This document shows, in pieces, positions 1-64,000 of a stretch of 64,000 nt of DNA. The translations under genes and the position numbers were made by a program. Where the stretch lies: NCBI GenBank assembly GCA_028867785.1, contig JAGWFS010000005.1:62001-126000 (forward strand), written 5' to 3'. Under the pieces are notes generated by a model. The model had not been told where the DNA came from. It saw only the letters and a list, made by a program, of their open reading frames with translations, and made no database searches. Source of the DNA: Nitrososphaerota archaeon. Its GTDB lineage: Archaea > Thermoproteota > Nitrososphaeria > Nitrososphaerales > Nitrosopumilaceae. Within the stretch, counting starts at the first letter, position 1. Every line of letters begins with the position of its first letter.

Positions 1-454
1 AAGATCTTGATGCCCAAAGGCGGGGTCTGAATTGGTTTGTAACAAAGATGGATTTGACATTCCTCTTTTGTGCTATGACGTTTGAACCCACATCCCCGTC
101 ATTAATAACAAGATCAAATTTCTGTCTGTCATACAGTTTTCCCTCATCAATCAGGTATCTTGCCATCACAGAGACAAGAGGAGGCCTGCCTGCAACAGGG
201 AGGAGAAAATTGAATAAAGATAAAGTTACACTTGGGCCGCATTTGCCGTCTATGGGCGTGGGAATCACTATGTTGTGTAGTTTTTCTTTGTTTGCAGGAA
301 ACTTTTTGAGAAGTTTTTGATATATCTCCCCACTGCTTGAATAATGAATATCAAATTCGTCTCTTATGTTTTGTTTAATCGCACTGTCAAGGGACATCAT
401 CCTAGTGAAATGGCCATTTCCCCAAGGATTGATGAATCCGCCTATCTTTTTCAT
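1..454 (-). CDS. Glycosyltransferase-like protein, 5' part only
   Basis: An open frame runs on the minus strand from an ATG at 452-454 off the left edge, so only the first 151 residues are present. The N-terminus reads MKKIGGFINPWGNGHFTRMM, and later residues contain VINDGDVGSN and FVTNQFRPRLW. This Gly-rich start with a GH pair and an internal D-G-D motif resembles GT-B fold glycosyltransferases of the MurG or UDP-glycosyltransferase kind (family knowledge). The sugar and acceptor cannot be inferred. The 30-base gap to the next minus-strand gene upstream (stop at 485) suggests co-transcription with the THUMP protein. The family assignment rests on pattern only. Confidence 0.6.
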   Translation of the reverse strand, partial: MKKIGGFINPWGNGHFTRMMSLDSAIKQNIRDEFDIHYSSSGEIYQKLLKKFPANKEKLHNIVIPTPIDGKCGPSVTLSLFNFLLPVAGRPPLVSVMARYLIDEGKLYDRQKFDLVINDGDVGSNVIAQKRNVKSIFVTNQFRPRLWASRS

Positions 455-484
455 GCAGCGACTTGATTGGTCCCACTTAAATTC

Positions 485-1633
485 TCAATGATTGGTTCTC
501 AAAGAATCAATTATATCGTACACATTTTTTGGTCCCAAAGTTACAGATACTGATTTGATGCTCCTCACTGCACTATCTGCATGATTCTGAATATTTTTTT
601 TTGACACGTTCTTTTTAGGAAATTTTGACCTGCATAGATTCTCTAGATTTGTAAGATATTTCTCCAGTCCTATTTGTCTGGAATTTTCGGTAATACTGGA
701 ATCCATGCCTGCCAGCGGAAGCCACGGCATCAAACCTTTCTCGAAAACGAACTTGGCATTATATTCTACAAACCATGTGGGTAACGCAAAGGGAAGAATT
801 GGTAATGCTACATGTCTGATTTTCTTGGAACGGGCAATAGATGCCATGAGATAGGTTGCCACTAAAATTTTCACTAGCTGGTCTTGGGTCTTGGGTATTT
901 TACAGAAATAAAGCGTAATTTTTTCCTGTATGATGGATGCCAGCATTCTGTTGAGCATCTTTGATATCCTGAGAAGATCTGCATCATTTGAATAACACGT
1001 GATAATTTTTACATCAAAACCCATCTTGATGCTCTGCAGGCATGCTATTGCAGACAATTCATCGTATATGCAGCAAAGAGTGGTTTCCTTTTGAGAATTG
1101 TACGGAACTCCTCCCAATCCCTTGTCTACAAAAATACAGACATAAGCGTGGGATTCTGTAAGATACGTGTAAAATAACTTGCTGTGATCTGCCTCCAAGC
1201 CCACCTTTACCTGCATATCTGCAGATTTTTCAATCAAGGCTGCAGTAGCTGCAACCTCCAAGTCTTTTGCCAGATATTTTGCTGATTTTCCCTCAACCTT
1301 GATGTAAAATTTATCTCCCTTCAATAACAAATTCATACTCGTATCTGTGATTTTTGCAATCACTGCTTGAAAGTCATTCTCAATCTCCTTTGCAATAGCT
1401 ATTCGTTCAATGCCAAACAGTGATCCGATTGTGGAGGAAACAAGAACGGGATCACCTGTTTCTATTATTATCAAGACTCCATTCTTGCGCACACGAGTGA
1501 AATTTTGTTTTTTGATTTTTAGTATATTTGATATGTTCGTCTCCAAACTGTCGATCTTATTTAGCGAGAAAATGGACGGAAAAACAACCAAAACTGTTTT
1601 CTCGCTCATTTTGTTTCTAATGCCTTGACTCAT
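485..1633 (-). CDS. ThiI-like THUMP-domain protein with degenerate PP-loop
   Basis: This 382-residue protein has a THUMP-like segment around residues 90-190 (KVEGKSAKYLAKDLEVAATA), followed by a domain starting near FVDKGLGGVPYNSQKET. In ThiI that position carries an ATP-binding SGGxDS PP-loop, and only a G-G-x-P remnant is visible here. ThiI family enzymes make 4-thiouridine in tRNA or move sulfur for thiamine. Loss of the PP-loop argues that this copy does not adenylate tRNA in the usual way, though the RNA-binding THUMP part looks intact. A second start at Met9 (1609) is possible. It is divergent from cysH and sat, a sulfur-metabolism context, but functional linkage is inference. Confidence 0.6.
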   Translation of the reverse strand: MSQGIRNKMSEKTVLVVFPSIFSLNKIDSLETNISNILKIKKQNFTRVRKNGVLIIIETGDPVLVSSTIGSLFGIERIAIAKEIENDFQAVIAKITDTSMNLLLKGDKFYIKVEGKSAKYLAKDLEVAATAALIEKSADMQVKVGLEADHSKLFYTYLTESHAYVCIFVDKGLGGVPYNSQKETTLCCIYDELSAIACLQSIKMGFDVKIITCYSNDADLLRISKMLNRMLASIIQEKITLYFCKIPKTQDQLVKILVATYLMASIARSKKIRHVALPILPFALPTWFVEYNAKFVFEKGLMPWLPLAGMDSSITENSRQIGLEKYLTNLENLCRSKFPKKNVSKKNIQNHADSAVRSIKSVSVTLGPKNVYDIIDSLRTNH

Positions 1634-1696
1634 TTATAATTCTAGGATAGAAAATCAACCTAAATAATTATATGACCAAAATGAACGCATTTTCTC
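1634..1696. promoter_or_regulatory. Divergent promoter region, THUMP gene / cysH
   Basis: This short AT-rich interval separates two divergent genes. AATTATAT near 1667-1674 lies about 25 bases before the cysH ATG, the spacing of an archaeal TATA box on a leaderless or short-leader transcript. Bases near 1632-1645 could serve the opposite gene. Assignment is by spacing and composition only. Confidence 0.35.
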
Positions 1697-2416
1697 ATGC
1701 ATAGCTTCACTGCTGAGCAAATACAGCAGTTAAATGAAAAACTAAAGACCCCGCAGGAAGTTCTCAAATGGGCGCTTGACAATCTGCATCCAAGGATGGC
1801 TTTGGCATCAAGCTTTGGAGCAGAGGATGTTGTCGTGATTGACATGATGATGAAAATAAATCCAAAATCTAGAATCTTTACGCTAGATACGGGCAGATTA
1901 AACCAGGAAACGTACGATGTTATGGATGAGATAAGAACCAGATACAACACAAGCATCGAGGTAATGTTTCCGGATTCTAACGAAGTCGAACAAATGGTCC
2001 GTGTAAACGGCATGAATCTATTTTATCAAAGCATGGGAAACCGCAAATTATGCTGCGGCATCAGAAAAGTACATCCGCTCAAAAAAATGCTTTCTACCTT
2101 GGATGGGTGGATTACTGGACTGAGGGCCGACCAGACTGAGGTCAGGTCCAGTGCACAAAAAATCGAGATTGATCCGCAGCATGATGGCATTGTCAAGCTA
2201 AATCCGATAATTGACTGGACGTGGGATCAAACTTGGGACTATATCAAAAAAAACAGTGTACCTTACAATAAACTTCATGACAAGGGGTATCCCAGCATAG
2301 GATGCGAACCCTGCACGCGTGCAATCAAGCCGGGAGAACCGCTGCGCGCAGGACGCTGGTGGTGGGAGACAGATCCGCAAAAGGAATGCGGGTTGCACGC
2401 GGAACACGGAAAATAA
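1697..2416 (+). CDS. cysH: APS/PAPS reductase with Fe-S cysteine motifs
   Basis: This 239-residue enzyme reduces activated sulfate (APS or PAPS) to sulfite. The N-terminal SSFGAEDVV near residue 38 is the PP-loop region. The two cysteine pairs that bind a [4Fe-4S] cluster in APS-type reductases are present: C119-C120 (KLCCGIRKV) and C203-C206 (SIGCEPCTR). The C-terminal catalytic cysteine C231 lies in KECGLH. RAGRWWWE at residues 217-224 is also family-typical. The cluster-bearing form usually prefers APS, so the product of the neighbouring ATP sulfurylase would be used directly without APS kinase. The sat gene follows 18 bases downstream on the same strand, so the two probably form an operon. 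Confidence 0.93.
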   Translation: MHSFTAEQIQQLNEKLKTPQEVLKWALDNLHPRMALASSFGAEDVVVIDMMMKINPKSRIFTLDTGRLNQETYDVMDEIRTRYNTSIEVMFPDSNEVEQMVRVNGMNLFYQSMGNRKLCCGIRKVHPLKKMLSTLDGWITGLRADQTEVRSSAQKIEIDPQHDGIVKLNPIIDWTWDQTWDYIKKNSVPYNKLHDKGYPSIGCEPCTRAIKPGEPLRAGRWWWETDPQKECGLHAEHGK

Positions 2417-2434
2417 TGTTCTAGGTAATGTTAG

Positions 2435-3565
2435 ATGAGTACAGCACAACCACACGGCGGTAAACTAGTAAATAGAACCACAAACAAAATACCAGATAAT
2501 ATATTTTCAGTACAGGTCAATGCTGATTTGGCAAGCGATATTGAAAATATAGCTGACGGCATATTCAGCCCGCTTGAAGGATTTCTACTCAAAGAAGATT
2601 TTGACAAGGTGACCACAAAAGGAAGGCTGGCAAATGATCTTCCCTGGACAATCCCGATAGTGCTTGATGTTGACAAGGAGACCGCCACAAAAATGAAGGA
2701 TGCAAAAGATGTTGCCCTGAGCACTAGCGGCACAAGTTTTGCTGTCCTGCACGTAGAAGAGGTGTACACTTTTGACAAAAATGCAACCGCAAAGGGAGTC
2801 TACGGTACAACTGATGAAAAACATCCCGGGGTAGCAAAAACCATGTCAATGAGGGAATTCCTGGTTGGAGGAAAAATTGACTATGCTAAGAGACCTGCCG
2901 AGACACCAATTCGAAGATACAGGAAGACGCCAAGAGAGATGAGAGACCTGTTTGAAAGGGCTGGCTGGAAGACTATAGTGGGTTTTCAGACCAGGAACGT
3001 CCCTCATGTTGCTCATGAAATGCTTCAAAAAGCATCGCTTAACACCCATGACGGACTCTTTGTTAATCCTCTGATAGGCAAGAAAAAATCTGGCGATTAC
3101 AGGGACGAAGCAATAGTTTCAGCCTATGAGACTCTGATCAAACATTACTATCCGCAGAACAGGTGCCATCTTGCTACCTTGCATACGGAGATGAGGTATG
3201 CAGGCCCGAAAGAAGCAATTCACCACTCTATCATGCGAAAGAATTTTGGATGCACAAATATCATAATTGGCAGAGATCATGCAGGCGTAGGAAAGTACTA
3301 TGATCCCTTTGCTTCCCAGAAAATATTTGACAGTTACCCGGACCTTGGAATAGAGCCCATCTTCTATCCCGCCTTTTTCTATTGCAGAAAATGTCTGTCC
3401 TTTGCAAGTGAAAGAAACTGTCCGCACGGACAAGAGTTTCAGGAACAGCTCAGCGGTACAAAGCTTAGGAATATGATTCTTGAAAAGCAAAGCCCCTCAG
3501 AATACATGATGCGCCCCGAGGTATTCAAAATACTGGTAAATTCAGAGAATCCGTTTGTTGACTAG
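2435..3565 (+). CDS. sat: Sulfate adenylyltransferase (ATP sulfurylase)
   Basis: This 376-residue protein catalyses ATP + sulfate to APS + pyrophosphate in the cytosol. The conserved QxRN and PxHxxH elements are visible at residues 185-194 ([11 protein letters not shown]). GRDHAGVG near residue 284 is the second nucleotide-binding signature. [16 protein letters not shown] further on is a cysteine/histidine group found in many archaeal and bacterial Sat proteins. The length matches single-domain Sat without a fused APS kinase. It sits just after cysH, giving a compact sulfate activation and reduction unit; sulfite reductase is not in the window. Confidence 0.95.
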
Positions 3566-3577
3566 ATTTTTATTGAA

Positions 3578-4303
3578 ATGACCCCAGCTAACCCTATGCG
3601 CAGCATGATATTTCTGATTTTACTGGTAACGCCATTCCTACCTGTGTATGCGCAACAGTCTACGATGAACAAGTCAGAACATTATGATACCGTGGAGATT
3701 CCTTCCGAGGCATTCAATGTTGTAAGAGACAATGCTACTGTCATCAAGCTACCGCACGAACACGTTACAAACTGGCAACTCACAATAGAAAACAAGCTCA
3801 CATATTCAAATCCAAATGGGAACGCCATAATCAGACTCTACGAGGATCCAAAGGTGGAGAAATTCATTGAGGTCGGCATGGGCAGTCCTCCTGATCATAG
3901 ACTATGGGTAGCAGTAAACACTCCTGAGGATGGATACTTTTTGATTCATCAAGAAAAGACTGGTGGGTGGAGCCCAGGCCAGATTGTAACAGTACAGCAT
4001 ACTAGTAACGGAGGCCTCTCTGCATCAATAGGGCAACAGGTACTTGTTGACAATCTGGATGTGGCAGGCTTTACAGTAAGGGACATAACCGCATCAGGCA
4101 TGGATTCAGCCTCTGATCCCCCGACCGCCTCGTCTGGAAGTGTTACCGTAAGCATAGTTTCAGGAAATCCTGCAGACAATCCGATTTTCTACATGCCGTT
4201 TATTGTAGCTGGAGTAACCGGCGTCCTGATTGTGATCTTGTTAAAGAATAAGAAGAGGGACGCTATTCTCTCTCCAGGCGACTTGCAAAAACCTAATCCG
4301 TAG
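3578..4303 (+). CDS. Exported protein anchored by a C-terminal membrane helix
   Basis: The 241-residue protein starts with a signal peptide (RSMIFLILLVTPFLPVYAQQ) and ends with a hydrophobic helix near residues 204-222 followed by a basic tail (KNKKRD), so it should stand on the outer face of the membrane with its body outside. No enzyme motif is recognised. The middle part is rich in beta-forming residues and holds no cysteine. An ATG at 3596 gives a tighter signal peptide than the ATG at 3578 and may be the real start. It lies 12 bases after sat and could be read on the same transcript. Function unknown. Confidence 0.6.
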   Translation: MTPANPMRSMIFLILLVTPFLPVYAQQSTMNKSEHYDTVEIPSEAFNVVRDNATVIKLPHEHVTNWQLTIENKLTYSNPNGNAIIRLYEDPKVEKFIEVGMGSPPDHRLWVAVNTPEDGYFLIHQEKTGGWSPGQIVTVQHTSNGGLSASIGQQVLVDNLDVAGFTVRDITASGMDSASDPPTASSGSVTVSIVSGNPADNPIFYMPFIVAGVTGVLIVILLKNKKRDAILSPGDLQKPNP

Positions 4304-4337
4304 TACCCAGCAACAATAATCTCACATTCTGCAGGGA

Positions 4338-4994
4338 TTAGAAATGGATCTTGTAATAGTTGCATTCTCTTTTTATCTGACAAACCGTACACATTGGAGA
4401 TATCGGTTTGCAGATATTCTGGCCATACATGACAAAAGTATCATTTATCCTAATCCAATGCTCCTTTGGAATTTTTTTCATAAGCTCTGCCTCCGTGTCC
4501 TCGGGAGTCTTTGTTTGAACAAGTCCAAGCCTATTTGAAATTCTATGCACGTGAGTATCTACGGGTATAGCTGGCTTGTCAAACGCGTACACCAGTACGC
4601 AGTTTGCAGTCTTTCTCCCAACCCCCGGAAGCTCAATCAGCTTGTCCAGTGTCTGTGGCACCTTGCCAGAGTATCTCGAATCTATGATGGAAGATACTTC
4701 GATTATGCGTCTTGCCTTTACATGGTAAAACCCGGTTGATTTGATTATCTTTTCAACATCTGAGATTTTAGCTCTGGACAGTGCACGCGCCGTCTTGTAT
4801 CTGGAAAATAATTTTCTAACTACGGCAGACGTATTTTCATCCCTTGTACGCGCGGAAAGTATGGTGCCAATAAGGATGCTTAACGGACTGCCATTTTCAG
4901 CTTCACGCAGTTCTCGCAATGCAGTCATTCTAGGTGGCCTGACTGCATTCATGGTATTCGACATCCCATCCAGAATTTTTCCTATCTTATCCAA
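4338..4994 (-). CDS. nth: Endonuclease III, base-excision DNA glycosylase/AP lyase
   Basis: This 218-residue HhH-GPD family protein removes oxidised pyrimidines. The helix-hairpin-helix and catalytic region LPGVGRKTANCVLVYAF contains the lysine nucleophile (RKTAN), followed by PVDTHVHR with the catalytic aspartate. The C-terminal iron-sulfur loop has the expected spacing C-x6-C-x2-C-x5-C (CKPISPMCTVCQIKREC). Length and domain order are standard. It is convergent with the upstream exported protein gene and appears to be a single-gene unit. Confidence 0.95.
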   Translation of the reverse strand: MDKIGKILDGMSNTMNAVRPPRMTALRELREAENGSPLSILIGTILSARTRDENTSAVVRKLFSRYKTARALSRAKISDVEKIIKSTGFYHVKARRIIEVSSIIDSRYSGKVPQTLDKLIELPGVGRKTANCVLVYAFDKPAIPVDTHVHRISNRLGLVQTKTPEDTEAELMKKIPKEHWIRINDTFVMYGQNICKPISPMCTVCQIKRECNYYKIHF

Positions 4995-5080
4995 CTGATG
5001 TCATATTGATCAGAGAAGTAATTATATCTGTAATCTACAGGGAAATACTGTTTATAATAAACTAGGCACTAAATTAGAGT

Positions 5081-5434
5081 ATGAAGAACAGAAGCCTATT
5101 ACTATTTGAAGCGGGAATTAAGTCACAATATATCAAAAAAAATTATCGAACATGGTTGGACCAATTTCTCAAATTTACTAAAGTCACAGAATATGATGCT
5201 CTTGTCACTCTCAAAGATTCAGCCCTTCAAGTAATGTTAGAAGATTACCTGTTTCATCTAAAAAAGACTATATCTCCAAACTCAATTCCTCCCAAATTTG
5301 CAGCATTAGAGCTATTCTTTGCCATGAACGATAAGGTATTGAATTTCAAAAAAATCAAGAAAATGTTTCCTGAGAAGATCAAGAAATCAGGTTTTGAGGC
5401 ATGGACAACGAAAGATGTTCAGAAAATGCTTTGA
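5081..5434 (+). pseudogene. Tyrosine integrase, N-terminal domain only
   Basis: The 117-residue frame looks like the SAM-like core-binding domain of a tyrosine recombinase (LFEAGIKSQYIKKNYRTWLD, then EDYLFHLKKT). It stops at AWTTKDVQKML, which is where the catalytic domain normally begins. The R-H-R-Y catalytic residues are absent here and are not found downstream in other frames. A TATA-like TTTATAATA lies about 25 bases upstream. The next frame overlaps its end and belongs to an unrelated protein, so this looks like a deletion junction inside an old mobile element. It could bind DNA but not recombine. Confidence 0.6.
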
Positions 5435-5781
5435 ATAGTATCGGTACAGAACAATCATTAAATGAATTTTTTGGAAATAATGAATGGAAAAAATGCGAAG
5501 ATGGTAATTCCTTGGTTGAATTATATAGATCTCAGATTGCACAATTTAAAAAATATACCCACATCATTTCCGTATTTCAGAGTGGAGAACGTAAGCTATA
5601 TGATCTGATTATTGCAACAAATAGCAAAGGAGGTAGCAATGTTATAGATGATGCAAGAAGAATAATGGAAGTAACAACAACGGAATTGTTCAGAGATGCG
5701 TTAAAAGTTGTTGCTGGAAAAACGACAGATCTTACCCAGTTTTTTGGAAATTCAGGCAGTGACAGTATTGAACTCAAGTAG
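5401..5781 (+). pseudogene. C-terminal fragment resembling three-Cys-motif partner TcmP
   Basis: The 126-residue frame contains a segment running SLNEFFGNNEWKK ... LVELYRSQI ... KLYDLIIATNSKGG, which resembles the last part of TcmP proteins (three-Cys-motif partner family, found next to restriction or defence-type genes). The N-terminal two thirds of such a protein is missing. The ATG at 5401 lies inside the integrase fragment in another frame, consistent with two gene ends fused by deletion. TcmP function is not well established. The assignment is by pattern and moderate at best. Confidence 0.4.
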
Positions 5782-5942
5782 AAGTACCCATCAAGATCAT
5801 TTAGATGTATTCTCTCTAATCAATATCAACTAATTTTGGTTATATCATAGACGGGGGGAGGGGTTTAGCTAAATTAGCTTAATACTCACAAGGTAGAAAA
5901 CTAAAGAAACCTTATAATCAATTTCTAACTTATCAACCAAGC

Positions 5943-6410
5943 ATGGCTGAGCTGTCTCTAGCTGATCTAATTAGTTTAGCAGGTTCTATGGGTGTAATTG
6001 CAACCTTGATAGTGATTTTCCATTTTTCAAGGAAGGGGTTGAAGAGCCTTATGATAGATATTGAGACAAAGGTTCTAAATGATTTGGATGAAAAGATACA
6101 TGGAATGGCAGAAATGTTAGTTCTTCATCCAGAAATGGTCAAGGTACTTGACAAGAACCAATCAGGTATATCAAAAGAGATTGTATTTGCATATTATATT
6201 TTGTATGCATGTGCTCATGCATTTCATATGCGTGAGAGAAAGGTGCTTAGCGATAACGAATGGGCAGGATGGTTAAGATGGATGAAAAGTGCTTTTGAAG
6301 GAGGAACAATTAGCGAACACTGGGAAAAAACCATACGGCCTGAGAAGTGGTTTGATCCAGACTTTCAAAATTTTATCAACAATGAAATAATAAAACACAA
6401 AAAAACATGA
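5943..6410 (+). CDS. Small membrane-anchored protein, unknown
   Basis: The 155-residue protein has one hydrophobic helix near residues 10-27 (LISLAGSMGVIATLIVIFHF) and a cytoplasmic, charged, mostly helical remainder. The body contains the aromatic stretch EWAGWLRWMK and a tail rich in lysine. I do not recognise a family. It lies between mobile-element remnants and an HtrA protease in the accessory stretch, with about 160 bases of AT-rich sequence before it, including a G-run near 5850. Confidence 0.55.
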   Translation: MAELSLADLISLAGSMGVIATLIVIFHFSRKGLKSLMIDIETKVLNDLDEKIHGMAEMLVLHPEMVKVLDKNQSGISKEIVFAYYILYACAHAFHMRERKVLSDNEWAGWLRWMKSAFEGGTISEHWEKTIRPEKWFDPDFQNFINNEIIKHKKT

Positions 6411-6536
6411 TGCAGTTTACCAAATCCTGTGACCCAGTTTTTCATTAGTTAGTCAAAATATACAAAAGATTCCTATAAACAACATGCAATTAGGATGCAA
6501 AATTCTACAATCTATGTATGGTGAAGTTAAAACAAA

Positions 6537-7487
6537 ATGATACCTGTGAACGAAGAAGCTATAGTTGAAGCTGTAGAAAAGATCAGCAACAGTGTTGTAA
6601 ATATTGCAAGTGTAAGAATGGTTCATGATCAGATGTTTAGAGTATTTCCAATGCAAGGAGTTGGTTCGGGAGTGATAATTAATGATGGAGGTTACGTCCT
6701 CACAAACTATCATGTAATTGAAGATGCGGAAAGACTACGAGTAACATTATCAGATGGTAGGGTGTTCAATGGAAAAGTTGTTGGGGTGGATCCGCCAACA
6801 GATCTGGCGGTAATCAAAATAGTAACAAAAGAAGAGATTCCAGTTGCAAATCTTGGGGATTCAAGCAAGCTCAAGGTAGGTCAGATAGTACTTGCCGTGG
6901 GAAATCCATTTGGTCTAACCGGGGGTCCAACAGTAACATCTGGAATCGTAAGCTCGCTTAATAGAAGGATTCAAACAGAAAATGGAACGCTAGAATTGAT
7001 CCAGACAGATGCTGCAATAAATCCTGGAAATTCTGGGGGACCACTAGTAAATACGGCAGGTGATGTAATGGCAATCAATACTGCAAACATGCCTTATGCA
7101 CAAGGAATAGGATTTGCAGTTCCGGTAAACACTGCAAAGGAAATATTGAATGAATTAATAGAAAAAGGTAATGTCAGAAGACCTTGGATTGGAATTACTT
7201 CAATGAAAGTTACTCGCAGTTTGGCAAGATATTATAGGTTACCTGTAAGCGAGGGTGTGATAGTAGTGCAAATAGAATCGTTTAGCCCTGCTGACAATGC
7301 TGGTATGAGAAAGGGAGACATTATAGAAGAAATAGACAAAAACAAGGTTGAGGAACCTACTCAGATCTCAGAATATATCCATAAAAAACAGATAGGAAAT
7401 AGTATTGCACTAACAGTCAATAGAAATGGAAAATTAATTCAAATTTCTTTACAGCTGGAAGAGAATAGTATTCTTCACAGGCGTTAG
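6537..7487 (+). CDS. HtrA/DegP-family serine protease with PDZ domain, no signal peptide
   Basis: This 316-residue S1C-family protease has a complete catalytic triad: H59 in TNYHVI, D89 in TDLAVI and S166 in GNSGGP. A single PDZ-like domain follows at about residues 215-305 (GVIVVQIESFSPADNAGMRKGD). Such proteases degrade or hold misfolded proteins. The N-terminus (MIPVNEEAIVEAVEKI) has no signal peptide or membrane helix, so it should act in the cytosol unless an upstream start is missed. It stands alone, followed by an alcohol dehydrogenase gene 138 bases on. Confidence 0.92.
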   Translation: MIPVNEEAIVEAVEKISNSVVNIASVRMVHDQMFRVFPMQGVGSGVIINDGGYVLTNYHVIEDAERLRVTLSDGRVFNGKVVGVDPPTDLAVIKIVTKEEIPVANLGDSSKLKVGQIVLAVGNPFGLTGGPTVTSGIVSSLNRRIQTENGTLELIQTDAAINPGNSGGPLVNTAGDVMAINTANMPYAQGIGFAVPVNTAKEILNELIEKGNVRRPWIGITSMKVTRSLARYYRLPVSEGVIVVQIESFSPADNAGMRKGDIIEEIDKNKVEEPTQISEYIHKKQIGNSIALTVNRNGKLIQISLQLEENSILHRR

Positions 7488-7625
7488 AAAAAATTACATC
7501 GAAGTTATGACATCTGGCTCAAAGTAAAATTACTTGAAAGATTCTACTTGGAACTGAAGTAATGGTTATCTAGTAACAGTTTGAACACTTTCATATTAAA
7601 ATAGTAGGATTAGTAAATATCAGTA

Positions 7626-8615
7626 ATGCGTGCTGCAATAGTTCCAAGCATTCATGGAAAATGGCAGATCAAAGAAGTTCCTACACCAAAAGCCGGCATC
7701 AATGAAGTTCTGATAAAAATTAAAGCAAGCGGTCTGTGTTATACTGATGTACATATTACAGAAGGTGAGTTGCCTATGCCAATCGAATTTCCACGTACTA
7801 TTGGTCATGAACCAGTAGGAGAGATAGTAGAGGTTGGGCAAGGAGTAACCTCTCGTCAAGTTGGTGATAGAGTGGGAGTACCTTGGTTACAAACAACTTG
7901 CGGACGTTGTGAGTGGTGTCTTCGCGGAAAATACATTTTTTGCGAAAAACAAATTGGTACAGGAATTGGTAGTCAAGGCGGACATGCAGAATATATGGTT
8001 GCAGATGCAGACTCTACAATGCTTTTACCTAAAGAAATTTCATACGAGCAAGCAGCTCCTATCTTTTGTGCAGGTTATACTGTATACAGTGGACTTAGGC
8101 ATGCAGATCCAAAACCTCATGAAAAAATTGCTATAGTGGGAATTGGAGGACTAGGCCATCTGGGGGTTCAATATTCTAAGGCATGTGGTTTTGAAACCAT
8201 TGCAGTTACTCATTCAAATGACAAGGAAGATCTTTGCTATAAAATGGGTGCAGATCTGGTAGTAAAAAATACAGAAGAACTAAAAAAAGCCGGAGGCGCA
8301 GATGTGATACTTGCAACAAGCAACTCCAATCAAGCAGCCAGTGAGGCAATATCTGGTTTACGACCTGATGGAAGAGTGATGATAATTGGATTTGATAGTA
8401 AACCAATCCAAGTGCCTCCAATGATTCTACTAAATCGTGCCAGGATTATGGGGTCGCAGCAAAATTCACGAGAATATCTTTACGAGGCACTAGATTATGT
8501 TGCAAAAGGAAAGGTCAAAGTCATCGCTGAAACTTTTTCATTAGAAGAAATTGGTAAAGCATATGAAAAAGTAGCCAATGGTCACGTCAGATTCAGGGCA
8601 GTAATAAAAAATTAG
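7626..8615 (+). CDS. Zinc-dependent alcohol dehydrogenase, MDR family
   Basis: The 329-residue medium-chain dehydrogenase should oxidise an alcohol or reduce an aldehyde with NAD(P). The catalytic zinc ligands are C38, H61-E62 and C148. The structural zinc lobe has C92, C95, C98 and C106 (CGRCEWCLRGKYIFC). The Rossmann nucleotide site reads VGIGGLGHLG. Length is typical. Substrate cannot be inferred. The FilR1-like regulator gene lies convergently just downstream, and pirin and azoreductase genes are near, so the region may serve redox or xenobiotic stress (inference). Confidence 0.92.
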   Translation: MRAAIVPSIHGKWQIKEVPTPKAGINEVLIKIKASGLCYTDVHITEGELPMPIEFPRTIGHEPVGEIVEVGQGVTSRQVGDRVGVPWLQTTCGRCEWCLRGKYIFCEKQIGTGIGSQGGHAEYMVADADSTMLLPKEISYEQAAPIFCAGYTVYSGLRHADPKPHEKIAIVGIGGLGHLGVQYSKACGFETIAVTHSNDKEDLCYKMGADLVVKNTEELKKAGGADVILATSNSNQAASEAISGLRPDGRVMIIGFDSKPIQVPPMILLNRARIMGSQQNSREYLYEALDYVAKGKVKVIAETFSLEEIGKAYEKVANGHVRFRAVIKN

Positions 8616-8692
8616 AATTTTTAATAAGTATTTTTAGAGCTTGTCATTACCTGTTGCCCTGCGTATAGTGTGAACAAGTTGGTTGTTCTAGA

Positions 8693-9496
8693 TCAGTAAA
8701 ATTTGGTTCTGCCCTTTACAATTGGCTTTGCGGTATTCCACAAATATTCAAAATAATCATTGCACCACTCGTAAAATTCAGGATCTTTTCCGGAAAATAA
8801 CGTATTCATATCCACCTCTCCCTTTTGGTTTGGAAACATTACTGCAGCTTGCTTGTCTGCAATAAACAGCGAGATCTTCACATTGTCATCCACTATCTTC
8901 TGCTCCAAAGATCCCTTTTGGATAAAACTTATCAATTTCTTTTGTATGTTATCTTCAATCTCATCTGGCATGACTGAATCAAATCCAAAAATTGTAGATA
9001 TTTTTACTCCGTTCTTTACTCTGTCTAATAGTATTTTTCCTTCATCCTCCCAAGCTTGTGAGACAATCAACTTTATGTGGTCTTTAGCTTCAGATTCTAT
9101 TTTTTTTATTCTCTGTTGCACATTTGTTACCTTGGTTATCAGCTCGCAGTTGTTCAGAACTCCCAGTCTTTGTTTGAATTTGGGCGGGAGGTCACATGAA
9201 TGGTCTTCGAAGAAATTCTGATGCTTGAACAAGAATTGGTAATACTGGATTTGATCCACTATTAATTTACCATATTCGGTTAAGGAGAACAACCCTTCCG
9301 AGTCTTTTCTTATCATTCCAGTTTCTGTAAGCCTAGCAGTGTTTCTGTGCGTCTCTTGAACGGTAAGATTGAGATCCTTGGCAAGTTTATTGGTCCTAGT
9401 TGGTTTTTCTTTTAGCATCAAAAGTATTGCACATCTTGTCTCGCTAGCTAGCTCCATAAACAGATCAGCGGGTAAATTTGAATCAGAATTTGCCAC
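8693..9496 (-). CDS. ArsR-type winged-helix regulator with FilR1-like middle domain
   Basis: The 267-residue protein begins with a winged helix (ASETRCAILLMLKEKPTRTNKLAKDL ... TVQETHRNTARLTETGMI) over residues 15-75. The rest resembles the FilR1 methanogenesis-regulatory middle domain found in many archaeal regulators, including HIKLIVSQAWEDEGKILLDRV and VKISLFIADKQAAVMFPN. Regulators of this build usually sense an unknown ligand through that C-terminal part. Target genes are not known. It is convergent with the alcohol dehydrogenase and upstream, on the same strand, of the small exported and zinc-finger genes. Confidence 0.75.
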   Translation of the reverse strand: MANSDSNLPADLFMELASETRCAILLMLKEKPTRTNKLAKDLNLTVQETHRNTARLTETGMIRKDSEGLFSLTEYGKLIVDQIQYYQFLFKHQNFFEDHSCDLPPKFKQRLGVLNNCELITKVTNVQQRIKKIESEAKDHIKLIVSQAWEDEGKILLDRVKNGVKISTIFGFDSVMPDEIEDNIQKKLISFIQKGSLEQKIVDDNVKISLFIADKQAAVMFPNQKGEVDMNTLFSGKDPEFYEWCNDYFEYLWNTAKPIVKGRTKFY

Positions 9497-9562
9497 GATA
9501 TTATGAAATCAACCTATTGTAAAAAGTTCTCGTATATTAAAAAACGAAGTTGATGTTTCCAG

Positions 9563-9715
9563 TTAAAACTCAATTTCTCTAGCAGAGTGCTTTGTAATCT
9601 CGTTATGCAAAGATACTGACGGTTCATCACGGAATGTAAGATTGCACCTGTAGCATATCCAAAAAGAGTGAACTGTTGGCTGTTTTACCAGCCCAACAGA
9701 TACTTGTGAGGTCAT
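9563..9715 (-). CDS. Tiny C2H2-type zinc-finger protein, 50 residues
   Basis: An ATG at 9713-9715 opens a 50-residue frame to a TAA at 9563-9565. The core is FWICYRCNLTFRDE ... SLHNEITKHS, giving C-x2-C, a 12-residue gap, then H-x5-H, a plausible zinc-binding finger. Very small zinc fingers of this kind are frequent in Thaumarchaeota and some serve as DNA or RNA adaptors, but none can be named here. The start directly abuts the stop of the exported-protein gene (9716-9718), so the two are probably co-translated. Confidence 0.65.
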   Translation of the reverse strand: MTSQVSVGLVKQPTVHSFWICYRCNLTFRDEPSVSLHNEITKHSAREIEF

Positions 9716-9937
9716 CTAATGTCCCCTGACTGGCACCACTGGTTGTGGATTTCCAGACGATTCTCCTGAAGCACATCTGTGGTCTCCGCAAATGAGGTCG
9801 TGTTCCCATAGTGCTGTTTCATGAGAGTGTGAGTACAATCCATTCTGGTCATCAGCAAAGGCAAATCCTGAAAAAGCCGAGTTCAGACCCATTGCAAACA
9901 CTGCTATGGACAAGAACAATTTCTTGTAGCTAGTCAT
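9716..9937 (-). CDS. Small exported protein with signal peptide
   Basis: Starting at the ATG at 9935-9937, the 73-residue product has a clean signal peptide (TSYKKLFLSIAVFAMGLNSA ... GFAFA) followed by about 45 mature residues containing ETALWEHDLICGDHRCASG and a proline-rich end. Two cysteines in CGDHRC could form a disulfide or bind metal outside the cell. An in-frame ATG seven codons upstream (9958) would spoil the signal peptide. A perfect palindrome lies 26 bases upstream. Function unknown. Confidence 0.65.
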   Translation of the reverse strand: MTSYKKLFLSIAVFAMGLNSAFSGFAFADDQNGLYSHSHETALWEHDLICGDHRCASGESSGNPQPVVPVRGH

Positions 9938-9963
9938 CTTAGCCGTACGTCCTCCCACAGATC

Positions 9964-9980
9964 TCGCATTGCCAATGCGA
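9964..9980. promoter_or_regulatory. Perfect 17-base palindrome upstream of exported-protein gene
   Basis: TCGCATTG and CAATGCGA flank a single C. It lies 26 bases before the start of the minus-strand exported-protein gene, close enough to be an operator overlapping the transcription start, or a hairpin at the 5' end of the leader. No matching copy was noticed elsewhere in the window. Confidence 0.4.
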
Positions 9981-10202
9981 TGTTAAGACAGTCCACTTGT
10001 GCTCATGTATTTCTGATGTTGCATTCTTTGTTGGAATTTGGTTTAGTGTTTCCATATGGTCCTAATGGAAGAACATGATGATATATTCAAGTAAATACAG
10101 TTCTTGAGATGTAAACAGATCTGTGTACTTTAAACAACTTTCTTTAAAATTCCAGTCTTTCATTTAGGGTGTGTTAAGTAGATTCCCGACTATACTGTTT
10201 AC

Positions 10203-10952
10203 ATGATTCAAATAATCAAAGAACAAGAACAATACAAAGGGGAAAACGAGTGGCTGACAACATACCACCACTTTTCCTTTGCAGAATACTATGATCCAAG
10301 TAATGTAAACTTTGGCCCATTGCGTGTCTTCAATGATGATGTAATTCAACCTGATATGGGCTTTGATTTTCATCAACACCAAGACATGGAGATAGTAACC
10401 TATGTAATAGACGGAGAACTTGAGCACAAGGACAGTCTTGGAAATCACGGTATCATCCAGCCAGGAGAGATACAAGCAATGTCAGCTGGAACAGGTGTAC
10501 TTCATTCAGAATTTAACCACTCAAATGAAAAGCCATTGCGACTTTTGCAGATTTGGCTCTTTAGTGACACTAGGGGGTTGAAACCATCGTGGGAACAGAA
10601 AAAATACACAAAAGATGATAGGAAGAATAACCTGCTTCCCGTAATTGAACCAGTATATTCAAAACAAAAAGGTAGACTAGGCATAAACCAGAATGCAATA
10701 TTTTACATTTCAAATCTGGAAACTGGCAAAGATCTAAGTTATATCCCAAAGAGTGAGAGAATTACATACTTGTTTGTCATTGAAGGAAAAATTGCATTAA
10801 ATGGCAAAGTGCTCTATACAAGGGATATAGCACAGATAGAAAATGAAGAGATCTTAAAAATCCAAGCCCAAAGAGATACTGAGCTTATCTTAATTGATTT
10901 GCCAATCAAGTATCTGAAAAATTCAGTACCAGTGGGGATTGTACAAAAATGA
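10203..10952 (+). CDS. Pirin-family bicupin protein
   Basis: The 249-residue protein has the pirin N-terminal cupin with metal-binding residues in GFDFHQHQDMEIVTYVIDGELEHKD and GTGVLHSEFNHS, which supply three histidines and one glutamate. Pirins include quercetin dioxygenases such as YhhW and redox-sensing co-regulators. The C-terminal cupin is shorter and without obvious metal ligands. Its stop overlaps the start of the azoreductase gene by four bases (ATGA), so the two are translationally coupled. Confidence 0.9.
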   Translation: MIQIIKEQEQYKGENEWLTTYHHFSFAEYYDPSNVNFGPLRVFNDDVIQPDMGFDFHQHQDMEIVTYVIDGELEHKDSLGNHGIIQPGEIQAMSAGTGVLHSEFNHSNEKPLRLLQIWLFSDTRGLKPSWEQKKYTKDDRKNNLLPVIEPVYSKQKGRLGINQNAIFYISNLETGKDLSYIPKSERITYLFVIEGKIALNGKVLYTRDIAQIENEEILKIQAQRDTELILIDLPIKYLKNSVPVGIVQK

Positions 10953-11596
10953 GCCAAAATGGAAAAAAACCACAGAAAACCCTAATTGTACAATATACGC
11001 CACGAAATGAAAGATCCAATACTAAAAAGATACTTGATGCTTACATTGGAGAGATAAAAAATTCCAATATTGAGAGATTAGATCTTTCAAAAGATGTACC
11101 AGACTTGTTTTTGGAACAAAATTTAGATGCGTACATACATCGCAATTACCTGGGACAAGAATTATCCTCAGAGAAGAAGAATCTATTATCCAAAATGGAT
11201 CGTATGACTGAACAGATAAAGTCAGCTGATGTTGTAGTTGTTGCATATCCAATGAACAATTTTTCTATGCCAGCACCTGTAAAGGCATGGTTTGATTCTG
11301 TAATGCTAAAAGGAGAAACATGGGATGCCAAGAATGGAAGCTACGTTGGACTGATGACTGGAAAAAAAGCACTAGCTATAGTAACAGCAGGAGGAAATTA
11401 TGAAAAAGAACCAATGGCATCATGGGAACATGCATTGTCGCTTACAAAAATCGAATTTCAGTTTATGGGATATTCTGATGTCCGTGGAATACTTGCTGGT
11501 GGAATGAGTGGTGGAGAGAATGCCAAATCTTTGAGCTTGGAAAATTCGATCAAACAAGTGCAATCAATAGCACAAGAATGGAACCAAGAAAAATGA
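10949..11596 (+). CDS. FMN-dependent NAD(P)H azoreductase/quinone reductase
   Basis: The 215-residue flavodoxin-fold protein has the family features YTPRNERSNTKKILDAY for phosphate binding and VVAYPMNNFSMPAPVKAWFD, typical of AzoR-type enzymes. Such enzymes reduce quinones or azo compounds by two electrons using FMN. It overlaps the pirin gene by four bases, and its TGA overlaps the ATG of a broken HxlR-type regulator at 11593, so an original pirin-azoR-hxlR operon is likely. HxlR regulators commonly control such reductases in response to quinones or aldehydes. Confidence 0.88.
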   Translation: MSQNGKKPQKTLIVQYTPRNERSNTKKILDAYIGEIKNSNIERLDLSKDVPDLFLEQNLDAYIHRNYLGQELSSEKKNLLSKMDRMTEQIKSADVVVVAYPMNNFSMPAPVKAWFDSVMLKGETWDAKNGSYVGLMTGKKALAIVTAGGNYEKEPMASWEHALSLTKIEFQFMGYSDVRGILAGGMSGGENAKSLSLENSIKQVQSIAQEWNQEK

Positions 11597-11904
11597 ATAC
11601 TTTCAATGATCAGTTGGAGATGAAAGCCTATCTTATCGATGACAGTTTAAAATTATTTGGACAAAAATTTGCGATAATATAATCCAAAATATGTTTTTGC
11701 TAAAACAAAAAAGATTCAGCCAATTTTTGCGATCGATTGAGGGAATAAACACAGACGTTATCAATTAGGTTAAAGGATCTAAAAGGATATGGATTAATTG
11801 AAAGAAAGATCTTAAAGACTAGACCTCTTGAAGTGGAATATAATTTGACTAGAAAAGGAATGGCCTTGGAATCTATTCTTGCCGAGATGATGGCCCAGTC
11901 CTGA
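11593..11904 (+). pseudogene. HxlR/MarR-type regulator, two frameshifts
   Basis: Starting at the ATG overlapping the azoreductase stop, the sequence encodes LIDDSLKLFGQKFAII, then after a shift MFLLKQKRFSQFLRSIEG and INTDVIN, then after a second shift LKDLKGYGLIERKILKTRPL and VEYNLTRKGMALESILAEMM. Joined, this is a complete HxlR-type winged helix. The second break is a two-base loss near 11768. As written no functional protein can be made, so the pirin/azoreductase pair has probably lost its local regulator. Confidence 0.75.
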
Positions 11905-12224
11905 TAGAAATTGAATATATCATTGATAATACAAAATCAAATGAATTTGAATACGCAGCCAAGGATCTGAGAATTCTTCGCTTACGTGATGGAGCAATAA
12001 ATTGGGCTCTATTCCGAGATATTGCAAATCCTAGTCGTTATGTTGAAACATTTGTAGCTGAATCATGGGCGGAACACTTGCGTCAACATGAACGAATCAC
12101 AAAGGCGGACATGGACATTGAAAATAGAGCTAAGACTTTTCATGTTGGCAAGACTGATCCTGTAGTAGATCATTTTATTGGAACTACAATACCAAAAAAG
12201 AACAACATCAGAAAAGTGGAATGA
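11883..12224 (+). pseudogene. C-terminal domain of an MFS_3-type exporter, decapitated
   Basis: The frame ending at the TGA at 12222 reads DDGPVLIEIEYIIDN ... LRILRLRDGAINWALFRDIA ... YVETFVAESWAEHLRQHERI. This matches the cytoplasmic C-terminal extension of bacterial MFS_3 transporters (EntS-like), a roughly 110-residue ABM-like domain after the twelve helices. No transmembrane part is present and no start codon fits. Its beginning overlaps the end of the HxlR remnant in another frame, so the junction near 11880-11890 is where sequence was lost. The strongly bacterial look suggests transfer. Confidence 0.7.
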
Positions 12225-12287
12225 TTAGTTCACTGACCTATTTATTAGCCAGATAGTTGTCCCAGAAATTGAGGTAAGATGTAGATA

Positions 12288-13121
12288 ATGCCGTTTGTGA
12301 GCGTTGGTAAGGAAAACTCGAGTTCAATTGACCTCTATTATGAAGATCACGGATCTGGCAAGCCGGTTGTGTTAATCCACGGATACCCTCTCAGTGGAGC
12401 TTCATGGGAAAAGCAAATTCCAATCTTGCTTGATGCGGGGTTCCGAGTCATCACATATGATCGCAGAGGTTTTGGTAACTCAAGCAAGCCCACAATAGGC
12501 TACAACTATGATACATTTGCCGAAGATCTTCACAAGCTTGTGAAACATCTGGGGCTCCATGATTTTTCTTTGGTTGGTTTTTCGATGGGAGGTGGCGAAA
12601 TTGCTCGATACTTTGGAAAGTACGGATCCAAAGGCGTGAAAAAGGCAGTCTTCATAAGTGCTGTTCCGCCTTTCTTGCTTAAAACGCAAGACAATCCTGA
12701 AGGAGTTGACCAAGATGTCTTCGATGGGATCCAAAACGCAGTTGCAACTGATCGTTATGCATTCTTTACAGAGTTCTTCAAGAATTTCTTCAATACTGAT
12801 TTGCTTTTGGGAAAGAGGGTGAGCGAGCAGACAGTCCAAGCATGCTGGAATCTAGCAGCTAGTGCGTCTGCCACGGCAAGCTATGCTTGCGTACCTACTT
12901 GGCATGAAGATTTCAGAAAAGATCTCTCCCGAATCGATGTGCCAACTCTAGTCATTCACGGTGATGCAGATCGTATTGTCCCCCTATCGGCAGCAGGAGC
13001 TCGAACAGCGAAGTTAGTCAAAGAAGCCCGGCTGGTGGTAGTAAAGGATGGGCCGCATTGTATATCATGGACACATGCGGATGAAGTAAACTCTGCATTA
13101 CTAGAATTTCTCAAATCCTAA
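12288..13121 (+). CDS. Alpha/beta hydrolase, cofactor-free haloperoxidase type
   Basis: The 277-residue protein has a full catalytic triad: S99 in GFSMGGGE, D228 in HGDADRIVP and H257 in DGPHCISWTH. The oxyanion loop HGYPLSGASW and the 277-residue size match bacterial non-haem chloroperoxidases, whose in vivo role is often ester hydrolysis or perhydrolysis. It follows bacterial-looking gene remnants and its composition looks richer in G/C than the flanking gaps, in keeping with horizontal transfer (inference). An ATG at 12288 gives the family-typical N-terminus. Confidence 0.9.
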   Translation: MPFVSVGKENSSSIDLYYEDHGSGKPVVLIHGYPLSGASWEKQIPILLDAGFRVITYDRRGFGNSSKPTIGYNYDTFAEDLHKLVKHLGLHDFSLVGFSMGGGEIARYFGKYGSKGVKKAVFISAVPPFLLKTQDNPEGVDQDVFDGIQNAVATDRYAFFTEFFKNFFNTDLLLGKRVSEQTVQACWNLAASASATASYACVPTWHEDFRKDLSRIDVPTLVIHGDADRIVPLSAAGARTAKLVKEARLVVVKDGPHCISWTHADEVNSALLEFLKS

Positions 13122-13243
13122 TTTGCTTTTTGATTATTTGATAGTCGATGAAGACTATAATAACAGATATCATTTGAAAATGGATTGAAGTTCTAGTACA
13201 ATTATAAAATTGCTATAAAAATCACCGCATTAAAAATATACCA

Positions 13244-13420
13244 ATGTTCGGGGTTTCAGAAATAAGTGTCGCAGTCGGAAATGCATCAAATAAAGTTAAG
13301 AAAGAAGCGAAATATCCAGAAAAGACCAAATTTTTCTTTGATGCTGTAATAAAATACTTTTCAAGACTAGATCGCCGTTTTAAAGAAGAAATTGGGGTTA
13401 ATCGCTTCGATCAATTATAA
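13244..13420 (+). pseudogene. C-terminal fragment of a HAD-family phosphatase
   Basis: A 58-residue frame opens with MFGVSEISVAVGNASNKVKK and continues EAKYPEKTKFFFDAVI. The MF ... AVGNA ... VK ... A order matches the last 50 residues of HAD-IIB phosphatases such as archaeal phosphoglycolate phosphatase. The catalytic DxD and the GDxxND motif that should precede MF are not found upstream. It is a remnant that may still be transcribed. Confidence 0.5.
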
Positions 13421-13550
13421 AAAATCAAATAATGAGATTTGAACTTAAAATAAATTTCTAATATGACCTTTATATCTTAAATTACCTAAAATCACGCCAT
13501 TATACTCAGGTTTTCCTAACTTATTATATCTGTTATAACAAGAACAAATA

Positions 13551-14705
13551 TTGGAACTAACTAGAGAAGAGGAATCTACACTTGATGGAAAACACGGGGA
13601 AACTCTTGCACTTGCATATAGAATTCTTGTAGCGATAGGGGAAGCCACCGATGCTGATAAACTAGTTCCAGTTGAATGGGCGCATCTATCTGGAGTAAAT
13701 TACAACACGATAGGTGACGCGGGAGAAGAATTTCTCTCACGTCTTAGCAAGGATGCAAAATTCAAGATTAAAACCACTGTCAACCCGATGGGATTTGACT
13801 CTGACAGCGTTTCCAAATTTCATCTTGATGAGGAATTTGTTGCAAAACAGCAGAGCATCAAAAAATCATATGTGAAGATGGGTGCAATTCCCTCCTTTTC
13901 CTGCATACCGTATGAGATCTTTGAGCTTCCAAAAAATGGCACCCAGGTCTCCTTTGCAGAAAGCAACGCGGCCATCTATGCAAACTCTGTCTCTGCACTG
14001 AAAACCAACAAGGAGAGCGCTTTCAGCGCCCTTGCCAGTGCGCTAACAGGCAAGAGTCCGTATTCTGACCTGCGGGAAGAAGAAAACAGAAAGCCAAATC
14101 TTACCATTAGGATGAAAACCGAACCTGCAGACGAGCTCACATACGGCCTGCTGGGATATTTTGCAGGAAAGCAAGCAGGAAGCTCAGTTGCCATATCCGG
14201 AACAAAAGGACTCGACAGGCGCAGCTGCAAGTCGCTGTGTGCAGGCATGGGTACGTCTGGAAGCTGTGGAATGTTTACTCTGGGGGAGGAAGAGGGTGAA
14301 AAGATGGATTTTGACTACAAGGAAATGGCTAGAGTCAAGGATGAACTGAATACCTCGGAATCCGGAGACATTATCACGCTTGGAAGTCCGCAGCTTGGGC
14401 TTGAGGAGATATCGGACCTGGTGGCAAAGCTAAAGGGAAGATCGTTTAGAAAACAATGCATGATATTCTGTCCTAGGGCAATTCAGGGACAGATTAGAAA
14501 TTTGGGATATGACAAGGAACTGGCTCGAGCTGGGGGGGAGATATTGTATGACTGTTGTACATGCCTGACTCCGCTTGTAGACAAGGAAAACATTGACGCT
14601 GTTGTAACAAACAGTGTAAAGGGAGCATATTATCTGAAGGCATCAAATGATGTGGATGTCAGTCTAAAGAGCCTGCACCAGATTATTGAGGAGGAAACAA
14701 AATGA
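13551..14705 (+). CDS. Aconitase X large subunit (phosphomevalonate dehydratase)
   Basis: The 384-residue protein from a TTG start matches the aconitase-X catalytic family (DUF521). Cysteine-containing segments for the iron-sulfur cluster include CKSLCAGMGTSGSCGMF and ILYDCCTCLTPLV. In archaea this subunit with the DUF126 small subunit converts mevalonate 5-phosphate to trans-anhydromevalonate 5-phosphate in the modified mevalonate pathway of isoprenoid-lipid synthesis (established for Aeropyrum; inferred here). The small subunit follows with a four-base overlap. A geranylgeranyl reductase gene elsewhere in the window acts later in the same lipid route. Confidence 0.9.
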   Translation: MELTREEESTLDGKHGETLALAYRILVAIGEATDADKLVPVEWAHLSGVNYNTIGDAGEEFLSRLSKDAKFKIKTTVNPMGFDSDSVSKFHLDEEFVAKQQSIKKSYVKMGAIPSFSCIPYEIFELPKNGTQVSFAESNAAIYANSVSALKTNKESAFSALASALTGKSPYSDLREEENRKPNLTIRMKTEPADELTYGLLGYFAGKQAGSSVAISGTKGLDRRSCKSLCAGMGTSGSCGMFTLGEEEGEKMDFDYKEMARVKDELNTSESGDIITLGSPQLGLEEISDLVAKLKGRSFRKQCMIFCPRAIQGQIRNLGYDKELARAGGEILYDCCTCLTPLVDKENIDAVVTNSVKGAYYLKASNDVDVSLKSLHQIIEEETK

Positions 14706-15085
14706 ATGTCAAAGTAGTTGTACGTGGAAAGGTCAGGGGCGCAGTACTTTGTGCACAAAAACCAGTGAATTTTCTTGGGGGAATTGATAAAAAGACGGGA
14801 CGGGTAAGAGACGAGAAACATGATCTCTTTGGCAAGTTCATAGGAAACAAAATTCTTGTCTTCCCAAACGGTATAGGAAGCAGTGTTGGTGCATACACCA
14901 TCTACTCGTTAAAATACAACCAGTCTGCGCCGCTTGCAATAGTGTGCTTAAAGGCAGACATCACAACAGCATCAGGCTGTGCAATTTCAAACATTCCTCT
15001 GGTTGTGGCAGAAAAAAAAGACTATGAATCGTTAAAGGACGGCCAAGAAATTCTGGTTGATGCAATAGAAGGAAAAATCCTATAG
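14702..15085 (+). CDS. Aconitase X small swivelling subunit (phosphomevalonate dehydratase)
   Basis: The 127-residue DUF126 protein contains the GGIDKKTG, NGIGSSVGAYTIYSL and AISNIPLV segments typical of the aconitase-X swivel domain. It should pair with the preceding large subunit, whose stop it overlaps by four bases. Its end overlaps the AMMECR1 gene on the opposite strand by six bases. Most bacterial aconitase-X proteins fuse the two parts, so separate subunits match the archaeal form. Confidence 0.9.
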   Translation: MNVKVVVRGKVRGAVLCAQKPVNFLGGIDKKTGRVRDEKHDLFGKFIGNKILVFPNGIGSSVGAYTIYSLKYNQSAPLAIVCLKADITTASGCAISNIPLVVAEKKDYESLKDGQEILVDAIEGKIL

Positions 15086-15682
15086 ATTAACCCGTACTAT
15101 GGAACCGCTGGGGGCTGTTTCCTTGAATACAATTCCCTCAAACCGCAAGATTACAGTATTTTTCTGTTTCCAACAATCCCTGGGAGCTCCTGCCTTTTGG
15201 CAGGTATGGGAAAGAAATTCCTCCTCATTCCATCCATATTCGACAGGCACCTGGGGGAGCAAAAGCCCGGAGCCAAACTCGCATCTTACAACAAGCCCGT
15301 CTCTTCCAACCTTAATCGTGGATGGGTATTCCGAGGGATTTTGCACTTTAATCACCTCGGGAGGCGTTAGAACGGTCACCTCGAAGGAAATTTCACTCAA
15401 TTCGTCATATGACACGGGCGGAAATCTGGGGTCCTCCGTTGCCGATGCTATTGACGCGTCTAAAAGGGATTGGTACAGTGTTCTATCCGGGGTGGGAAAC
15501 CCGATGCAGCCTCTAAGGTCCTCGCCCTTGTTCAGGGTCACAAACACTCCCGAGTTGAACGAAAATCTTGACCTGATCTCGTCTGGAGGCGTCATTTTTT
15601 GCCCGGTCTTTAGATATTTTGTTACAGATTCTCTTGCTGTTCTTACAAGCGTCTCTCCATCATGATCAGATATGGGATTCAT
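15080..15682 (-). CDS. AMMECR1-domain protein
   Basis: The 200-residue protein has the family signature LRGCIGFP with the conserved cysteine, followed by ATEDPRFPPVSYDEL and VEYGWNEEEFLSHTCQKAG. AMMECR1 proteins are conserved in archaea and eukaryotes, but their biochemical role is not established. It is the last gene of a three-gene operon after the Mut7-C and NFACT genes, with a four-base overlap to the gene before it. That coupling to translation-linked genes is the best hint to its job. Confidence 0.93.
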   Translation of the reverse strand: MNPISDHDGETLVRTARESVTKYLKTGQKMTPPDEIRSRFSFNSGVFVTLNKGEDLRGCIGFPTPDRTLYQSLLDASIASATEDPRFPPVSYDELSEISFEVTVLTPPEVIKVQNPSEYPSTIKVGRDGLVVRCEFGSGLLLPQVPVEYGWNEEEFLSHTCQKAGAPRDCWKQKNTVILRFEGIVFKETAPSGSIVRVNL

Positions 15683-16167
15683 CTCAATCTCTGGTTTAGC
15701 TTCTGTACAAATTCCTGAAGCTTCTCAAAATGGGTTCCCTCCCAATAGAGTTTCTTGCAATCCCTGCAGATCCAAAATTTCTCCTGTCTTTCGTAAATTC
15801 CAGGGGGAACCTTGTCCATTATTCTTATTTTGTCTATGGACTCAATCTTTCCATTGCAATCTACGCACTTGGAAGAGTTGCTGTCAATAGCAAAATTTGA
15901 AATATTGATCTTTGTTGCAACCTGAACAATCTGTTCAATCTCGTCATTTCCCCTAATCAGTACTGTTGTGATGCCTATCTTTTCTGCATTTTTGGAGAGA
16001 TTCTCGTCTTTTGTAACTATGATGCGCCTCTGTTTGTCTGCCATTCTGATCAAATCTGAATCCTCAATCGAGGACTCGTACTTAGAATCATAGCCAAGCA
16101 CTCGCAACCTTCTTGCCAGGTTTCCAAGCATCGCATCTACAAAAAAACTGGGCTTGTATGTACTCAA
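15679..16167 (-). CDS. Mut7-C RNase domain protein (PIN-like with zinc ribbon)
   Basis: The 162-residue protein starts FFVDAMLGNLARRLRVLGYD, the Mut7-C motif with an acidic residue and NLARxLR. It continues with a TKDENLSK acidic motif and ends in a zinc ribbon with pairs CVDC and CRDC. The family is predicted to be a PIN-like ribonuclease, and the acidic residues D11, D73 and E75 or nearby would bind metal. It overlaps both neighbours by four bases (NFACT before, AMMECR1 after), so the three are translationally coupled. Confidence 0.88.
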   Translation of the reverse strand: MSTYKPSFFVDAMLGNLARRLRVLGYDSKYESSIEDSDLIRMADKQRRIIVTKDENLSKNAEKIGITTVLIRGNDEIEQIVQVATKINISNFAIDSNSSKCVDCNGKIESIDKIRIMDKVPPGIYERQEKFWICRDCKKLYWEGTHFEKLQEFVQKLNQRLR

Positions 16168-18086
16168 TATGCCAGACCCGTGCCTGATTCTACTATGTGG
16201 CTATCGCCTGCGGGAAGTGCCCGTATAAAATCGTCAATATTGAATGCCTTGACAACATCCTGGTTTTCTGCAAGCTTTAGAAACTCTATTCTTATTTTCT
16301 TTGCAAGCTCGGTCATATCAATTCCTGATGGTTCTATGATAACATAAAACAAGCATTTTGCCTTCACTGTTGAGGGCGGGCCGCACATGATTGTGTAGTT
16401 GTCATCCTTTTGATACAGGCCTACGGCTAGCTGAAGATTGGATACCTGAACAAAGTTTCTGGTGCCTTCTATTGGAAACGCGCCCTTTGCAAGAAACTGG
16501 CCGGTAGGAGCTGCCATCTTGATCTGGTCTGGTCTTACCCAGTAGGAATTCAGTCCATACAGTCCTTCTCTCCAGGCCCTGCTAAAGCAGACTGTAGCCT
16601 GTGCCACTTCTGTTATGCTTGATGTGACATCCTCACCGTCTTTTAATATAAAAAATGGCGATCCCACTATCTCAGCATGAAAGACCTTGTCGTTTTTTCC
16701 CAAATGTTTTCTTATTACCGAGGAATTGGATGACGCATCACGGCCGCCAATTGCTAAAAGACCGTCTGAAGTAAAAAACCACCTGTATCTTTCGTACCAT
16801 TCCTTCTTTTTCTGTATCGTAAAGACAATGGAATCCTGTGCTATGCTGGCCTGCTTTCTAAACATGGCAAGATTCTTCTCTGTCTTGGTTTTTTCTGCCT
16901 CTATTGTCTCAATTGCTCTTAATTGTCGCTTTGACTCGTTAAACAAGACAGAGGCTATGGCCTGAATTGATGACTGGAGGTTGATCTTTATCTTATCTCC
17001 GTTTACATTTATCATTGGTATCCCATTTTCTTTTATCAGAGATGCATGATCTTGCAACACCGCCGGAATCCTGGAATCCTCAACGGATGTAATCCCAATG
17101 GATGTTGAGCTTGCTAGAGTTCTGGCAGCCTTTGATATGGATTCGGCTCTTTGTTTGACTAGGGATATCGCTTTATTTTGTTCCTCAAGCTTGTGTTCAA
17201 GCTCTGTGATTTTCTGACTCACGGTATCAGTCTGTGATGTCTTTCCCTGTTCTAGCAGGTTTTCAGAAAACAAGGAATCCAGTCCTTCCATAAAACTAGC
17301 TACCTTGCTGGCACTTTTCTGTGAAAAATTTCCAAGAGGTATTGGGTATACATCTGCACCTTTGCCGTCACGGACTACATATGCATCGTGGTTTCCACTT
17401 GTAATTTTTTCAATTATTTCAGTTGTAGACTGGTATATCTTTTCAATCTCTTCATCTGATAACGTATTTCCCAGTCTCTGGGAATCCACTCCGGAAACCC
17501 TCATTATTTCCTCGGCATATTTGGAAGGCAGTCCAAGAGTCCTTCCAATCCACCTCACTGCAGCTGTAGGCGTTGATTTTGCTTCTTCCAGATCCTTTCG
17601 GGTCATCTTGAAAATGTTCAAACCGCTTGATGGCGGGGGCACGTACGTCAGACCGACTCCCAGCTTTCTGTGTCTTACATCAATTGAGTGAAGCAGTGAC
17701 AATATCTTCAATTCCTTGTTGCATAGTATGATGTTGCCATCTCCAAAAAATTCCCCGATCAGAATAAATTCTTGGTTGAAGCCGCTAAACGTGATCTGCA
17801 CTATTCTCTCGTTATCAATCTGCCTGACTTCTGCTATTCTTGCGCGCAAAAGATCATTTCTGAGCCTTTTTACAAGCCTGTTTTCCTCCATCTGGCTTAT
17901 TTTTACACCAGTAATCCAAAACCCAAATGTAGAAAACATGAGTAGCAGGTCAGGCTTTTCGGGATGGTGCAGCTTGAAGAGCAGGCTATTGCGGGTTATA
18001 CCGTAGATATTGCTTACATAGTAATCCTTTGTTTTATTTGATATCTGATTTACTAGGTAGCAAAGCTCTATTCCCGCAAGCGTCAT
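16164..18086 (-). CDS. NFACT-family protein, RqcH/Rqc2/NEMF homologue
   Basis: The 640-residue protein has an N-terminal NFACT-N domain, a helix-hairpin-helix part (about residues 175-230), a long coiled coil near 275-320 with a second near 385-415, and an NFACT-R domain after residue 430 (WFFTSDGLLAIGGRDASSNS). These proteins bind split 60S/50S subunits carrying stalled peptides and can add C-terminal tails. The residues matching the tailing-critical Asp of Rqc2 appear here as Glu (E7, and E93 next to R94 in DNERIV), a conservative change. It heads the operon with a Mut7-C nuclease and AMMECR1. Confidence 0.9.
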   Translation of the reverse strand: MTLAGIELCYLVNQISNKTKDYYVSNIYGITRNSLLFKLHHPEKPDLLLMFSTFGFWITGVKISQMEENRLVKRLRNDLLRARIAEVRQIDNERIVQITFSGFNQEFILIGEFFGDGNIILCNKELKILSLLHSIDVRHRKLGVGLTYVPPPSSGLNIFKMTRKDLEEAKSTPTAAVRWIGRTLGLPSKYAEEIMRVSGVDSQRLGNTLSDEEIEKIYQSTTEIIEKITSGNHDAYVVRDGKGADVYPIPLGNFSQKSASKVASFMEGLDSLFSENLLEQGKTSQTDTVSQKITELEHKLEEQNKAISLVKQRAESISKAARTLASSTSIGITSVEDSRIPAVLQDHASLIKENGIPMINVNGDKIKINLQSSIQAIASVLFNESKRQLRAIETIEAEKTKTEKNLAMFRKQASIAQDSIVFTIQKKKEWYERYRWFFTSDGLLAIGGRDASSNSSVIRKHLGKNDKVFHAEIVGSPFFILKDGEDVTSSITEVAQATVCFSRAWREGLYGLNSYWVRPDQIKMAAPTGQFLAKGAFPIEGTRNFVQVSNLQLAVGLYQKDDNYTIMCGPPSTVKAKCLFYVIIEPSGIDMTELAKKIRIEFLKLAENQDVVKAFNIDDFIRALPAGDSHIVESGTGLAY

Positions 18087-18184
18087 AATGAATCATTATT
18101 ATTCTAAAATTATACTCTTGCTATTTTGGGGGTTTTAACCAAACATTTTAAACCAGAATCAACTGAGTGAGCTTGAAAATTTAA

Positions 18185-18607
18185 TTGGTAAGACACCCAA
18201 AGAAAAAAGACGATAACAAAGAGCCGGAACCAAGCGAGAATCCTGCAAAGGACATGCCTCCGGAGGAACCACGAGTAACGGAGACTGACGAGTCAAGGAT
18301 CAGGCATGGACTTAACAAGGTATTCTGGCTGCGTGTTGGTCTGGGGATATCAGCTGGAATCATTTCTGCCATATTTGGAAGTCCTCTGGAAGTAAGCCAG
18401 AGAACGTTTATCGGATTTGGAATGATGATTGTGTTATTCATAGTTTCATATGGTATTGCCAAGTCTTTCCGGGTCCCGCTGTTGCCATCAGACAAACGAA
18501 AGCTTGTCACTACTGGGATTGGAAGTTATTTCCTGATGTTCCTGTTTAGCTGGATCTTGATAAATACCGTCATCCACTCGGACGTCAGTTCTATCTTGGT
18601 ACACTAG
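18185..18607 (+). CDS. Small three-helix membrane protein, unknown
   Basis: From a TTG start, 140 residues comprise a charged proline/glutamate-rich N-terminal tail of about 45 residues and three hydrophobic helices (VFWLRVGLGISAGIISAIFG, FIGFGMMIVLFIVSYGIAKS and a third near residue 118). The size and tail-plus-three-helix form recall EMC6-like or protein-insertion accessory proteins, but no motif proves this. It is divergent from the NFACT gene, sharing a promoter region at 18087-18184, and upstream of cbiT. Confidence 0.55.
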   Translation: MVRHPKKKDDNKEPEPSENPAKDMPPEEPRVTETDESRIRHGLNKVFWLRVGLGISAGIISAIFGSPLEVSQRTFIGFGMMIVLFIVSYGIAKSFRVPLLPSDKRKLVTTGIGSYFLMFLFSWILINTVIHSDVSSILVH

Positions 18608-18646
18608 ACAGCACTAAAATAGCAAATAGAATTTCATACACGATAG

Positions 18647-19237
18647 ATGTGGAAACACAAAACCCCTGGAATTCCAGACGAATTGTTTGAGAGAGTAGAG
18701 GAAGTACCAATTACAAAAGAAGAGGCACGGGTAGTTCAAATCAGCAAGGGCAGGTTATGTGAAGGCCAGATAGCATATGATATTGGATGTGGAAGCGGAT
18801 CCGTATCGGTAGAAGCTGCCTATCAAATAGGAGCATCAGGAAAAATTTTTGCAATTGATATTGACCCAAAGGCAGTGGAACTGACCAAGAAAAACCTAAA
18901 CAAGTTTGGGATTTCAAACGTCACAGTTATTCTGGGAAATGCGCTGGAAAAAATTTCAGAACTCCCTCCAGCTAATGTCATATTCATAGGAGGAACAGGA
19001 GGGGAAACATCCGAGATACTAAAACTCTGTGAGGATAAACTAAAGCAGGGAGGGCGTATAGTGATAGGAACCATCCTGATTGAGACTCTATATTCAGTAC
19101 TTTCAACCATGGAAAAACTTGCATTTTCACCTCTTGACATAACCCAGATTACGATATCCAAGAGCCGCAAGACATCCACCGGTACGATGATGCTTGCAAG
19201 AAATCCGGTCACCATAATTTCCGCAACAAAAATCTAA
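18647..19237 (+). CDS. cbiT: Cobalt-precorrin-6B C15-methyltransferase (decarboxylating)
   Basis: The 196-residue class I SAM methyltransferase has the glycine-rich SAM loop YDIGCGSGSVSVEA at residues 44-57 and the acidic AIDIDPKAVE after it. CbiT methylates C15 and decarboxylates the acetate chain in anaerobic cobalamin synthesis. Its CbiE partner is not adjacent and was not seen in the window. It opens a three-gene cluster with cbiL and cbiF. Confidence 0.9.
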   Translation: MWKHKTPGIPDELFERVEEVPITKEEARVVQISKGRLCEGQIAYDIGCGSGSVSVEAAYQIGASGKIFAIDIDPKAVELTKKNLNKFGISNVTVILGNALEKISELPPANVIFIGGTGGETSEILKLCEDKLKQGGRIVIGTILIETLYSVLSTMEKLAFSPLDITQITISKSRKTSTGTMMLARNPVTIISATKI

Positions 19238-19269
19238 CTTTTAATTAGGTGCTGCTGGATTTTCCTCAA

Positions 19270-19992
19270 ATGGCAGAATTAACATGCGTAGGATGTGGCC
19301 CAGGCGATCCGGATCTTCTTACCGTAAAGGCGGTAAAGGCAATTCAAAATGCCGATGTCATAATGTGTCCAACTTCTCGAGAAGGCAAGGAAAGCATAGC
19401 CTATTCCATAGTGTCATCACTAGTAAACAATTCTAAAAAACCCGATGTTGAAAACTTGGTATTTCCAATGGTAAAAGACAGGGAGACCCTGGAAAACACC
19501 TGGGAGACCAACGCACGCCTGATAGCAGACAAGGTAAAAGACGGAAAAAATGTTGTGTATCTTACAGTGGGAGATCCGTCACTATACAGTACATGGATCT
19601 ACCTGCAGCGAGAACTCCAGTCAAAGTATCCTGAGATCAAGATAACAGTAATTCCTGGTATAGTATCCATGTTTGCGTTTGCCTCAAAGATAGGAATTAG
19701 CATTGCAGAAGGCGACCAGACAGTTGCAGTAATACCTGCATGCTATGATCTTTCTAGGGTAAAAGAGACTGCAAAGAACTGTGATACCATGATATTTCTA
19801 AAGGATGGAAGGTATTTTGATCAGGTTATTACTCTGCTCAGAGAGGCCGGATTTCCTGACAGCTCACTTTTTGCCATAGCCCAGGACGTGGGAACAAACG
19901 AAGAGATTGTCAAGAAGCTAACGCTTGGCGAAGTTACAAAGGATACCCTGACCAGCAAGTACTTTTCAATCATGGTGGTCAAGCGTGCGTAA
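19270..19992 (+). CDS. cbiL: Cobalt-precorrin-2 C20-methyltransferase
   Basis: The product of about 240 residues starts MAELTCVGCGPGDPDLLTVKA, the standard N-terminal SAM-binding motif of corrin methyltransferases, followed by VYLTVGDPSLYSTW and IPGIVSMFAFASKIG, which match CbiL/CobI. It adds the C20 methyl group to the precorrin-2/cobalt-factor II level intermediate. A GTG seven codons upstream (19249) is an alternative start, but the ATG gives the usual family N-terminus. Its stop overlaps the cbiF start by eight bases. Confidence 0.9.
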   Translation: MAELTCVGCGPGDPDLLTVKAVKAIQNADVIMCPTSREGKESIAYSIVSSLVNNSKKPDVENLVFPMVKDRETLENTWETNARLIADKVKDGKNVVYLTVGDPSLYSTWIYLQRELQSKYPEIKITVIPGIVSMFAFASKIGISIAEGDQTVAVIPACYDLSRVKETAKNCDTMIFLKDGRYFDQVITLLREAGFPDSSLFAIAQDVGTNEEIVKKLTLGEVTKDTLTSKYFSIMVVKRA

Positions 19993-20752
19993 GGTATACT
20001 TTGTAGGCTGCGGTCCAGGCGACCCGGAATTAATCACTGTCAAGGCAAAGAAACTGATTCAGAAAGCAGATGTTGTAGTATACTCGGGATCACTGATTCC
20101 TCCTGCCATAATAAAGATGTGCAAAAAGGCGAAACTGTATGATGCGGCAAAACTGGTAAGGGAAGAAATCTTTAAAATTTTACGCGATGGTGCACTGGAA
20201 GGAAAATTGGTCGTACGATTACACGATGGGGACCCTTCTATCTACGGTGCAATCAGGGAACAAACCGACAACCTCAGAAAAGACGGGGTACAGTTTGAGG
20301 TGGTGCCCGGGATAACCTCATTTCTTGCATCTGCTGCCGCGCTTGGCTGTGAACTTACATTGCCAGGCGTAACTCAAACCATCATTGTAACAAGGGCGGA
20401 GTCAAGAACCAAGGTTCCAACAAGAGAAAAAATCTCAGAGCTTGCAAAACACAAGGCCACCATGATATTCTATCTCAGCGTACACTTGGTATCTGACATT
20501 GTAAAGGAGGCTGTCAAGGGAGGATATCCAAAATCTACTCCAGCAGCTGCTGTCTATAGGGCAAGCTGGGAGGATGAAAAAATCATAACGGGGACACTTG
20601 AAAATATTGCGAAAAAAATTAGAGATGAAAAAATCACAAAAACTACAATTATAATCATTGGTGACATAGTAAATCCAAAACACTATGAATATTCCAGACT
20701 ATATGACAAAACCTTCAGCCATGGATATAGAAAAGCCAAAGCCATATCATAA
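19985..20752 (+). CDS. cbiF: Cobalt-precorrin-4 C11-methyltransferase
   Basis: The 255-residue protein from a GTG start reads MRKVYFVGCGPGDPELITVK, then VVRLHDGDPSIYGAI and VVPGITSFLASAAALG, all characteristic of CbiF/CobM. It methylates C11 in the anaerobic cobalamin route. It overlaps cbiL by eight bases and converges with the racemase-like gene, overlapping it by six bases. CbiH (C17 methylation) and CbiJ are not seen in either cobalamin block. Confidence 0.92.
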   Translation: MRKVYFVGCGPGDPELITVKAKKLIQKADVVVYSGSLIPPAIIKMCKKAKLYDAAKLVREEIFKILRDGALEGKLVVRLHDGDPSIYGAIREQTDNLRKDGVQFEVVPGITSFLASAAALGCELTLPGVTQTIIVTRAESRTKVPTREKISELAKHKATMIFYLSVHLVSDIVKEAVKGGYPKSTPAAAVYRASWEDEKIITGTLENIAKKIRDEKITKTTIIIIGDIVNPKHYEYSRLYDKTFSHGYRKAKAIS

Positions 20753-21502
20753 CTGCAATACCTTGTTCCTGATTCCTATTTTTTGAAGCTTTCTCTGAAG
20801 ATCTTTGGCATTGCCCGATGCAAAAATCTCTAGCTTGTGTCTTTTTGATTTTTTATTCTTCAAAAATATGGCAACTCTGTCGGCCACAGAATCCGCCGGA
20901 TCAAGAAATGTCACATTGGGGAAAACTTCCTTTAATATCGGCAAAAGAAACGGAAGATGTGTACTGGATAAAGTAGCTACATCTACTTTCCTTTCTTGTA
21001 TTGGCTGCAATATGGCACTAATCCTTTTTCTGCAAAATTCTTTTTCAGAAATAAACTTGCCAGATTCTACAAGATCTACAAGCGGTGACACATCAATTGT
21101 GATTACCTTGATTTTTTTGTGAACCTGACATCTGATATAATCTTGTAATTTCCTACTTTTTACAACCGATCTGGTGGCAAGTACGGCTATTGTCCCTGTA
21201 GCGGTTTTTTTTGCAGCGTCTTTTAATGGAGGATAAACTCCTATGATTTTTGAATGTCTTTCTGGATCTATTAAAAGTGATGGCGTATTTGAAGCAACCA
21301 CTATCAAATCTGGACTAAAATTTTCTTCCAACTTTCTAACAGTTGACCTGATGACTTTCTTCAATTCTCTAGCTGACTTTGTACCGTATGGAAAGCTGTC
21401 CTGGTCTGCAAAATAGACTATCTCTGTCCTGATTTTTTTTTGAATTGGTTTTATTATGGAAATAGATCCAAGGCCAGAATCAAAGACTGCTATTCTTGCC
21501 AT
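20747..21502 (-). CDS. Glutamate racemase-fold protein lacking both catalytic cysteines
   Basis: The 251-residue protein keeps the Asp/Glu racemase fold markers: N-terminal AVFDSGLGSISI, the FADQDSFPYG segment and two active-site loops. But the first catalytic Cys (ACNT in MurI) is Ser71 in VVASNTPS, and the second (GCTH) is Ser180 in LSSTHLP. Both cysteines are required for racemisation in the characterised family, so ordinary glutamate racemase activity is unlikely. Thaumarchaeota lack peptidoglycan, so a different substrate or a binding role fits better. It is convergent with the cobalamin cluster. Confidence 0.8.
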   Translation of the reverse strand: MARIAVFDSGLGSISIIKPIQKKIRTEIVYFADQDSFPYGTKSARELKKVIRSTVRKLEENFSPDLIVVASNTPSLLIDPERHSKIIGVYPPLKDAAKKTATGTIAVLATRSVVKSRKLQDYIRCQVHKKIKVITIDVSPLVDLVESGKFISEKEFCRKRISAILQPIQERKVDVATLSSTHLPFLLPILKEVFPNVTFLDPADSVADRVAIFLKNKKSKRHKLEIFASGNAKDLQRKLQKIGIRNKVLQL

Positions 21503-21607
21503 ATTTTCAAACCAATTATGGCAAATTTATCTTTGTTAGCTAAATTTAGCCTAAAGTTGACGATAATATACACCGGCAATTAAGAACTAACTTTAAAACT
21601 AGCCATC

Positions 21608-22249
21608 ATGACCGGCTTCGATAAGACCTGGACTCGTCCCGAGTCTGCAGGTTTAACCGAAAAATTACGTGAAACTGTAAAACCACAGGGAGCACTCAAA
21701 CCCAGAATTGAGGGCGCTGTGAACAAGTTACAGGGTCAGATATCGAAGATGGATTCTATGCTGACAAAGCTGAGACAAAGAGATGAACAGCTTTTCAAGC
21801 GAATCGTAGCCGCTATGCAGCAACACGATGCAAGCACAAGCAGGGTTCTGTCAAACGAACTAGCTGAGATACGAAAGGTCACAAAGATGCTAGGAAATGC
21901 CCGAATGGCACTAGAGCAGGTACAGTTGCGTCTAACAACAATACACGACCTAGGAGACGCAATGGTAGCAATTGCTCCTGCAATGTCAACCATGAAGGGA
22001 CTCAAATCATCCCTTGGAAGATTCATGCCAGAGGCAGATTCAGAGCTGAATGCAATGACCCAGACACTCAACGGACTAATGATGGACTCGCTGGCAGGTG
22101 GAGACTTTAATGTTGATTCGGATGTCTCAAACGAAGAAACAGACAAGATACTTCAGGAAGCATCGGCAGTTGCAGAACAGCAGATTGGTGACAGATTCCC
22201 ATCAGTTCCATCACCCTCCGGCGTATCGTCACAATCAACATACGAGTAG
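21608..22249 (+). CDS. cdvB: CdvB-type ESCRT-III cell division protein
   Basis: The 213-residue protein is a basic N-terminal helix hairpin (LKPRIEGAVNKLQGQISKMD ... LRQRDEQLFKRIV) followed by acidic helices, as in Snf7/ESCRT-III proteins. CdvB proteins form the constricting filaments in Crenarchaeota and Thaumarchaeota division. The C-terminal tail is proline/serine rich (FPSVPSPSGVSS), and I see no clear winged helix, so it may be one of the shorter CdvB paralogues rather than the CdvA-binding one. CdvA and CdvC are not in the window. Confidence 0.88.
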   Translation: MTGFDKTWTRPESAGLTEKLRETVKPQGALKPRIEGAVNKLQGQISKMDSMLTKLRQRDEQLFKRIVAAMQQHDASTSRVLSNELAEIRKVTKMLGNARMALEQVQLRLTTIHDLGDAMVAIAPAMSTMKGLKSSLGRFMPEADSELNAMTQTLNGLMMDSLAGGDFNVDSDVSNEETDKILQEASAVAEQQIGDRFPSVPSPSGVSSQSTYE

Positions 22250-22357
22250 GGGAAGCTCGGATGGGGAGACTGGCGAGAACGTCTCTTTTTTAGATTCTTT
22301 AACTGACAGAAGAAATATTTTTTCACAGGTACGCATCAACAAGAGGTACTGCCAGCA

Positions 22358-23050
22358 TCATAAAGTGGTGTCTAGAATCTGTCTTGCATGTGAAAATATC
22401 CCGAACCATTGATCCCATGTCAGCCTGCCTGTCTGGGTATTCTGTCTGCTTGGGTGGTAAGAACATATGATGATAAAACTTTCATGCACAAAGTATCCGC
22501 CATGGGAGAACTTGGCACCTTTGATATGCAATAGTTTGCAGCAAGAATCAAAAGCAATCCTGCCAAGACATATTATTACCCTGACATTTTTCAGCAGACG
22601 TAATTCTTCTTTTAGATAGACGGAGCAGTTTTCAAGCTCCTCTTTCAGGGGCTTGTTTTCTGGGGGTGCACAGCGTGCCGAAGCAGTAACATAGGCATTA
22701 ACCAAGGCAAAACCATCGCCAATTCTCTGGCTTGTGGGCTTGGTGGAAAAACCATTCTCATAAAGGGCCTTTGCAAGCCAGTCGCCAGAACTATCTCCAG
22801 TAAACATCCTTCCGGTTCGATTTCCTCCATGCGCTGCCGGTGCAAGTCCCAGTATAAGCAGCTCCGCCCTGACATCTCCAAACCCTGGCAGGGGTCTACC
22901 CCAATACCTTTCATCATAAAATCTCCTGACCTTTTCCTTTGCAACCTGCTTTATATATGAGACAAGGCGTGGGCATCGCCTGCATCCTATTATCCTCGTC
23001 CCGAGTATCTCAAGAGGTGACATTAAGGTTCCATTAGATCTGCACACCAT
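22358..23050 (-). CDS. Uracil-DNA glycosylase, family 5 (UDGb)
   Basis: The 230-residue protein removes uracil and related bases from DNA. Motif A reads GLAPAAHGGNRTGRMFTGD, which lacks the Asp or Glu of other UDG families and is the family 5 hallmark. The C-terminal motif SYHPSRQNTQTGRLTW is also typical. Cysteines near the N-terminus (CRRCPRL) and later (ASARCAPPE, LENCSVY) supply the Fe-S cluster. An ATG at 23023 (MSPLEILG) is a likely alternative start. The gene is convergent with cdvB. Confidence 0.92.
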   Translation of the reverse strand: MVCRSNGTLMSPLEILGTRIIGCRRCPRLVSYIKQVAKEKVRRFYDERYWGRPLPGFGDVRAELLILGLAPAAHGGNRTGRMFTGDSSGDWLAKALYENGFSTKPTSQRIGDGFALVNAYVTASARCAPPENKPLKEELENCSVYLKEELRLLKNVRVIICLGRIAFDSCCKLLHIKGAKFSHGGYFVHESFIIICSYHPSRQNTQTGRLTWDQWFGIFSHARQILDTTL

Positions 23051-23357
23051 CTAAATCTTGTAATGTGAATTGTAACTACCAGAACAAGGTTCCATTCTGG
23101 AACTTGCCTGTTGCTTGAACAATCCAAAAGAACGGAGAAAAATATTCCACATCTTTGTCATATTGAATGTTCCTGCAGCACAATTGAAGGCAGCGCTGTA
23201 TAATACATTCACCGGCATGTAACGTAGGACAACCACTGTAGTGGCACCATCAATCTATAATCCTGCCAACAGTGCACAGTGTTAGTTAAAAAATCCAAAA
23301 CCATTACAATTCAGAGCACTAGGCAATGAAAATATATCTCTGGGATAATGAATCTGC
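23051..23357. other. Intergenic stretch without a supported gene
   Basis: About 300 bases between the glycosylase gene and the small membrane protein gene. A 61-codon minus-strand frame exists at 23051-23236 but its product has no recognisable composition or motif. The last 60 bases before 23358 are AT-rich and include AAATATAT (23331-23339), placed like a TATA box for the downstream gene. Confidence 0.4.
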
Positions 23358-23519
23358 ATGAAAAGAAACCTGTTGTCAATTGGAATCATCACGGGTGTTG
23401 TAATCGCCTCCATCTTCTTTTTCTACATGCTTGGTGTAATTCAGCCTCACATCACATCAGAACCACATCACTTCGTGGCTTATGCAAATGATACAGTTTC
23501 CCCCTCGGATAAACCATGA
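23358..23519 (+). CDS. Small single-pass membrane or exported protein, 53 residues
   Basis: An ATG at 23358 opens a 53-residue frame with a basic start (MKRN), a hydrophobic helix (LLSIGIITGVVIASIFFFYM) and an outer tail with several histidines (QPHITSEPHHFVAYAND). The helix could be an uncleaved signal anchor. The histidine-rich tail might bind metal. Function unknown; the TATA-like element upstream and the N-terminal charge pattern support it as real. Confidence 0.55.
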   Translation: MKRNLLSIGIITGVVIASIFFFYMLGVIQPHITSEPHHFVAYANDTVSPSDKP

Positions 23520-23641
23520 TTTGACAGTATGCGAGAATTTCTGATCCAATTCGCCATTTCGTGGCAACATGATAACATAAATCATAAATAGATTTTTAAC
23601 AACTAAACTTAACGACGAATAAAAAATCTCTGATCATACTG

Positions 23642-24439
23642 GTGCAAAGCGGGGTAATATTATGCATCTCGATATTCTTGCTTCTGCCAGCTGTATTTCA
23701 TTACAACATGGACACAAAGATCCCACTCTCAGGTTTATCAGACGCCCCAATTCCCCTTGATCTAGTCACAGTAACAGTTCATGACAAATCCGGCAATTTG
23801 AAACACGAAGAACAAGGTCACAACATTATCACAGGAGCAGGTGCCATTTGGTTCTGTATACAACAAAACAGATGTTCGACTCAGATGCCACATCCAACCT
23901 CGGTGGGTAACGTTGCTACACCTACATGGTGGGTACAGTTTATTAGCGGAACTGCAAATAGTAATGAACCTACAGGCTCAGATTGCACCTCTCCATCAGG
24001 AGGCGGTGATTTGAAAGGCATAACTACTGGCAGTCTCAACACATTAAGATGCGTAACCCAATTCGGTTCATCATCAGCGCAATATCAGTCGACGGGCTCC
24101 ATAATTTCAGTGTCTCTTACTAGCGGGACAGCACAACTAAGAACAACTACTGGAAATGTTGACACTACTAACAATTTTGCACAAACTACTGCCGCAACGG
24201 TCTGCTCCGTGGTTAATGATGGAACGGCCCCTTCATCAAGCACTTGTCAGTTCTCAGACAGCACACAAACGTTTACAAATCAAAGCGGTAGTGCCATAAC
24301 CGTCAACGGATTGGCATTGGCAAGCGGTACAACGTCGAACTCTGTTGCAGGTCCGTTAATAATAGCAGAAGCCACCATAACTCCAGTAACACTACAACCG
24401 GGAGATACCATAAGCGTAACATGGACAGTGGTGGTTTAA
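23642..24439 (+). CDS. Exported, Ser/Thr-rich surface protein
   Basis: From a GTG start, 265 residues begin with a hydrophobic signal segment (GVILCISIFLLLPAVFHYNM). The mature part is rich in Ser, Thr, Gly and Asn with several cysteines (CIQQNRC, CTSPSGGG) that may form disulfides outside the cell, and it ends in a beta-rich stretch finishing DTISVTWTVVV. The composition resembles adhesin or virion-fibre type proteins rather than enzymes. The next gene also encodes an exported repeat protein. Confidence 0.55.
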   Translation: MQSGVILCISIFLLLPAVFHYNMDTKIPLSGLSDAPIPLDLVTVTVHDKSGNLKHEEQGHNIITGAGAIWFCIQQNRCSTQMPHPTSVGNVATPTWWVQFISGTANSNEPTGSDCTSPSGGGDLKGITTGSLNTLRCVTQFGSSSAQYQSTGSIISVSLTSGTAQLRTTTGNVDTTNNFAQTTAATVCSVVNDGTAPSSSTCQFSDSTQTFTNQSGSAITVNGLALASGTTSNSVAGPLIIAEATITPVTLQPGDTISVTWTVVV

Positions 24440-24500
24440 GTACGACATGGAATCACGGTCATAAACATGCACCAAAATTAATTTTGGAATCATTTCATGA

Positions 24501-26282
24501 TTGATCTCCATTAGCAGAATAATTAGAAAGGAAACGGAAATCAGAAATACGTGGAAATTTTTTCTTTTTGTAATATTTTTTATTTTATTGCTCAACACTG
24601 CTCCAGCTTTTGCCACTTCTTTTCAACGAAATCCTTCAGATACAATATCCATTAGCACTAGTGCAAATGCTATAACAACATCCACTAAATCTACTTTTTC
24701 AATAAGCGAGTCTGCCTCCGCAAAAGTTGCTACATCGTACGTCGTTACAACGACATCTACTTTTTCAATAAGCGAGTCTGCCTCCGCATCTGTCCATACA
24801 GCCTATCCCGTGGCAGCTTCTGACACGGCATCCATAACCACGCTGGCTTCCATGCCAAGAATTACCGCCCCCGCTACAGTACCAGTCAGCGATCTGGCCT
24901 CCATGCCAAGAATTACCGCCCCGCTACAGTACCAGTTAGGCACATCAGTAGTAATAGGGATGGCAATACCTTCAAGCCACCAAAACCCAGTCCTGGATTA
25001 TTCATCGTTACTGACTGGCAGTGGGACGGTTACCATGCAGAATGAGATGGATGTTGACGTAAGCACTTCAGCGGGGCATGTGAAAGTGAATTTCCCAGCG
25101 GGCATTACCATAAGCGGTCCCCTAGCTTGGAATGGCATAATCAATTTGCCAACCACCAAATCTCTAGATTCTGTTTCTTTTAATCCAACACCAACAGTAT
25201 TTTTCATAGTTAAAAAAGTCCTTGAGCTAGGTGCCACCGATATACTATTAACAACTGACAGGTCAATGCAGTTGGTATTTGTAGGCGATGGGGGAAACCA
25301 AGTAGGATATTCACATGGGGATCCCGTACATGCAATTACTACAGGCTGCACCGATGACACCCAGACTACAAACGATGGTTTGCCGTTTGCAGGTGACTGC
25401 AACATAGCCGTTGGAGGAGACCTGATAGCTTGGGCAAGACACTTTTCTTCCTTTGTAATATTTTCTACTACACACGGAGGCGACTATATGCCAGGATTTC
25501 CGCCATCATTTACCACGGGATTTGTACAGGACGAGTATCCGTTAGAAATCAACGGTAATCCGTACATTCTGTCAAACCATACCAACACAGGACCGCTCAG
25601 CACAGCTCTGCTAGGACAGCCGTTTGTCATAAAGGTGAAGCTCTATGGTGATAATGGGCCGCAGTCTGTAAAACATGTCACCCTTGTTACAAACATACGT
25701 GGCAACTATGCAACAATTTCAGGTGCTGATACTGCAATATCGTGGGACACTACAGGGCCTCTGCAGGTAGCAGACCCACACCACTTCTTCGGGCCGATCA
25801 CTGCAAATGCGACTATTGCAGGCAACAAACTATTCCTTGTATTGCACGGTACTTTTGCAAACCCGATGCCTCTCTCCGACATTGGAATAAGGACATGGGG
25901 TTATGACCTGTACTCCAAGGACGTTTATGTAACCGATGCATGGCAGGCAACCGACAGCCCTTCAGCTCCAGAATACCAAGCCGGTACAAACCAGCAAATG
26001 CTCAATACAAATTCAAGTGCTGAAATGCAACCCGCCGCAAGCATGGCATCTGCACGGGAACATGCTACGAATGATCTTCTCGCCACAGTAAAGGAATGGG
26101 CAGGCTACAATCCCGTTGCAATATCTGACTCCCAGATGTTGCAGTACATGGGGTATCAGGGCAGCTACATTCCGTCGTGGGTGATGAAGAGCATGGCCAA
26201 GTATCTTGTGGACGGCACCATAACGCAGGACCAGTTTGCAGGAACGATAAAGTATCTGGTGGATAGCCACATCATAAAGTGA
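24501..26282 (+). CDS. Exported surface protein with SDTISIS-type repeats
   Basis: From a TTG start, 593 residues include a hydrophobic signal segment (FFLFVIFFILLLNTAPAFA), then a Ser/Thr-rich repeat zone (SDTISIS, FSISESAS twice, LASMPRITAP twice), a large beta-rich body and a C-terminal module. That module (SYIPSWVMKSMAKYLVDGTI ... QFAGTIKYLVDSHIIK) is recurrent in Thaumarchaeal extracellular proteins and probably serves attachment or sorting. Enzymatic function is not evident. The repeats inside it are listed separately. Confidence 0.6.
   Translation: MISISRIIRKETEIRNTWKFFLFVIFFILLLNTAPAFATSFQRNPSDTISISTSANAITTSTKSTFSISESASAKVATSYVVTTTSTFSISESASASVHTAYPVAASDTASITTLASMPRITAPATVPVSDLASMPRITAPLQYQLGTSVVIGMAIPSSHQNPVLDYSSLLTGSGTVTMQNEMDVDVSTSAGHVKVNFPAGITISGPLAWNGIINLPTTKSLDSVSFNPTPTVFFIVKKVLELGATDILLTTDRSMQLVFVGDGGNQVGYSHGDPVHAITTGCTDDTQTTNDGLPFAGDCNIAVGGDLIAWARHFSSFVIFSTTHGGDYMPGFPPSFTTGFVQDEYPLEINGNPYILSNHTNTGPLSTALLGQPFVIKVKLYGDNGPQSVKHVTLVTNIRGNYATISGADTAISWDTTGPLQVADPHHFFGPITANATIAGNKLFLVLHGTFANPMPLSDIGIRTWGYDLYSKDVYVTDAWQATDSPSAPEYQAGTNQQMLNTNSSAEMQPAASMASAREHATNDLLATVKEWAGYNPVAISDSQMLQYMGYQGSYIPSWVMKSMAKYLVDGTITQDQFAGTIKYLVDSHIIK
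24690..24788 (+). repeat. Tandem direct repeat, two 33-base copies
   Basis: Identical 33-base copies at 24690-24722 and 24756-24788, with a period of 66 bases, encode STFSISESASA within the exported protein. The period equals 22 codons, so it is an in-frame protein repeat of the SDTISIS surface type. Confidence 0.85.
24843..24936 (+). repeat. Near-identical direct repeat read in two frames
   Basis: Copies at 24843-24886 and 24894-24936 differ by one substitution and by a C-run of five against four bases. After that run the first copy is read as PATVPVSD and the second as PLQYQLGT, so the duplicated DNA is translated in two frames. Confidence 0.8.
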
Positions 26283-26429
26283 CGTAGAGCCGGTCTCAAA
26301 GCTACCAGTCAGTGAATTATTGATTATGTGTAGTGCAGAGGCGAGATCTCAATAATTTGATTCTGTTCGGGCATCAACCAAGTACAGGCGTTGTCAGCTC
26401 AAATCATTTGAGACCTGGCATCTACTCTG

Positions 26430-27887
26430 CTACGGGTAAGAGACGGATCTTGAGAGATAAAAATCAAGATCTGGTATCTTTATCCTTTCCTGGCTCATGG
26501 AATCCCGCATCCTGATTGTTACCGTGTCATCCTGCAGGGTCTGGTGGTCTACTGTTACTGCAAAGGGCGCACCAACCTCATCAAGTCTTCTATACCGCCG
26601 CCCTATGGCACCGGAATGATCCAGGAACGCATCATATCTTGTCTTCATCTTGGAGAATATCTCCTCTGTTTTTTCTGCAAGGCCGTCCTTTTTTACAAGG
26701 GAAAGTATTCCAACATGTACTGGAGCAAGATATGGCTTGAGGGAGAGCACAACCCTGTCGTTTTCCTTGTCCTCCCTGAAGCTGTGCTCCAGAATGGTAT
26801 ACAGACTCCTGTCTATTCCCATTGACAGCTCAAAGACATGCGGCAGGACCTTTACATTGTCATCCAAGACCTCAAACTTTTCCTTGCTTACTTTGCCATG
26901 GCTTGTCAGATCGTAATCAGACCTGTAATTACATGCAACAAGCTCAAGCCACCCTGTAGTGGTCTCTACCTCGAAATCAAATGCCACCGAGGCGTAGAAG
27001 GCCTTTTCCTTCTCTCCTAGTTTTCTAAACCTGCTCCTGCCAGTATCGATTCCTGTCTTTTGGTAAAATTCCATGAGCAGCCCAAGATAATATGCCACAA
27101 GTTTGTTTGGAACCACCTTGGACTCGTATGCTTCCCTGCATGTCATGGGTTTTATGACATCGTCAATCATCATGTAAAGTACAGTGTTCTCAACATCTGA
27201 GAACCTTTCCATCTCGTCAAGCGTATTGGGATTGCAGAACACCTCTATCTCCGCCTGGTAAAACTCCCTGAGTCGAAGCAGGCTCTGACGCGGCGAGATC
27301 TCGTTTCTAAAACTCTTTCCTATCTGGGCAACTCCGATGGGAAGCCTGCCGCGCATTGTCTTGTAGAGACGTGGAAAATCAACAAAAATGGACTGGCAGG
27401 TCTCAGGTCTCAGATATGCCGGCTCGTCCTGCGGGCCAATTCCCACCCTGAACATCATGTTGAATTTTTTTGCATTCTCAAAATTTCCCCTGCACTTGGG
27501 GCATCTTATTGCCTTTTCCGAGACTGTCCTGTCAAACTGATCAAGGTCGGCGCTCTCAGGTATGACGATAGATGAGATTTCTGCAATCAACTTGTCTGCC
27601 CTGAATACTGACTTGCATTTCTGGCATGTTATCACGGGATCTGCAAAGCTTGACAGGTGCCCTGATGCAACAAACACCAACTGGGACATTACCTGGGATC
27701 CGTCAATCTCCCACATCCTGTCACGTCGTACGAGTTCCCTTCTCCACAACTCGATGAATTTGTTCTTCAGACTTGCACCAGACGGCCCGTACTCCCAGAA
27801 CCCCGCAGGTGCGTCGGAATAAATCTCACAGCTTGGAAAATAAAATCCCCGCTCAAGCGCAAGCTGCATTATCTGTTCATACTTCAT
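26430..27887 (-). CDS. glyS: Glycyl-tRNA synthetase, class II homodimeric type
   Basis: The 485-residue enzyme charges tRNA-Gly. It begins with the N-terminal RGFYFPSCEIYSDAPAGFWE, has class II motifs (RPETCQSIFVDF, SFRNEISPRQSLLRLREFYQ) and ends with an anticodon-binding domain (APVHVGILSLVK). Cysteine pairs CQKC and CPKC form an inserted zinc site. Length and order fit the archaeal/eukaryotic type rather than the bacterial tetramer. A tRNA-Gly gene lies elsewhere in the window at 35977. Confidence 0.95.
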   Translation of the reverse strand: MKYEQIMQLALERGFYFPSCEIYSDAPAGFWEYGPSGASLKNKFIELWRRELVRRDRMWEIDGSQVMSQLVFVASGHLSSFADPVITCQKCKSVFRADKLIAEISSIVIPESADLDQFDRTVSEKAIRCPKCRGNFENAKKFNMMFRVGIGPQDEPAYLRPETCQSIFVDFPRLYKTMRGRLPIGVAQIGKSFRNEISPRQSLLRLREFYQAEIEVFCNPNTLDEMERFSDVENTVLYMMIDDVIKPMTCREAYESKVVPNKLVAYYLGLLMEFYQKTGIDTGRSRFRKLGEKEKAFYASVAFDFEVETTTGWLELVACNYRSDYDLTSHGKVSKEKFEVLDDNVKVLPHVFELSMGIDRSLYTILEHSFREDKENDRVVLSLKPYLAPVHVGILSLVKKDGLAEKTEEIFSKMKTRYDAFLDHSGAIGRRYRRLDEVGAPFAVTVDHQTLQDDTVTIRMRDSMSQERIKIPDLDFYLSRSVSYP

Positions 27888-27914
27888 CTGACATCATCAC
27901 CAAAAGGCACTAGA

Positions 27915-28757
27915 TCAAGCCAGTTCCTTGACTTTTTTAAGGTTGCCCGCATCATCGCGTCTCTCGTCAATGGGTGTTTCTAAAATCATTGGAATCTTTT
28001 TTGAGTTTATCGTACGTATGACGCGGGCAAGCCCCTTTTCCCCTATGTGACCAAGACCGATATGCTCATGCCTGTCTATGTTACAGCCAATCTCGCCTTT
28101 TGAATCATTAAGGTGCAGTATCTTGAGGTTCTCAAATCCTACCGCCTTGTGGAACTTGTCAAGCGTATCAGACGCACCTTTTTCCGTTCTCATGTCGTAT
28201 CCCGACGCAAACGCATGACATGTATCAAGACACACTCCAAAACGTCTAGCAGGTTTTAACTGCTCAAATATGAAGCCAAGCTGCTCAAAATCAGAACCCA
28301 CGCTGTTTTTTTGTCCTGCCGTGTTTTCAAGCAAAATTGTAACATCATCTTCCGTATCTTCCGCAGCCTTGGTAAACGCCTTGACAAGTTTTTCAATCCC
28401 CTTCTTGTCTCCTGCCCCCTTGTGGCTTCCAAGATGTGCAACTATATACGGAACTCCAAGCTTGCTACACCGCTTTATCTCGTCTATTAGCGAGCCAAGG
28501 GACCTTGCAAATGGGTCATCCTCGGGGGATGAAAGGTTTGGCAGGTATGGCATGTGCGCAACAGTGGCAAACCTGTCTATCCTGCTTGCGGCAAGTTTTT
28601 CTTTAAAACTGGCAATATCGTTTGCCGCAAGAGGCTTTGCAACCCAGCCGCGGGGATTGCGTGTAAATATCTGAAACGCAGTACAGCCCATCGCAACTGC
28701 ATTGTCAACTGCACGGTCGATAGAGCCAGATATGGATACATGCATTCCAACCTGCAT
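27915..28757 (-). CDS. nfo: Endonuclease IV, AP endonuclease
   Basis: The 280-residue TIM-barrel enzyme cuts DNA 5' to abasic sites. Zinc-binding residues are visible in VAHMPYL, VAHLGSHKG, LLENTAGQ, CLDTCHAFASGYD and HLNDSKGEIGCNIDRHEHIG. Length is standard. With endonuclease III and uracil-DNA glycosylase in the same window the main base-excision steps are represented. It is divergent from the primase genes across 28758-28873. Confidence 0.95.
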   Translation of the reverse strand: MQVGMHVSISGSIDRAVDNAVAMGCTAFQIFTRNPRGWVAKPLAANDIASFKEKLAASRIDRFATVAHMPYLPNLSSPEDDPFARSLGSLIDEIKRCSKLGVPYIVAHLGSHKGAGDKKGIEKLVKAFTKAAEDTEDDVTILLENTAGQKNSVGSDFEQLGFIFEQLKPARRFGVCLDTCHAFASGYDMRTEKGASDTLDKFHKAVGFENLKILHLNDSKGEIGCNIDRHEHIGLGHIGEKGLARVIRTINSKKIPMILETPIDERRDDAGNLKKVKELA

Positions 28758-28873
28758 GCCAGTAGTTTATGGGAGTATAATTTAAACTCGCGTGCAAATT
28801 TTGGCATGATGCAAATATTGTCCCCGGGCCAAAGCACAATCAAATTTTTAAGTCCTGCAAAAGGAAGAGAAAT
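28758..28873. promoter_or_regulatory. Divergent promoter region, nfo / primase genes
   Basis: The interval between the minus-strand nfo start and the primase operon contains AGTATAATTTAAACT near 28774-28788, a suitable TATA element for nfo, and CAAATTTTTAAGT near 28840 that could serve the primase genes. A purine-rich GGAAGAG just before the GTG start of priL could act as ribosome-binding site. Assignment is by position and composition. Confidence 0.35.
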
Positions 28874-29893
28874 GTGTTACAGCCAGGCATAATGGACCTT
28901 GCCAAGTATCCATTCCTTACCGAGGCAGGAGAGTATCTGCGTGACAAGGGATTTAATCTGGAACAGCTGGGACATCCAGACTGGACCCCCCTGGTGGAAA
29001 AAGCATATGGAAGAATTGTGGTGGCCTCATCAGGACAGGTATACGGTTCTGATATGGAAATGCTGGAAAATCCGGACATGGAAATACTTTCCTTTATAGT
29101 TGCAGTAATCTTGTTAAAGGCTTCTGGAATCCCAACCCTGGCAAGAAGATTTTCCCTTGCGGAAGCAAGGCGCGCTGAAAAGTACCTGCAGCAGGATCTC
29201 TGGTCAAACAAGGATAGAAAAAACCTTGAGCTACCATTGAAAATTATTCAGGAATTATTCGGAGTCCAGGTAATAGTGGAAAACGATGAATTTGTGATAA
29301 AAGTTGCCGACTACCTGCAAAGGGCAATACACTTTCACGAAAAGGAGTGGAAGCTGGTTAACAGAAGAGTGAAAAACGGACTTGTCTACCTGACATCACA
29401 TGAAACTGTCAGACTGATACGCACAGAACTTGGCCAGTATATCAACTCGAAAATCCAATCAATAACCCTTCCTCCAATTCCTGATACGTTCAAGGCCCGC
29501 GTACAGGACCTGGTCTCTCTGGCAAGCAGATTTTCAGACGTAGTCGTGGTCTCTACCGATTATCCTCCATGCGTAAAGCATGCCATGGAGGTGCTAGAAA
29601 GGGGGGAGAATCTCCCGCATTCGGGAAGGTTCCTGCTTGCGACATATCTTCTTGCACGTGGGCAGACAACTGATCAGATAGCCCCGCTCTTCAAGAACGC
29701 ACCAGACTATAACGAACGCGTAACAAAGTATCAGCTTGAACATATTTCCGGCTCCTCCGGCAGGGGAACAAAATACCAATGCCCCTCATGTGACAAGCTG
29801 CGAAGCGAGAACCTGTGTTTTGCAATTCCAGACTGTGACGGAATAATAAATCCAATCCAGTTCGGCAAGAAAAGGGGAAGGACAAATGCTTGA
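28874..29893 (+). CDS. priL: DNA primase large subunit
   Basis: The 339-residue protein is the archaeal/eukaryotic primase large subunit. The Fe-S cluster cysteines are visible: one in DYPPCVKHAM, two in CPSCDK or nearby, and LCFAIPDC at the C-terminal end. It joins PriS to make RNA/DNA primers at the replication fork. The GTG start may be replaced by an ATG six codons later (MDLAKYPFL). The next gene, priS, overlaps it by eight bases, so the subunits are made together. Confidence 0.93.
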   Translation: MLQPGIMDLAKYPFLTEAGEYLRDKGFNLEQLGHPDWTPLVEKAYGRIVVASSGQVYGSDMEMLENPDMEILSFIVAVILLKASGIPTLARRFSLAEARRAEKYLQQDLWSNKDRKNLELPLKIIQELFGVQVIVENDEFVIKVADYLQRAIHFHEKEWKLVNRRVKNGLVYLTSHETVRLIRTELGQYINSKIQSITLPPIPDTFKARVQDLVSLASRFSDVVVVSTDYPPCVKHAMEVLERGENLPHSGRFLLATYLLARGQTTDQIAPLFKNAPDYNERVTKYQLEHISGSSGRGTKYQCPSCDKLRSENLCFAIPDCDGIINPIQFGKKRGRTNA

Positions 29894-31007
29894 GAAAGAT
29901 TCTGTCCTGGTAGAGGGTGCAATCAAGGAATACTACTTTAATCACTTTGACCTCATCAATATTCCAGCAAACCTGGTGCAACGAGAATTTGGCTACCAGA
30001 AAATCAACGGGGGAATGATACGACACATCGCAATAAAGGACAGCAAGGAACTACACCTGCTTCTTATGAAGGAGACCCCATCTGACGTGTACTGTTCAAA
30101 CGCATACTATTCCTTTCCAAACCTGCCAATGTCAGAAAAGGACTGGCAGGGAGCCGATCTTATCTTCGATATAGACGCAAAGGACCTGGCACTGCCCTGC
30201 AGGAACGATCATTCCATTTCAATATGTGGCGCCTGCCGTGGAATCGCTGCAGGAAAGCAAACCACATGCACAAGCTGCGGTTCTGCCAAATCTGAAACCG
30301 TATCGGTAACATGCAAAATCTGTATAAGCGAATCCAAAAAACAGGTCAAAAAACTGATGCGTATACTTGCAGATGACCTTGGCATAAAAAATGAACAGGT
30401 CCAAGTGTATTTTTCCGGAAACGAGGGATTTCATATACGCGTCACAAACAAAGATTACGAGGTCCTAGGCTCGCAGGAAAGGGCTGATCTTGTGGACTAT
30501 GTCATGTTCAACGGTGCCGTACCGGAGACCTTTGGGATAAAACGACAAAACATCAAGTCAGCACTTCCCGAGATAGGAGAGTCTGGATGGCGGGGCAGGG
30601 TGGCAGCCAGCCTATTTGGAGCAAAATCAAAGGCGCCCAAGATATCAAGACAGATAATTCTGGACGGATATGCTGCATTTCAAGCAAGGCTTGACGGCAT
30701 GCGGCAAACGATAGGCGCAAGGGTTGATCCAAAGGTAACCATGGACATACACAGAATCTTCAGGCTTGAGGGCTCTGTTAACAGCAAGAGCGGCCTGTCA
30801 AAAATCCAGTGCAAAAATCTAGATGATTTTGATCCCTTTTTGGATGCATGTCTGCTTGGAGAGGAGCAGGTAGACATTGTTGCCAACTATCCTGTAGTGA
30901 TAAAGTTGAAGAACAAAAAATATGGTCCATATGCAAATGAGAGAATCTCTGTGCCAAAATATGCTGCCGTGTATATGATATGCAAGGGATTAGCTAGTGC
31001 GGTCTGA
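29886..31007 (+). CDS. priS: DNA primase small catalytic subunit
   Basis: The 373-residue catalytic subunit carries the DxD metal motif in IFDIDAKDL, the nucleotide-binding FSGNEGFHIRV and the late RLEGSVNSKSGLSK. A zinc-binding region has CGACRG, CTSCGS and CKIC pairs. It polymerises short primers together with PriL. It overlaps priL by eight bases and is followed 27 bases later by the UPF0182 gene. Confidence 0.95.
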   Translation: MLEKDSVLVEGAIKEYYFNHFDLINIPANLVQREFGYQKINGGMIRHIAIKDSKELHLLLMKETPSDVYCSNAYYSFPNLPMSEKDWQGADLIFDIDAKDLALPCRNDHSISICGACRGIAAGKQTTCTSCGSAKSETVSVTCKICISESKKQVKKLMRILADDLGIKNEQVQVYFSGNEGFHIRVTNKDYEVLGSQERADLVDYVMFNGAVPETFGIKRQNIKSALPEIGESGWRGRVAASLFGAKSKAPKISRQIILDGYAAFQARLDGMRQTIGARVDPKVTMDIHRIFRLEGSVNSKSGLSKIQCKNLDDFDPFLDACLLGEEQVDIVANYPVVIKLKNKKYGPYANERISVPKYAAVYMICKGLASAV

Positions 31008-31034
31008 GAAAACTGCGACTTGACTTATTAATAG

Positions 31035-33929
31035 TTGCCAAGAAACCGAAAGGTAGGTAGACATGAATCTGACACACAGGAAGGTAGCATAACTTTGTAC
31101 AGCTCATCTACCCAGTCCAACCCACCTCCGCGTGACGCCAGCAGGTACATCAAGATAGGAATAGCGGCCATAATTGCAATTGTAATTTTTGTGATGGGCA
31201 GCAACCAGGCCGTCATCTTGTACATGAACTTTCAGGAATTTGGCACGCTCTTTACAAAACCCCTGTATTTCTCGCTTGTATCCGCGCTTGTCTTGTCATC
31301 CATAGCATTAATTCGAATAAACATCAGGAACCGCTCGTCGATCTCGTGGTACTCGCTCCACGTAGTGCTGACGTTTCTCAAAAGGGGAAGCTATGGCGGT
31401 GCGGAGGGAATCCCAAACTTTAAGGATTACAGGCTGAGCATCCCAAACTTTGTAATCTGGCAGATAACAAAGGTATTGCTCTTTGGAGCGTTCTTTACCA
31501 ATCTCATTTTCGGGTTTGCCTTGATCTACCTCTTACAGGGAAACGATCTGGGAATGCAAAGCGTCTGGAACATATTCTCTCTTCCGTTTACCACCCCGCC
31601 GTCTGATCCTGCCTATGCAGTACACCAGGTAGTGCCAATGATTCCTGCACTGACAGTCCTTGTCCCTCCGTTGCTAGCCGTTGTTGGCCTGAGGCTTGTT
31701 CTGTATGTCGGGTTGCACAACATTGTAAGAGTAATTGTAAGCTACATGCAGGACGCGTCAAAGGGCAAACCAAAATTTCTTGATTACGTTTCCACAATTG
31801 AGGGAATAATCGGAATAGGGGTGATATGGACTGCAATCAACATGTTCTTCACAGACCAGATAGATTACAACACAAAATACCAGATTGCAGGAACCTTTGC
31901 TGCAGGCTTTGCGCTGGTAGCATTTTATTTCATTGACAAATTCAAGTCACGGGTAATCATCCATCCATCAAAACGCGATATCTACATCCGCATACTGACC
32001 TTGGTCATGATAGCAATAATTGCAGGCTCGATAATGGCTGTAAACAACAGCATTGCCGATGCAAGAAAGATAGAGTATCTTGGGCCGTACAAGGCACAGC
32101 AGATTGGCGTAAACCGGTATCTGGGACAGCTAGACCAGATATCTGTAGTACCGCATAATGTAAAGATCTCCCCTGTTCCACCTGACCAGATTCCAAGTTA
32201 TGTCAATGCAAACAACGACGTGCTTGACAAGGTGAGGGTATGGGACTGGGATGCTGCGTTTGCAAAACTCAAACCAGAAATCGGACTGATACCGTATGTG
32301 GACTTTGAGGACAATGACATTCTGAGGTTCAATGATACGCTATACTGGACAGCCTCGATGAAGCCGATTCTTCCGTCGTCTGTCAGCGCAGAAAATGTCT
32401 GGTACAACCAGCATTTTGTATACACTCATGTGGACAATGGGTTCCTTACACTTGATGCCCACAGTGGGACCATAGTTGACAGCAGCCAGCTGTTCAAGCA
32501 GAGAACGATCTACTATGGAGAAGGAGGGCTCTTTTCTGAGACATGGTCTGCATATCCTGTAGGAAGGACAGCGACGACTGAGCTTAACAACGTCACTTAT
32601 CACGGAACAGGAGGGCTTGATGTCAGCCCGCCCGCAAGCCAGCTCTTTGAGCCCAACTTTTTCCTGTCATATCCTACCCAATCAATGCACATCATGCGAT
32701 ACAGGGACATCCACGACAGGATGCAGCTGATATATCCATACTTCCAGTATGATTTGTTTGGAAAGCAGGTAAGCACGCTGCCAGTAACCGACGGAAAGAA
32801 AACTTACTGGCTGATGCCGCTCATTGCAGGATTTGATACAAAAAACGTACCATGGTCTGTAAGCAATCCGTATCTCAGGCTGGTAGGGTATGCGCTGATT
32901 GATGTTTACAACGGGAATGTCACCATGATAAAGACCGGAGATGACTTTTTCTCAAACATGTTTTACAGCCAGTACAAAGACAAATTCATAGATACCCCAG
33001 CATGGCTTGACAAGCAGCTGCGATATCCGGAAGAGCTGTTTAACTGGAAAGTTGACATGTTCAACATTTACCATGTGACGGATACGTCTACATTCATACA
33101 GGCAAACGACTTTTACGAGGTGCCTGATAATGTAGGAACCTATTATGTAGAGGCCAAGCCTCCGGGATTTGACAAGCCAACATATCTTGGGCTGCTTTCA
33201 CTAGAGCTCAGAGGAGCAGCCGGGAGAAACCTAGCAGGGTTTATGACAGTTCAGAACGATGGGTCAAACCTTGGAAAGATGAAGTTCTACCAGGTACCAC
33301 TAAACTCTAGCACAAAACTTCTTGGACCATCTTCTGTCAGCGAGGCACTTGACAAAGATTCCGACTTTAGGCAACTCAAAACACTGCTGCAAAATCCGAG
33401 ATATGGGGACAACATATTGTACAGAATAGGAAACCAGGACGTTTACTTTATTCCTGTGTATACCTCTGGCACTGGCGGAGTTGTAACGCAGCTTGGAACA
33501 ATTGCAGCCGTAGGTGCTGCATTTGACGGCGAGTACTTTGTGGGACTGGGAGACACGCCGCAGCAGGCCTTTGCAGCATATCTTGCAAAACTCAGCGGGG
33601 TTGAACCATCAAATGTCACGGCTGCACTCACACTAGACGAGTCCTCAAGAATACATGCCATCAAGTCGGTATTACAGGACGACAAGCTGACTATAGTTAC
33701 CCCGACCACAGTACAGCTGCCGCTTACTTTTGAGGAAGGAAACATGTTGTTCCAGCAGCAGTCTGATCTTGTCAATGCAAAATCACTCATCTCAAACTTT
33801 GTCAAGAACTTTGTACCGCCAAACGACAGGATAATCATGTGGCAGAACAACAATACAGTAAACCTAGGAAGCATTATCATTGTCAACAACGTACCCGAGC
33901 TACACTACATCTCAATAGGGGTAGGATAG
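31035..33929 (+). CDS. UPF0182 family large membrane protein
   Basis: The 964-residue protein from a TTG start has about seven hydrophobic helices in its first 340 residues (for example IGIAAIIAIVIFVMG and IVIFV-like stretches) and then a large extracytoplasmic part. The late segment LRYPEELFNWKVDMFNIYHV and the following EVPDNVGTYYVEAKPP are typical of UPF0182. Function is unknown in any organism. The 27-base gap after priS suggests shared transcription, though the link is probably incidental. Confidence 0.85.
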   Translation: MPRNRKVGRHESDTQEGSITLYSSSTQSNPPPRDASRYIKIGIAAIIAIVIFVMGSNQAVILYMNFQEFGTLFTKPLYFSLVSALVLSSIALIRINIRNRSSISWYSLHVVLTFLKRGSYGGAEGIPNFKDYRLSIPNFVIWQITKVLLFGAFFTNLIFGFALIYLLQGNDLGMQSVWNIFSLPFTTPPSDPAYAVHQVVPMIPALTVLVPPLLAVVGLRLVLYVGLHNIVRVIVSYMQDASKGKPKFLDYVSTIEGIIGIGVIWTAINMFFTDQIDYNTKYQIAGTFAAGFALVAFYFIDKFKSRVIIHPSKRDIYIRILTLVMIAIIAGSIMAVNNSIADARKIEYLGPYKAQQIGVNRYLGQLDQISVVPHNVKISPVPPDQIPSYVNANNDVLDKVRVWDWDAAFAKLKPEIGLIPYVDFEDNDILRFNDTLYWTASMKPILPSSVSAENVWYNQHFVYTHVDNGFLTLDAHSGTIVDSSQLFKQRTIYYGEGGLFSETWSAYPVGRTATTELNNVTYHGTGGLDVSPPASQLFEPNFFLSYPTQSMHIMRYRDIHDRMQLIYPYFQYDLFGKQVSTLPVTDGKKTYWLMPLIAGFDTKNVPWSVSNPYLRLVGYALIDVYNGNVTMIKTGDDFFSNMFYSQYKDKFIDTPAWLDKQLRYPEELFNWKVDMFNIYHVTDTSTFIQANDFYEVPDNVGTYYVEAKPPGFDKPTYLGLLSLELRGAAGRNLAGFMTVQNDGSNLGKMKFYQVPLNSSTKLLGPSSVSEALDKDSDFRQLKTLLQNPRYGDNILYRIGNQDVYFIPVYTSGTGGVVTQLGTIAAVGAAFDGEYFVGLGDTPQQAFAAYLAKLSGVEPSNVTAALTLDESSRIHAIKSVLQDDKLTIVTPTTVQLPLTFEEGNMLFQQQSDLVNAKSLISNFVKNFVPPNDRIIMWQNNNTVNLGSIIIVNNVPELHYISIGVG

Positions 33930-33974
33930 TTGCTACTGATTCTGAAGTCATGGTTATGATACAATCGCCTTGGC

Positions 33975-34544
33975 ATGATCAACCGCAGACTTGATAGAAC
34001 CCTACTGGTTGTAGACAACGGTTCCGTCTACACAAGTTCCATCATAGACAGTCTAAAAGAGACAAAGACAAACCATAAACGCATCACGTTTGACAAGATT
34101 ACACAATCAGACATTGAAGACTCGCACTCGATTATCCTGTCTGGAAGAATACGAAACGATGCCGTGATGAATGCAGCCAACTCTAAATTGATACGGCATG
34201 CTCTTTCCAAGAGAAAGCCCCTGCTTGGGATATGCTACGGTGCGGAGATACTTGCAATCACGCTCGGGGGAACAATAAAAAAAATGGCACAATCGCGCCA
34301 CGGCATCCATGAGGCTTGCGTGATAAAAGAAAATCTCCTGTGCAAAGGAAAGATCAAAGTATTTGAAAGCCACTCGTATAGCATTGCAACACTGGACTCA
34401 CACTTTGATGTGCTGGCTAGTTCGAACGAATGCAGGTTTGAAATTTTCCAGTACGGAAGCCAAGACATTTTCGGAACCCAGTTTCATCCAGAGATGAGCG
34501 AAGACGGGAGACACCTGCTGGAAAATTTCACGTCCATTAAATAG
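33975..34544 (+). CDS. Class I glutamine amidotransferase, GMP synthase subunit type
   Basis: The 189-residue protein resembles the glutaminase subunit of GMP synthase (GuaA A-type). The nucleophile C87 lies in LLGICYGAEIL, and H171 and E173 in TQFHPEMSED complete the triad. Archaea commonly encode GMP synthase as two separate subunits; the ATP-PPase partner is not in the window. An alternative is another stand-alone amidotransferase. It precedes the C39-like/TPR gene. Confidence 0.85.
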   Translation: MINRRLDRTLLVVDNGSVYTSSIIDSLKETKTNHKRITFDKITQSDIEDSHSIILSGRIRNDAVMNAANSKLIRHALSKRKPLLGICYGAEILAITLGGTIKKMAQSRHGIHEACVIKENLLCKGKIKVFESHSYSIATLDSHFDVLASSNECRFEIFQYGSQDIFGTQFHPEMSEDGRHLLENFTSIK

Positions 34545-34576
34545 AAATAATAACACTTGCGCAGGATTTTACCTCG

Positions 34577-35524
34577 ATGGAGTCAGGCCACTCACTTGAC
34601 GTACCGATAGTTCAAGAAGAGAACATCTGTCTGCCGCTAGTTATCAGTGCCGTGTCGAAATATTGGGGAGTAGACCTGCCCCTAGCAGAAGCAAAAGAGA
34701 TTGCCAAGAGATATCCAGGAGTGAAAGGAACAATACTGATTGAAGGAGTAGAGCTTGCCGAAAGGCACGGCCTTGGAAGCATAATCCTGAATTCCTCGAT
34801 AAAAGAGATTAGGAGGTTTATCGATATGGGAATACCTCCAATTGTAATCCTGCCTGGATTAAAAGACGTTGTACAGCACGCCTCTCTTGTCATTGGATAT
34901 GACGAGACAGAAAAGACCGTCTTTCACTATATTCCAGAGCCTGACAAGATCGGCGCAATTCCAGAAAAAACATTTGACAAACAATGGCAGGAAGATGACA
35001 GGCTGATGCTACTGCTTGTTCCGCCTGACATAATGTCTGATGCAAAGATTGTAAACGACAGCAAGACAAAATCCAACAGGCTGTGCTTTGATGCGGAAAA
35101 GCTGCGACTGCAGGGAAAGGCCGATGAGGCTGTTCTGCTGCTAAAAAAGGCACTTGAGGCAAATCAGGCCAATTCTACCGCCTCGTGTCTCTACGCTGGA
35201 ATACTAAATGACATGAATGTACAGGAAGCAGTACAGTATTACAAGAAAAGCATAGATCTTAACCAAAGATGTTATCTTGCCTACAGGGGTCTTGGAAATT
35301 ATTATCTAAAGGCAAAGGACTATGAAAACGCAGAAAAGTGCTATACGCTGGCAATAGATATCAATCCACACAGGTTTGTGCCAATTTACAAGAACAGGGG
35401 AGTTGCAAGGCTGGAACAAAATAAAACGACAGGGGCAAAAGAAGATCTCAAAAAATATCTGGAACAAATGCCAGACGCCAAGGACAAGACGGCAATCTCC
35501 CAGGCAATAGCAGAACTACACTAA
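34577..35524 (+). CDS. C39-like cysteine-peptidase domain fused to TPR repeats
   Basis: The 315-residue protein has an N-terminal papain-like C39 domain (Q13 and C18 in VQEENICLPLVISAVSKYWG, H near residue 105 in HASLVIGYD) and then three or four TPR helices from about residue 170 (ANQANSTASCLYAGILND, YYKKSIDLNQR, CYTLAIDINPHR). The usual Asp of the third catalytic site is not obvious; the equivalent region reads VFHYIPEP. It may be a binding rather than cleaving protein. No signal peptide or membrane helix is seen, so it is cytosolic. Confidence 0.75.
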   Translation: MESGHSLDVPIVQEENICLPLVISAVSKYWGVDLPLAEAKEIAKRYPGVKGTILIEGVELAERHGLGSIILNSSIKEIRRFIDMGIPPIVILPGLKDVVQHASLVIGYDETEKTVFHYIPEPDKIGAIPEKTFDKQWQEDDRLMLLLVPPDIMSDAKIVNDSKTKSNRLCFDAEKLRLQGKADEAVLLLKKALEANQANSTASCLYAGILNDMNVQEAVQYYKKSIDLNQRCYLAYRGLGNYYLKAKDYENAEKCYTLAIDINPHRFVPIYKNRGVARLEQNKTTGAKEDLKKYLEQMPDAKDKTAISQAIAELH

Positions 35525-35566
35525 CCCGTAAAAGGATTTAACGGCCTTCTGGGAATCAAATTGTAA

Positions 35567-35974
35567 TTGGACTGTATATTCTGCGGTATAATATCTGGAA
35601 AGATTCCGTCAAGAAAAGTATACGAGACTGCAAGATCACTTGCATTTCTTGACGCATTTCCATTGGCAAGGGGACACACGCTTGTAATACCAAAGTCTCA
35701 CTATTCCAAGATTCAGGAAATGACCCAGCAAGACAATGCTGATCTCTTTGAAACAGTAAGAATCATGGCGGAAAAAATTGAACGGCTGACGCCCTCTTCT
35801 CTTGTAGCGGTTCACAATGGCAAAGAAAGTGGCCAGGAGGTGCCTCATGTTCACGTCCATATAATTCCAAGAGAGCGTGGAGACGGCGCAGGTCCTGTGC
35901 ATAATGTATTTACAAAGAGGACAAAGCTTAGTGAAACTGACTTTGCAGAGATCTTGGAAGCACTGAAGAAATGA
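35567..35974 (+). CDS. HIT-family nucleotide hydrolase/transferase
   Basis: The 135-residue protein from a TTG start carries the HIT motif HVHVHIIP and the N-terminal CIFCGIISG zinc-type pair. HIT proteins hydrolyse adenylated nucleotides such as AMP-lysine or ApnA. Substrate is not clear from sequence. It is the last plus-strand gene before the tRNA-Gly gene on the opposite strand. Confidence 0.92.
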   Translation: MDCIFCGIISGKIPSRKVYETARSLAFLDAFPLARGHTLVIPKSHYSKIQEMTQQDNADLFETVRIMAEKIERLTPSSLVAVHNGKESGQEVPHVHVHIIPRERGDGAGPVHNVFTKRTKLSETDFAEILEALKK

Positions 35975-35976
35975 AA

Positions 35977-36050
35977 TGCGGAGTGCGGGATTTGAACCCG
36001 CGGCCTTCAGCTTGGGAAGCTGACGTCGTGCCGGGCTGGACTAACTCCGC
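35977..36050 (-). tRNA. tRNA-Gly, anticodon CCC
   Basis: The minus strand folds as a 74-base cloverleaf without intron. Acceptor GCGGAGU pairs with the matching 3' strand, discriminator A, and the T arm GCGGG-TTCAAAT-CCCGC is perfect. The anticodon loop is TTCCCAA between a GTCAGC/GCTGA-type stem, giving CCC. The 3' CCA is not encoded. Confidence 0.95.
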
Positions 36051-36103
36051 TTGGTGAAATTCCGGTCCCTAACATTATATAGTTTCACCATCCATGTAAT
36101 TAC

Positions 36104-36277
36104 ATGGACGCAAAGTGTCCGGAATGTGATAAAGTTGCAATACTTGATGATGACGTAACTTTTGTCAAGTGTCCACACTGCGGGTTTGAGGCAAAATATG
36201 AAGACTATCTGAATCTCATGAAGCAAAGAGTCGGAGCAATGGTGGACAACTTTCAGTTTGACAGGCCTGGATTTTAG
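36104..36277 (+). CDS. Small zinc-ribbon protein, 57 residues
   Basis: An ATG at 36104 opens a 57-residue frame whose start MDAKCPECDKVAILDDD and KCPHCGFEAKYEDY form a two-CxxC zinc ribbon followed by a short helix. Its domain is like the ribbon parts of lysine-biosynthesis carrier or transcription-related small proteins, but it lacks the acidic carrier end of LysW. It stands just upstream of another minus-strand ribbon gene, with the tRNA-Gly on the other side. Confidence 0.65.
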   Translation: MDAKCPECDKVAILDDDVTFVKCPHCGFEAKYEDYLNLMKQRVGAMVDNFQFDRPGF

Positions 36278-36400
36278 CTACCAGAAAGAGCCCTTGTCAG
36301 AGCAGTCAAGATGCGCGCCGCAGTTTGTACATATCAAGTGACACGCTTGCATTGAGGTCATGATCTTTTCACATCTTGGGCATTTTACCTGTTCTTTCAA
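36278..36400 (-). CDS. Tiny zinc-finger protein, 40 residues
   Basis: From a TTG at 36398-36400, 40 residues contain three metal-type groups: CPRCEK, ACHLICTNCGAH and a lone C later (LDCSD). The stop codon lies directly after the stop of the convergent zinc-ribbon gene on the other strand. The even spacing of cysteines and histidine, and absence of stop codons, support a real gene, but no function can be given. Confidence 0.5.
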   Translation of the reverse strand: MKEQVKCPRCEKIMTSMQACHLICTNCGAHLDCSDKGSFW

Positions 36401-36478
36401 CAGACTATAGAACCAGACTGCAAATTTTAAAAGATTTTAGGTAACGTTAATTAATAGTAGAAAAACTTTTTCCACTAC

Positions 36479-36865
36479 TTGGCTACATTCAAGCTAAACA
36501 TATCGGACAAGAAAGGAAGGACAATCTCCAAAGAGGTCAAGGAAAAGGAGGCAAGTCCGTTTTTAGGACTTCAGGTAGGCTCTGAGCTTGATGCAGCACT
36601 TGTGGGCGAAGCAGGCAAGCTAAAGATCACAGGAGGCAGCGACAAGTCCGGGGTTCCTCTACGTCCTGACATACATGGAGGAGCACGAAAGTACATCCTT
36701 CTGTCGCAAGGCATAGGTCTGAGGGATGCAGAGGTTGGTCAGCGAATACGCAAACTGATACGCGGAAGTACAATAACAGAAGAAGTGTATCAGATAAACT
36801 GTTCAATTGACAGCGAGCTTAAGATAGAAGAAAAACCAAAAGAAGAGCAGGCAGAGAAAAAATAG
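36479..36865 (+). CDS. rps6e: Ribosomal protein eS6
   Basis: The 128-residue protein from a TTG start shows the eS6 core: NISDKKGRTISKEV at the start, GLQVGSELDAAL, and the RPDIHGGARKYILLSQGIG segment with the conserved GG. It is a small-subunit protein of archaeal and eukaryotic ribosomes. The lysine-rich tail is archaeal length. It starts the conserved archaeal run eS6, aIF2 gamma, PIN nuclease. Confidence 0.94.
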   Translation: MATFKLNISDKKGRTISKEVKEKEASPFLGLQVGSELDAALVGEAGKLKITGGSDKSGVPLRPDIHGGARKYILLSQGIGLRDAEVGQRIRKLIRGSTITEEVYQINCSIDSELKIEEKPKEEQAEKK

Positions 36866-36913
36866 CATATTGAAAAGGCATAGGTTAAGATATGTCCCGT
36901 TTTTAGCTTCTTT

Positions 36914-38179
36914 GTGCACTGGAAAGAGACTCTTCCTGACTGGTATGTAAAAAAATACGGATACCAACCATGCGTCAACATAGGCACGTCCGGACACGTT
37001 GATCACGGAAAGACAACTCTGATTCAGGCGCTGACAGGAGTCTGGACGAGCGCCCACAGCGAGGAACTCAAACGGGGAATCACAATCAGGGTTGGATATG
37101 CGGACGCGGCATTCTACAAATGCAAAAACTGCGAAGTGCCTTTGGGATATTCAGTCACCCCAAAATGCAACAACTGCGGAAAGGAAAGTGAGCTTTCACG
37201 TGTAGTAAGCTTTGTTGACAGTCCAGGCCACGAAAGCCTGATGGCAAACATGCTATCGGGGTCCGCACTGATAGACGGTGCAATGCTTGTAGTGGCTGCA
37301 AACGAGAAGGTGCCACAGCCGCAGACAAAAGAGCACCTGCTTGCCCTTCAGACGCTTGGCATAAAACAGATAGTTCTGGTGCAAAACAAAGTGGACCTGG
37401 TATCATACGAGGATGCCATGGAAAACTATTCTGATATTGTAAAATTTGTCAAGGGAACGAATGCTGCAAAGGCCCCAATCATTCCTATTTCTGCCCAATC
37501 AAAGCTAAACATTGATGCGCTGATAGGCGCAATCGAGTCAACAATACCTACCCCAGAACGCGAAGAATCTGGGAACACTGTCATGCATGTATTAAGATCA
37601 TTTGATGTAAACAAGCCCGGTGCCAAAATAAAAGACATGAAAGGGGGGGTGATAGGGGGAAGCCTTACTCAGGGAACCTTTAGCGTTGGTGATGAAATCG
37701 AGATAAAGCCGGGGCTTGCAAATGAAAAATCTGGCAAGTATGAATCGATAACAACCACCATATCCTCGCTTGGAACTGGAGCCGGCATTGTTGATCAGGT
37801 AAAGCCGGGGGGCCTTGTTGCTATAGGCACAAAACTTGATCCGTCAATGACAAGAAGCGACTCGCTGATAGGCTCCATCATTGGAAAGCCGGGAACCCTA
37901 CCCGAAAATTCCTACAGCGCAAAAATGGAGGTTAGCCTTTTTGACACTGCAGTTGGCTCTGGTGACGAGATCAAGGTGTCATCAATTCAGACAGGCGAGT
38001 CTCTCAGGCTGAGCATAGGAACAGCTCCGCTGCTCTCCAAGGTGACAAGCGTGAGAGGAAAGACAGTGGAGATGCAGTTCAAAAGGCCTGTCTGTCTATT
38101 TGAAAACAGCAAGGTTGCGATAAGCAGAAGGCTGGCTGAAAGGTGGAGATTGATAGGAGCAGGTGTGGCAGTTGGTTAA
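36914..38179 (+). CDS. eif2g: Translation initiation factor aIF2, gamma subunit
   Basis: The 421-residue GTPase from a GTG start has G1 GTSGHVDHGKTT, a G3 DSPGH, G4 NKVD and G5 SAQ motifs, and a zinc ribbon with CKNC and CNNC in the switch region. It carries initiator tRNA to the small subunit in the aIF2 trimer. The alpha subunit gene is in the same window at 42217. It overlaps the PIN-nuclease start at its 3' end. Confidence 0.97.
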   Translation: MHWKETLPDWYVKKYGYQPCVNIGTSGHVDHGKTTLIQALTGVWTSAHSEELKRGITIRVGYADAAFYKCKNCEVPLGYSVTPKCNNCGKESELSRVVSFVDSPGHESLMANMLSGSALIDGAMLVVAANEKVPQPQTKEHLLALQTLGIKQIVLVQNKVDLVSYEDAMENYSDIVKFVKGTNAAKAPIIPISAQSKLNIDALIGAIESTIPTPEREESGNTVMHVLRSFDVNKPGAKIKDMKGGVIGGSLTQGTFSVGDEIEIKPGLANEKSGKYESITTTISSLGTGAGIVDQVKPGGLVAIGTKLDPSMTRSDSLIGSIIGKPGTLPENSYSAKMEVSLFDTAVGSGDEIKVSSIQTGESLRLSIGTAPLLSKVTSVRGKTVEMQFKRPVCLFENSKVAISRRLAERWRLIGAGVAVG

Positions 38180-38545
38180 GGTAATCTGTGATACTAGTTT
38201 TCTAATGAACATTGCATCAAAAAAGATAAAAAACATCTCAAGTCTTGAGACCGAGATTGGAAGCTTGGAGTTTGTAGTGCCGAACCTGGTAGCTGGAGAG
38301 CTTGAAAGGCTGTCAAAAAACAACAGTAAAAAAAAAGTTCCGCACTTGATGCCCTGAGAATTTCCCAAGACCTTGAAAAAATAAAAATTTCCGGCACGTC
38401 TGTTGATGATGCCTTGGCTTTGCATGTGAAGAAAAATGGCGGCATAGTTGCTACAATTGACAGTGAACTAAAGAAGAGGATAAAGGAAAACGGCGGAACT
38501 GTACTTTCACTTGCAAATGACAGGATAGTTTTGGAACCAAAGTAA
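38172..38545 (+). pseudogene. PIN-domain nuclease, frameshifted at a poly-A run
   Basis: From the TTG at 38172 (or GTG at 38163) the sequence reads MVKVICDTSFLMNIAS ... ELERLSKNNSKKK and then breaks. Beyond a nine-base A run (about 38328-38336) the second frame continues SALDALRISQDLEKIKISGT ... GIVATIDSELKKRIKENGG. One extra A would join them as a single PIN protein of about 124 residues, with acidic residues D, E and DS at the expected places. A PIN nuclease normally follows aIF2 gamma in archaea, so the gene is probably important. The break may be a sequencing error in a homopolymer, a real mutation, or slippage. Confidence 0.7.
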
Positions 38546-38577
38546 GATTTAACTTTGACACGGGGCGATCATAAAAT

Positions 38578-39237
38578 ATGTTGGAGCATAACAGCATCAA
38601 GATAAGATGGTTTGGCCATGATGCATTTTTGCTTGAAAAAGATCTCAAGATAATGATTGATCCCTACCGACTTTCAAAACACATCAAAGCGGATATCGTA
38701 CTTCTCTCCCATGATCATTTTGATCACATGAGCGCGGAGGATCTTGAGAAGGTCTCATCAAACAAGACAATAATTGTTGCCGCAAAAGAATGCGTCGACA
38801 GGATTGGCAAACTGCAATGCAAGGAGAAGATAAGCCTCTTACCAGGCGAAGAAAAAACTGTAAACGGTATAAAAATAAAAGGAATTGCAGCCTACAATAT
38901 AAACAAGATAAATCCTAACACAAAAAAGCCCTTCCATCCAAAAGAAGACAACAAGATTGGATTTCTGATTAACATAGACAACACAACAATATATCATACA
39001 GGAGATTCTGATCTGGTTCCAGAAATGAGTAATTTGCAACCGGATGTGCTGCTGGTTCCAGTAAGCGGAACCTATGTCATGACTGCAGAAGAAGCTGTGC
39101 AGGCTGTAGATGCAATAAAACCAAAGATTGCTATACCAATGCACTTTGGTACAATTGTGGGAACCATGAAGGATGCTCAAGAATTCAAAAATGCTGTGAC
39201 CCGGTGCAAAGTTCACATACCCACAAAAGAGCCCTAG
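38578..39237 (+). CDS. Metallo-beta-lactamase-fold hydrolase, UPF0173/UlaG type
   Basis: The 219-residue protein has the metal motif LSHDHFDHMS, a further YHTGDSD and later MHFGT, as in UlaG-like and UPF0173 hydrolases. It probably hydrolyses a phosphoester or lactone, but substrate is unknown. It lies downstream of the PIN-nuclease gene on the same strand, followed by the STT3 fusion. Confidence 0.9.
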   Translation: MLEHNSIKIRWFGHDAFLLEKDLKIMIDPYRLSKHIKADIVLLSHDHFDHMSAEDLEKVSSNKTIIVAAKECVDRIGKLQCKEKISLLPGEEKTVNGIKIKGIAAYNINKINPNTKKPFHPKEDNKIGFLINIDNTTIYHTGDSDLVPEMSNLQPDVLLVPVSGTYVMTAEEAVQAVDAIKPKIAIPMHFGTIVGTMKDAQEFKNAVTRCKVHIPTKEP

Positions 39238-39282
39238 ATACACAAAAGAGTAATAAACCGAGGGAATTTCATCAGGCTTAGG

Positions 39283-42057
39283 TTGATTCAGGATAGAAAG
39301 CTGTTCGCGGTGGGAAGCCGTGATTTTAACTTACGACACTTGCTTGTCATAGGAATACTCATTGCATCTTTTTCTATCTCAGCCATGGTAAGATCTCAGG
39401 CAGCAGATTATGGCTTTCAGCTAAATGAGTTTGATCCTTACTTTAACTTTAGGGCAACAGAATATCTTCTAAACAACGGTGTCAATGCATATGTCCACTG
39501 GCATGATACCATGAGCTGGTATCCCCAGGGACGGGACGTATTTGCTACGGCACAGGTGCCGCTCCACTTCACAGATGCCATAATGTACAAAATCTTTGGC
39601 GGCGGAATGAGCCTCTATGATTTCACAATAATATTCCCCGTAGTCTTTGGTTCTTTGACAGTAGTAATCGTGTTTGCTCTTGTTAGAGTCATAGGAGGCA
39701 CGACTGCCGGCCTCTTTGCCTCGCTCTTTTTTGCAATATCGCCTCCAATAATAGTGAGAGGAACCATAGGCTGGTTCAAATCAGAGCCGCTTGGCCTGTT
39801 TTATGGATTATTGGGAGTATACCTGTTCCTTAGCGGAATCAAGTCTGAAAACCGCAAAGTTGCAATTGCCAAGCTCTTTGGGGGGGCAGGATTTTTGAGT
39901 ATAGGCTTTGCCTCGTGGGGTGGCATAGAGTTTTTCCTCATACCGCTGGGAATTTTTGTGGTTGTATTGCCGTTTGTGAGAAAAGATCACAAGTTCCTGC
40001 TGTGGGCAATACCATTTTTCGTAGCAATTACAATGGCCGTATCAGGCGGCGTGTTTGCAAGACCTGGCCCTGGTTTTGTATTGGGTGAGAGAGGCTTTGC
40101 CCTGATAGGACCAACCATACTGATGGTTGTAATAATTTTCGTTCAAAAATTCAGCAAGGACCAGGTCAAGCTGCGCAACGGCCTGTTGGTTCTTGCCGTG
40201 TGCATTCTTGGAGGGGGAGCAATCTTTGCATCTGGAGTCCTTCATTCGCCAAGCTTCCGTTACATGAACGCAATTGATCCATTCCTGACCTCGGAGGATC
40301 CGCTAGTGGATTCAGTTGCAGAGCATGCCACACCAACTCTGGCGCAAAACTTTACCTACTTTTCAATTCTGATGCTTTTTGCAGGTTTTGGAATATGGCT
40401 GATCTTTAGAAGAAAGAATGGAGATGGTTCTTTGCAGTTCAATATAAAAAATGACATGATGCTCTTTGCCCTGATTCTCGGGGTGGTCGGTGCGTATGCG
40501 GGTTCTACGTTTTCCAGACTGGAGCTGCTAACTGCAAGCTCTGTCATAGTGCTTGCATCTGTTGGCCTTGCGGGACTTACATCGGAAGTTTTGAAAAGAG
40601 ACAATAGAAAACCAGTAGTAGAATCAACAAAAGAGTCCTCAAAAAAGAAAACAACCCAAACAAAAAAGAGTATTGACTTACTCGGAAGGTTTTCAAAAAT
40701 ATCTTTTGTTGCTGTAGTTGTAGCCATGTTATTGGTGCCTACCGTGTTTCCTGTTGACTCTAACTGGATATCTATGGTAAAGGCACCTCCTACAATACTC
40801 AACGGAGGCTCTAATTTTGCAATTGCAACAAGTGATTGGCCTGATGCAATGAACTGGCTAAAAAACAACACCCCGCCAAATTCCGTCATAGCATCATGGT
40901 GGGACTATGGATACTGGATACAGACTCTGGGAGGCAGAACCACCTTTGTTGATAACGCCACACTTGACACAAGCAAGATCGCAGGAATTGCCAAGATATT
41001 CCTAAGCTCTCCTGACGATGCGTGGAAGACGCTGCAAGGCATGCATGCAAACTATGTTCTTGTATATGTTGTAGGGCAAAAATTTGCCTCAAACGGCCAG
41101 GAACTGTATATACTTGGGGGGGGAGGAGACGAGAGCAAGAAGCAGTGGTTCATGAGGATTGCAGGGGAAGACGAGACAAAGTTCCTGCAGGCAGACCAGT
41201 TTACACCTACAGACTATTTTTGGCAGAACACACTGCTTGGTCACATGTTCCCGTTTTCACCGGTGACATACTATAACCCAAGCACGCATTCGGAATCTCA
41301 GACCTATCAAGACGGTTATACCGCAGTATATGCAAAAGACATCAAGTATCCCCAAGATGGAACAGGACCGCTAAAACTTGCCTATGAATCACCCAGCCTT
41401 AACCAAACTAACAGCGGAGTCTTTTCCGGCGTATTGATCTACCAAGTAAATCCTAGTTACGTACTAGGTACAAGCAGCTCGCAGCAGACAAACAGCACCC
41501 AGGCAAGCACCATGCAACAGCCAAAAATTACGCTGACAAACAGCTCATCTACTACCGCCGGAGACACTGCAGTAATTACAACAAAGTATGGCGATATCAC
41601 GTTAAAGCTGTTCAATGATGTTGCACCAAAGACTGTTGCCAACTTTGAAAAACTTGCAAATACGGGATTCTATAACGGAACCCTGTTCCACAGAATAGTT
41701 CCGGGATTTGTCATACAGGGGGGAGACCCAAACACAAAGAGCGGCCCGAGAAATACATGGGGAACGGGTGATGCGGGATATACAATACCGCCAGAGTTTA
41801 GCGACATGAACTTTAGCATGTACACTGTAGGTATGGCGCGAGGCCAGGACGTAAACAGTGGCAGCTCGCAATTCTTCATCACGGTTGGCGATGCAAGCTT
41901 CCTTGACGGCAAGTATACTCTGTTCGGGCAGGTGACATCCGGCCAGGATGTTGTAGACAAGATAGCTGCACTGCAGACAAACCCTGACAGTCAGCCGGTA
42001 AATCCGGACGATGCTCGCATAATAACAATAAAAGCCACTTCAGATACGGCTAAATAA
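39283..42057 (+). CDS. aglB: STT3/AglB oligosaccharyltransferase fused to a cyclophilin
   Basis: The 924-residue protein from a TTG start has a membrane N-terminal half with the EFDPYFNFRAT acidic motif, then the catalytic WWDYG at residues 539-543, and STT3 C-terminal sequence. From about residue 762 a full cyclophilin domain follows (KYGDITLKLFNDVAPKTVAN, LFHRIVPGFVIQGGDP, SQFFITVGD), giving it prolyl isomerase activity in prediction. The linker near 726-755 is Ser/Thr/Asn-rich and holds N-S-T and N-S-S sequons. The cyclophilin should sit outside the membrane next to the glycosylation site. No stop or frame change separates the parts. Confidence 0.93.
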   Translation: MIQDRKLFAVGSRDFNLRHLLVIGILIASFSISAMVRSQAADYGFQLNEFDPYFNFRATEYLLNNGVNAYVHWHDTMSWYPQGRDVFATAQVPLHFTDAIMYKIFGGGMSLYDFTIIFPVVFGSLTVVIVFALVRVIGGTTAGLFASLFFAISPPIIVRGTIGWFKSEPLGLFYGLLGVYLFLSGIKSENRKVAIAKLFGGAGFLSIGFASWGGIEFFLIPLGIFVVVLPFVRKDHKFLLWAIPFFVAITMAVSGGVFARPGPGFVLGERGFALIGPTILMVVIIFVQKFSKDQVKLRNGLLVLAVCILGGGAIFASGVLHSPSFRYMNAIDPFLTSEDPLVDSVAEHATPTLAQNFTYFSILMLFAGFGIWLIFRRKNGDGSLQFNIKNDMMLFALILGVVGAYAGSTFSRLELLTASSVIVLASVGLAGLTSEVLKRDNRKPVVESTKESSKKKTTQTKKSIDLLGRFSKISFVAVVVAMLLVPTVFPVDSNWISMVKAPPTILNGGSNFAIATSDWPDAMNWLKNNTPPNSVIASWWDYGYWIQTLGGRTTFVDNATLDTSKIAGIAKIFLSSPDDAWKTLQGMHANYVLVYVVGQKFASNGQELYILGGGGDESKKQWFMRIAGEDETKFLQADQFTPTDYFWQNTLLGHMFPFSPVTYYNPSTHSESQTYQDGYTAVYAKDIKYPQDGTGPLKLAYESPSLNQTNSGVFSGVLIYQVNPSYVLGTSSSQQTNSTQASTMQQPKITLTNSSSTTAGDTAVITTKYGDITLKLFNDVAPKTVANFEKLANTGFYNGTLFHRIVPGFVIQGGDPNTKSGPRNTWGTGDAGYTIPPEFSDMNFSMYTVGMARGQDVNSGSSQFFITVGDASFLDGKYTLFGQVTSGQDVVDKIAALQTNPDSQPVNPDDARIITIKATSDTAK

Positions 42058-42058
42058 T

Positions 42059-42214
42059 TTACTTGTATCTGTCCGACACGCGGTATCTGGCATACTTGTC
42101 ATCTGGAGAGTATCTTCCTGGATGTACGCTTGTTGTATTGCCTCCGCATTTTGGGCACATGTCCTTTAGCGTGTATCTCTTGCAGTTGTCGCACTTGCGC
42201 ATCTGAAACTTCAT
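42059..42214 (-). CDS. nop10: H/ACA ribonucleoprotein component Nop10
   Basis: The 51-residue minus-strand frame has the Nop10 signature: MRKCDNCKRYTLKDMCPKCGG with two CxxC pairs, followed by HPGRYSPDDKYARYR. Nop10 is part of the box H/ACA complex guiding pseudouridylation. It is placed directly after the aIF2 alpha gene on the same strand, a standard archaeal order. Confidence 0.95.
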   Translation of the reverse strand: MKFQMRKCDNCKRYTLKDMCPKCGGNTTSVHPGRYSPDDKYARYRVSDRYK

Positions 42215-42216
42215 GC

Positions 42217-43017
42217 CTAACCCTCTCGGGTCTTCTTTGATTCTTCCCTTGTAAACTTGAATGTACCGCCGCCTTTCTCGATTGTCTGCTCAATTGATGC
42301 AAGAATCGGCTTGAGCTCTTTTTCGGCATCCTTGAAATTCTGTGCCGTAATGCCGAGGCGGTACTTTGGTGCTCCTATGTATGTTACAGAAACATTTACC
42401 TTCTTGTTTTCCATTGCTGCGGTCAGGGAACGCTTGATGATGTCCATGCCATCGGGCTTGGTACTGGTAATCTCTAACACTCCCCTTATCTCGACATAGG
42501 GAATCTGCATTTTTGAGCTGAGCTCTCCAATTGCCGCAACTGCCTTGTCCGATATGCCAAGGCCGTCCAAAACTGAAACGCCCTTTGCAGCAACCTCGCT
42601 GAAAGCATCATAAACTGAATCAAATTTCCCTACAAGAATATTTTCAATCTTATCGGACTCGGTCTTTGAAAGGCTCGCCTTTGTCTTGAGGTTTTCAATG
42701 AGTGCGCTCTCCTTTTCCTTGCGCTTCAGTTCCAAAAGCTTTTTCTTTTTCTGGTCCGAGGAGATTTGTTTCAGGGAGAGATCTATTTCAGATCTTCTTG
42801 GGTCTACACGCTTTACAAGAAGTACTTTTTTCTCTCCAGGCTTGAGAAACTTTTCAACGTTTCTGATCCAGCCTGTGGCAATCTCAGAAATGTGCAAAAA
42901 TCCCTGTATGTTGTTGTATTCGTCCAAAGTCACATAAGCGCCTTGATCCATAATTCTGCTTACTGTTGCAACTACGATCTCGCCAACCTCGGGAAATTCT
43001 TGCATTGCAGTAGACAT
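42217..43017 (-). CDS. eif2a: Translation initiation factor aIF2, alpha subunit
   Basis: The product of about 266 residues starts MSTAMQEFPEVGEIVVATVS with an S1-type OB fold (GAYVTLDEYNNIQGFLHISEI), a helical middle and a C-terminal alpha-beta domain ending in KKTREG. It binds aIF2 gamma and initiator tRNA. An ATG three codons upstream (43026) is an alternative. Its stop is two bases from the nop10 start. Confidence 0.95.
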   Translation of the reverse strand: MSTAMQEFPEVGEIVVATVSRIMDQGAYVTLDEYNNIQGFLHISEIATGWIRNVEKFLKPGEKKVLLVKRVDPRRSEIDLSLKQISSDQKKKKLLELKRKEKESALIENLKTKASLSKTESDKIENILVGKFDSVYDAFSEVAAKGVSVLDGLGISDKAVAAIGELSSKMQIPYVEIRGVLEITSTKPDGMDIIKRSLTAAMENKKVNVSVTYIGAPKYRLGITAQNFKDAEKELKPILASIEQTIEKGGGTFKFTREESKKTREG

Positions 43018-43055
43018 AATTTTCAAGCTTTTGGTGCGTAATTTAATGTTGCTGG

Positions 43056-43589
43056 TTAGAAATCAATTCCTTTTTTTGCTCTTATGCCAGACTTGAATGG
43101 ATGCTTTATCTCCCTCATTTCTGTAACCAAGTCTGCAATCTCAACCACCTCATCTCTGACGTGATTTCCTGTCAGCACTAGGTTGACTCTTGCAGGCCTG
43201 TCCCGTATCAGCTTTAGAACATCATCAAGCTTTACAAGTCCTAGATTTACTGCGTAGTTTATCTCGTCTAAAATCACAATGTTGTATTTCTGTGAAGCAA
43301 TCTTTTCTTTAGCTATAACGAGTGCCTCTTCTGCAATTTTTTTGTGGTCTTCGATGGGGCTCCTGTCATCCATTATGCCAACAAATCCCTTGCCTACTGC
43401 AGTGAGCTCAAACTCTGGTTCTAGTCTCTTCGACGAGGTCATCTCCCCGTAGTGCCACGAACCCTTGATGAATTGGATCATGCAAACTTTGTAATCATAA
43501 CCCAATGCGCGAAGTGCCATCCCAAGAGCTGCCGTTGTCTTTCCCTTTCCCTTGCCTGTGTATACGATGACCAGCCCATCCTTTTCCAT
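43056..43589 (-). CDS. cobO: Cob(I)alamin adenosyltransferase, CobO/BtuR type
   Basis: The 177-residue protein starts MEKDGLVIVYTGKGKGKTTA, with the Walker A site TGKGKGKTT, then AALGMALRALGYDYKVCMIQFIKG and VLDEINYAVNLGL, all CobO features. It puts the adenosyl group on cobalt in cobalamin synthesis. The open frame runs on upstream to 43823, but that part overlaps the opposite geranylgeranyl reductase gene and looks like shadow sequence. The start chosen is the ATG at 43587-43589. Confidence 0.9.
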   Translation of the reverse strand: MEKDGLVIVYTGKGKGKTTAALGMALRALGYDYKVCMIQFIKGSWHYGEMTSSKRLEPEFELTAVGKGFVGIMDDRSPIEDHKKIAEEALVIAKEKIASQKYNIVILDEINYAVNLGLVKLDDVLKLIRDRPARVNLVLTGNHVRDEVVEIADLVTEMREIKHPFKSGIRAKKGIDF

Positions 43590-43694
43590 AAAGGATTGGT
43601 TTGCTGTGACCAGTAAAAATCTGACGCTTTGAAATGGTTTGTGATACAATGAAAAAAGGATTATTATGCTAAAGCAAGACCCAATATACTGCAA

Positions 43695-44924
43695 ATGGCA
43701 AAAAACTACGATTATGACATTGTCATAGTGGGAGGAGGGCCTGCAGGCCTTTCTGCTGGATGGAGTGCGGCAAAAAAGGGAGCCAAGGTAGCCATACTTG
43801 AAAGGGACGAAGCAATAGGGCAAAGCGTAAGGACAAGCGGAGTCACGTGGATAAAGGAGGCAAGGTCTTTTGGAATTCCTCCAGAGTATTATAATCCAAT
43901 AAAAAATTATGCGTTTTACTCGCCAAATAATATGATACTGAAAAAAAGCAAAGAGCCAGAGGTGGCAGTGCTTGATGTTCGAAAAACATACCAGTTTCTT
44001 GCCTACGAGGCGGCAGGTGCCGGCGCAGAGATATTCCTAAGAACAAGTGTTACCGACGCTATCACCCTGGACGGGAAACTAGCTGGAGTAAAGGCAACCT
44101 CTCTGAAAGAAGATCTAACATTTCATTCCAAAGTTGTCATCGATGCAAGCGGATTTTATTCCGTGGTGGGAAAGGCAATGGGACTTGCATCACAGTGGAG
44201 GAGATTTGGGGCAGGTGCCGAATACGAGGCCTATGTGGAAAAGATAGACCCTCAGACATGGTATCTGATGGTTGGCCAGAAATATTCCCCCGCCGGATAC
44301 GCCTGGGTCTTTCCGCTTGGGGGAAACAAGGTAAGAATCGGCGTCGGCGTTGGCAAGCCAGAATCGCAGGCCGATGCCACGCAAAGGCTCTTGGAGTTGC
44401 TTGAAAAAAGGCCAAAGCCGCTAGACGAGCTTGGCAGGATAGTGCCAGTCGAGTTTCATTACGGGCTTATTCCAAACGAGGGCCTGAGGCCTTCCACCGT
44501 TGACGACAACCTTGTACTGGTGGGGGATTCTGCAGGCCAGGCAAACCCGCTGGTGCTTGAGGGAATAAGGTATGCGATAGAATTTGGCAGAAAGGCAGGC
44601 GAGGTGGCTGCAAGCGCGGTCAACTCTGGAGACACGTCAAGAAAATACCTCAGGCCATATGAGGACTCGATGAGAAAGGCAATTGGCTCAAAGATTGCAT
44701 CTGCGATAAAGGTGCAGTACAGGTGGCTTGGCCTAAGCGACGAGGAGTGGGATAAGGAGATTGGAATAATTGACGATCTTTCTGCGGAGGAATTTCTGGA
44801 TTTTGTCAAGGCAGAGTTTGGGCTTGCAAACATGATAAAGCTTGCAGCAAGCCATCCAAAACTTGCAATACGGCAACTCTTTGGGCTGATAAAAGACAAT
44901 GCCGTACTGCAGAAAGAAAATTGA
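43695..44924 (+). CDS. Geranylgeranyl reductase-family flavoprotein
   Basis: The 409-residue FAD enzyme has the dinucleotide fold IVIVGGGPAGLSAGWSA, the second FAD site LVLVGDSAGQANPLVLEGI and a C-terminal helix region. In archaea such enzymes saturate geranylgeranyl chains of membrane lipids. Its start is 105 bases from the opposite CobO start. It may work late in the same lipid route as the aconitase-X genes. Confidence 0.9.
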   Translation: MAKNYDYDIVIVGGGPAGLSAGWSAAKKGAKVAILERDEAIGQSVRTSGVTWIKEARSFGIPPEYYNPIKNYAFYSPNNMILKKSKEPEVAVLDVRKTYQFLAYEAAGAGAEIFLRTSVTDAITLDGKLAGVKATSLKEDLTFHSKVVIDASGFYSVVGKAMGLASQWRRFGAGAEYEAYVEKIDPQTWYLMVGQKYSPAGYAWVFPLGGNKVRIGVGVGKPESQADATQRLLELLEKRPKPLDELGRIVPVEFHYGLIPNEGLRPSTVDDNLVLVGDSAGQANPLVLEGIRYAIEFGRKAGEVAASAVNSGDTSRKYLRPYEDSMRKAIGSKIASAIKVQYRWLGLSDEEWDKEIGIIDDLSAEEFLDFVKAEFGLANMIKLAASHPKLAIRQLFGLIKDNAVLQKEN

Positions 44925-44962
44925 ATACCGGCAGTAGCAATGGTATCCTCTGGAGATAAGAC

Positions 44963-46318
44963 TTGAAGATACCAAGAATAGTGCTATCTGGCACAAGCAG
45001 CGGGGTCGGAAAGACGTCAATCACTGCAGCAATCATACACGGTATCAAAAAACATGGATGCTCGGTGCAGCCGTTCAAGGTTGGGCCTGACTTTATAGAC
45101 CCGACATATCTTTCTGCAGTGGCAGGAAGGCCTGCCCGCAATCTTGACGCATGGCTCATGGGAACACGAGGTGTCCTCAAGGACTTTGTTCAGAATTCAT
45201 CCAGCGACATGTCGGTTATAGAAGGCGTCATGGGATACTATGACGGATTTGCCGGCGGCTCTAACTTTGCAAGCACCCACCATGTGTCAAACATTGTCCA
45301 AGCCCCAGTCATCTTGGCACTTGATGCAAGCAAGGCCGCCCGCTCTATTGCCGCAACTGCACTGGGCTTTGTAAGGTTTCATAAAAACTCGAGAATCTCC
45401 GGATTGATTCTAAACAAGCTTGGAAGCAAGAAACATGAGGACCTCTGCAGGCAGGCGCTGTCAAAACTTGGAATTCCAATCGTTGGAGCAATTCCACGTG
45501 ACGCAGATCTCAACCTGGAATCAAGACACCTCGGGTTGATTCCTGTAAATGAGATAAAATCACTTGAGCAAAAAATACGCTCCGTTGCAAAATCGTATTC
45601 TGGCTATATCGACATTGAAAAAATCATTGAGATTGGCGACAAGGCCGCTAGTTTGCCAAAAATATCGCAAGAAAATAATGCAAGACAGAGGGCAAAGATC
45701 GCCGTGGCACTAGACGAGTCATTCAATTTTTACTATCAAGAAAACCTCGACTCGCTGCGCAGGGCGGGCGCATCGCTAGAGTTTTTCAGCCCCATTCATG
45801 ACAAGAAAATACCGTCATGCGATGGAATCTATATCGGCGGGGGATTTCCAGAAGTCAAGGGCGGCGCACTGGAAAGGAACGGTTCCATGAAAAGGGAGGT
45901 AAAGGAAAAGGCAGAAGACGGCATGCCAATATACGCAGAGTGCGGCGGCCTGATGTATCTCACAAGATCAATTAGGTATGGAAAAAAGAAATTCAGGATG
46001 GCCGGGCTGTATGAGGCAGACACTGCGATGCAGAAAAGACTCAAGCTAAACTATACCAAGGCGACCGTATCAAGACCATGCGTAGTATCAAAAGGCAATT
46101 CCATTCTACGTGGACACGAGTTTCATTTTTCAGAACTTGAGTCAATATCAAAGGACTCTGCGTTTGCATATGAGATGGATGTTGGAATTGGAATTGACAA
46201 AAAAAGAGACGGCATACTGCAATACAATGTTCTTGCATCATACATGCACATGCACTTTGCCCTGCCAAATGTTGCAAGGACCTTTGTTGAGAATTGTATC
46301 AGGATATCAAGAAGGTAG
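44963..46318 (+). CDS. cbiA: Cobyrinic acid a,c-diamide synthase
   Basis: The 451-residue protein from a TTG start has the N-terminal P-loop SGTSSGVGKTSI, the VGPDFIDPTYLS segment and a C-terminal glutaminase part with ECGGLMYL nucleophile and later HMHF histidine. It amidates the a and c side chains. Its 3' end overlaps cbiC on the opposite strand by about 12 bases. It lies just before the cbiC-cbiX-cbiG-cbiD block, which runs toward it. Confidence 0.95.
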   Translation: MKIPRIVLSGTSSGVGKTSITAAIIHGIKKHGCSVQPFKVGPDFIDPTYLSAVAGRPARNLDAWLMGTRGVLKDFVQNSSSDMSVIEGVMGYYDGFAGGSNFASTHHVSNIVQAPVILALDASKAARSIAATALGFVRFHKNSRISGLILNKLGSKKHEDLCRQALSKLGIPIVGAIPRDADLNLESRHLGLIPVNEIKSLEQKIRSVAKSYSGYIDIEKIIEIGDKAASLPKISQENNARQRAKIAVALDESFNFYYQENLDSLRRAGASLEFFSPIHDKKIPSCDGIYIGGGFPEVKGGALERNGSMKREVKEKAEDGMPIYAECGGLMYLTRSIRYGKKKFRMAGLYEADTAMQKRLKLNYTKATVSRPCVVSKGNSILRGHEFHFSELESISKDSAFAYEMDVGIGIDKKRDGILQYNVLASYMHMHFALPNVARTFVENCIRISRR

Positions 46319-46945
46319 TCTTTGTTTTAGAATGATGTAGAGCGCATTTAATATTGCAGCCGCGCAGGGGCTTCCTCCTTTGCGCCCAATGTTTGTAATG
46401 TGGGGAACCCTGCTTGCAGCAAGCTCTTCCTTTGATTCTGCGGCGCAGACAAAGCCTACCGGTATCCCAATGACCAGCGCAGGTTTTACTGTTCCTTCCT
46501 CTGACATCTGTATTATCTCCTGCAGTGCAGTCGGGGCGTTTCCTATTGCAACAACCCCGCCGTCAATCTCTTTTGCACCAAGGCGCATTGCAGTCTGGGC
46601 CCTCGTCTTGTTTAGTCTCTTTGCCTCCTCTACAACCTGCGGATCTGAGATGCTGCAAATTGCCTTGTTGCCAAACTTGCCTAGGTTGTCCTTGTTTAGC
46701 AGGCCTACAACACCATTTACATCAACAACTATGTTGCACCCGTTTTTGAGGGCATTGATTCCGCTCTCGATTGCCTGCTTGTGAAAAATTATCTTGTTTG
46801 ATTTTGCAAAATCAAAGTCTGCCGTAGAATGTATAACACGCTTGACTATGGTCCACTCGTCTTGGCTGTATGGGTGCGGCCCGATCTCCTTTTCTATTAT
46901 TTCCATGCTCTTGTCCTCAATTGACTGGCCCTTTTGCGTAATCAT
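46307..46945 (-). CDS. cbiC: Cobalt-precorrin-8 methylmutase
   Basis: The 212-residue enzyme moves a methyl group from C11 to C12. It has the catalytic VIHSTADFDF histidine region and the IGIPVGFVCAAESKEEL segment. Its start overlaps the cbiX stop by four bases, and the same overlap pattern links the genes cbiX and cbiG, so cbiG, cbiX and cbiC form a coupled set. Confidence 0.95.
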   Translation of the reverse strand: MITQKGQSIEDKSMEIIEKEIGPHPYSQDEWTIVKRVIHSTADFDFAKSNKIIFHKQAIESGINALKNGCNIVVDVNGVVGLLNKDNLGKFGNKAICSISDPQVVEEAKRLNKTRAQTAMRLGAKEIDGGVVAIGNAPTALQEIIQMSEEGTVKPALVIGIPVGFVCAAESKEELAASRVPHITNIGRKGGSPCAAAILNALYIILKQRLPS

Positions 46946-47688
46946 TTCTCTACCTCCATTGCCCTCTCAAGCACCAAGTCAACCATCTTCTCGTCTGTTC
47001 CAAGATGTTCTGAGAGAAATACCTGCTTGATGTTGGCTGCTGCAAGCGCTGGGTTGAGGTCCTCGTAAATGTCGCGCTTGACATGTGCGCCCCTGTGCAA
47101 GAAATACGGTACCACAACAAGGCACTCTGGATTGTTCTTTCTACACGCTTCAATTCCCTGTTTTATGTTGGGCTCTTCTATCTCCAAAAAGCAATAGCTG
47201 ACATTTCTGTATGTGCCGCCAAGCCCATCTGCAACATACTTTAGGGCCGTTCTTGCCTCCGGGTCCTTGCTGCCGTGCCCTATGACCAGCACATCCACGC
47301 TTTTCTTTTGTACATCGGGTTTGTTTGCGCCAAGTATCTTCTGTATTTTTTCGTCTACAAGAGCTATGAGGGACTTGTGCATGTTCATTGGCCTTGATAT
47401 TGAGATCTTTGTATTGGAACTTGACTGGAACTTGGTCGCGGCATTAACTGCCATCTTGACTTTTCTTCCAGGATACAGGAAATATGGTACAATTGTAAGC
47501 TCGTCAATCTCTGACGAAAGGCACTTGACGATTCCCTCTTCTATATATGGCGGAATCACCTCAAGGAAGCAATAGTTTGTCATGTGGTATCCTCCCTTTT
47601 GCTTTACCTTGTCGCAGATGCGTTGCAGCTCGTGCCTGACATCGTCCTCGTGGCTGCCCCTGTCTATCAGCAACAATCCGCGCCTCAT
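46942..47688 (-). CDS. cbiX: Sirohydrochlorin cobaltochelatase, two-domain CbiX
   Basis: The 248-residue protein has two CbiX-type halves. The C-terminal half keeps the metal histidines H138 in VIGHGSKDPEA and H202 in FLHRGAHVKR. The N-terminal half has Asp-Arg-Gly-Ser (LLIDRGSHED) and YFLYPGRKV in the matching places, so it lacks both ligands. This matches the pattern of CbiK and ferrochelatase, where only one half is active. It inserts cobalt into sirohydrochlorin. It overlaps the cbiG start and the cbiC start by four bases each. Confidence 0.9.
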   Translation of the reverse strand: MRRGLLLIDRGSHEDDVRHELQRICDKVKQKGGYHMTNYCFLEVIPPYIEEGIVKCLSSEIDELTIVPYFLYPGRKVKMAVNAATKFQSSSNTKISISRPMNMHKSLIALVDEKIQKILGANKPDVQKKSVDVLVIGHGSKDPEARTALKYVADGLGGTYRNVSYCFLEIEEPNIKQGIEACRKNNPECLVVVPYFLHRGAHVKRDIYEDLNPALAAANIKQVFLSEHLGTDEKMVDLVLERAMEVEK

Positions 47689-48767
47689 TTTACAATCCTC
47701 GCAATTGCAATAGTAAGATTGGGGGGGAATTTCTGTTTTTCAACTATCAGCACTCCTCCAGAGCTCTTTATTGCAGAGGCCTCGGAGACACTTGGAGTTC
47801 CCTCAAAAGTCTGGACCACCTCAGAGGGGTTTGGGATGACAATTCCTGCAAGCTCTTGTTTCTCGTAATAGTCTACCGATACATTCATGCTCTCTGCAAG
47901 CTCGCGCAAGCCAACTATCTGGGCCTCTTTTTTGATTGATGAAAATCTGGCAACTGACTTGGGGCTGAGCTTAAACTTTGAGAGGGAAAATTCTAGGCCC
48001 TCTCTTATAGTGTCTCTGCTAGTGTCCCAGTGAAGTCCCACGCCGACAACCAGTGTCTTTGGCCTGTATACGACTGCACGCTCTAGCAGCTTGGCGTCCT
48101 GTATTATCTTGTCTGAGATTATCAAAAATCCCTTGCAGTCCGACCTTGCCATCTCATCCATGGTGGGATATGCATGAACATTTTTTGGGAGCTCTTTTTT
48201 TGGGAGCCACCAGTCTTTCTCGCCTGCATCCTGGAAGACTCCTATTTTTTCCTCGTTTACCATCAATGCGCTAACCTTGGTAACAGGAGAACCGTCATCT
48301 ATCTGCCACCCAAACTCATTTCCTACCAGATCCACTGCAATGGTTTTGTTTACGTCTGCAGCAGTTGTAATGACAGGAGTTGCACCGATTACACCTGAGA
48401 TGTCTTCTGCCAGCTTGTTTGCCCCTCCAATGTGGCCTGAAAGCGTACTTATCGCAAACCTGCCAGTATCATCAATTACAACTACTGCCGGGTCGGTTTT
48501 TTTGTCCTTCATATGCGGTGCCACAAGCCGTATCACTGCACCAAGAGAAAATATGCAGACAAGAGCCTCGTAATTTCTGAATAGCTCGCCTACCTTTGCA
48601 GTGGTGGAATCTTCAAACCAGTTTATCCCAGAGTCTCCGTTTGAGAACTTGGAAGGGGCAAAGACCTGCCATTCTGAGAACTTGGCCCTTAAATTTTTGG
48701 CAATCTCTATTCCGTTTTTAGTAATTGCAATTATCGCTACGCTATCCACAAACTTTCTTTTTTGCAA
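47685..48767 (-). CDS. cbiG: Cobalt-precorrin-5A hydrolase
   Basis: The 360-residue protein opens the lactone ring of cobalt-precorrin-5A. Segments EALVCIFSLGAVIRLVAPHM, STLSGHIGGANKLAEDISGV and the C-terminal VVGVGLHWDTSRDTI and ELAGIVIPNPSEVVQTFEG fit CbiG. It overlaps cbiX by four bases and starts 13 bases after cbiD, on the same strand. Confidence 0.93.
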   Translation of the reverse strand: MQKRKFVDSVAIIAITKNGIEIAKNLRAKFSEWQVFAPSKFSNGDSGINWFEDSTTAKVGELFRNYEALVCIFSLGAVIRLVAPHMKDKKTDPAVVVIDDTGRFAISTLSGHIGGANKLAEDISGVIGATPVITTAADVNKTIAVDLVGNEFGWQIDDGSPVTKVSALMVNEEKIGVFQDAGEKDWWLPKKELPKNVHAYPTMDEMARSDCKGFLIISDKIIQDAKLLERAVVYRPKTLVVGVGLHWDTSRDTIREGLEFSLSKFKLSPKSVARFSSIKKEAQIVGLRELAESMNVSVDYYEKQELAGIVIPNPSEVVQTFEGTPSVSEASAIKSSGGVLIVEKQKFPPNLTIAIARIVK

Positions 48768-48780
48768 GTGAACATATCTG

Positions 48781-49881
48781 TTACTGTTTGGGAAATCGGC
48801 CTATCGTATTGCCGTCAAAATCAAACATAATCACATCAATGTCAAACTTTTCCTCGGAATGTTTCCGTAGCTGGTCGTAGACCTTGGAGCAGACAAGGTC
48901 GAAGTAGCCGCTTCCTGCATTCTTGTCTGAGACTATCTCGTAGACATGTCTTGCAGTGTTTGCTTTTCTTATCTCTGAAACCGTATCGTCTGGCATGTCA
49001 CATCTCTGCGCAACCTCTGCAAGGAACTCCATGTCCACCTTGGAGCCCTTGACATGGGTTTGTTTCACTCCCATTCCCATCTTGGTCAGCTTGCCGATAA
49101 AGCCTGCAACATACGCCTTTCTTATACCCTTTTTTGCGCACTGCTGGACTGTGTATCCTGAAAAATCCCCCATCTGGACAAAGCAATGGTCTGGCAAATC
49201 CACTATCTTTCTTGCAAAATCTTCGCTTCTGCCACCAGTTGTCAGTACAACAGTGTCATTTCCCATGGCGACCGTGACATCGATGCTCTGCCTGATTGAT
49301 GCTGCAAACGATGCAGTGGAATATGGCATTACTATGCCGCTTGTTCCAAGAATCGAGATTCCCCCAAGGATGCCAAGTCTTGGATTGTCGGTCTTTGGAG
49401 CAAGCTCTCTTCCCTTTGGAACGGAGACGAGCACCTTGATTCCATTTTTTTCGAGTATGTCTTGTGCAATTTCTAAAATGTTTTCGGTTATCATTTTTTT
49501 CGGGGTTGGATTGATTGCAGCAGAGCCTACCTCTAGGCCAAGCCCAGGCTTTGTCACCCGGCCCACTCCCTCCCCCCCGTCTATCTCTATCTTTCCAGCG
49601 TTGTCTGTTATCGATACGCTGGTGTGTATCTCTGCACCATGTGTTACGTCTGGGTCGTCTCCTCCGTCCTTTACGACAAAACAGCTTGCATAGTCTTTAC
49701 CGAACATGCATCCTTCGATCCTTATCTGTATCTTGGATTTTTTTGGCAGTGTGACGTCTATGAAACCCATCTTTTCTTGATTCAAAATGGCAAGCACTCC
49801 TGCCTTTGCACCGGCTGTTGCACAAGTTCCTGTGGTGTAACCTGTCCTCATCTTTCCTTTTGGTTTGGACTCGGGTTCCAT
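48781..49881 (-). CDS. cbiD: Cobalt-precorrin-5B C1-methyltransferase
   Basis: The 366-residue protein has the N-terminal MRTGYTTGTCATAGAKAGVLA, GGDDPDVTHGAEIHTSV and GNDTVVLTTGGRSEDFAR signatures of CbiD. It methylates C1 in the anaerobic pathway and is the first gene of the cbiD-cbiG-cbiX-cbiC run. Cobalamin genes in the window number nine with the cbiT-cbiL-cbiF cluster and cobO; cbiE, cbiH, cbiJ and cbiP are not seen. Confidence 0.94.
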   Translation of the reverse strand: MEPESKPKGKMRTGYTTGTCATAGAKAGVLAILNQEKMGFIDVTLPKKSKIQIRIEGCMFGKDYASCFVVKDGGDDPDVTHGAEIHTSVSITDNAGKIEIDGGEGVGRVTKPGLGLEVGSAAINPTPKKMITENILEIAQDILEKNGIKVLVSVPKGRELAPKTDNPRLGILGGISILGTSGIVMPYSTASFAASIRQSIDVTVAMGNDTVVLTTGGRSEDFARKIVDLPDHCFVQMGDFSGYTVQQCAKKGIRKAYVAGFIGKLTKMGMGVKQTHVKGSKVDMEFLAEVAQRCDMPDDTVSEIRKANTARHVYEIVSDKNAGSGYFDLVCSKVYDQLRKHSEEKFDIDVIMFDFDGNTIGRFPKQ

Positions 49882-49918
49882 GTGTGAGATTGTTTTCTTG
49901 CGTATTAATCCTATGTGG

Positions 49919-50362
49919 TCACTTGAGAATGTTTTCCAGTATTATCCACAGTGCAATGAGACTGAGGCCGCCGTAAAGTATCAGGTGGGTCATCTTAAAG
50001 GAAGATTCTTTTTCCCTAAAGTGATCATAGTTTTCCTGCGTGCTTGCCCCAAACGGATTCTTGTAGCCTGCAAAGTTGGGGCCGAAATTGAAATCATCGT
50101 TCATCTTACTGCCTTCATACTTTTTCCAAAACTGCGTGTAATTGGAGGAGACATCTGTCTCAGATGCCTTGGCCTTTGATTTCTCCACGCGCCGCAAAAC
50201 TTGGTATGCCTCTGTAATCTGCTTGAATTTTTCCCCATCTGTGTGGTTCTTGTTTCTGTCTGGATGATACTTTAACGAGAGCTGCCTGTATGCGCTCTTT
50301 ATCTCCTTTTGGGATGCCCCCTTTTGTACGCCTAGAATTTGGTAGCAGTCTGACGTATTCAA
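49919..50362 (-). CDS. J-domain protein with C-terminal membrane anchor
   Basis: The 147-residue protein has an N-terminal J domain with HPD at residues 33-35 (KYHPDRNKN), a variable middle with an Asn/Phe-rich stretch ([17 protein letters not shown]), and a hydrophobic helix near residues 125-145 ([20 protein letters not shown]). It probably recruits DnaK to the membrane. Its bacterial counterpart would be DjlA-like, but the topology is reversed. It is divergent from the SDR gene. Confidence 0.85.
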
Positions 50363-50413
50363 GTAAATAACATTGGAACAGCATCAAAATTAATTTGTCG
50401 GAAGATCCGTGGC

Positions 50414-51271
50414 TTGTTTGTGAACAAAAAGATAGCCATCTCGGGCGCCAGCGGATTTGTAGGTAGAAGCGTCGGCAGATTTCTTGCAGAAACTGGATAC
50501 CAAACTATATCGCTGGTTAGAAAAAACCGGGCCAACTTTGGAAGGACAATAATATCAAAAGACCTGGCAGAAAAAAACCTCTCACGCCAGCTGGGAGGGT
50601 TCCTAGCTTTTCTGCATTTTATTGGAACGGGAAGACAGACAGCAGAACATGACTATGAAACAGTAAACGTTGGCCTGACAAGAAATGCAATCTCGCTTTG
50701 CAAGAGGGCAGGCATTAGAAAAATAGTATACCTCAGCGGGCTTGGCGTTGACAAAAAGTCTAACTTGGGGTATTTCATCTCAAAGTTCAAGGCAGAGCAG
50801 GAAATCATTCGATCAGGACTTGACTATACGATATTTCGCCCATCGTATATCATGGGAAGGGGAGATCCTCTCTCAAAAATGCTTTCAGATCAGATTGCTG
50901 CAGGCTCTGTTGTCGTTCCGGGCTCTGGGAAATACCGATTGCAGCCAATCCTTGTGCATGACGTGGCCCAAGTTGTGGCAAAGTCTATACACGGAAAACA
51001 CTTCTCAAGAAAGATAATTGATCTCGTTGGTCCTCAGACTGTTACATACGACAGATTCGTAAGAGACCTTGTGGGAAAAGCCAAGATCAGGCACGTCGAG
51101 TTTGAACAGGCATACCATGAGGCCCTTGTATCAAGAGACTCTCAGTTTGGGGTAGACGATCTCAGCATTTTGGTGGGAGACTATGTTGGAAGTCACAGGA
51201 GACTGGCAAATATCTCAAAAATGACGTTTACGGGATACCGGGAAATGTTAAAGGCCTGCAGCCTTTCGTAA
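50414..51271 (+). CDS. NAD(P)-binding SDR, NDUFA9/NmrA-like
   Basis: The 285-residue atypical SDR has the nucleotide-binding [17 protein letters not shown] and the later [12 protein letters not shown] with the YxxxK-type replaced. It resembles complex I NDUFA9-like and NmrA sensors. The start is TTG at 50414 or GTG at 50420 (MNKKIAISG). The 3' end overlaps the MetK gene on the opposite strand by 24 bases. Confidence 0.82.
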
Positions 51272-52426
51272 AGTCTCCGCCTTGTCGGTGTTTTCCCAGC
51301 TAAACTCTGCCCCAACTCTTCCAAAGTGTCCATAAGCGGCAGTCTTTCTGTAAATTGGACCCTTCAATTTCAACTGCGATATGATTGCAGCAGGCCTCAT
51401 GTCAAAGTGCTTTCTGACAAGATTTTCTATCTGCTCCTCTGGAATCTTGCTTGTACCAAAAGTGCTTACCATCAGCGAGACTGGCTGCGCTACCCCTATT
51501 GCATATGCCACCTGGACCTCGCAGCGCTCGGCAAGGCCTGCAGCCACGATGTTTTTTGCAATGTACCTGCACATGTAGCAGGCCGACCTGTCAACCTTTG
51601 ACGGATCCTTTCCTGAGAACGCTCCCCCGCCGTGCCTTCCCATGCCGCCATACGTATCGACAATTATCTTTCTTCCTGTAAGGCCTGCATCACCTGGCGG
51701 TCCTCCAATTACAAATCGGCCTGTTGGGTTTACGTGAATCTTGATCTTGTCATTCCATAAATTGCCGCAGACTGGCTTGACAACCTTTTCGATAACCTCT
51801 TTTTTTATCTGCTCGTTTGTAACATCAGGCGAATGCTGTGTTGATACTATGATTGTTTCAATCCTCTTTGGTTTTCCGTCCTCGTACTCCACTGTAACCT
51901 GGGACTTGCCGTCAGGCCTTGCCCAGGGAAGCTCCTTCTTCTTTCTTGCCTCTGCAAGTTTTTGGGTTAGCTTGTGGGCAAGAAGTATCGGCATTGGCAT
52001 AAACTCTGCAGTCTCATTTGTGGCATAGCCGAACATCAGTCCCTGGTCTCCTGCTCCCTGCTCTTTGTTTTCATTCGCAGAGACTCCCATGGAAATGTCC
52101 GGGCTCTGGGAATGTATTGAAACCAGCACACTGCACGAGTCTGCATCAAAGCCAAACTGCGGATCGTTGTACCCTATCTCCTTGATTGTTTTTCTTACCA
52201 CATCCTGTATGTCAAATCTTGCCTTTGACGTGACCTCTCCTGCAACCACGACAATTCCTGTGGTCGTCATGGTCTCTACTGCAACCCTCGAATCTGGATC
52301 TTGTTTCAAGAACTCATCCAAGATTGCATCGGATATCTGGTCGCACACCTTGTCTGGATGTCCCTCTGTAACTGATTCCGAAGTGAATAGATAATTTCTA
52401 CCCATGTCGTTCATTATCTGTGTCAT
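51248..52426 (-). CDS. metK: S-adenosylmethionine synthetase, bacterial type
   Basis: The 392-residue protein makes SAM from ATP and methionine. Segments [37 protein letters not shown] and [22 protein letters not shown] are signatures of the bacterial MetK rather than the divergent archaeal form found in most archaea. Its start overlaps the stop of the Sm-like gene by one base (TAATG), indicating coupling. SAM demand is high for cobalamin methylations in the same window. Confidence 0.96.
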
Positions 52427-52668
52427 TACAGCTCATTTTCTAATTTGATAAAAAGTACGTTATTTCCTCTAACTATAACTCTGCCATAGTTTGCAACGAT
52501 TTTACCATTGCTGATTTCCTCCGCATCTGTCATGATTAGATTCATGTAGGAATCAACATTGTTCATCTTTCCCTTGTATTCTATATCGCTCTTGAGTCGA
52601 ACTGTAACCTTTTTGTTTACACCCTTTTGAAGTGTCGTCAGAGGTCGTTTAGCAACTTGTTGCGACAA
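52426..52668 (-). CDS. Sm-like archaeal RNA-binding protein
   Basis: The 80-residue protein has the Sm1 motif [23 protein letters not shown] and the Sm2 motif [13 protein letters not shown]. It forms a ring that binds U-rich RNA. Its stop overlaps the metK start by one base. Confidence 0.94.
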
Positions 52669-52938
52669 TCATTAATTCACTTGTCACCAGTGCTTGAAAT
52701 CGTAAATAAAAGGGTTCTGTTATCTCTTCGATCGTTGAGATAAACTTGAAAAAAAGCTTTACAAAACTTGGCTCTGCTACAAACCCTGTTGTTAATCAAT
52801 AATATGACCAAGCATTTTTCTTCTTGCAAGACTATTCCCAACCAATGTTTGCAATAAAACCAGTCATGCAAACGTCTCTATCGTCATCTGAACTGACATC
52901 TATGATGGAAACCTTCCAAGTGATGGTGAACCAATGAT
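52669..52938. other. Intergenic, no supported gene
   Basis: This AT-rich interval lies between the divergent Sm-like and RecA-family genes. ATGATGG (52900-52910) and GTGATGG recall box C and C' of guide RNAs, but no matching D box was found, so no RNA is called. It should hold promoters for both genes. Confidence 0.3.
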
Positions 52939-53586
52939 TTGATCTCAACTGGCATGAAAACACTTGACAGGTTGCTGGGTGGAGGAATAGCTGAGGGTGT
53001 AATCACCGACATCTTCGGTCCTGGCGGAAGTGGCAAGACGCAGCTTGCTATGCAGATTTGCATCAACACAATTCATGAAAAAATAATTTACCAGGACACA
53101 AGCGGCAGCTTCCGGCCGGAAAGAATGATCCAGCTGATGAACGCAAAGAAACTTGAACCAAAACTTTTGGACAATATGACAGTTGCAAGGATAACAAACG
53201 CCTCGGAACAGGTTGAGAATCTAAAAAAAATATCGCAGGTGCGACCGTCCCTTGTTGTGATTGAAAACATAAGCGATCTTTTCTCGTTCGAGTATTCAAA
53301 AGAATCCAACGCTCTTGAAAAACATGTCAAATTCATGCAGTACATGCGTTCTCTCAGTCTTCTCTGCATACGGGATAAAATCCCTGCTGTAGTAACCAAC
53401 ATAGTACGCGGATCCGGCGAGCAAGAAAGGGAGAACCTCGAGAAATCAATCAGCATCTTTACACATAAAAAAATCAGGCTGTCAAAGCAGGGAAACAAGT
53501 TTTCTGCACAGGTGCTGCCCTCGTTTGGAGCAAAAAAAGAGATTGCATACAAGATAGAACCTGAAGGGATCATCGAAATCGCCTAG
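52939..53586 (+). CDS. RecA-superfamily ATPase, RadB-like
   Basis: The 215-residue protein from a TTG start has a Walker A site GPGGSGKTQLAMQIC and a Walker B-like SLVVIENISDLF. It lacks the N-terminal HhH domain of RadA, so it resembles RadB or other small RecA paralogues acting as recombination mediators. Which one is not certain. It is followed by the tRNA 3' half. Confidence 0.8.
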   Translation: MISTGMKTLDRLLGGGIAEGVITDIFGPGGSGKTQLAMQICINTIHEKIIYQDTSGSFRPERMIQLMNAKKLEPKLLDNMTVARITNASEQVENLKKISQVRPSLVVIENISDLFSFEYSKESNALEKHVKFMQYMRSLSLLCIRDKIPAVVTNIVRGSGEQERENLEKSISIFTHKKIRLSKQGNKFSAQVLPSFGAKKEIAYKIEPEGIIEIA

Positions 53587-53645
53587 AACAAATTTCTAGC
53601 AAACTAGAACATTAATTAGACTCTACAACCATATCGTGACAAACC

Positions 53646-53692
53646 TGCTAGGGGTGGGAATTGAACCCACGAATCTTGCTTGCCAGAGCTAA
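53646..53692 (-). tRNA. Orphan 3' half of a tRNA
   Basis: The minus strand has a perfect T arm GTGGG-TTCAATT-CCCAC, acceptor strand CCCTAGC and discriminator A, preceded by ATTC and an anticodon-like GGCAAGCAAG. The matching 5' acceptor GCTAGGG is absent on either side within at least 100 bases, and a small protein gene starts 33 bases beyond. The anticodon stem is broken by one extra A. It could be an integration scar, a 3' half of a split tRNA, or a decayed tRNA. Confidence 0.6.
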
Positions 53693-53724
53693 GATATTTA
53701 TCACTGTGGCTGCAACGTGACTTT

Positions 53725-53862
53725 ATGGCAGGAATTTTTGATCAGATACCGATTATCACAGTCATTTTGTTTGGTGCCGGCATAGTTGGTGCAATGGTAT
53801 ACGAGCGATCTAGAACAAGACAACCAAAAGAATCCGAGTCATCTTCATCCTCAACTGCTTGA
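53725..53862 (+). CDS. Small single-pass membrane protein, 45 residues
   Basis: An ATG at 53725 opens a 45-residue frame with one hydrophobic helix (IPIITVILFGAGIVGAMVY), a basic stretch (ERSRTRQ) and a serine-rich tail (SESSSSSTA). It overlaps the start of the Lhr helicase frame by about 77 bases in another frame. Tiny membrane proteins of this form are common in Thaumarchaeota. Function unknown. Confidence 0.5.
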   Translation: MAGIFDQIPIITVILFGAGIVGAMVYERSRTRQPKESESSSSSTA

Positions 53863-56557
53863 GTCAGAGAACAAGTTTCGCCGTCTTGGTTTTGAGCACC
53901 TGACCGAGATCCAGAAAAAAGCTGTTCCTGTAATATACCAAAAGATTGACTCGCTTGTAATTGCACCGACCGGATCTGGAAAGACAGAGACTGCCGTCGT
54001 GCCAATATTTGGAAGGGCGGCCAAGTCGCGAAAACCTGGAAAGATCAAGGTGCTCTATGTCACTCCGCTGCGCGCGCTAAACCGCGACGTGTTTAGAAGA
54101 ATCATAAAATATGCAGAAAATGAGGGACTGTCAATTCAGATTCGGCACGGGGACACATCACAGGCAATCCGAAAAAAGATCGCAGCAGAGCCGCCTGACA
54201 TACTGATAACAACTCCTGAGACCATCATAATCCTGCTGACCCAGGCCGGGATGCTCAGGTCGCTTGACGAGCTAGAGTGGATTGTAATAGATGAAGTGCA
54301 TGAGCTGCTTGGAAACGAGCGTGGGGCACAGCTGTCACTGAGCCTTGAGCGCCTGCAGGCAAACACAAAATTTCAAGTAACAAGGGTTGGCCTTTCTGCA
54401 ACTGTTGGAAACACGTCAGAGGCTGCCAAGTTTGTTGTAGGTACAAAAAGAAAATGCAAGATAATCGAGGACCGCTCTATCCGAAAGTACGATGTGGAGG
54501 TCAAGTACATCGACGGCACAATAACAGACGTGGTTGATTATGCAATAGATTACGTGTCAAAATACTATCCTGCCTCGCCTGTTCTCCTGTTTACAAATAC
54601 GCGAGGCGAGTCGGAATATCTGGCATCCTTGCTAAAGGAAAGGTCCAGTCTGCAAATTGAGATGCATCACGGCTCTCTCTCGCAGCAGGTGCGCGAGGAA
54701 ACGGAGGAGACACTGAGGTCGGGCAGGCCTGGAATTGTAGTGTGCACGTCATCGCTTGAGCTTGGACTTGACATCGGGTCTGTGGAACTTGTGATACACT
54801 ATGGTTCTCCAAGGCAGGTCTCAAAACTAGTGCAGAGGATTGGCAGGAGCAAACACAGCCGGGGCTCGTCTGCAAAGGGCCTGATTGTAACAAACAACGC
54901 AGACGACGAGTTTGAGGCGCATGCCATACTGGAGCGCGTAAGGGAAAAATCCATAGAAGACCAGATAGTACACGACGGCGCACTTGACGTTTTGGCGCAC
55001 CACTTGGTTGGCATGACAATGCAGCTTGGAACTGTTCCAGTAGAGTCTGCATTAAAGATGATAAATCAGGCCTATCCGTTCCGAAAGACAACGCTTGAGG
55101 ATCTCTTTGGAGTGCTTGAGATACTGCACAACGTCTCTATTGTTTTCTTTGACAAGGAAGAGATGACATTCAAGAAGAGGGGCCGCTCGTTTAGGTACTA
55201 TTTTGAAAACCTCTCCACAATTCCCGACATTTTAAAATTCAAGGTGTTTGACACTGCATCCAAGAAGATAATCGGAAGTCTGGACCAGAGGTTTGTGGGG
55301 GACCATGGAGACCAGGGAAATGTCTTTGTACTGCGTGGATTGCAGTGGAGAATCCTCAACGTGGATGACAGCTCGCTCAAGATAAATGTGGAACCTGTCC
55401 AGTCTGCCGGAATCAACGTGCCGTACTGGGAGGGGGAGAACATACCTGTTGACTTTACAACTGCAAGAAAGGTCGGGCTGTTTCGCACAAAGACAAAGCG
55501 CCAATTGCTCTCAAACAAGATAATTGAAAATCTAAAGGTAAACGTGATTCCAGACGAGAAGACAATTGTTGTGGAATCGCAGCGTGCAAGGAACAATCTC
55601 GTACTGCACGCGTGTTTTGGAACAAGAATTAACGCCACGCTTTCGACACTGCTTTCTGCTATGCTTTCTGCAAAGAACGGATACCTTGTTGATTCTAGGT
55701 CTGATGCATATCGCATCATGATATCGTCAAACGGGAGGGTGGGCGAGGATTCGGTGGTATCAGTGTTAAAGGACCAGTACGACTTGGAGTCAATCGTAAG
55801 GGTGTCCCTTTCCGGGACACACAATGTCAACTGGAGAACTTGGTGCGTTGCAAAAAAATTTGGGATTGTGGGCAGGGAGGCAGTATACGACAGAAAATCT
55901 GCAAGGTTTCTCTACGATAGGTATTCAAGCACGGCACTTGCACGGGAGGCGCTCCGCGAGCTATTTCATGACAAGTATGACCTTGAGGGGGCGGCTGAGA
56001 TGCTTGGGAAGATCAGGGATGGAACTGTATCGATACGGTGGTTTGAGGTTGACGGCTTTTCAAGGCTTGCAGAGCCCATACTTGACCACACTACAAAATA
56101 TTATTCCTCTCCAGCAAACCTTGACAAGGGAGTGCTTGATCTGGTAAAGGCGCGACTGGTAAAGACAAAACACAGGCTTGTGTGCATGCGCTGCGGCAGG
56201 TGGGAAAAGGTGGTGGAGACACACGAGGTGAAAAACACGCTTGCGTGTCCGCACTGCAAGTCAAGGCAGGTCTCTGCCACGTTCTACTCTGACTATGATT
56301 TATCCAAGATAGTGCAGAAAAAAATTGCGGGAAAAAAAATTACCGCAGAAGAGAACCACAAGTTTAACCGTGCATGGAAGGTGTCCTCGCTTTTGGAAAA
56401 CTTTGGCACAATAGCACTTGTCGTTCTGTCCGGATACGGCGTGGGGGCAGACACTGGTGCTAGGATACTGCGAAACATGGTGGGAGAAGAAGAGATGTAC
56501 CGCCAGATATATGAGGCAGAAAGGCAGTATGTTACAACGCGTGGGTTCTGGGACTAG
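53786..56557 (+). CDS. lhr: Lhr-type superfamily 2 DNA helicase
   Basis: The 923-residue protein has motif I APTGSGKTET, DEVH box IVIDEVHELLG, motif III GLSATVGN, motif VI QRIGRSKHSRG, and a C-terminal part with a zinc site (CMRCGRWEKV ... CPHCKSR). Lhr helicases unwind RNA:DNA or branched DNA 3' to 5'. The only canonical starts before conserved LGFEHLTEIQ are TTG 53786 and GTG 53789, inside the preceding small gene. Its stop overlaps the RPA gene by four bases on the opposite strand. Confidence 0.93.
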   Translation: MVQWYTSDLEQDNQKNPSHLHPQLLESENKFRRLGFEHLTEIQKKAVPVIYQKIDSLVIAPTGSGKTETAVVPIFGRAAKSRKPGKIKVLYVTPLRALNRDVFRRIIKYAENEGLSIQIRHGDTSQAIRKKIAAEPPDILITTPETIIILLTQAGMLRSLDELEWIVIDEVHELLGNERGAQLSLSLERLQANTKFQVTRVGLSATVGNTSEAAKFVVGTKRKCKIIEDRSIRKYDVEVKYIDGTITDVVDYAIDYVSKYYPASPVLLFTNTRGESEYLASLLKERSSLQIEMHHGSLSQQVREETEETLRSGRPGIVVCTSSLELGLDIGSVELVIHYGSPRQVSKLVQRIGRSKHSRGSSAKGLIVTNNADDEFEAHAILERVREKSIEDQIVHDGALDVLAHHLVGMTMQLGTVPVESALKMINQAYPFRKTTLEDLFGVLEILHNVSIVFFDKEEMTFKKRGRSFRYYFENLSTIPDILKFKVFDTASKKIIGSLDQRFVGDHGDQGNVFVLRGLQWRILNVDDSSLKINVEPVQSAGINVPYWEGENIPVDFTTARKVGLFRTKTKRQLLSNKIIENLKVNVIPDEKTIVVESQRARNNLVLHACFGTRINATLSTLLSAMLSAKNGYLVDSRSDAYRIMISSNGRVGEDSVVSVLKDQYDLESIVRVSLSGTHNVNWRTWCVAKKFGIVGREAVYDRKSARFLYDRYSSTALAREALRELFHDKYDLEGAAEMLGKIRDGTVSIRWFEVDGFSRLAEPILDHTTKYYSSPANLDKGVLDLVKARLVKTKHRLVCMRCGRWEKVVETHEVKNTLACPHCKSRQVSATFYSDYDLSKIVQKKIAGKKITAEENHKFNRAWKVSSLLENFGTIALVVLSGYGVGADTGARILRNMVGEEEMYRQIYEAERQYVTTRGFWD

Positions 56558-57951
56558 TTCTTTTTTGTTACAACGGAATATGCGGTAAGGAACGCCTCTG
56601 TCCTTCCCTCAAGCCCAGGCTTTGCAGTGACTCCTGTAACGCTGATTATCTCGCCCTGGGTGAACTGCTCAAGCAGCCTTGCCTGTGCGCGCCAGCCCTT
56701 GAGCCAGATCTGCCCCGTGTCATCTTCGACAAATGCCTCCGAGAGGGAGACTGCCTCGCCTGTCTTTGTCTGGATCTCGCGCTTTTGTGGGGACTTGAGA
56801 ATTATGGCCTCTATGCAGTAGCTTCCGTCTGACGGCTTGACATCGCGTATCTTTGTCCTCGTCTCTGCAAGCGTCGGAATGTTTTGGCTGTCAGTTTTTT
56901 GCACGTGCGAGTCTTGCTCTATTGTGATAGAGTTTCCGTACATCTTTGACGGTAAAAATTCAATGACATCGCCCGGCTTGAGGTCTGATGTGGCAGAAGA
57001 TGCGTCTGCAATGTTTACAATTTTCCTGTCTTCTAGCACTCCTACAAGCAGCCTGCTTCCGTAATCTGTCTTTGTGGCAGACAGGATCCTTGCAACAACT
57101 GGCGCAATCTCTTTTCCGCCCTCCACCTCAAGCACCGTGCCCTCGTCGCCATGTAGCTCAAGGCCCATCTGGCCTGTCTTTGTGTTGACCCCAATCAGCC
57201 TTGCCTTGGCACCGGAATTTACGACCTTTGGAATGGAACCTTCGTCCTTGTTCCAGATCACGGCCCGAATTATGGTACCGTCGCTGCCCCTGAGCCTTAG
57301 CTGCAGTGCCCTGCCCTGCTCTCCCTTGAAATTTGTAAACTCTGTAGTGCGAATGCTTCCGTCAAGTATTCCTGATACGACCAGATTCTGCTGGTTTTCC
57401 TTTACGCTTGATACATCATCTGTGATGGCGTCAAGGCTTGGTATCTTGCTCTCAATGTTGTTTGGCTCTACGCTGGAACCGGAGCCGACGTTGATTATCG
57501 GGTTTCCCTTCAGGTCTGATTTTACATAAGCCTTGATTATCTTCACCAGATCGCCGGGCCTCAGATTTTCAATGCCCGGCAGGTTTGCCTTTTCGTCCCA
57601 GAGCTTTACCTTTGCCCTCTGGTCTCCGTCGTACACTGTCATGTTGCGCAGCATAAACTGCGAGCCGTCCTTTCTTGAGAACTGTCTTGCAGGATAGACG
57701 TTCATCACGCGTGTCTCAAGCGTAATCTCCTTTGCGCCAACATAGATGTCCTTTAGGCTCATCTCCACCTTGAGCGGCTCGCTTAGCGACACCCCGAGGT
57801 CTGACGCAATAAGAAAGAGTGCTCCCTGGTCCGTGAGGTACCCTGCACCGATCTTTTCCTTCTTTTTTTGGATCATCTCCTCGATATCCTTTCTTGCCAG
57901 TTCGGGTTTTAGCTCAAGCAGTTTATTCATCAATGAATCAAATTCGGACAA
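56554..57951 (-). CDS. RPA-type single-stranded DNA-binding protein, multiple OB folds
   Basis: The 465-residue protein has an N-terminal helical part (MSEFDSLMNKLLELKPELAR), and at least three OB-fold regions: GDQRAKVKLWDEKANLPG, IIRAVIWNKDEGSIPKVV and IWLKGWRAQARLLEQ. It protects ssDNA in replication and repair. No zinc site is visible. It is convergent with the Lhr helicase. Confidence 0.88.
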   Translation of the reverse strand: MSEFDSLMNKLLELKPELARKDIEEMIQKKKEKIGAGYLTDQGALFLIASDLGVSLSEPLKVEMSLKDIYVGAKEITLETRVMNVYPARQFSRKDGSQFMLRNMTVYDGDQRAKVKLWDEKANLPGIENLRPGDLVKIIKAYVKSDLKGNPIINVGSGSSVEPNNIESKIPSLDAITDDVSSVKENQQNLVVSGILDGSIRTTEFTNFKGEQGRALQLRLRGSDGTIIRAVIWNKDEGSIPKVVNSGAKARLIGVNTKTGQMGLELHGDEGTVLEVEGGKEIAPVVARILSATKTDYGSRLLVGVLEDRKIVNIADASSATSDLKPGDVIEFLPSKMYGNSITIEQDSHVQKTDSQNIPTLAETRTKIRDVKPSDGSYCIEAIILKSPQKREIQTKTGEAVSLSEAFVEDDTGQIWLKGWRAQARLLEQFTQGEIISVTGVTAKPGLEGRTEAFLTAYSVVTKKN

Positions 57952-58074
57952 ATCAAAAACAGTTAGAATCTGTATGTTAATAAAAATTATTAAATATCTG
58001 CGATCAACCAGTGATCTGCAACATTTCGCAAAATTCCAGTAGATAGATTAGTGGGAGAGGAAAACCATTCGTAA

Positions 58075-59022
58075 ATGCTGTGTATAGAGGCCAGATCTCT
58101 CTCAAAATCATATGGAAATGTTGCCGCAGTTGATTCAATCGATCTTTCTGTCGAGTCTGGGAAGATATTTGGATTTTTGGGCCCAAACGGTGCTGGCAAG
58201 ACGACCACGATAAAACTTCTGACCACCCTTATTCCCTCAAGCGGCGGCACGGTAAACATACTTGGAATCGACGCGTCAAAAGATCCACTTGCAGCCAGAA
58301 AGAGGATCGGGGTGGTGCTGCAGCAGCCAAGCTACGAGCCCACGCTTACAGTTGAAAAATCGCTTGAAAAATATGGCATGATGTGGGATGTTGATTCCGG
58401 AACAAGACGCAGGAGGGTGGAAGAACTGCTTTCAGCGTTTGACCTGCAGGACATACGAAAGAAGAAAAACGATGACATCTCGATTGGGCAAAGGAGGCGC
58501 GTCCAAGTTGCACGCGAGTTTATGCATGACATGGACCTGCTCTTTCTTGACGAGCCCACGGTGGGACTTGATCCATCTGCGCGAAGGGGGCTGCTTGACT
58601 ACATCAGGGGAAAGGTGCGGGACGGGCTTACGATATTTTTTACAACTCACATACTTGAAGAGGCCGAGTACCTCTGCGATGAGATTGCAATCATAAACCG
58701 CGGAAAGATAATAGCTGTTGACTCTCCTGACGAGCTCAAAAACAAGTTTGGGCGGGAAAAGACAATAAAAATTCGGGTGGGAAGCGTGCAAAACATTTCT
58801 GATATGTTGCAGGGGGTTGGAAGCTACAAGATATCCCACGATGAGGGAACAGTAATTGTCATACACTCTGCTGACTCGGAGCAGGTTCTGGTAAAGATAC
58901 TGCAGGTGCTAAACTCTAACAACATAGCGGTGGAAGACCTAAGCGTTGTTCCAACAAGCCTTGAGGAAATATTTCTGACAGTGGTCAAAAACTCCGACAC
59001 CGGTATCTCGGGAGAGCCCTAA
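58075..59022 (+). CDS. ABC exporter ATP-binding subunit, DrrA type
   Basis: The 315-residue protein has Walker A FLGPNGAGKTTT, signature ISIGQRRRVQVARE, Walker B LLFLDEPTVGLD and an H-loop. The C-terminal extension of about 85 residues after the ATPase is typical of DrrA-like subunits. The signature is SIGQ rather than SGGQ. It overlaps the permease start by one base. Confidence 0.93.
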   Translation: MLCIEARSLSKSYGNVAAVDSIDLSVESGKIFGFLGPNGAGKTTTIKLLTTLIPSSGGTVNILGIDASKDPLAARKRIGVVLQQPSYEPTLTVEKSLEKYGMMWDVDSGTRRRRVEELLSAFDLQDIRKKKNDDISIGQRRRVQVAREFMHDMDLLFLDEPTVGLDPSARRGLLDYIRGKVRDGLTIFFTTHILEEAEYLCDEIAIINRGKIIAVDSPDELKNKFGREKTIKIRVGSVQNISDMLQGVGSYKISHDEGTVIVIHSADSEQVLVKILQVLNSNNIAVEDLSVVPTSLEEIFLTVVKNSDTGISGEP

Positions 59023-59783
59023 TGCATCCGATATTCCGCCTGGTAAACAGGAACCTTACCATCTCGCTCAACATGGGCTTTGTGATATGGCAGGTGATAT
59101 TTCCTGTAATCTACATCTTTGTTGCCGGGTTTGCATACACTGCACTGATTCACAATGTCCCGTTTGGCTCGAAAAACCTGGACTATCCAGCGTTCATCGC
59201 TTCCGGGATGATTGGGTTTAACATAATGAACAGCACGCTGATCTCGGGAATCATCATATGGAATGACAGAAGACACGGAATGTTTGAGCAGATTCTTGTG
59301 GGGCCGTTTACCCGGGCGCAATACATACTCTCAAACGTGTATACTATTGGAATCATCGGGCTTTTCTCTGCAGGACTGATAACTGCAATTGGGTATCCTT
59401 TGTTTTTCAAGTCCGTTGCGTTCAACGTCTTTACTGTGCCGCTTGTCGTGTTTGCATCAATCACGGGAGCGATTCTTTTTGGCTCTATCGCGTCAATCAT
59501 ATCAACCAGGCTAAAGTCAAGCGAGGGGTTCAACGTCATAATAAACACCGTATTTTTGTTTTTTGCGTTTGTAAGCACGGCATTTTATCCAGCACAGGGT
59601 GCCCCGCCAATACTTGCAACTGCATTCTATCTCAACCCGCTGACATATCTAGTGGATGTGGTGCGAGCAGGCATATTTGGAAACTTTACTGATACCGTGG
59701 GCTATGAGATGGCGGCGCTGGTTGCGGCAGCAGTCGTGCTCTTTAGCATAGCGACAAAACTGCTCTCAAGGCTTGAGATCTAG
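59022..59783 (+). CDS. ABC-2 type permease
   Basis: The 253-residue membrane protein has six hydrophobic helices (for example FVIWQVIFPVIYIFVAGFAY, LSNVYTIGIIGLFSAGLITA) and an ABC-2 signature near LNPLTYLVDVVRAGIFG. It pairs with the preceding ATPase to export an unknown compound. Confidence 0.92.
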   Translation: MHPIFRLVNRNLTISLNMGFVIWQVIFPVIYIFVAGFAYTALIHNVPFGSKNLDYPAFIASGMIGFNIMNSTLISGIIIWNDRRHGMFEQILVGPFTRAQYILSNVYTIGIIGLFSAGLITAIGYPLFFKSVAFNVFTVPLVVFASITGAILFGSIASIISTRLKSSEGFNVIINTVFLFFAFVSTAFYPAQGAPPILATAFYLNPLTYLVDVVRAGIFGNFTDTVGYEMAALVAAAVVLFSIATKLLSRLEI

Positions 59784-59815
59784 TGGATTCAAAAATTGAA
59801 CTACATCTAAAACCA

Positions 59816-60007
59816 TTAATTTTTGGACTTGGGGCGTCTCTCGCTCCTTGTCTCCCACTTGGACAAAAAGTCCTTTACTATGTCCACAATTATCTGGTTT
59901 CTGTTTGTATAGCCCATCTTGTAAGAGTCATGTGTTTTGAGGAACTCATCGAGCCTTTCTGCTAGGCCTAGAGGAATGTTTGCACTGACCCAGTCCTTTC
60001 TTGCCAT
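59816..60007 (-). CDS. Ribbon-helix-helix regulator, 63 residues
   Basis: The 63-residue protein WVSANIPLGLAERLDEFLKT ... NRNQIIVDIVKDFLSKW has the beta-strand, two-helix form of Arc/CopG-type repressors. Its ATG (60005-60007) lies inside the first of three palindromes. It is divergent from a second such gene. Confidence 0.7.
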   Translation of the reverse strand: MARKDWVSANIPLGLAERLDEFLKTHDSYKMGYTNRNQIIVDIVKDFLSKWETRSERRPKSKN

Positions 60008-60026
60008 ACGGTAACTTTACCGTATG
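60005..60026. promoter_or_regulatory. Palindromic operator 1
   Basis: Arms CATACGGTAA and TTACCGTATG flank two bases (CT), making a perfect 22-base inverted repeat. It includes the start codon of the minus-strand ribbon-helix-helix gene, so binding would block its expression. Confidence 0.75.
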
Positions 60027-60055
60027 TCTTCATTTAAGGTTACTTTGAATAAATA

Positions 60056-60073
60056 TACAGTAAGATTACTGTA
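60056..60073. promoter_or_regulatory. Palindromic operator 2
   Basis: Arms TACAGTAA and TTACTGTA flank GA, an 18-base perfect inverted repeat of the same family as the two outer ones. It lies between the divergent starts where promoter elements are expected. Confidence 0.75.
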
Positions 60074-60089
60074 GATTTTTATATTTGGG

Positions 60090-60111
60090 CATACAGTAAC
60101 TTTACTGTATG
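60090..60111. promoter_or_regulatory. Palindromic operator 3
   Basis: Arms CATACAGTAA and TTACTGTATG flank CT, a perfect 22-base inverted repeat. Its last three bases are the ATG of the plus-strand ribbon-helix-helix gene. Confidence 0.75.
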
Positions 60112-60285
60112 GGTAAGAAAGCCAAGGGATTCACAACTGCCACGCTAAAGGAGGCCGTATTCAAAAAACTTCGACAGCTGTCAGACCTTGAAAAGAGGAC
60201 TGTATCAAACGAGCTTGATGTAATTGTTGATTTCTATGTGTCAAAGAACAACCTAAAACTTGTGGAGGTTTCACAGGTTGTTTGA
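60109..60285 (+). CDS. Ribbon-helix-helix regulator, 58 residues
   Basis: The ATG inside operator 3 opens a 58-residue frame, GFTTATLKEAVFKKLRQLSD ... RTVSNELDVIVDFYVSKNN, with the strand-helix-helix order of CopG-type repressors. It is divergent from the other such gene and its 3' end overlaps the start of the next exported protein gene. Confidence 0.65.
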   Translation: MGKKAKGFTTATLKEAVFKKLRQLSDLEKRTVSNELDVIVDFYVSKNNLKLVEVSQVV

Positions 60286-60910
60286 GGGTGCAGGCAGATG
60301 GAACTTTGCCATGCTTGCAGCCATGACAACTGTAATGCTATCCGGTACAGGTATGTATGTGCCAGAAATTTTTGCAAATGCCGCACAGCAAACAGTCTGT
60401 GTGCTGCAGCCAATTGATCAGTCGGTACCAGTACACATTGTCAACATGACAACAAAGGTTCTTGCACAGCACAATGAAACCACAAAATATATCGGGTTGG
60501 TTCAGGAACTGACCGACAGGTCAAACGCTGGATGTGACCATGTAATCCAGTTCCAGCGGGCAGTAAACAGCAATTATGACTGGGTGGACAAGACCGCCCA
60601 CTATACGATATCGGGAAATACACTGACACTTTATACCGACACGACCCCGGTAGACATACCGTCTAGCATATCATTTGGCGGTGTGGGATATGCGGTGGGA
60701 AGCGGAGGCACTGGCGGGGACGTTTTTGCTCCGGCCATGACAAACTGGAGCTGCTTTACAGAAGCCCTGGCAACATACCATCAGAACATCGGGTCTACCA
60801 TGCGGGAAAGCTGCAATCCGTATGCGGGAGCACAGCATGTAAGCGACAGCGTGCCGTTTTATATAGTACACAAGTCGCTTGAGCAGGCGCTTGAAAAGAT
60901 GCATCTCTGA
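60278..60910 (+). CDS. Exported protein, unknown
   Basis: From the TTG at 60278 the product is about 210 residues and carries a signal segment (FAMLAAMTTVMLSGTG ... FANAAQQ). The mature part contains four cysteines (TVCVLQ, AGCDH, WSCF, ESCNP) that may form disulfides, and a GGVGYAVGSGG loop. A strong GGAGGTT at 60263-60269 lies nine bases before this TTG, which decides the start against TTG 60260. It lies in the same transcription direction as the regulator before it. Function unknown. Confidence 0.6.
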   Translation: MFEGAGRWNFAMLAAMTTVMLSGTGMYVPEIFANAAQQTVCVLQPIDQSVPVHIVNMTTKVLAQHNETTKYIGLVQELTDRSNAGCDHVIQFQRAVNSNYDWVDKTAHYTISGNTLTLYTDTTPVDIPSSISFGGVGYAVGSGGTGGDVFAPAMTNWSCFTEALATYHQNIGSTMRESCNPYAGAQHVSDSVPFYIVHKSLEQALEKMHL

Positions 60911-60920
60911 CAGCCAGAAC

Positions 60921-60930
60921 CGTTTAAATG
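60921..60930 (+). promoter_or_regulatory. TATA-like element for small membrane protein gene
   Basis: CGTTTAAATG lies about 27 bases upstream of the ATG at 60956, as in leaderless archaeal transcripts. Confidence 0.4.
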
Positions 60931-60955
60931 TAAAAATTGCGTATTGTACCCTGGA

Positions 60956-61201
60956 ATGCAGATTCGAAGAAGAAGCAGCCTGTGGTTCTTGCTGCCAGTT
61001 GCGTTTAACGTACTGGGAGGAATAGTTGCCTACTTTGTCATCCGAGACGACGACCCGAAAAAGGCCAGAAGCTGCCTTTTACTTGGAATACTGCTTGCTG
61101 CAATACCTGTGCTCCTGTTTGTCGTGCCGGTGCTTGTTGGGATTGCCGTCCTGCCCCATTTCATGCCTCACATGTCAATGCAGCACATGAACTATGTATG
61201 A
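60956..61201 (+). CDS. Small two-helix membrane protein
   Basis: The product of about 81 residues has two hydrophobic helices (SLWFLLPVAFNVLGGIVAYFV and CLLLGILLAAIPVLLFVVPV) joined by a charged loop (RDDDPKKARS) and a Met/His-rich tail (PHFMPHMSMQHMNYV). The tail could bind copper or another metal. A TTG at 60944 is an alternative start. Function unknown. Confidence 0.55.
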   Translation: MQIRRRSSLWFLLPVAFNVLGGIVAYFVIRDDDPKKARSCLLLGILLAAIPVLLFVVPVLVGIAVLPHFMPHMSMQHMNYV

Positions 61202-61291
61202 CATGCAAATCTGAATAGTTGATCTTGATTGTTTTTTCCAGCGACTCGCATTGCAAACCAGGACTTGGTAGTATACTTGATAAGAACCAGT

Positions 61292-61363
61292 AGCCCGGCC
61301 CAGATTCGAACTGGGGTCAAGGGCTCCAAAGGCCCCTATGCTTGACCGCTACACTACCGGGCT
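61292..61363 (-). tRNA. tRNA-Gln, anticodon TTG
   Basis: The 72-base minus-strand cloverleaf has acceptor AGCCCGG/CCGGGCT, discriminator A, T arm with TTCGAAT loop, and anticodon loop CTTTGGA giving TTG. No intron and no encoded CCA. Confidence 0.95.
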
Positions 61364-61461
61364 TCGCTGGAACTTTATCTGATTCCTTTAATAATGTTAG
61401 GTGCTATCTGATTGAAACGCTGGAATCAACGTTCAAGTAAATAAAAAACCAAAAAGTAGTG

Positions 61462-61672
61462 ATGAAATATCGCATCTTGATACGGCAGGACCAAGACGGT
61501 GCATATGTGGCAAAATGCCCGTTCCTATCAGGATTATATCCCGCAGGGAAGAACACGGGAAGAGGCCTTGACAAACATAAAAGATGCAGTACATGGATAT
61601 CTGCAAAGCCTCAAAAAACATAACGAGCCACTACCTAAGATGGAAGAAGAATTGGCCGAAGCAAGTGCCTAA
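61462..61672 (+). pseudogene. HicB-type antitoxin, frameshifted
   Basis: The ATG at 61462 starts MKYRILIRQDQDGAYVAKCP, then the frame is lost near 61525. The next frame continues YIPQGRTREEALTNIKDAV ... YLQSLKKHNEPLPKMEEELA, which is HicB. Two bases are missing between them where a cysteine codon should be. A functional HicB cannot be made as written. Its stop overlaps the HicA remnant by eight bases. Confidence 0.75.
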
Positions 61673-61762
61673 AATTCCGCCAGTTTCAGCCGTCCAAGTC
61701 ATCAAAGCATTATCTAAAGCTGGATATGATTGACTGTTGAAGAATTCATTGGCATGTTGTAG
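61665..61762 (+). pseudogene. HicA-type toxin remnant with internal deletion
   Basis: A GTG at 61665 starts VPKIPPVSAVQVIKALSKAG then YD, followed at once, in a changed frame, by LTVEEFIGML and a stop. These are the two ends of HicA, so about 45 middle residues with the catalytic histidine are missing. Together with the broken HicB it marks a dead toxin-antitoxin pair near tRNA-Gln. Confidence 0.7.
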
Positions 61763-61841
61763 CCTTAATTTTATTTGTCGAAAAATCGTTGTTTTAGACG
61801 GGCCGAGAAGCTTATTAGTACAAATTTCATCTTGAAAAAAC

Positions 61842-62288
61842 ATGCGTCTCTTGTTTCTGTCCTTGGCTGCAGTGCTGGTCCTAGTGTCAACGGCGGGGCT
61901 CTCATTTGCGCAGACTGCTGGCCCTTCACAGTCTGTACTTGGGATATATGCGCAAGTAGTGGTGTATGATTCCTCCGGAAACCTGGTTGCGTATCTTGAG
62001 ACGTCAAGGGCCACCATACTTGATACCGTACAGTTCAACGCCCTGGTAAATCAAAACATCGGGCAGTTCACAAGAACTGTTGCAAGCGCGGGGGGACAGG
62101 AAATCGAGATACTCAAGGCAAACGAGACTGTTGTTCATCCGTATGCCAGCATAATATCGGAGAATCTGATATCGCTTAACACGCCAGATGGCCCAAAGAC
62201 ACTTGTATTTGCAGAGCATGACGGATACCCCGTGGAAAAGGGAGACAGGGTGACTACGTACTGGACGATAGTTCGGACTGCATCCTAG
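61842..62288 (+). CDS. Exported protein with signal peptide, unknown
   Basis: The 148-residue protein starts with a classical signal peptide (RLLFLSLAAVLVLVSTAGLS ... FAQ) and continues as a beta-rich mature protein (VLGIYAQVVVYDSSGNLVAYL). No cysteine is present in the mature part. It overlaps the end of the opposite membrane protein gene by 35 bases. Function unknown. Confidence 0.65.
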   Translation: MRLLFLSLAAVLVLVSTAGLSFAQTAGPSQSVLGIYAQVVVYDSSGNLVAYLETSRATILDTVQFNALVNQNIGQFTRTVASAGGQEIEILKANETVVHPYASIISENLISLNTPDGPKTLVFAEHDGYPVEKGDRVTTYWTIVRTAS

Positions 62289-63546
62289 TCTTGTTTGACA
62301 GCAGTATGCCCGCGCCTATTGCAAAAAAGAGTGACAGGGAGACGAACCTGTAGGGCTGGTTTGTCTGGGTGGTAAAGCCTGTCAGAAACGGCGAGATCAA
62401 GAGTATGGCAAGTATGAATATCATCATCGTATCTGCGTGCAGTATGCCTCTTCTTGATGCGAAAAACAGCATTACCGTCAGAGGAAGCAAAAAGAGCACT
62501 ACGACATAGTCAAACCTCATCTGCATGGCCATTGCTGCAAATCCCTGCCAGAACTCTGAGGAGTCAAACGGCGAGGGTTTTCCTGCAAGACCTGTGTTGT
62601 ATGCGGCTGCACCTGCCGCAATTGCAACAGCAATGATGCCATACGAGGCAAGGGAATACACCTTGGATTTTTTTGGAATGTTTGATCTTGCTATGAAATA
62701 AAACGTCATTGGGAGAAACGCTATGGTGAGTGCCTTTGAAAATATTGAGAGAAGATACGGCGCGGGGGACGGCGGCCAGAACTTTTGTATGAGATACAGC
62801 GCAAAAAGATACAGCAGTATCCAGAAATTGTCATAGCTTGCAGTGGTGCTGTACGAGACAAAGATGTCGCTTTGCAGAAGCAGCGCCATGGAAACGAGTC
62901 CTGCAATCCTTCTTCCCGTGATGTTTTTTGTGAAAAAATATGTGAGCAAAAGAAGGGCGCCGCTTGCAACAAACGGGACTGCCCTGATGTTGCCAAGCCC
63001 AAGCGATGTTGAAAGCAACAGGTAGCGAAAATGCGGCTCAAAGCTCTTGCCAAACTGGGAGATGTTCCATGTCTCAACCCTGTGCTTTACATTGGTATAG
63101 TCTGCCCATGTCTCCTCCTTTGCAAGCGTTCCTGCAGTGACTGCTGCAAAGACTGCAAGTATTATTACAACTCCAATTAATGCCTGCTTTTTCGTTGCCT
63201 CGAACGTTGCAACCTTTCTTATCTTTGTCTGGCACTTTGATCTCTTGAAATATGCGATTCCGATAAAAAGCATGATTATGTTTACAATGATCAGCGGTGC
63301 CGCCAGGACTCCTGGCTGGAACGGGTTGACTACATTGGGGGAAAAGACATCTGACTGGAACGGGCTTGTTGTCCTTGCTATGAGGGCCGGGAATACCACT
63401 GCAACCAGACTGATGAGGACTGTTACCAGTGTAGGTATGAATACTGCCCAGGAAAGAAGATGCAGCCTGATTGAAAAAGTCCTTGCAGGCCTTGGCCCTT
63501 CTTCCTTTTTTCGTTCCTGATCGGGACTCTTCTTTTTGTCTGCCAA
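62254..63546 (-). CDS. Multi-pass membrane protein, GT-C glycosyltransferase-like
   Basis: The 430-residue protein has a charged N-terminus (MADKKKSPDQERKKEEG) and about nine to ten helices. The loop ETWADYTNVKHRVETWNISQ and the following PHFRYLLLSTSLGLGNIRAVPF resemble GT-C fold proteins (ArnT, PMT). A catalytic acidic pair is not obvious. It might add a sugar to the N-glycan acted on by the STT3 fusion, but this is inference only. Confidence 0.55.
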   Translation of the reverse strand: MADKKKSPDQERKKEEGPRPARTFSIRLHLLSWAVFIPTLVTVLISLVAVVFPALIARTTSPFQSDVFSPNVVNPFQPGVLAAPLIIVNIIMLFIGIAYFKRSKCQTKIRKVATFEATKKQALIGVVIILAVFAAVTAGTLAKEETWADYTNVKHRVETWNISQFGKSFEPHFRYLLLSTSLGLGNIRAVPFVASGALLLLTYFFTKNITGRRIAGLVSMALLLQSDIFVSYSTTASYDNFWILLYLFALYLIQKFWPPSPAPYLLSIFSKALTIAFLPMTFYFIARSNIPKKSKVYSLASYGIIAVAIAAGAAAYNTGLAGKPSPFDSSEFWQGFAAMAMQMRFDYVVVLFLLPLTVMLFFASRRGILHADTMMIFILAILLISPFLTGFTTQTNQPYRFVSLSLFFAIGAGILLSNKTRMQSELSSST

Positions 63547-63822
63547 ACGAATCTCATTGAATCTTTGGGTTTAAAAGCGAAACGGCAATTTGAGCCCTGC
63601 AATCCTCACACACGCCGGGTTTAAAGTTACATGCGCTTCAAGTGGAACCTGATTGATGCAAGACTGAAATGCCAGGTGTTCTGGCTTCCTGTACCTCTCG
63701 AATGGAAAAACCAGAGTTCAAAACCAGGTTTTGCACCTGAGACACATGCATGTAGCAGAGTTCTGGTATGGCAGCATGGATCCAAGCATGATCGCCTGCC
63801 AAAATCAAGTGTTTTGTAAAAC

Positions 63823-63846
63823 ACCTGAGGAATACGTTCCTCAGGT
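63823..63846. repeat. Perfect 10-bp hairpin with TACG loop
   Basis: ACCTGAGGAA and TTCCTCAGGT flank TACG, which as RNA is a UNCG-type tetraloop. A smaller inverted repeat GTTTT-GT-AAAAC sits just before it (63811-63822). Possible terminator or RNA structure. Confidence 0.6.
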
Positions 63847-63941
63847 CAAAGATGGATCCATGAAAACCGGGACTGGCATGCGATCTGTTTTCTGATCCGT
63901 ATGGGATGAATTTTTTTGTGATCGCCAGCTTTATTGTCACA

Positions 63942-63998
63942 ATGGTCTTATTGTGTTGTCCGTAATTTTTTTCTCCAACGATGCAGCAATAAGACCAT
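63942..63998. repeat. 12-bp perfect inverted repeat at the window edge
   Basis: ATGGTCTTATTG (63942-63953) and CAATAAGACCAT (63987-63998) are exact complements, with a 33-base T-rich gap. It may be a terminator hairpin or the terminal repeats of a tiny non-coding element. Confidence 0.55.
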
Positions 63999-64000
63999 GG

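Follow-up and report, generated by a model that had tools for sequence, protein, structure and literature searches.

What do two small divergent genes control when a palindrome lies on the start codon of each of them? The question is raised by a locus in a 64,000-nucleotide stretch of DNA (hereafter the window) from an archaeon of the genus Nitrosotalea, the acid-soil ammonia-oxidising archaea that include Candidatus Nitrosotalea sp. TS. A first-pass annotation had described this locus as a tight feedback switch composed of two divergent ribbon-helix-helix (RHH) regulators, three inverted repeats of one family and, as a possible output, an exported protein encoded downstream. We followed up this description with an orthologous set of seven loci from six Nitrosotalea genomes (our own and five others, of which G005 contributes two loci), a genus comparison of 37 genomes, and an order-wide comparison of 400 genomes. 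The two G005 copies have identical neighbours and probably represent two strains within one assembly; a duplication was set aside because the same neighbours flank both copies. As judged from its sequence, the locus is probably an autorepressing divergent regulator module that controls a secreted protein and forms a self-contained cassette.

The two regulators and their palindromes

The minus-strand gene RHH1 (59816-60007) encodes 63 aa and the plus-strand gene RHH2 (60109-60285) 58 aa (both sets of coordinates include the stop codon), and both products are probable ribbon-helix-helix regulators kept in all seven loci. Their relatives in the five other genomes share 78-100% identity (88-100% for RHH2 across the seven loci), and the nearest named relatives of RHH2 come from Candidatus Nitrosotalea sp. 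TS and several Thaumarchaeota/Nitrosopumilaceae MAGs. In profile searches, RHH2 hit Pfam RHH_5 with E=0.0017, weaker than the curated cutoff, while RHH1 had no Pfam match and gave weak matches to the RHH region of NikR (E=0.013 from a single sequence, 0.0061 from a family profile of 14 members) and to an Arc-like PHROG (E=0.012). The AlphaFold model of RHH1 (single chain, mean pLDDT 66) has two helices where expected and an N-terminal strand that is not formed; a fold search with this model matched no solved RHH structure, though one chain taken alone says little about a fold that forms as an intertwined dimer. The ribbon-helix-helix identity given by the first-pass annotation is plausible but weak in its profile support. 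The predicted DNA-contacting N-terminal strands differ between the two proteins (WVSANIP vs FTTATL).

The RHH1 family is spread across the order, frequently with added C-terminal domains, and viral contigs yielded no relatives of RHH1 or RHH2. One such C-terminal domain, with a cysteine-rich motif of DCIHV type, recurs in many genomes of the order, where it follows RHH-like N-termini (e.g., L083, L018, L022, L019, and the first regulator of L098); it is possibly metal-binding and has no Pfam name as far as seen. RHH proteins are also among those listed for thaumarchaeal integrated elements (PMC6563490).

The three inverted repeats reported by the first-pass annotation were found within 107 bp (60005-60111), the outer two holding the start codons of both regulators. 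Site 1 (60005-60026), CATACGGTAA-CT-TTACCGTATG, is a perfect 22-bp palindrome with arms of 10/10 that overlaps the RHH1 ATG (60007-60005, minus strand) and has its core, TACGGTAA-CT-TTACCGTA, at 60007-60024. Site 2 (60056-60073), TACAGTAA-GA-TTACTGTA, has arms of 8/8 and lies directly next to the presumed BRE that precedes the RHH2 TATA box. Site 3 (60090-60111), CATACAGTAA-CT-TTACTGTATG, is again a perfect 22-bp palindrome with arms of 10/10; it overlaps the RHH2 ATG (60109-60111, plus strand) and has the core TACAGTAA-CT-TTACTGTA at 60092-60109. Alignment with relatives reduces the conserved unit to the 18-bp sequence TACRGTAA-N2-TTACYGTA: in the 22-bp versions the outer CA/TG is contributed by the start codon, and relatives do not preserve its mirror image.

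Palindromes of this kind are rare. For arms of 8 nt or more that are separated by a 2-nt gap, simulation predicts 0.87 per 64 kb, and the window holds five, three of them at this locus, including both of its palindromes with arms of 10. Three such palindromes together occurred in none of 20,000 simulated local stretches. Genome-wide counts were obtained via pattern searches. The GTAA-N2-TTAC core on which the first-pass annotation had based the family is indeed present in all three sites, but this 10-bp core was dropped as a motif because its frequency in the genome is at or below chance (34 copies vs 59 for the reversed control). The full 18-bp motif, in contrast, occurs in its own genome with 0 or 1 mismatch at three sites, all at this locus, and does not recur elsewhere as an unrelated repeat might. 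Among the 37 genomes of the genus, allowing up to one mismatch limits it to the seven loci and a single site in G024, which was set aside as a chance site located within a coding region. At two mismatches, the own genome has one extra site, on contig C327 in a foreign-looking region, which was likewise set aside as probably foreign sequence.

As a separate observation, the ORFs flanking G000:C327 near 2727 (L008) are not thaumarchaeal in look, and our own assembly (G000) measures 2.5 Mb compared to 1.5-2.0 Mb for most relatives, so that part of it may be foreign.

Conservation of sites and promoters

Each regulator gene has a TATA-like box 28 bp from its ATG: CTTAAA on the minus strand for RHH1 (60033-60038), within the invariant block TTCATTTAAG, and TTTTTATAT on the plus strand for RHH2 (60076-60084), invariant in all seven loci. 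In relatives this distance is 27-28 bp for both genes, with one case of 30. In archaeal promoters, such a position of the TATA box puts the transcription start at or near the ATG. Both mRNAs are thus probably leaderless, and sites 1 and 3 would cover the transcription starts.

All seven loci retain the RHH1/RHH2 pair in the same orientation together with the three sites. Of the 48 half-site columns in the seven-locus alignment, 46 show no variation; the same holds for 30 of the 59 noncoding columns outside the sites (mainly within the two TATA-like blocks), while every one of the six central columns varies. This degree of identity persists between loci whose synonymous divergence is often above 1 and reaches 1-2. 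Site 1 consistently reads TACGGTAA, with G at half-site position 4, whereas sites 2 and 3 read TACAGTAA, with A at that position in 27 of 28 half-sites (the lone exception is one half-site of site 2 in L030). Spacing is fixed at 36 bp from site 2 to site 3 (7/7 loci) and varies between 48 and 50 bp from site 1 to site 2, except for 401 bp in G029. It is therefore strongly supported by these comparisons that the operator sites are maintained by selection and specific to this locus, i.e., that they are conserved, locus-specific inverted repeats at promoter elements, as is characteristic of autoregulated operators. Feedback on both divergent genes, as originally suggested, gains strong support in this way from sites that are unique to the locus in 37 genomes and kept by selection. 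The regulators themselves are also constrained, with dN between loci of 0.00-0.06 for RHH2 and 0.03-0.15 for RHH1 (dN/dS of 0.05-0.28 for RHH1 where computable).

The deviating spacing in G029 (L035, G029:C54:33123-33466) results from a 344-bp insertion between sites 1 and 2, flanked by an 8-bp target duplication, CTTTGATT, through which no site was lost. Either close promoter spacing is not essential or the G029 copy is decaying. The right part of the insertion (ca. 104 bp) recurs in G029, G018, G026, and G005 at 72-82% identity, so that it looks like a mobile-element remnant; a search against Rfam gave no convincing match.

The exported protein and its cassette

Downstream of RHH2 lies a gene for a protein of 210 aa (60278-60910, plus strand) that starts with a TTG overlapping the RHH2 stop and is preceded by a Shine-Dalgarno sequence, GGAGG (60264-60268, plus strand), within the RHH2 3' end, in agreement with the strong ribosome-binding site noted in the first pass. 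Relatives show a similar overlap of RHH2 stop and exported-protein start, which indicates that the two genes are translationally coupled. The protein has a hydrophobic, export-signal-like N-terminus and four invariant cysteines, and it is probably secreted. It evolves faster than the regulators (dN between loci 0.07-0.57), had no significant match in Pfam, NCBIfam, or PADLOC, and gave a structure model of low confidence (pLDDT 51.6). Its family was found in 11 of the 37 genomes of the genus and, in a search of 400 genomes of the order, nowhere else. The frame of the exported protein is broken in G017 (Ca. Nitrosotalea sp. TS, L032), where RHH1, RHH2, and the three operators are intact.

RHH1, RHH2, and the exported-protein gene form a cassette of ca. 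1.15 kb between an ABC permease gene and a gene for a small membrane protein. Most other genomes of the genus lack it at this spot. In 14 genomes with a readable neighbourhood, permease and small membrane-protein gene are close together or separated by other insertions and the RHH pair is missing, so that the cassette has been gained or lost as one piece. A fragment of the exported protein remains at this spot in G034, and in G020 a truncated permease adjoins the small gene. Integration at the nearby tRNA-Gln was considered and is not supported, since the small membrane-protein gene intervenes and no integrase is seen there. The region from the ABC permease to tRNA-Gln (59783-61290 in the window; L132-L146) is a variable spot in the genus that elsewhere holds small insertions, HicAB-like genes, and other ORFs, differing by genome.

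The exported protein has relatives encoded elsewhere in G021, G032, G033, and G036 (28-37% identity where the pairwise search detected them), behind another divergent regulator pair; in G016 the exported gene sits at a contig end. Regulator one of this second module contains KRKPTVAIKDDVYEKAK and, at its C-terminus, a DCIHV-type domain also present in long RHH1-family proteins (BLASTP of two sequences, E=5e-10). Regulator two, with the pattern RTTLQYDHxTSKxLYYDAK...RTKVQQLRELI, overlaps or abuts the exported gene and had no similarity to RHH2 in BLASTP. Neither regulator gave a clear match in Pfam, their RHH assignment coming from the sequence pattern. The operator of the second module, GACATGYYWTTGACATGTC, is unrelated to the 18-bp site, lies on both start codons, and has complete matches in the genus only at second-module loci. 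Because a different pair with a different operator is arranged in the same way, the layout appears to be the constant rather than regulator sequence or operator; both descent from a common module and repeated assembly are possible origins of this shared layout. Tentatively, these modules could be interchangeable secretion cassettes, in which a fast-evolving secreted family sits behind a divergent pair with operators on both leaderless starts, and in which the pair and its operator code were swapped as a unit at least once with the architecture kept. That the exported protein is the likely output of the module, a possibility raised in the first pass, is supported by the conserved coupled operon and by the recurrence of this gene order with another regulator pair.

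Proposed control and known systems

In the mechanism that we propose, RHH1 and RHH2 would be small DNA-binding proteins that form dimers, each expressed from one of two divergent promoters whose transcripts are probably leaderless. The 18-bp site would be read by one or both of these proteins, probably as two dimers with one per half-site; this binding and the ensuing repression are what we infer from sequence. When occupied, sites 1 and 3 would cover transcription start and start codon and block RNA polymerase, and it is for this reason that we propose autorepression of both genes. Site 2, abutting the BRE of the RHH2 promoter, may exert extra control there, so that the operon of RHH2 and exported protein with its two sites would be the more tightly controlled output. 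The presence of one motif at all three sites fits the cross-reaction of the two proteins that the first-pass annotation suggested. The departure of site 1 from sites 2 and 3 could reflect either affinities that are graded or distinct preferences of RHH1 and RHH2, and the fixed G or A at position 4 of the half-sites may cause differing affinities for promoters or proteins.

How the two proteins divide this work could be read in other ways. One possibility that deserves weight, though we favour it less than not, is that only RHH2 or only RHH1 reads the sites and the other serves as partner, co-repressor, or anti-repressor or binds elsewhere: in its favour, all three sites share a single motif although the predicted DNA-contacting strands of the two proteins differ; against it, site 1 is consistently distinct from sites 2 and 3, as if two specificities were important. 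The same distinction, together with the divergent pair, the one motif common to both starts, and the uneven number of sites (two for the RHH2 promoter, one for that of RHH1), would suit a bistable switch in which RHH1 and RHH2 repress their own and each other's promoter and the exported protein is on or off, like Mnt and Arc of P22. Such a switch seems rather unlikely, however, given that the G029 insertion parts the promoters with every site retained; a purely homeostatic pair of autorepressors, the reading opposed to it, predicts identical sequence.

Explanations outside of transcriptional autorepression fare worse. RHH proteins are common as antitoxins, and a small coupled operon with patchy presence across the genus could be a toxin-antitoxin or defence module with the exported protein as its harmful partner, but we consider this improbable: none of RHH1, RHH2, and the exported protein matches anything in PADLOC at E<=1, the supposed harmful partner has an N-terminus resembling an export signal as well as four conserved cysteines, and two divergent regulators are an unusual layout for such modules. 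Least credible of all are RNA hairpins that would control translation, even though perfect inverted repeats overlap both start codons, because a transcript starting around the ATG (with TATA-like boxes 28 bp upstream) would retain no more than the final bases of each palindrome, site 2, which is conserved equally, falls outside both predicted transcripts, and an Rfam search returned only the tRNA.

The autorepressing module that we favour follows a principle that is already known from phage and archaeal-virus systems. The P22 repressors Mnt and Arc are both RHH proteins in a divergent arrangement with ant behind arc. At the P22 immI locus, these two repressors (mnt, arc) govern one output gene, ant (PMC2629481). 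The seven Nitrosotalea loci likewise combine two divergent regulators with a control region common to both and a likely output gene that follows one of the two, repression being a proposal there; unlike these loci, immI has bacterial promoters and other operators, no sequence relationship is shown, and its output is an intracellular antirepressor rather than a predicted exported protein. Closer by host is the Sulfolobus plasmid-virus pSSVx, an archaeal case of a divergent pair of DNA-binding protein genes, C68 and orf60, of which orf60 is a CopG homologue and C68 has sites at a BRE and midway between the promoters (PMC5569661). There, however, C68 is absent from the RHH list, the sites are not palindromes on both starts, and the pair is borne by a mobile element. 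RHH repressors of archaeal viruses are known to occupy sites that overlap the transcription starts of the genes encoding them (PMC5569661), and SSV1 F55 and SIRV1 SvtR are small archaeal RHH repressors, as RHH1 and RHH2 are proposed to be, but F55 reads tandem ATAGATAG repeats and both are single regulators with no divergent partner described. In another genus of the same family, G290 encodes a divergent RHH1/RHH2-like pair (profile matches of E=1.6e-9 and E=5.5e-6, respectively) with the same orientation and similar spacing; it differs in having a CATGCGGTAA half-site on the RHH1 start with no inverted repeat after it, and the exported protein was not seen there. The G290 pair (L092, G290:C12:1-4825) adjoins a phage-type integrase and mobile-element-type ORFs, probably as part of an integrated element, and a mobile-element origin of the RHH1/RHH2 pair is therefore possible. 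The Nitrosotalea module is new in that operators occupy both start codons, that its likely output is secreted, and that a second version uses a different operator.

Few experiments have addressed how ammonia-oxidising archaea regulate their genes, and this module offers a sharply defined 18-bp operator, two candidate 7-kDa repressors, and predicted starts and output, all testable in vitro. Its two versions, with one layout and different operators, would make it possible to examine how repressor pairs co-evolve with their sites, and the four-cysteine secreted protein is a lead on what acid-soil archaea place outside the cell.
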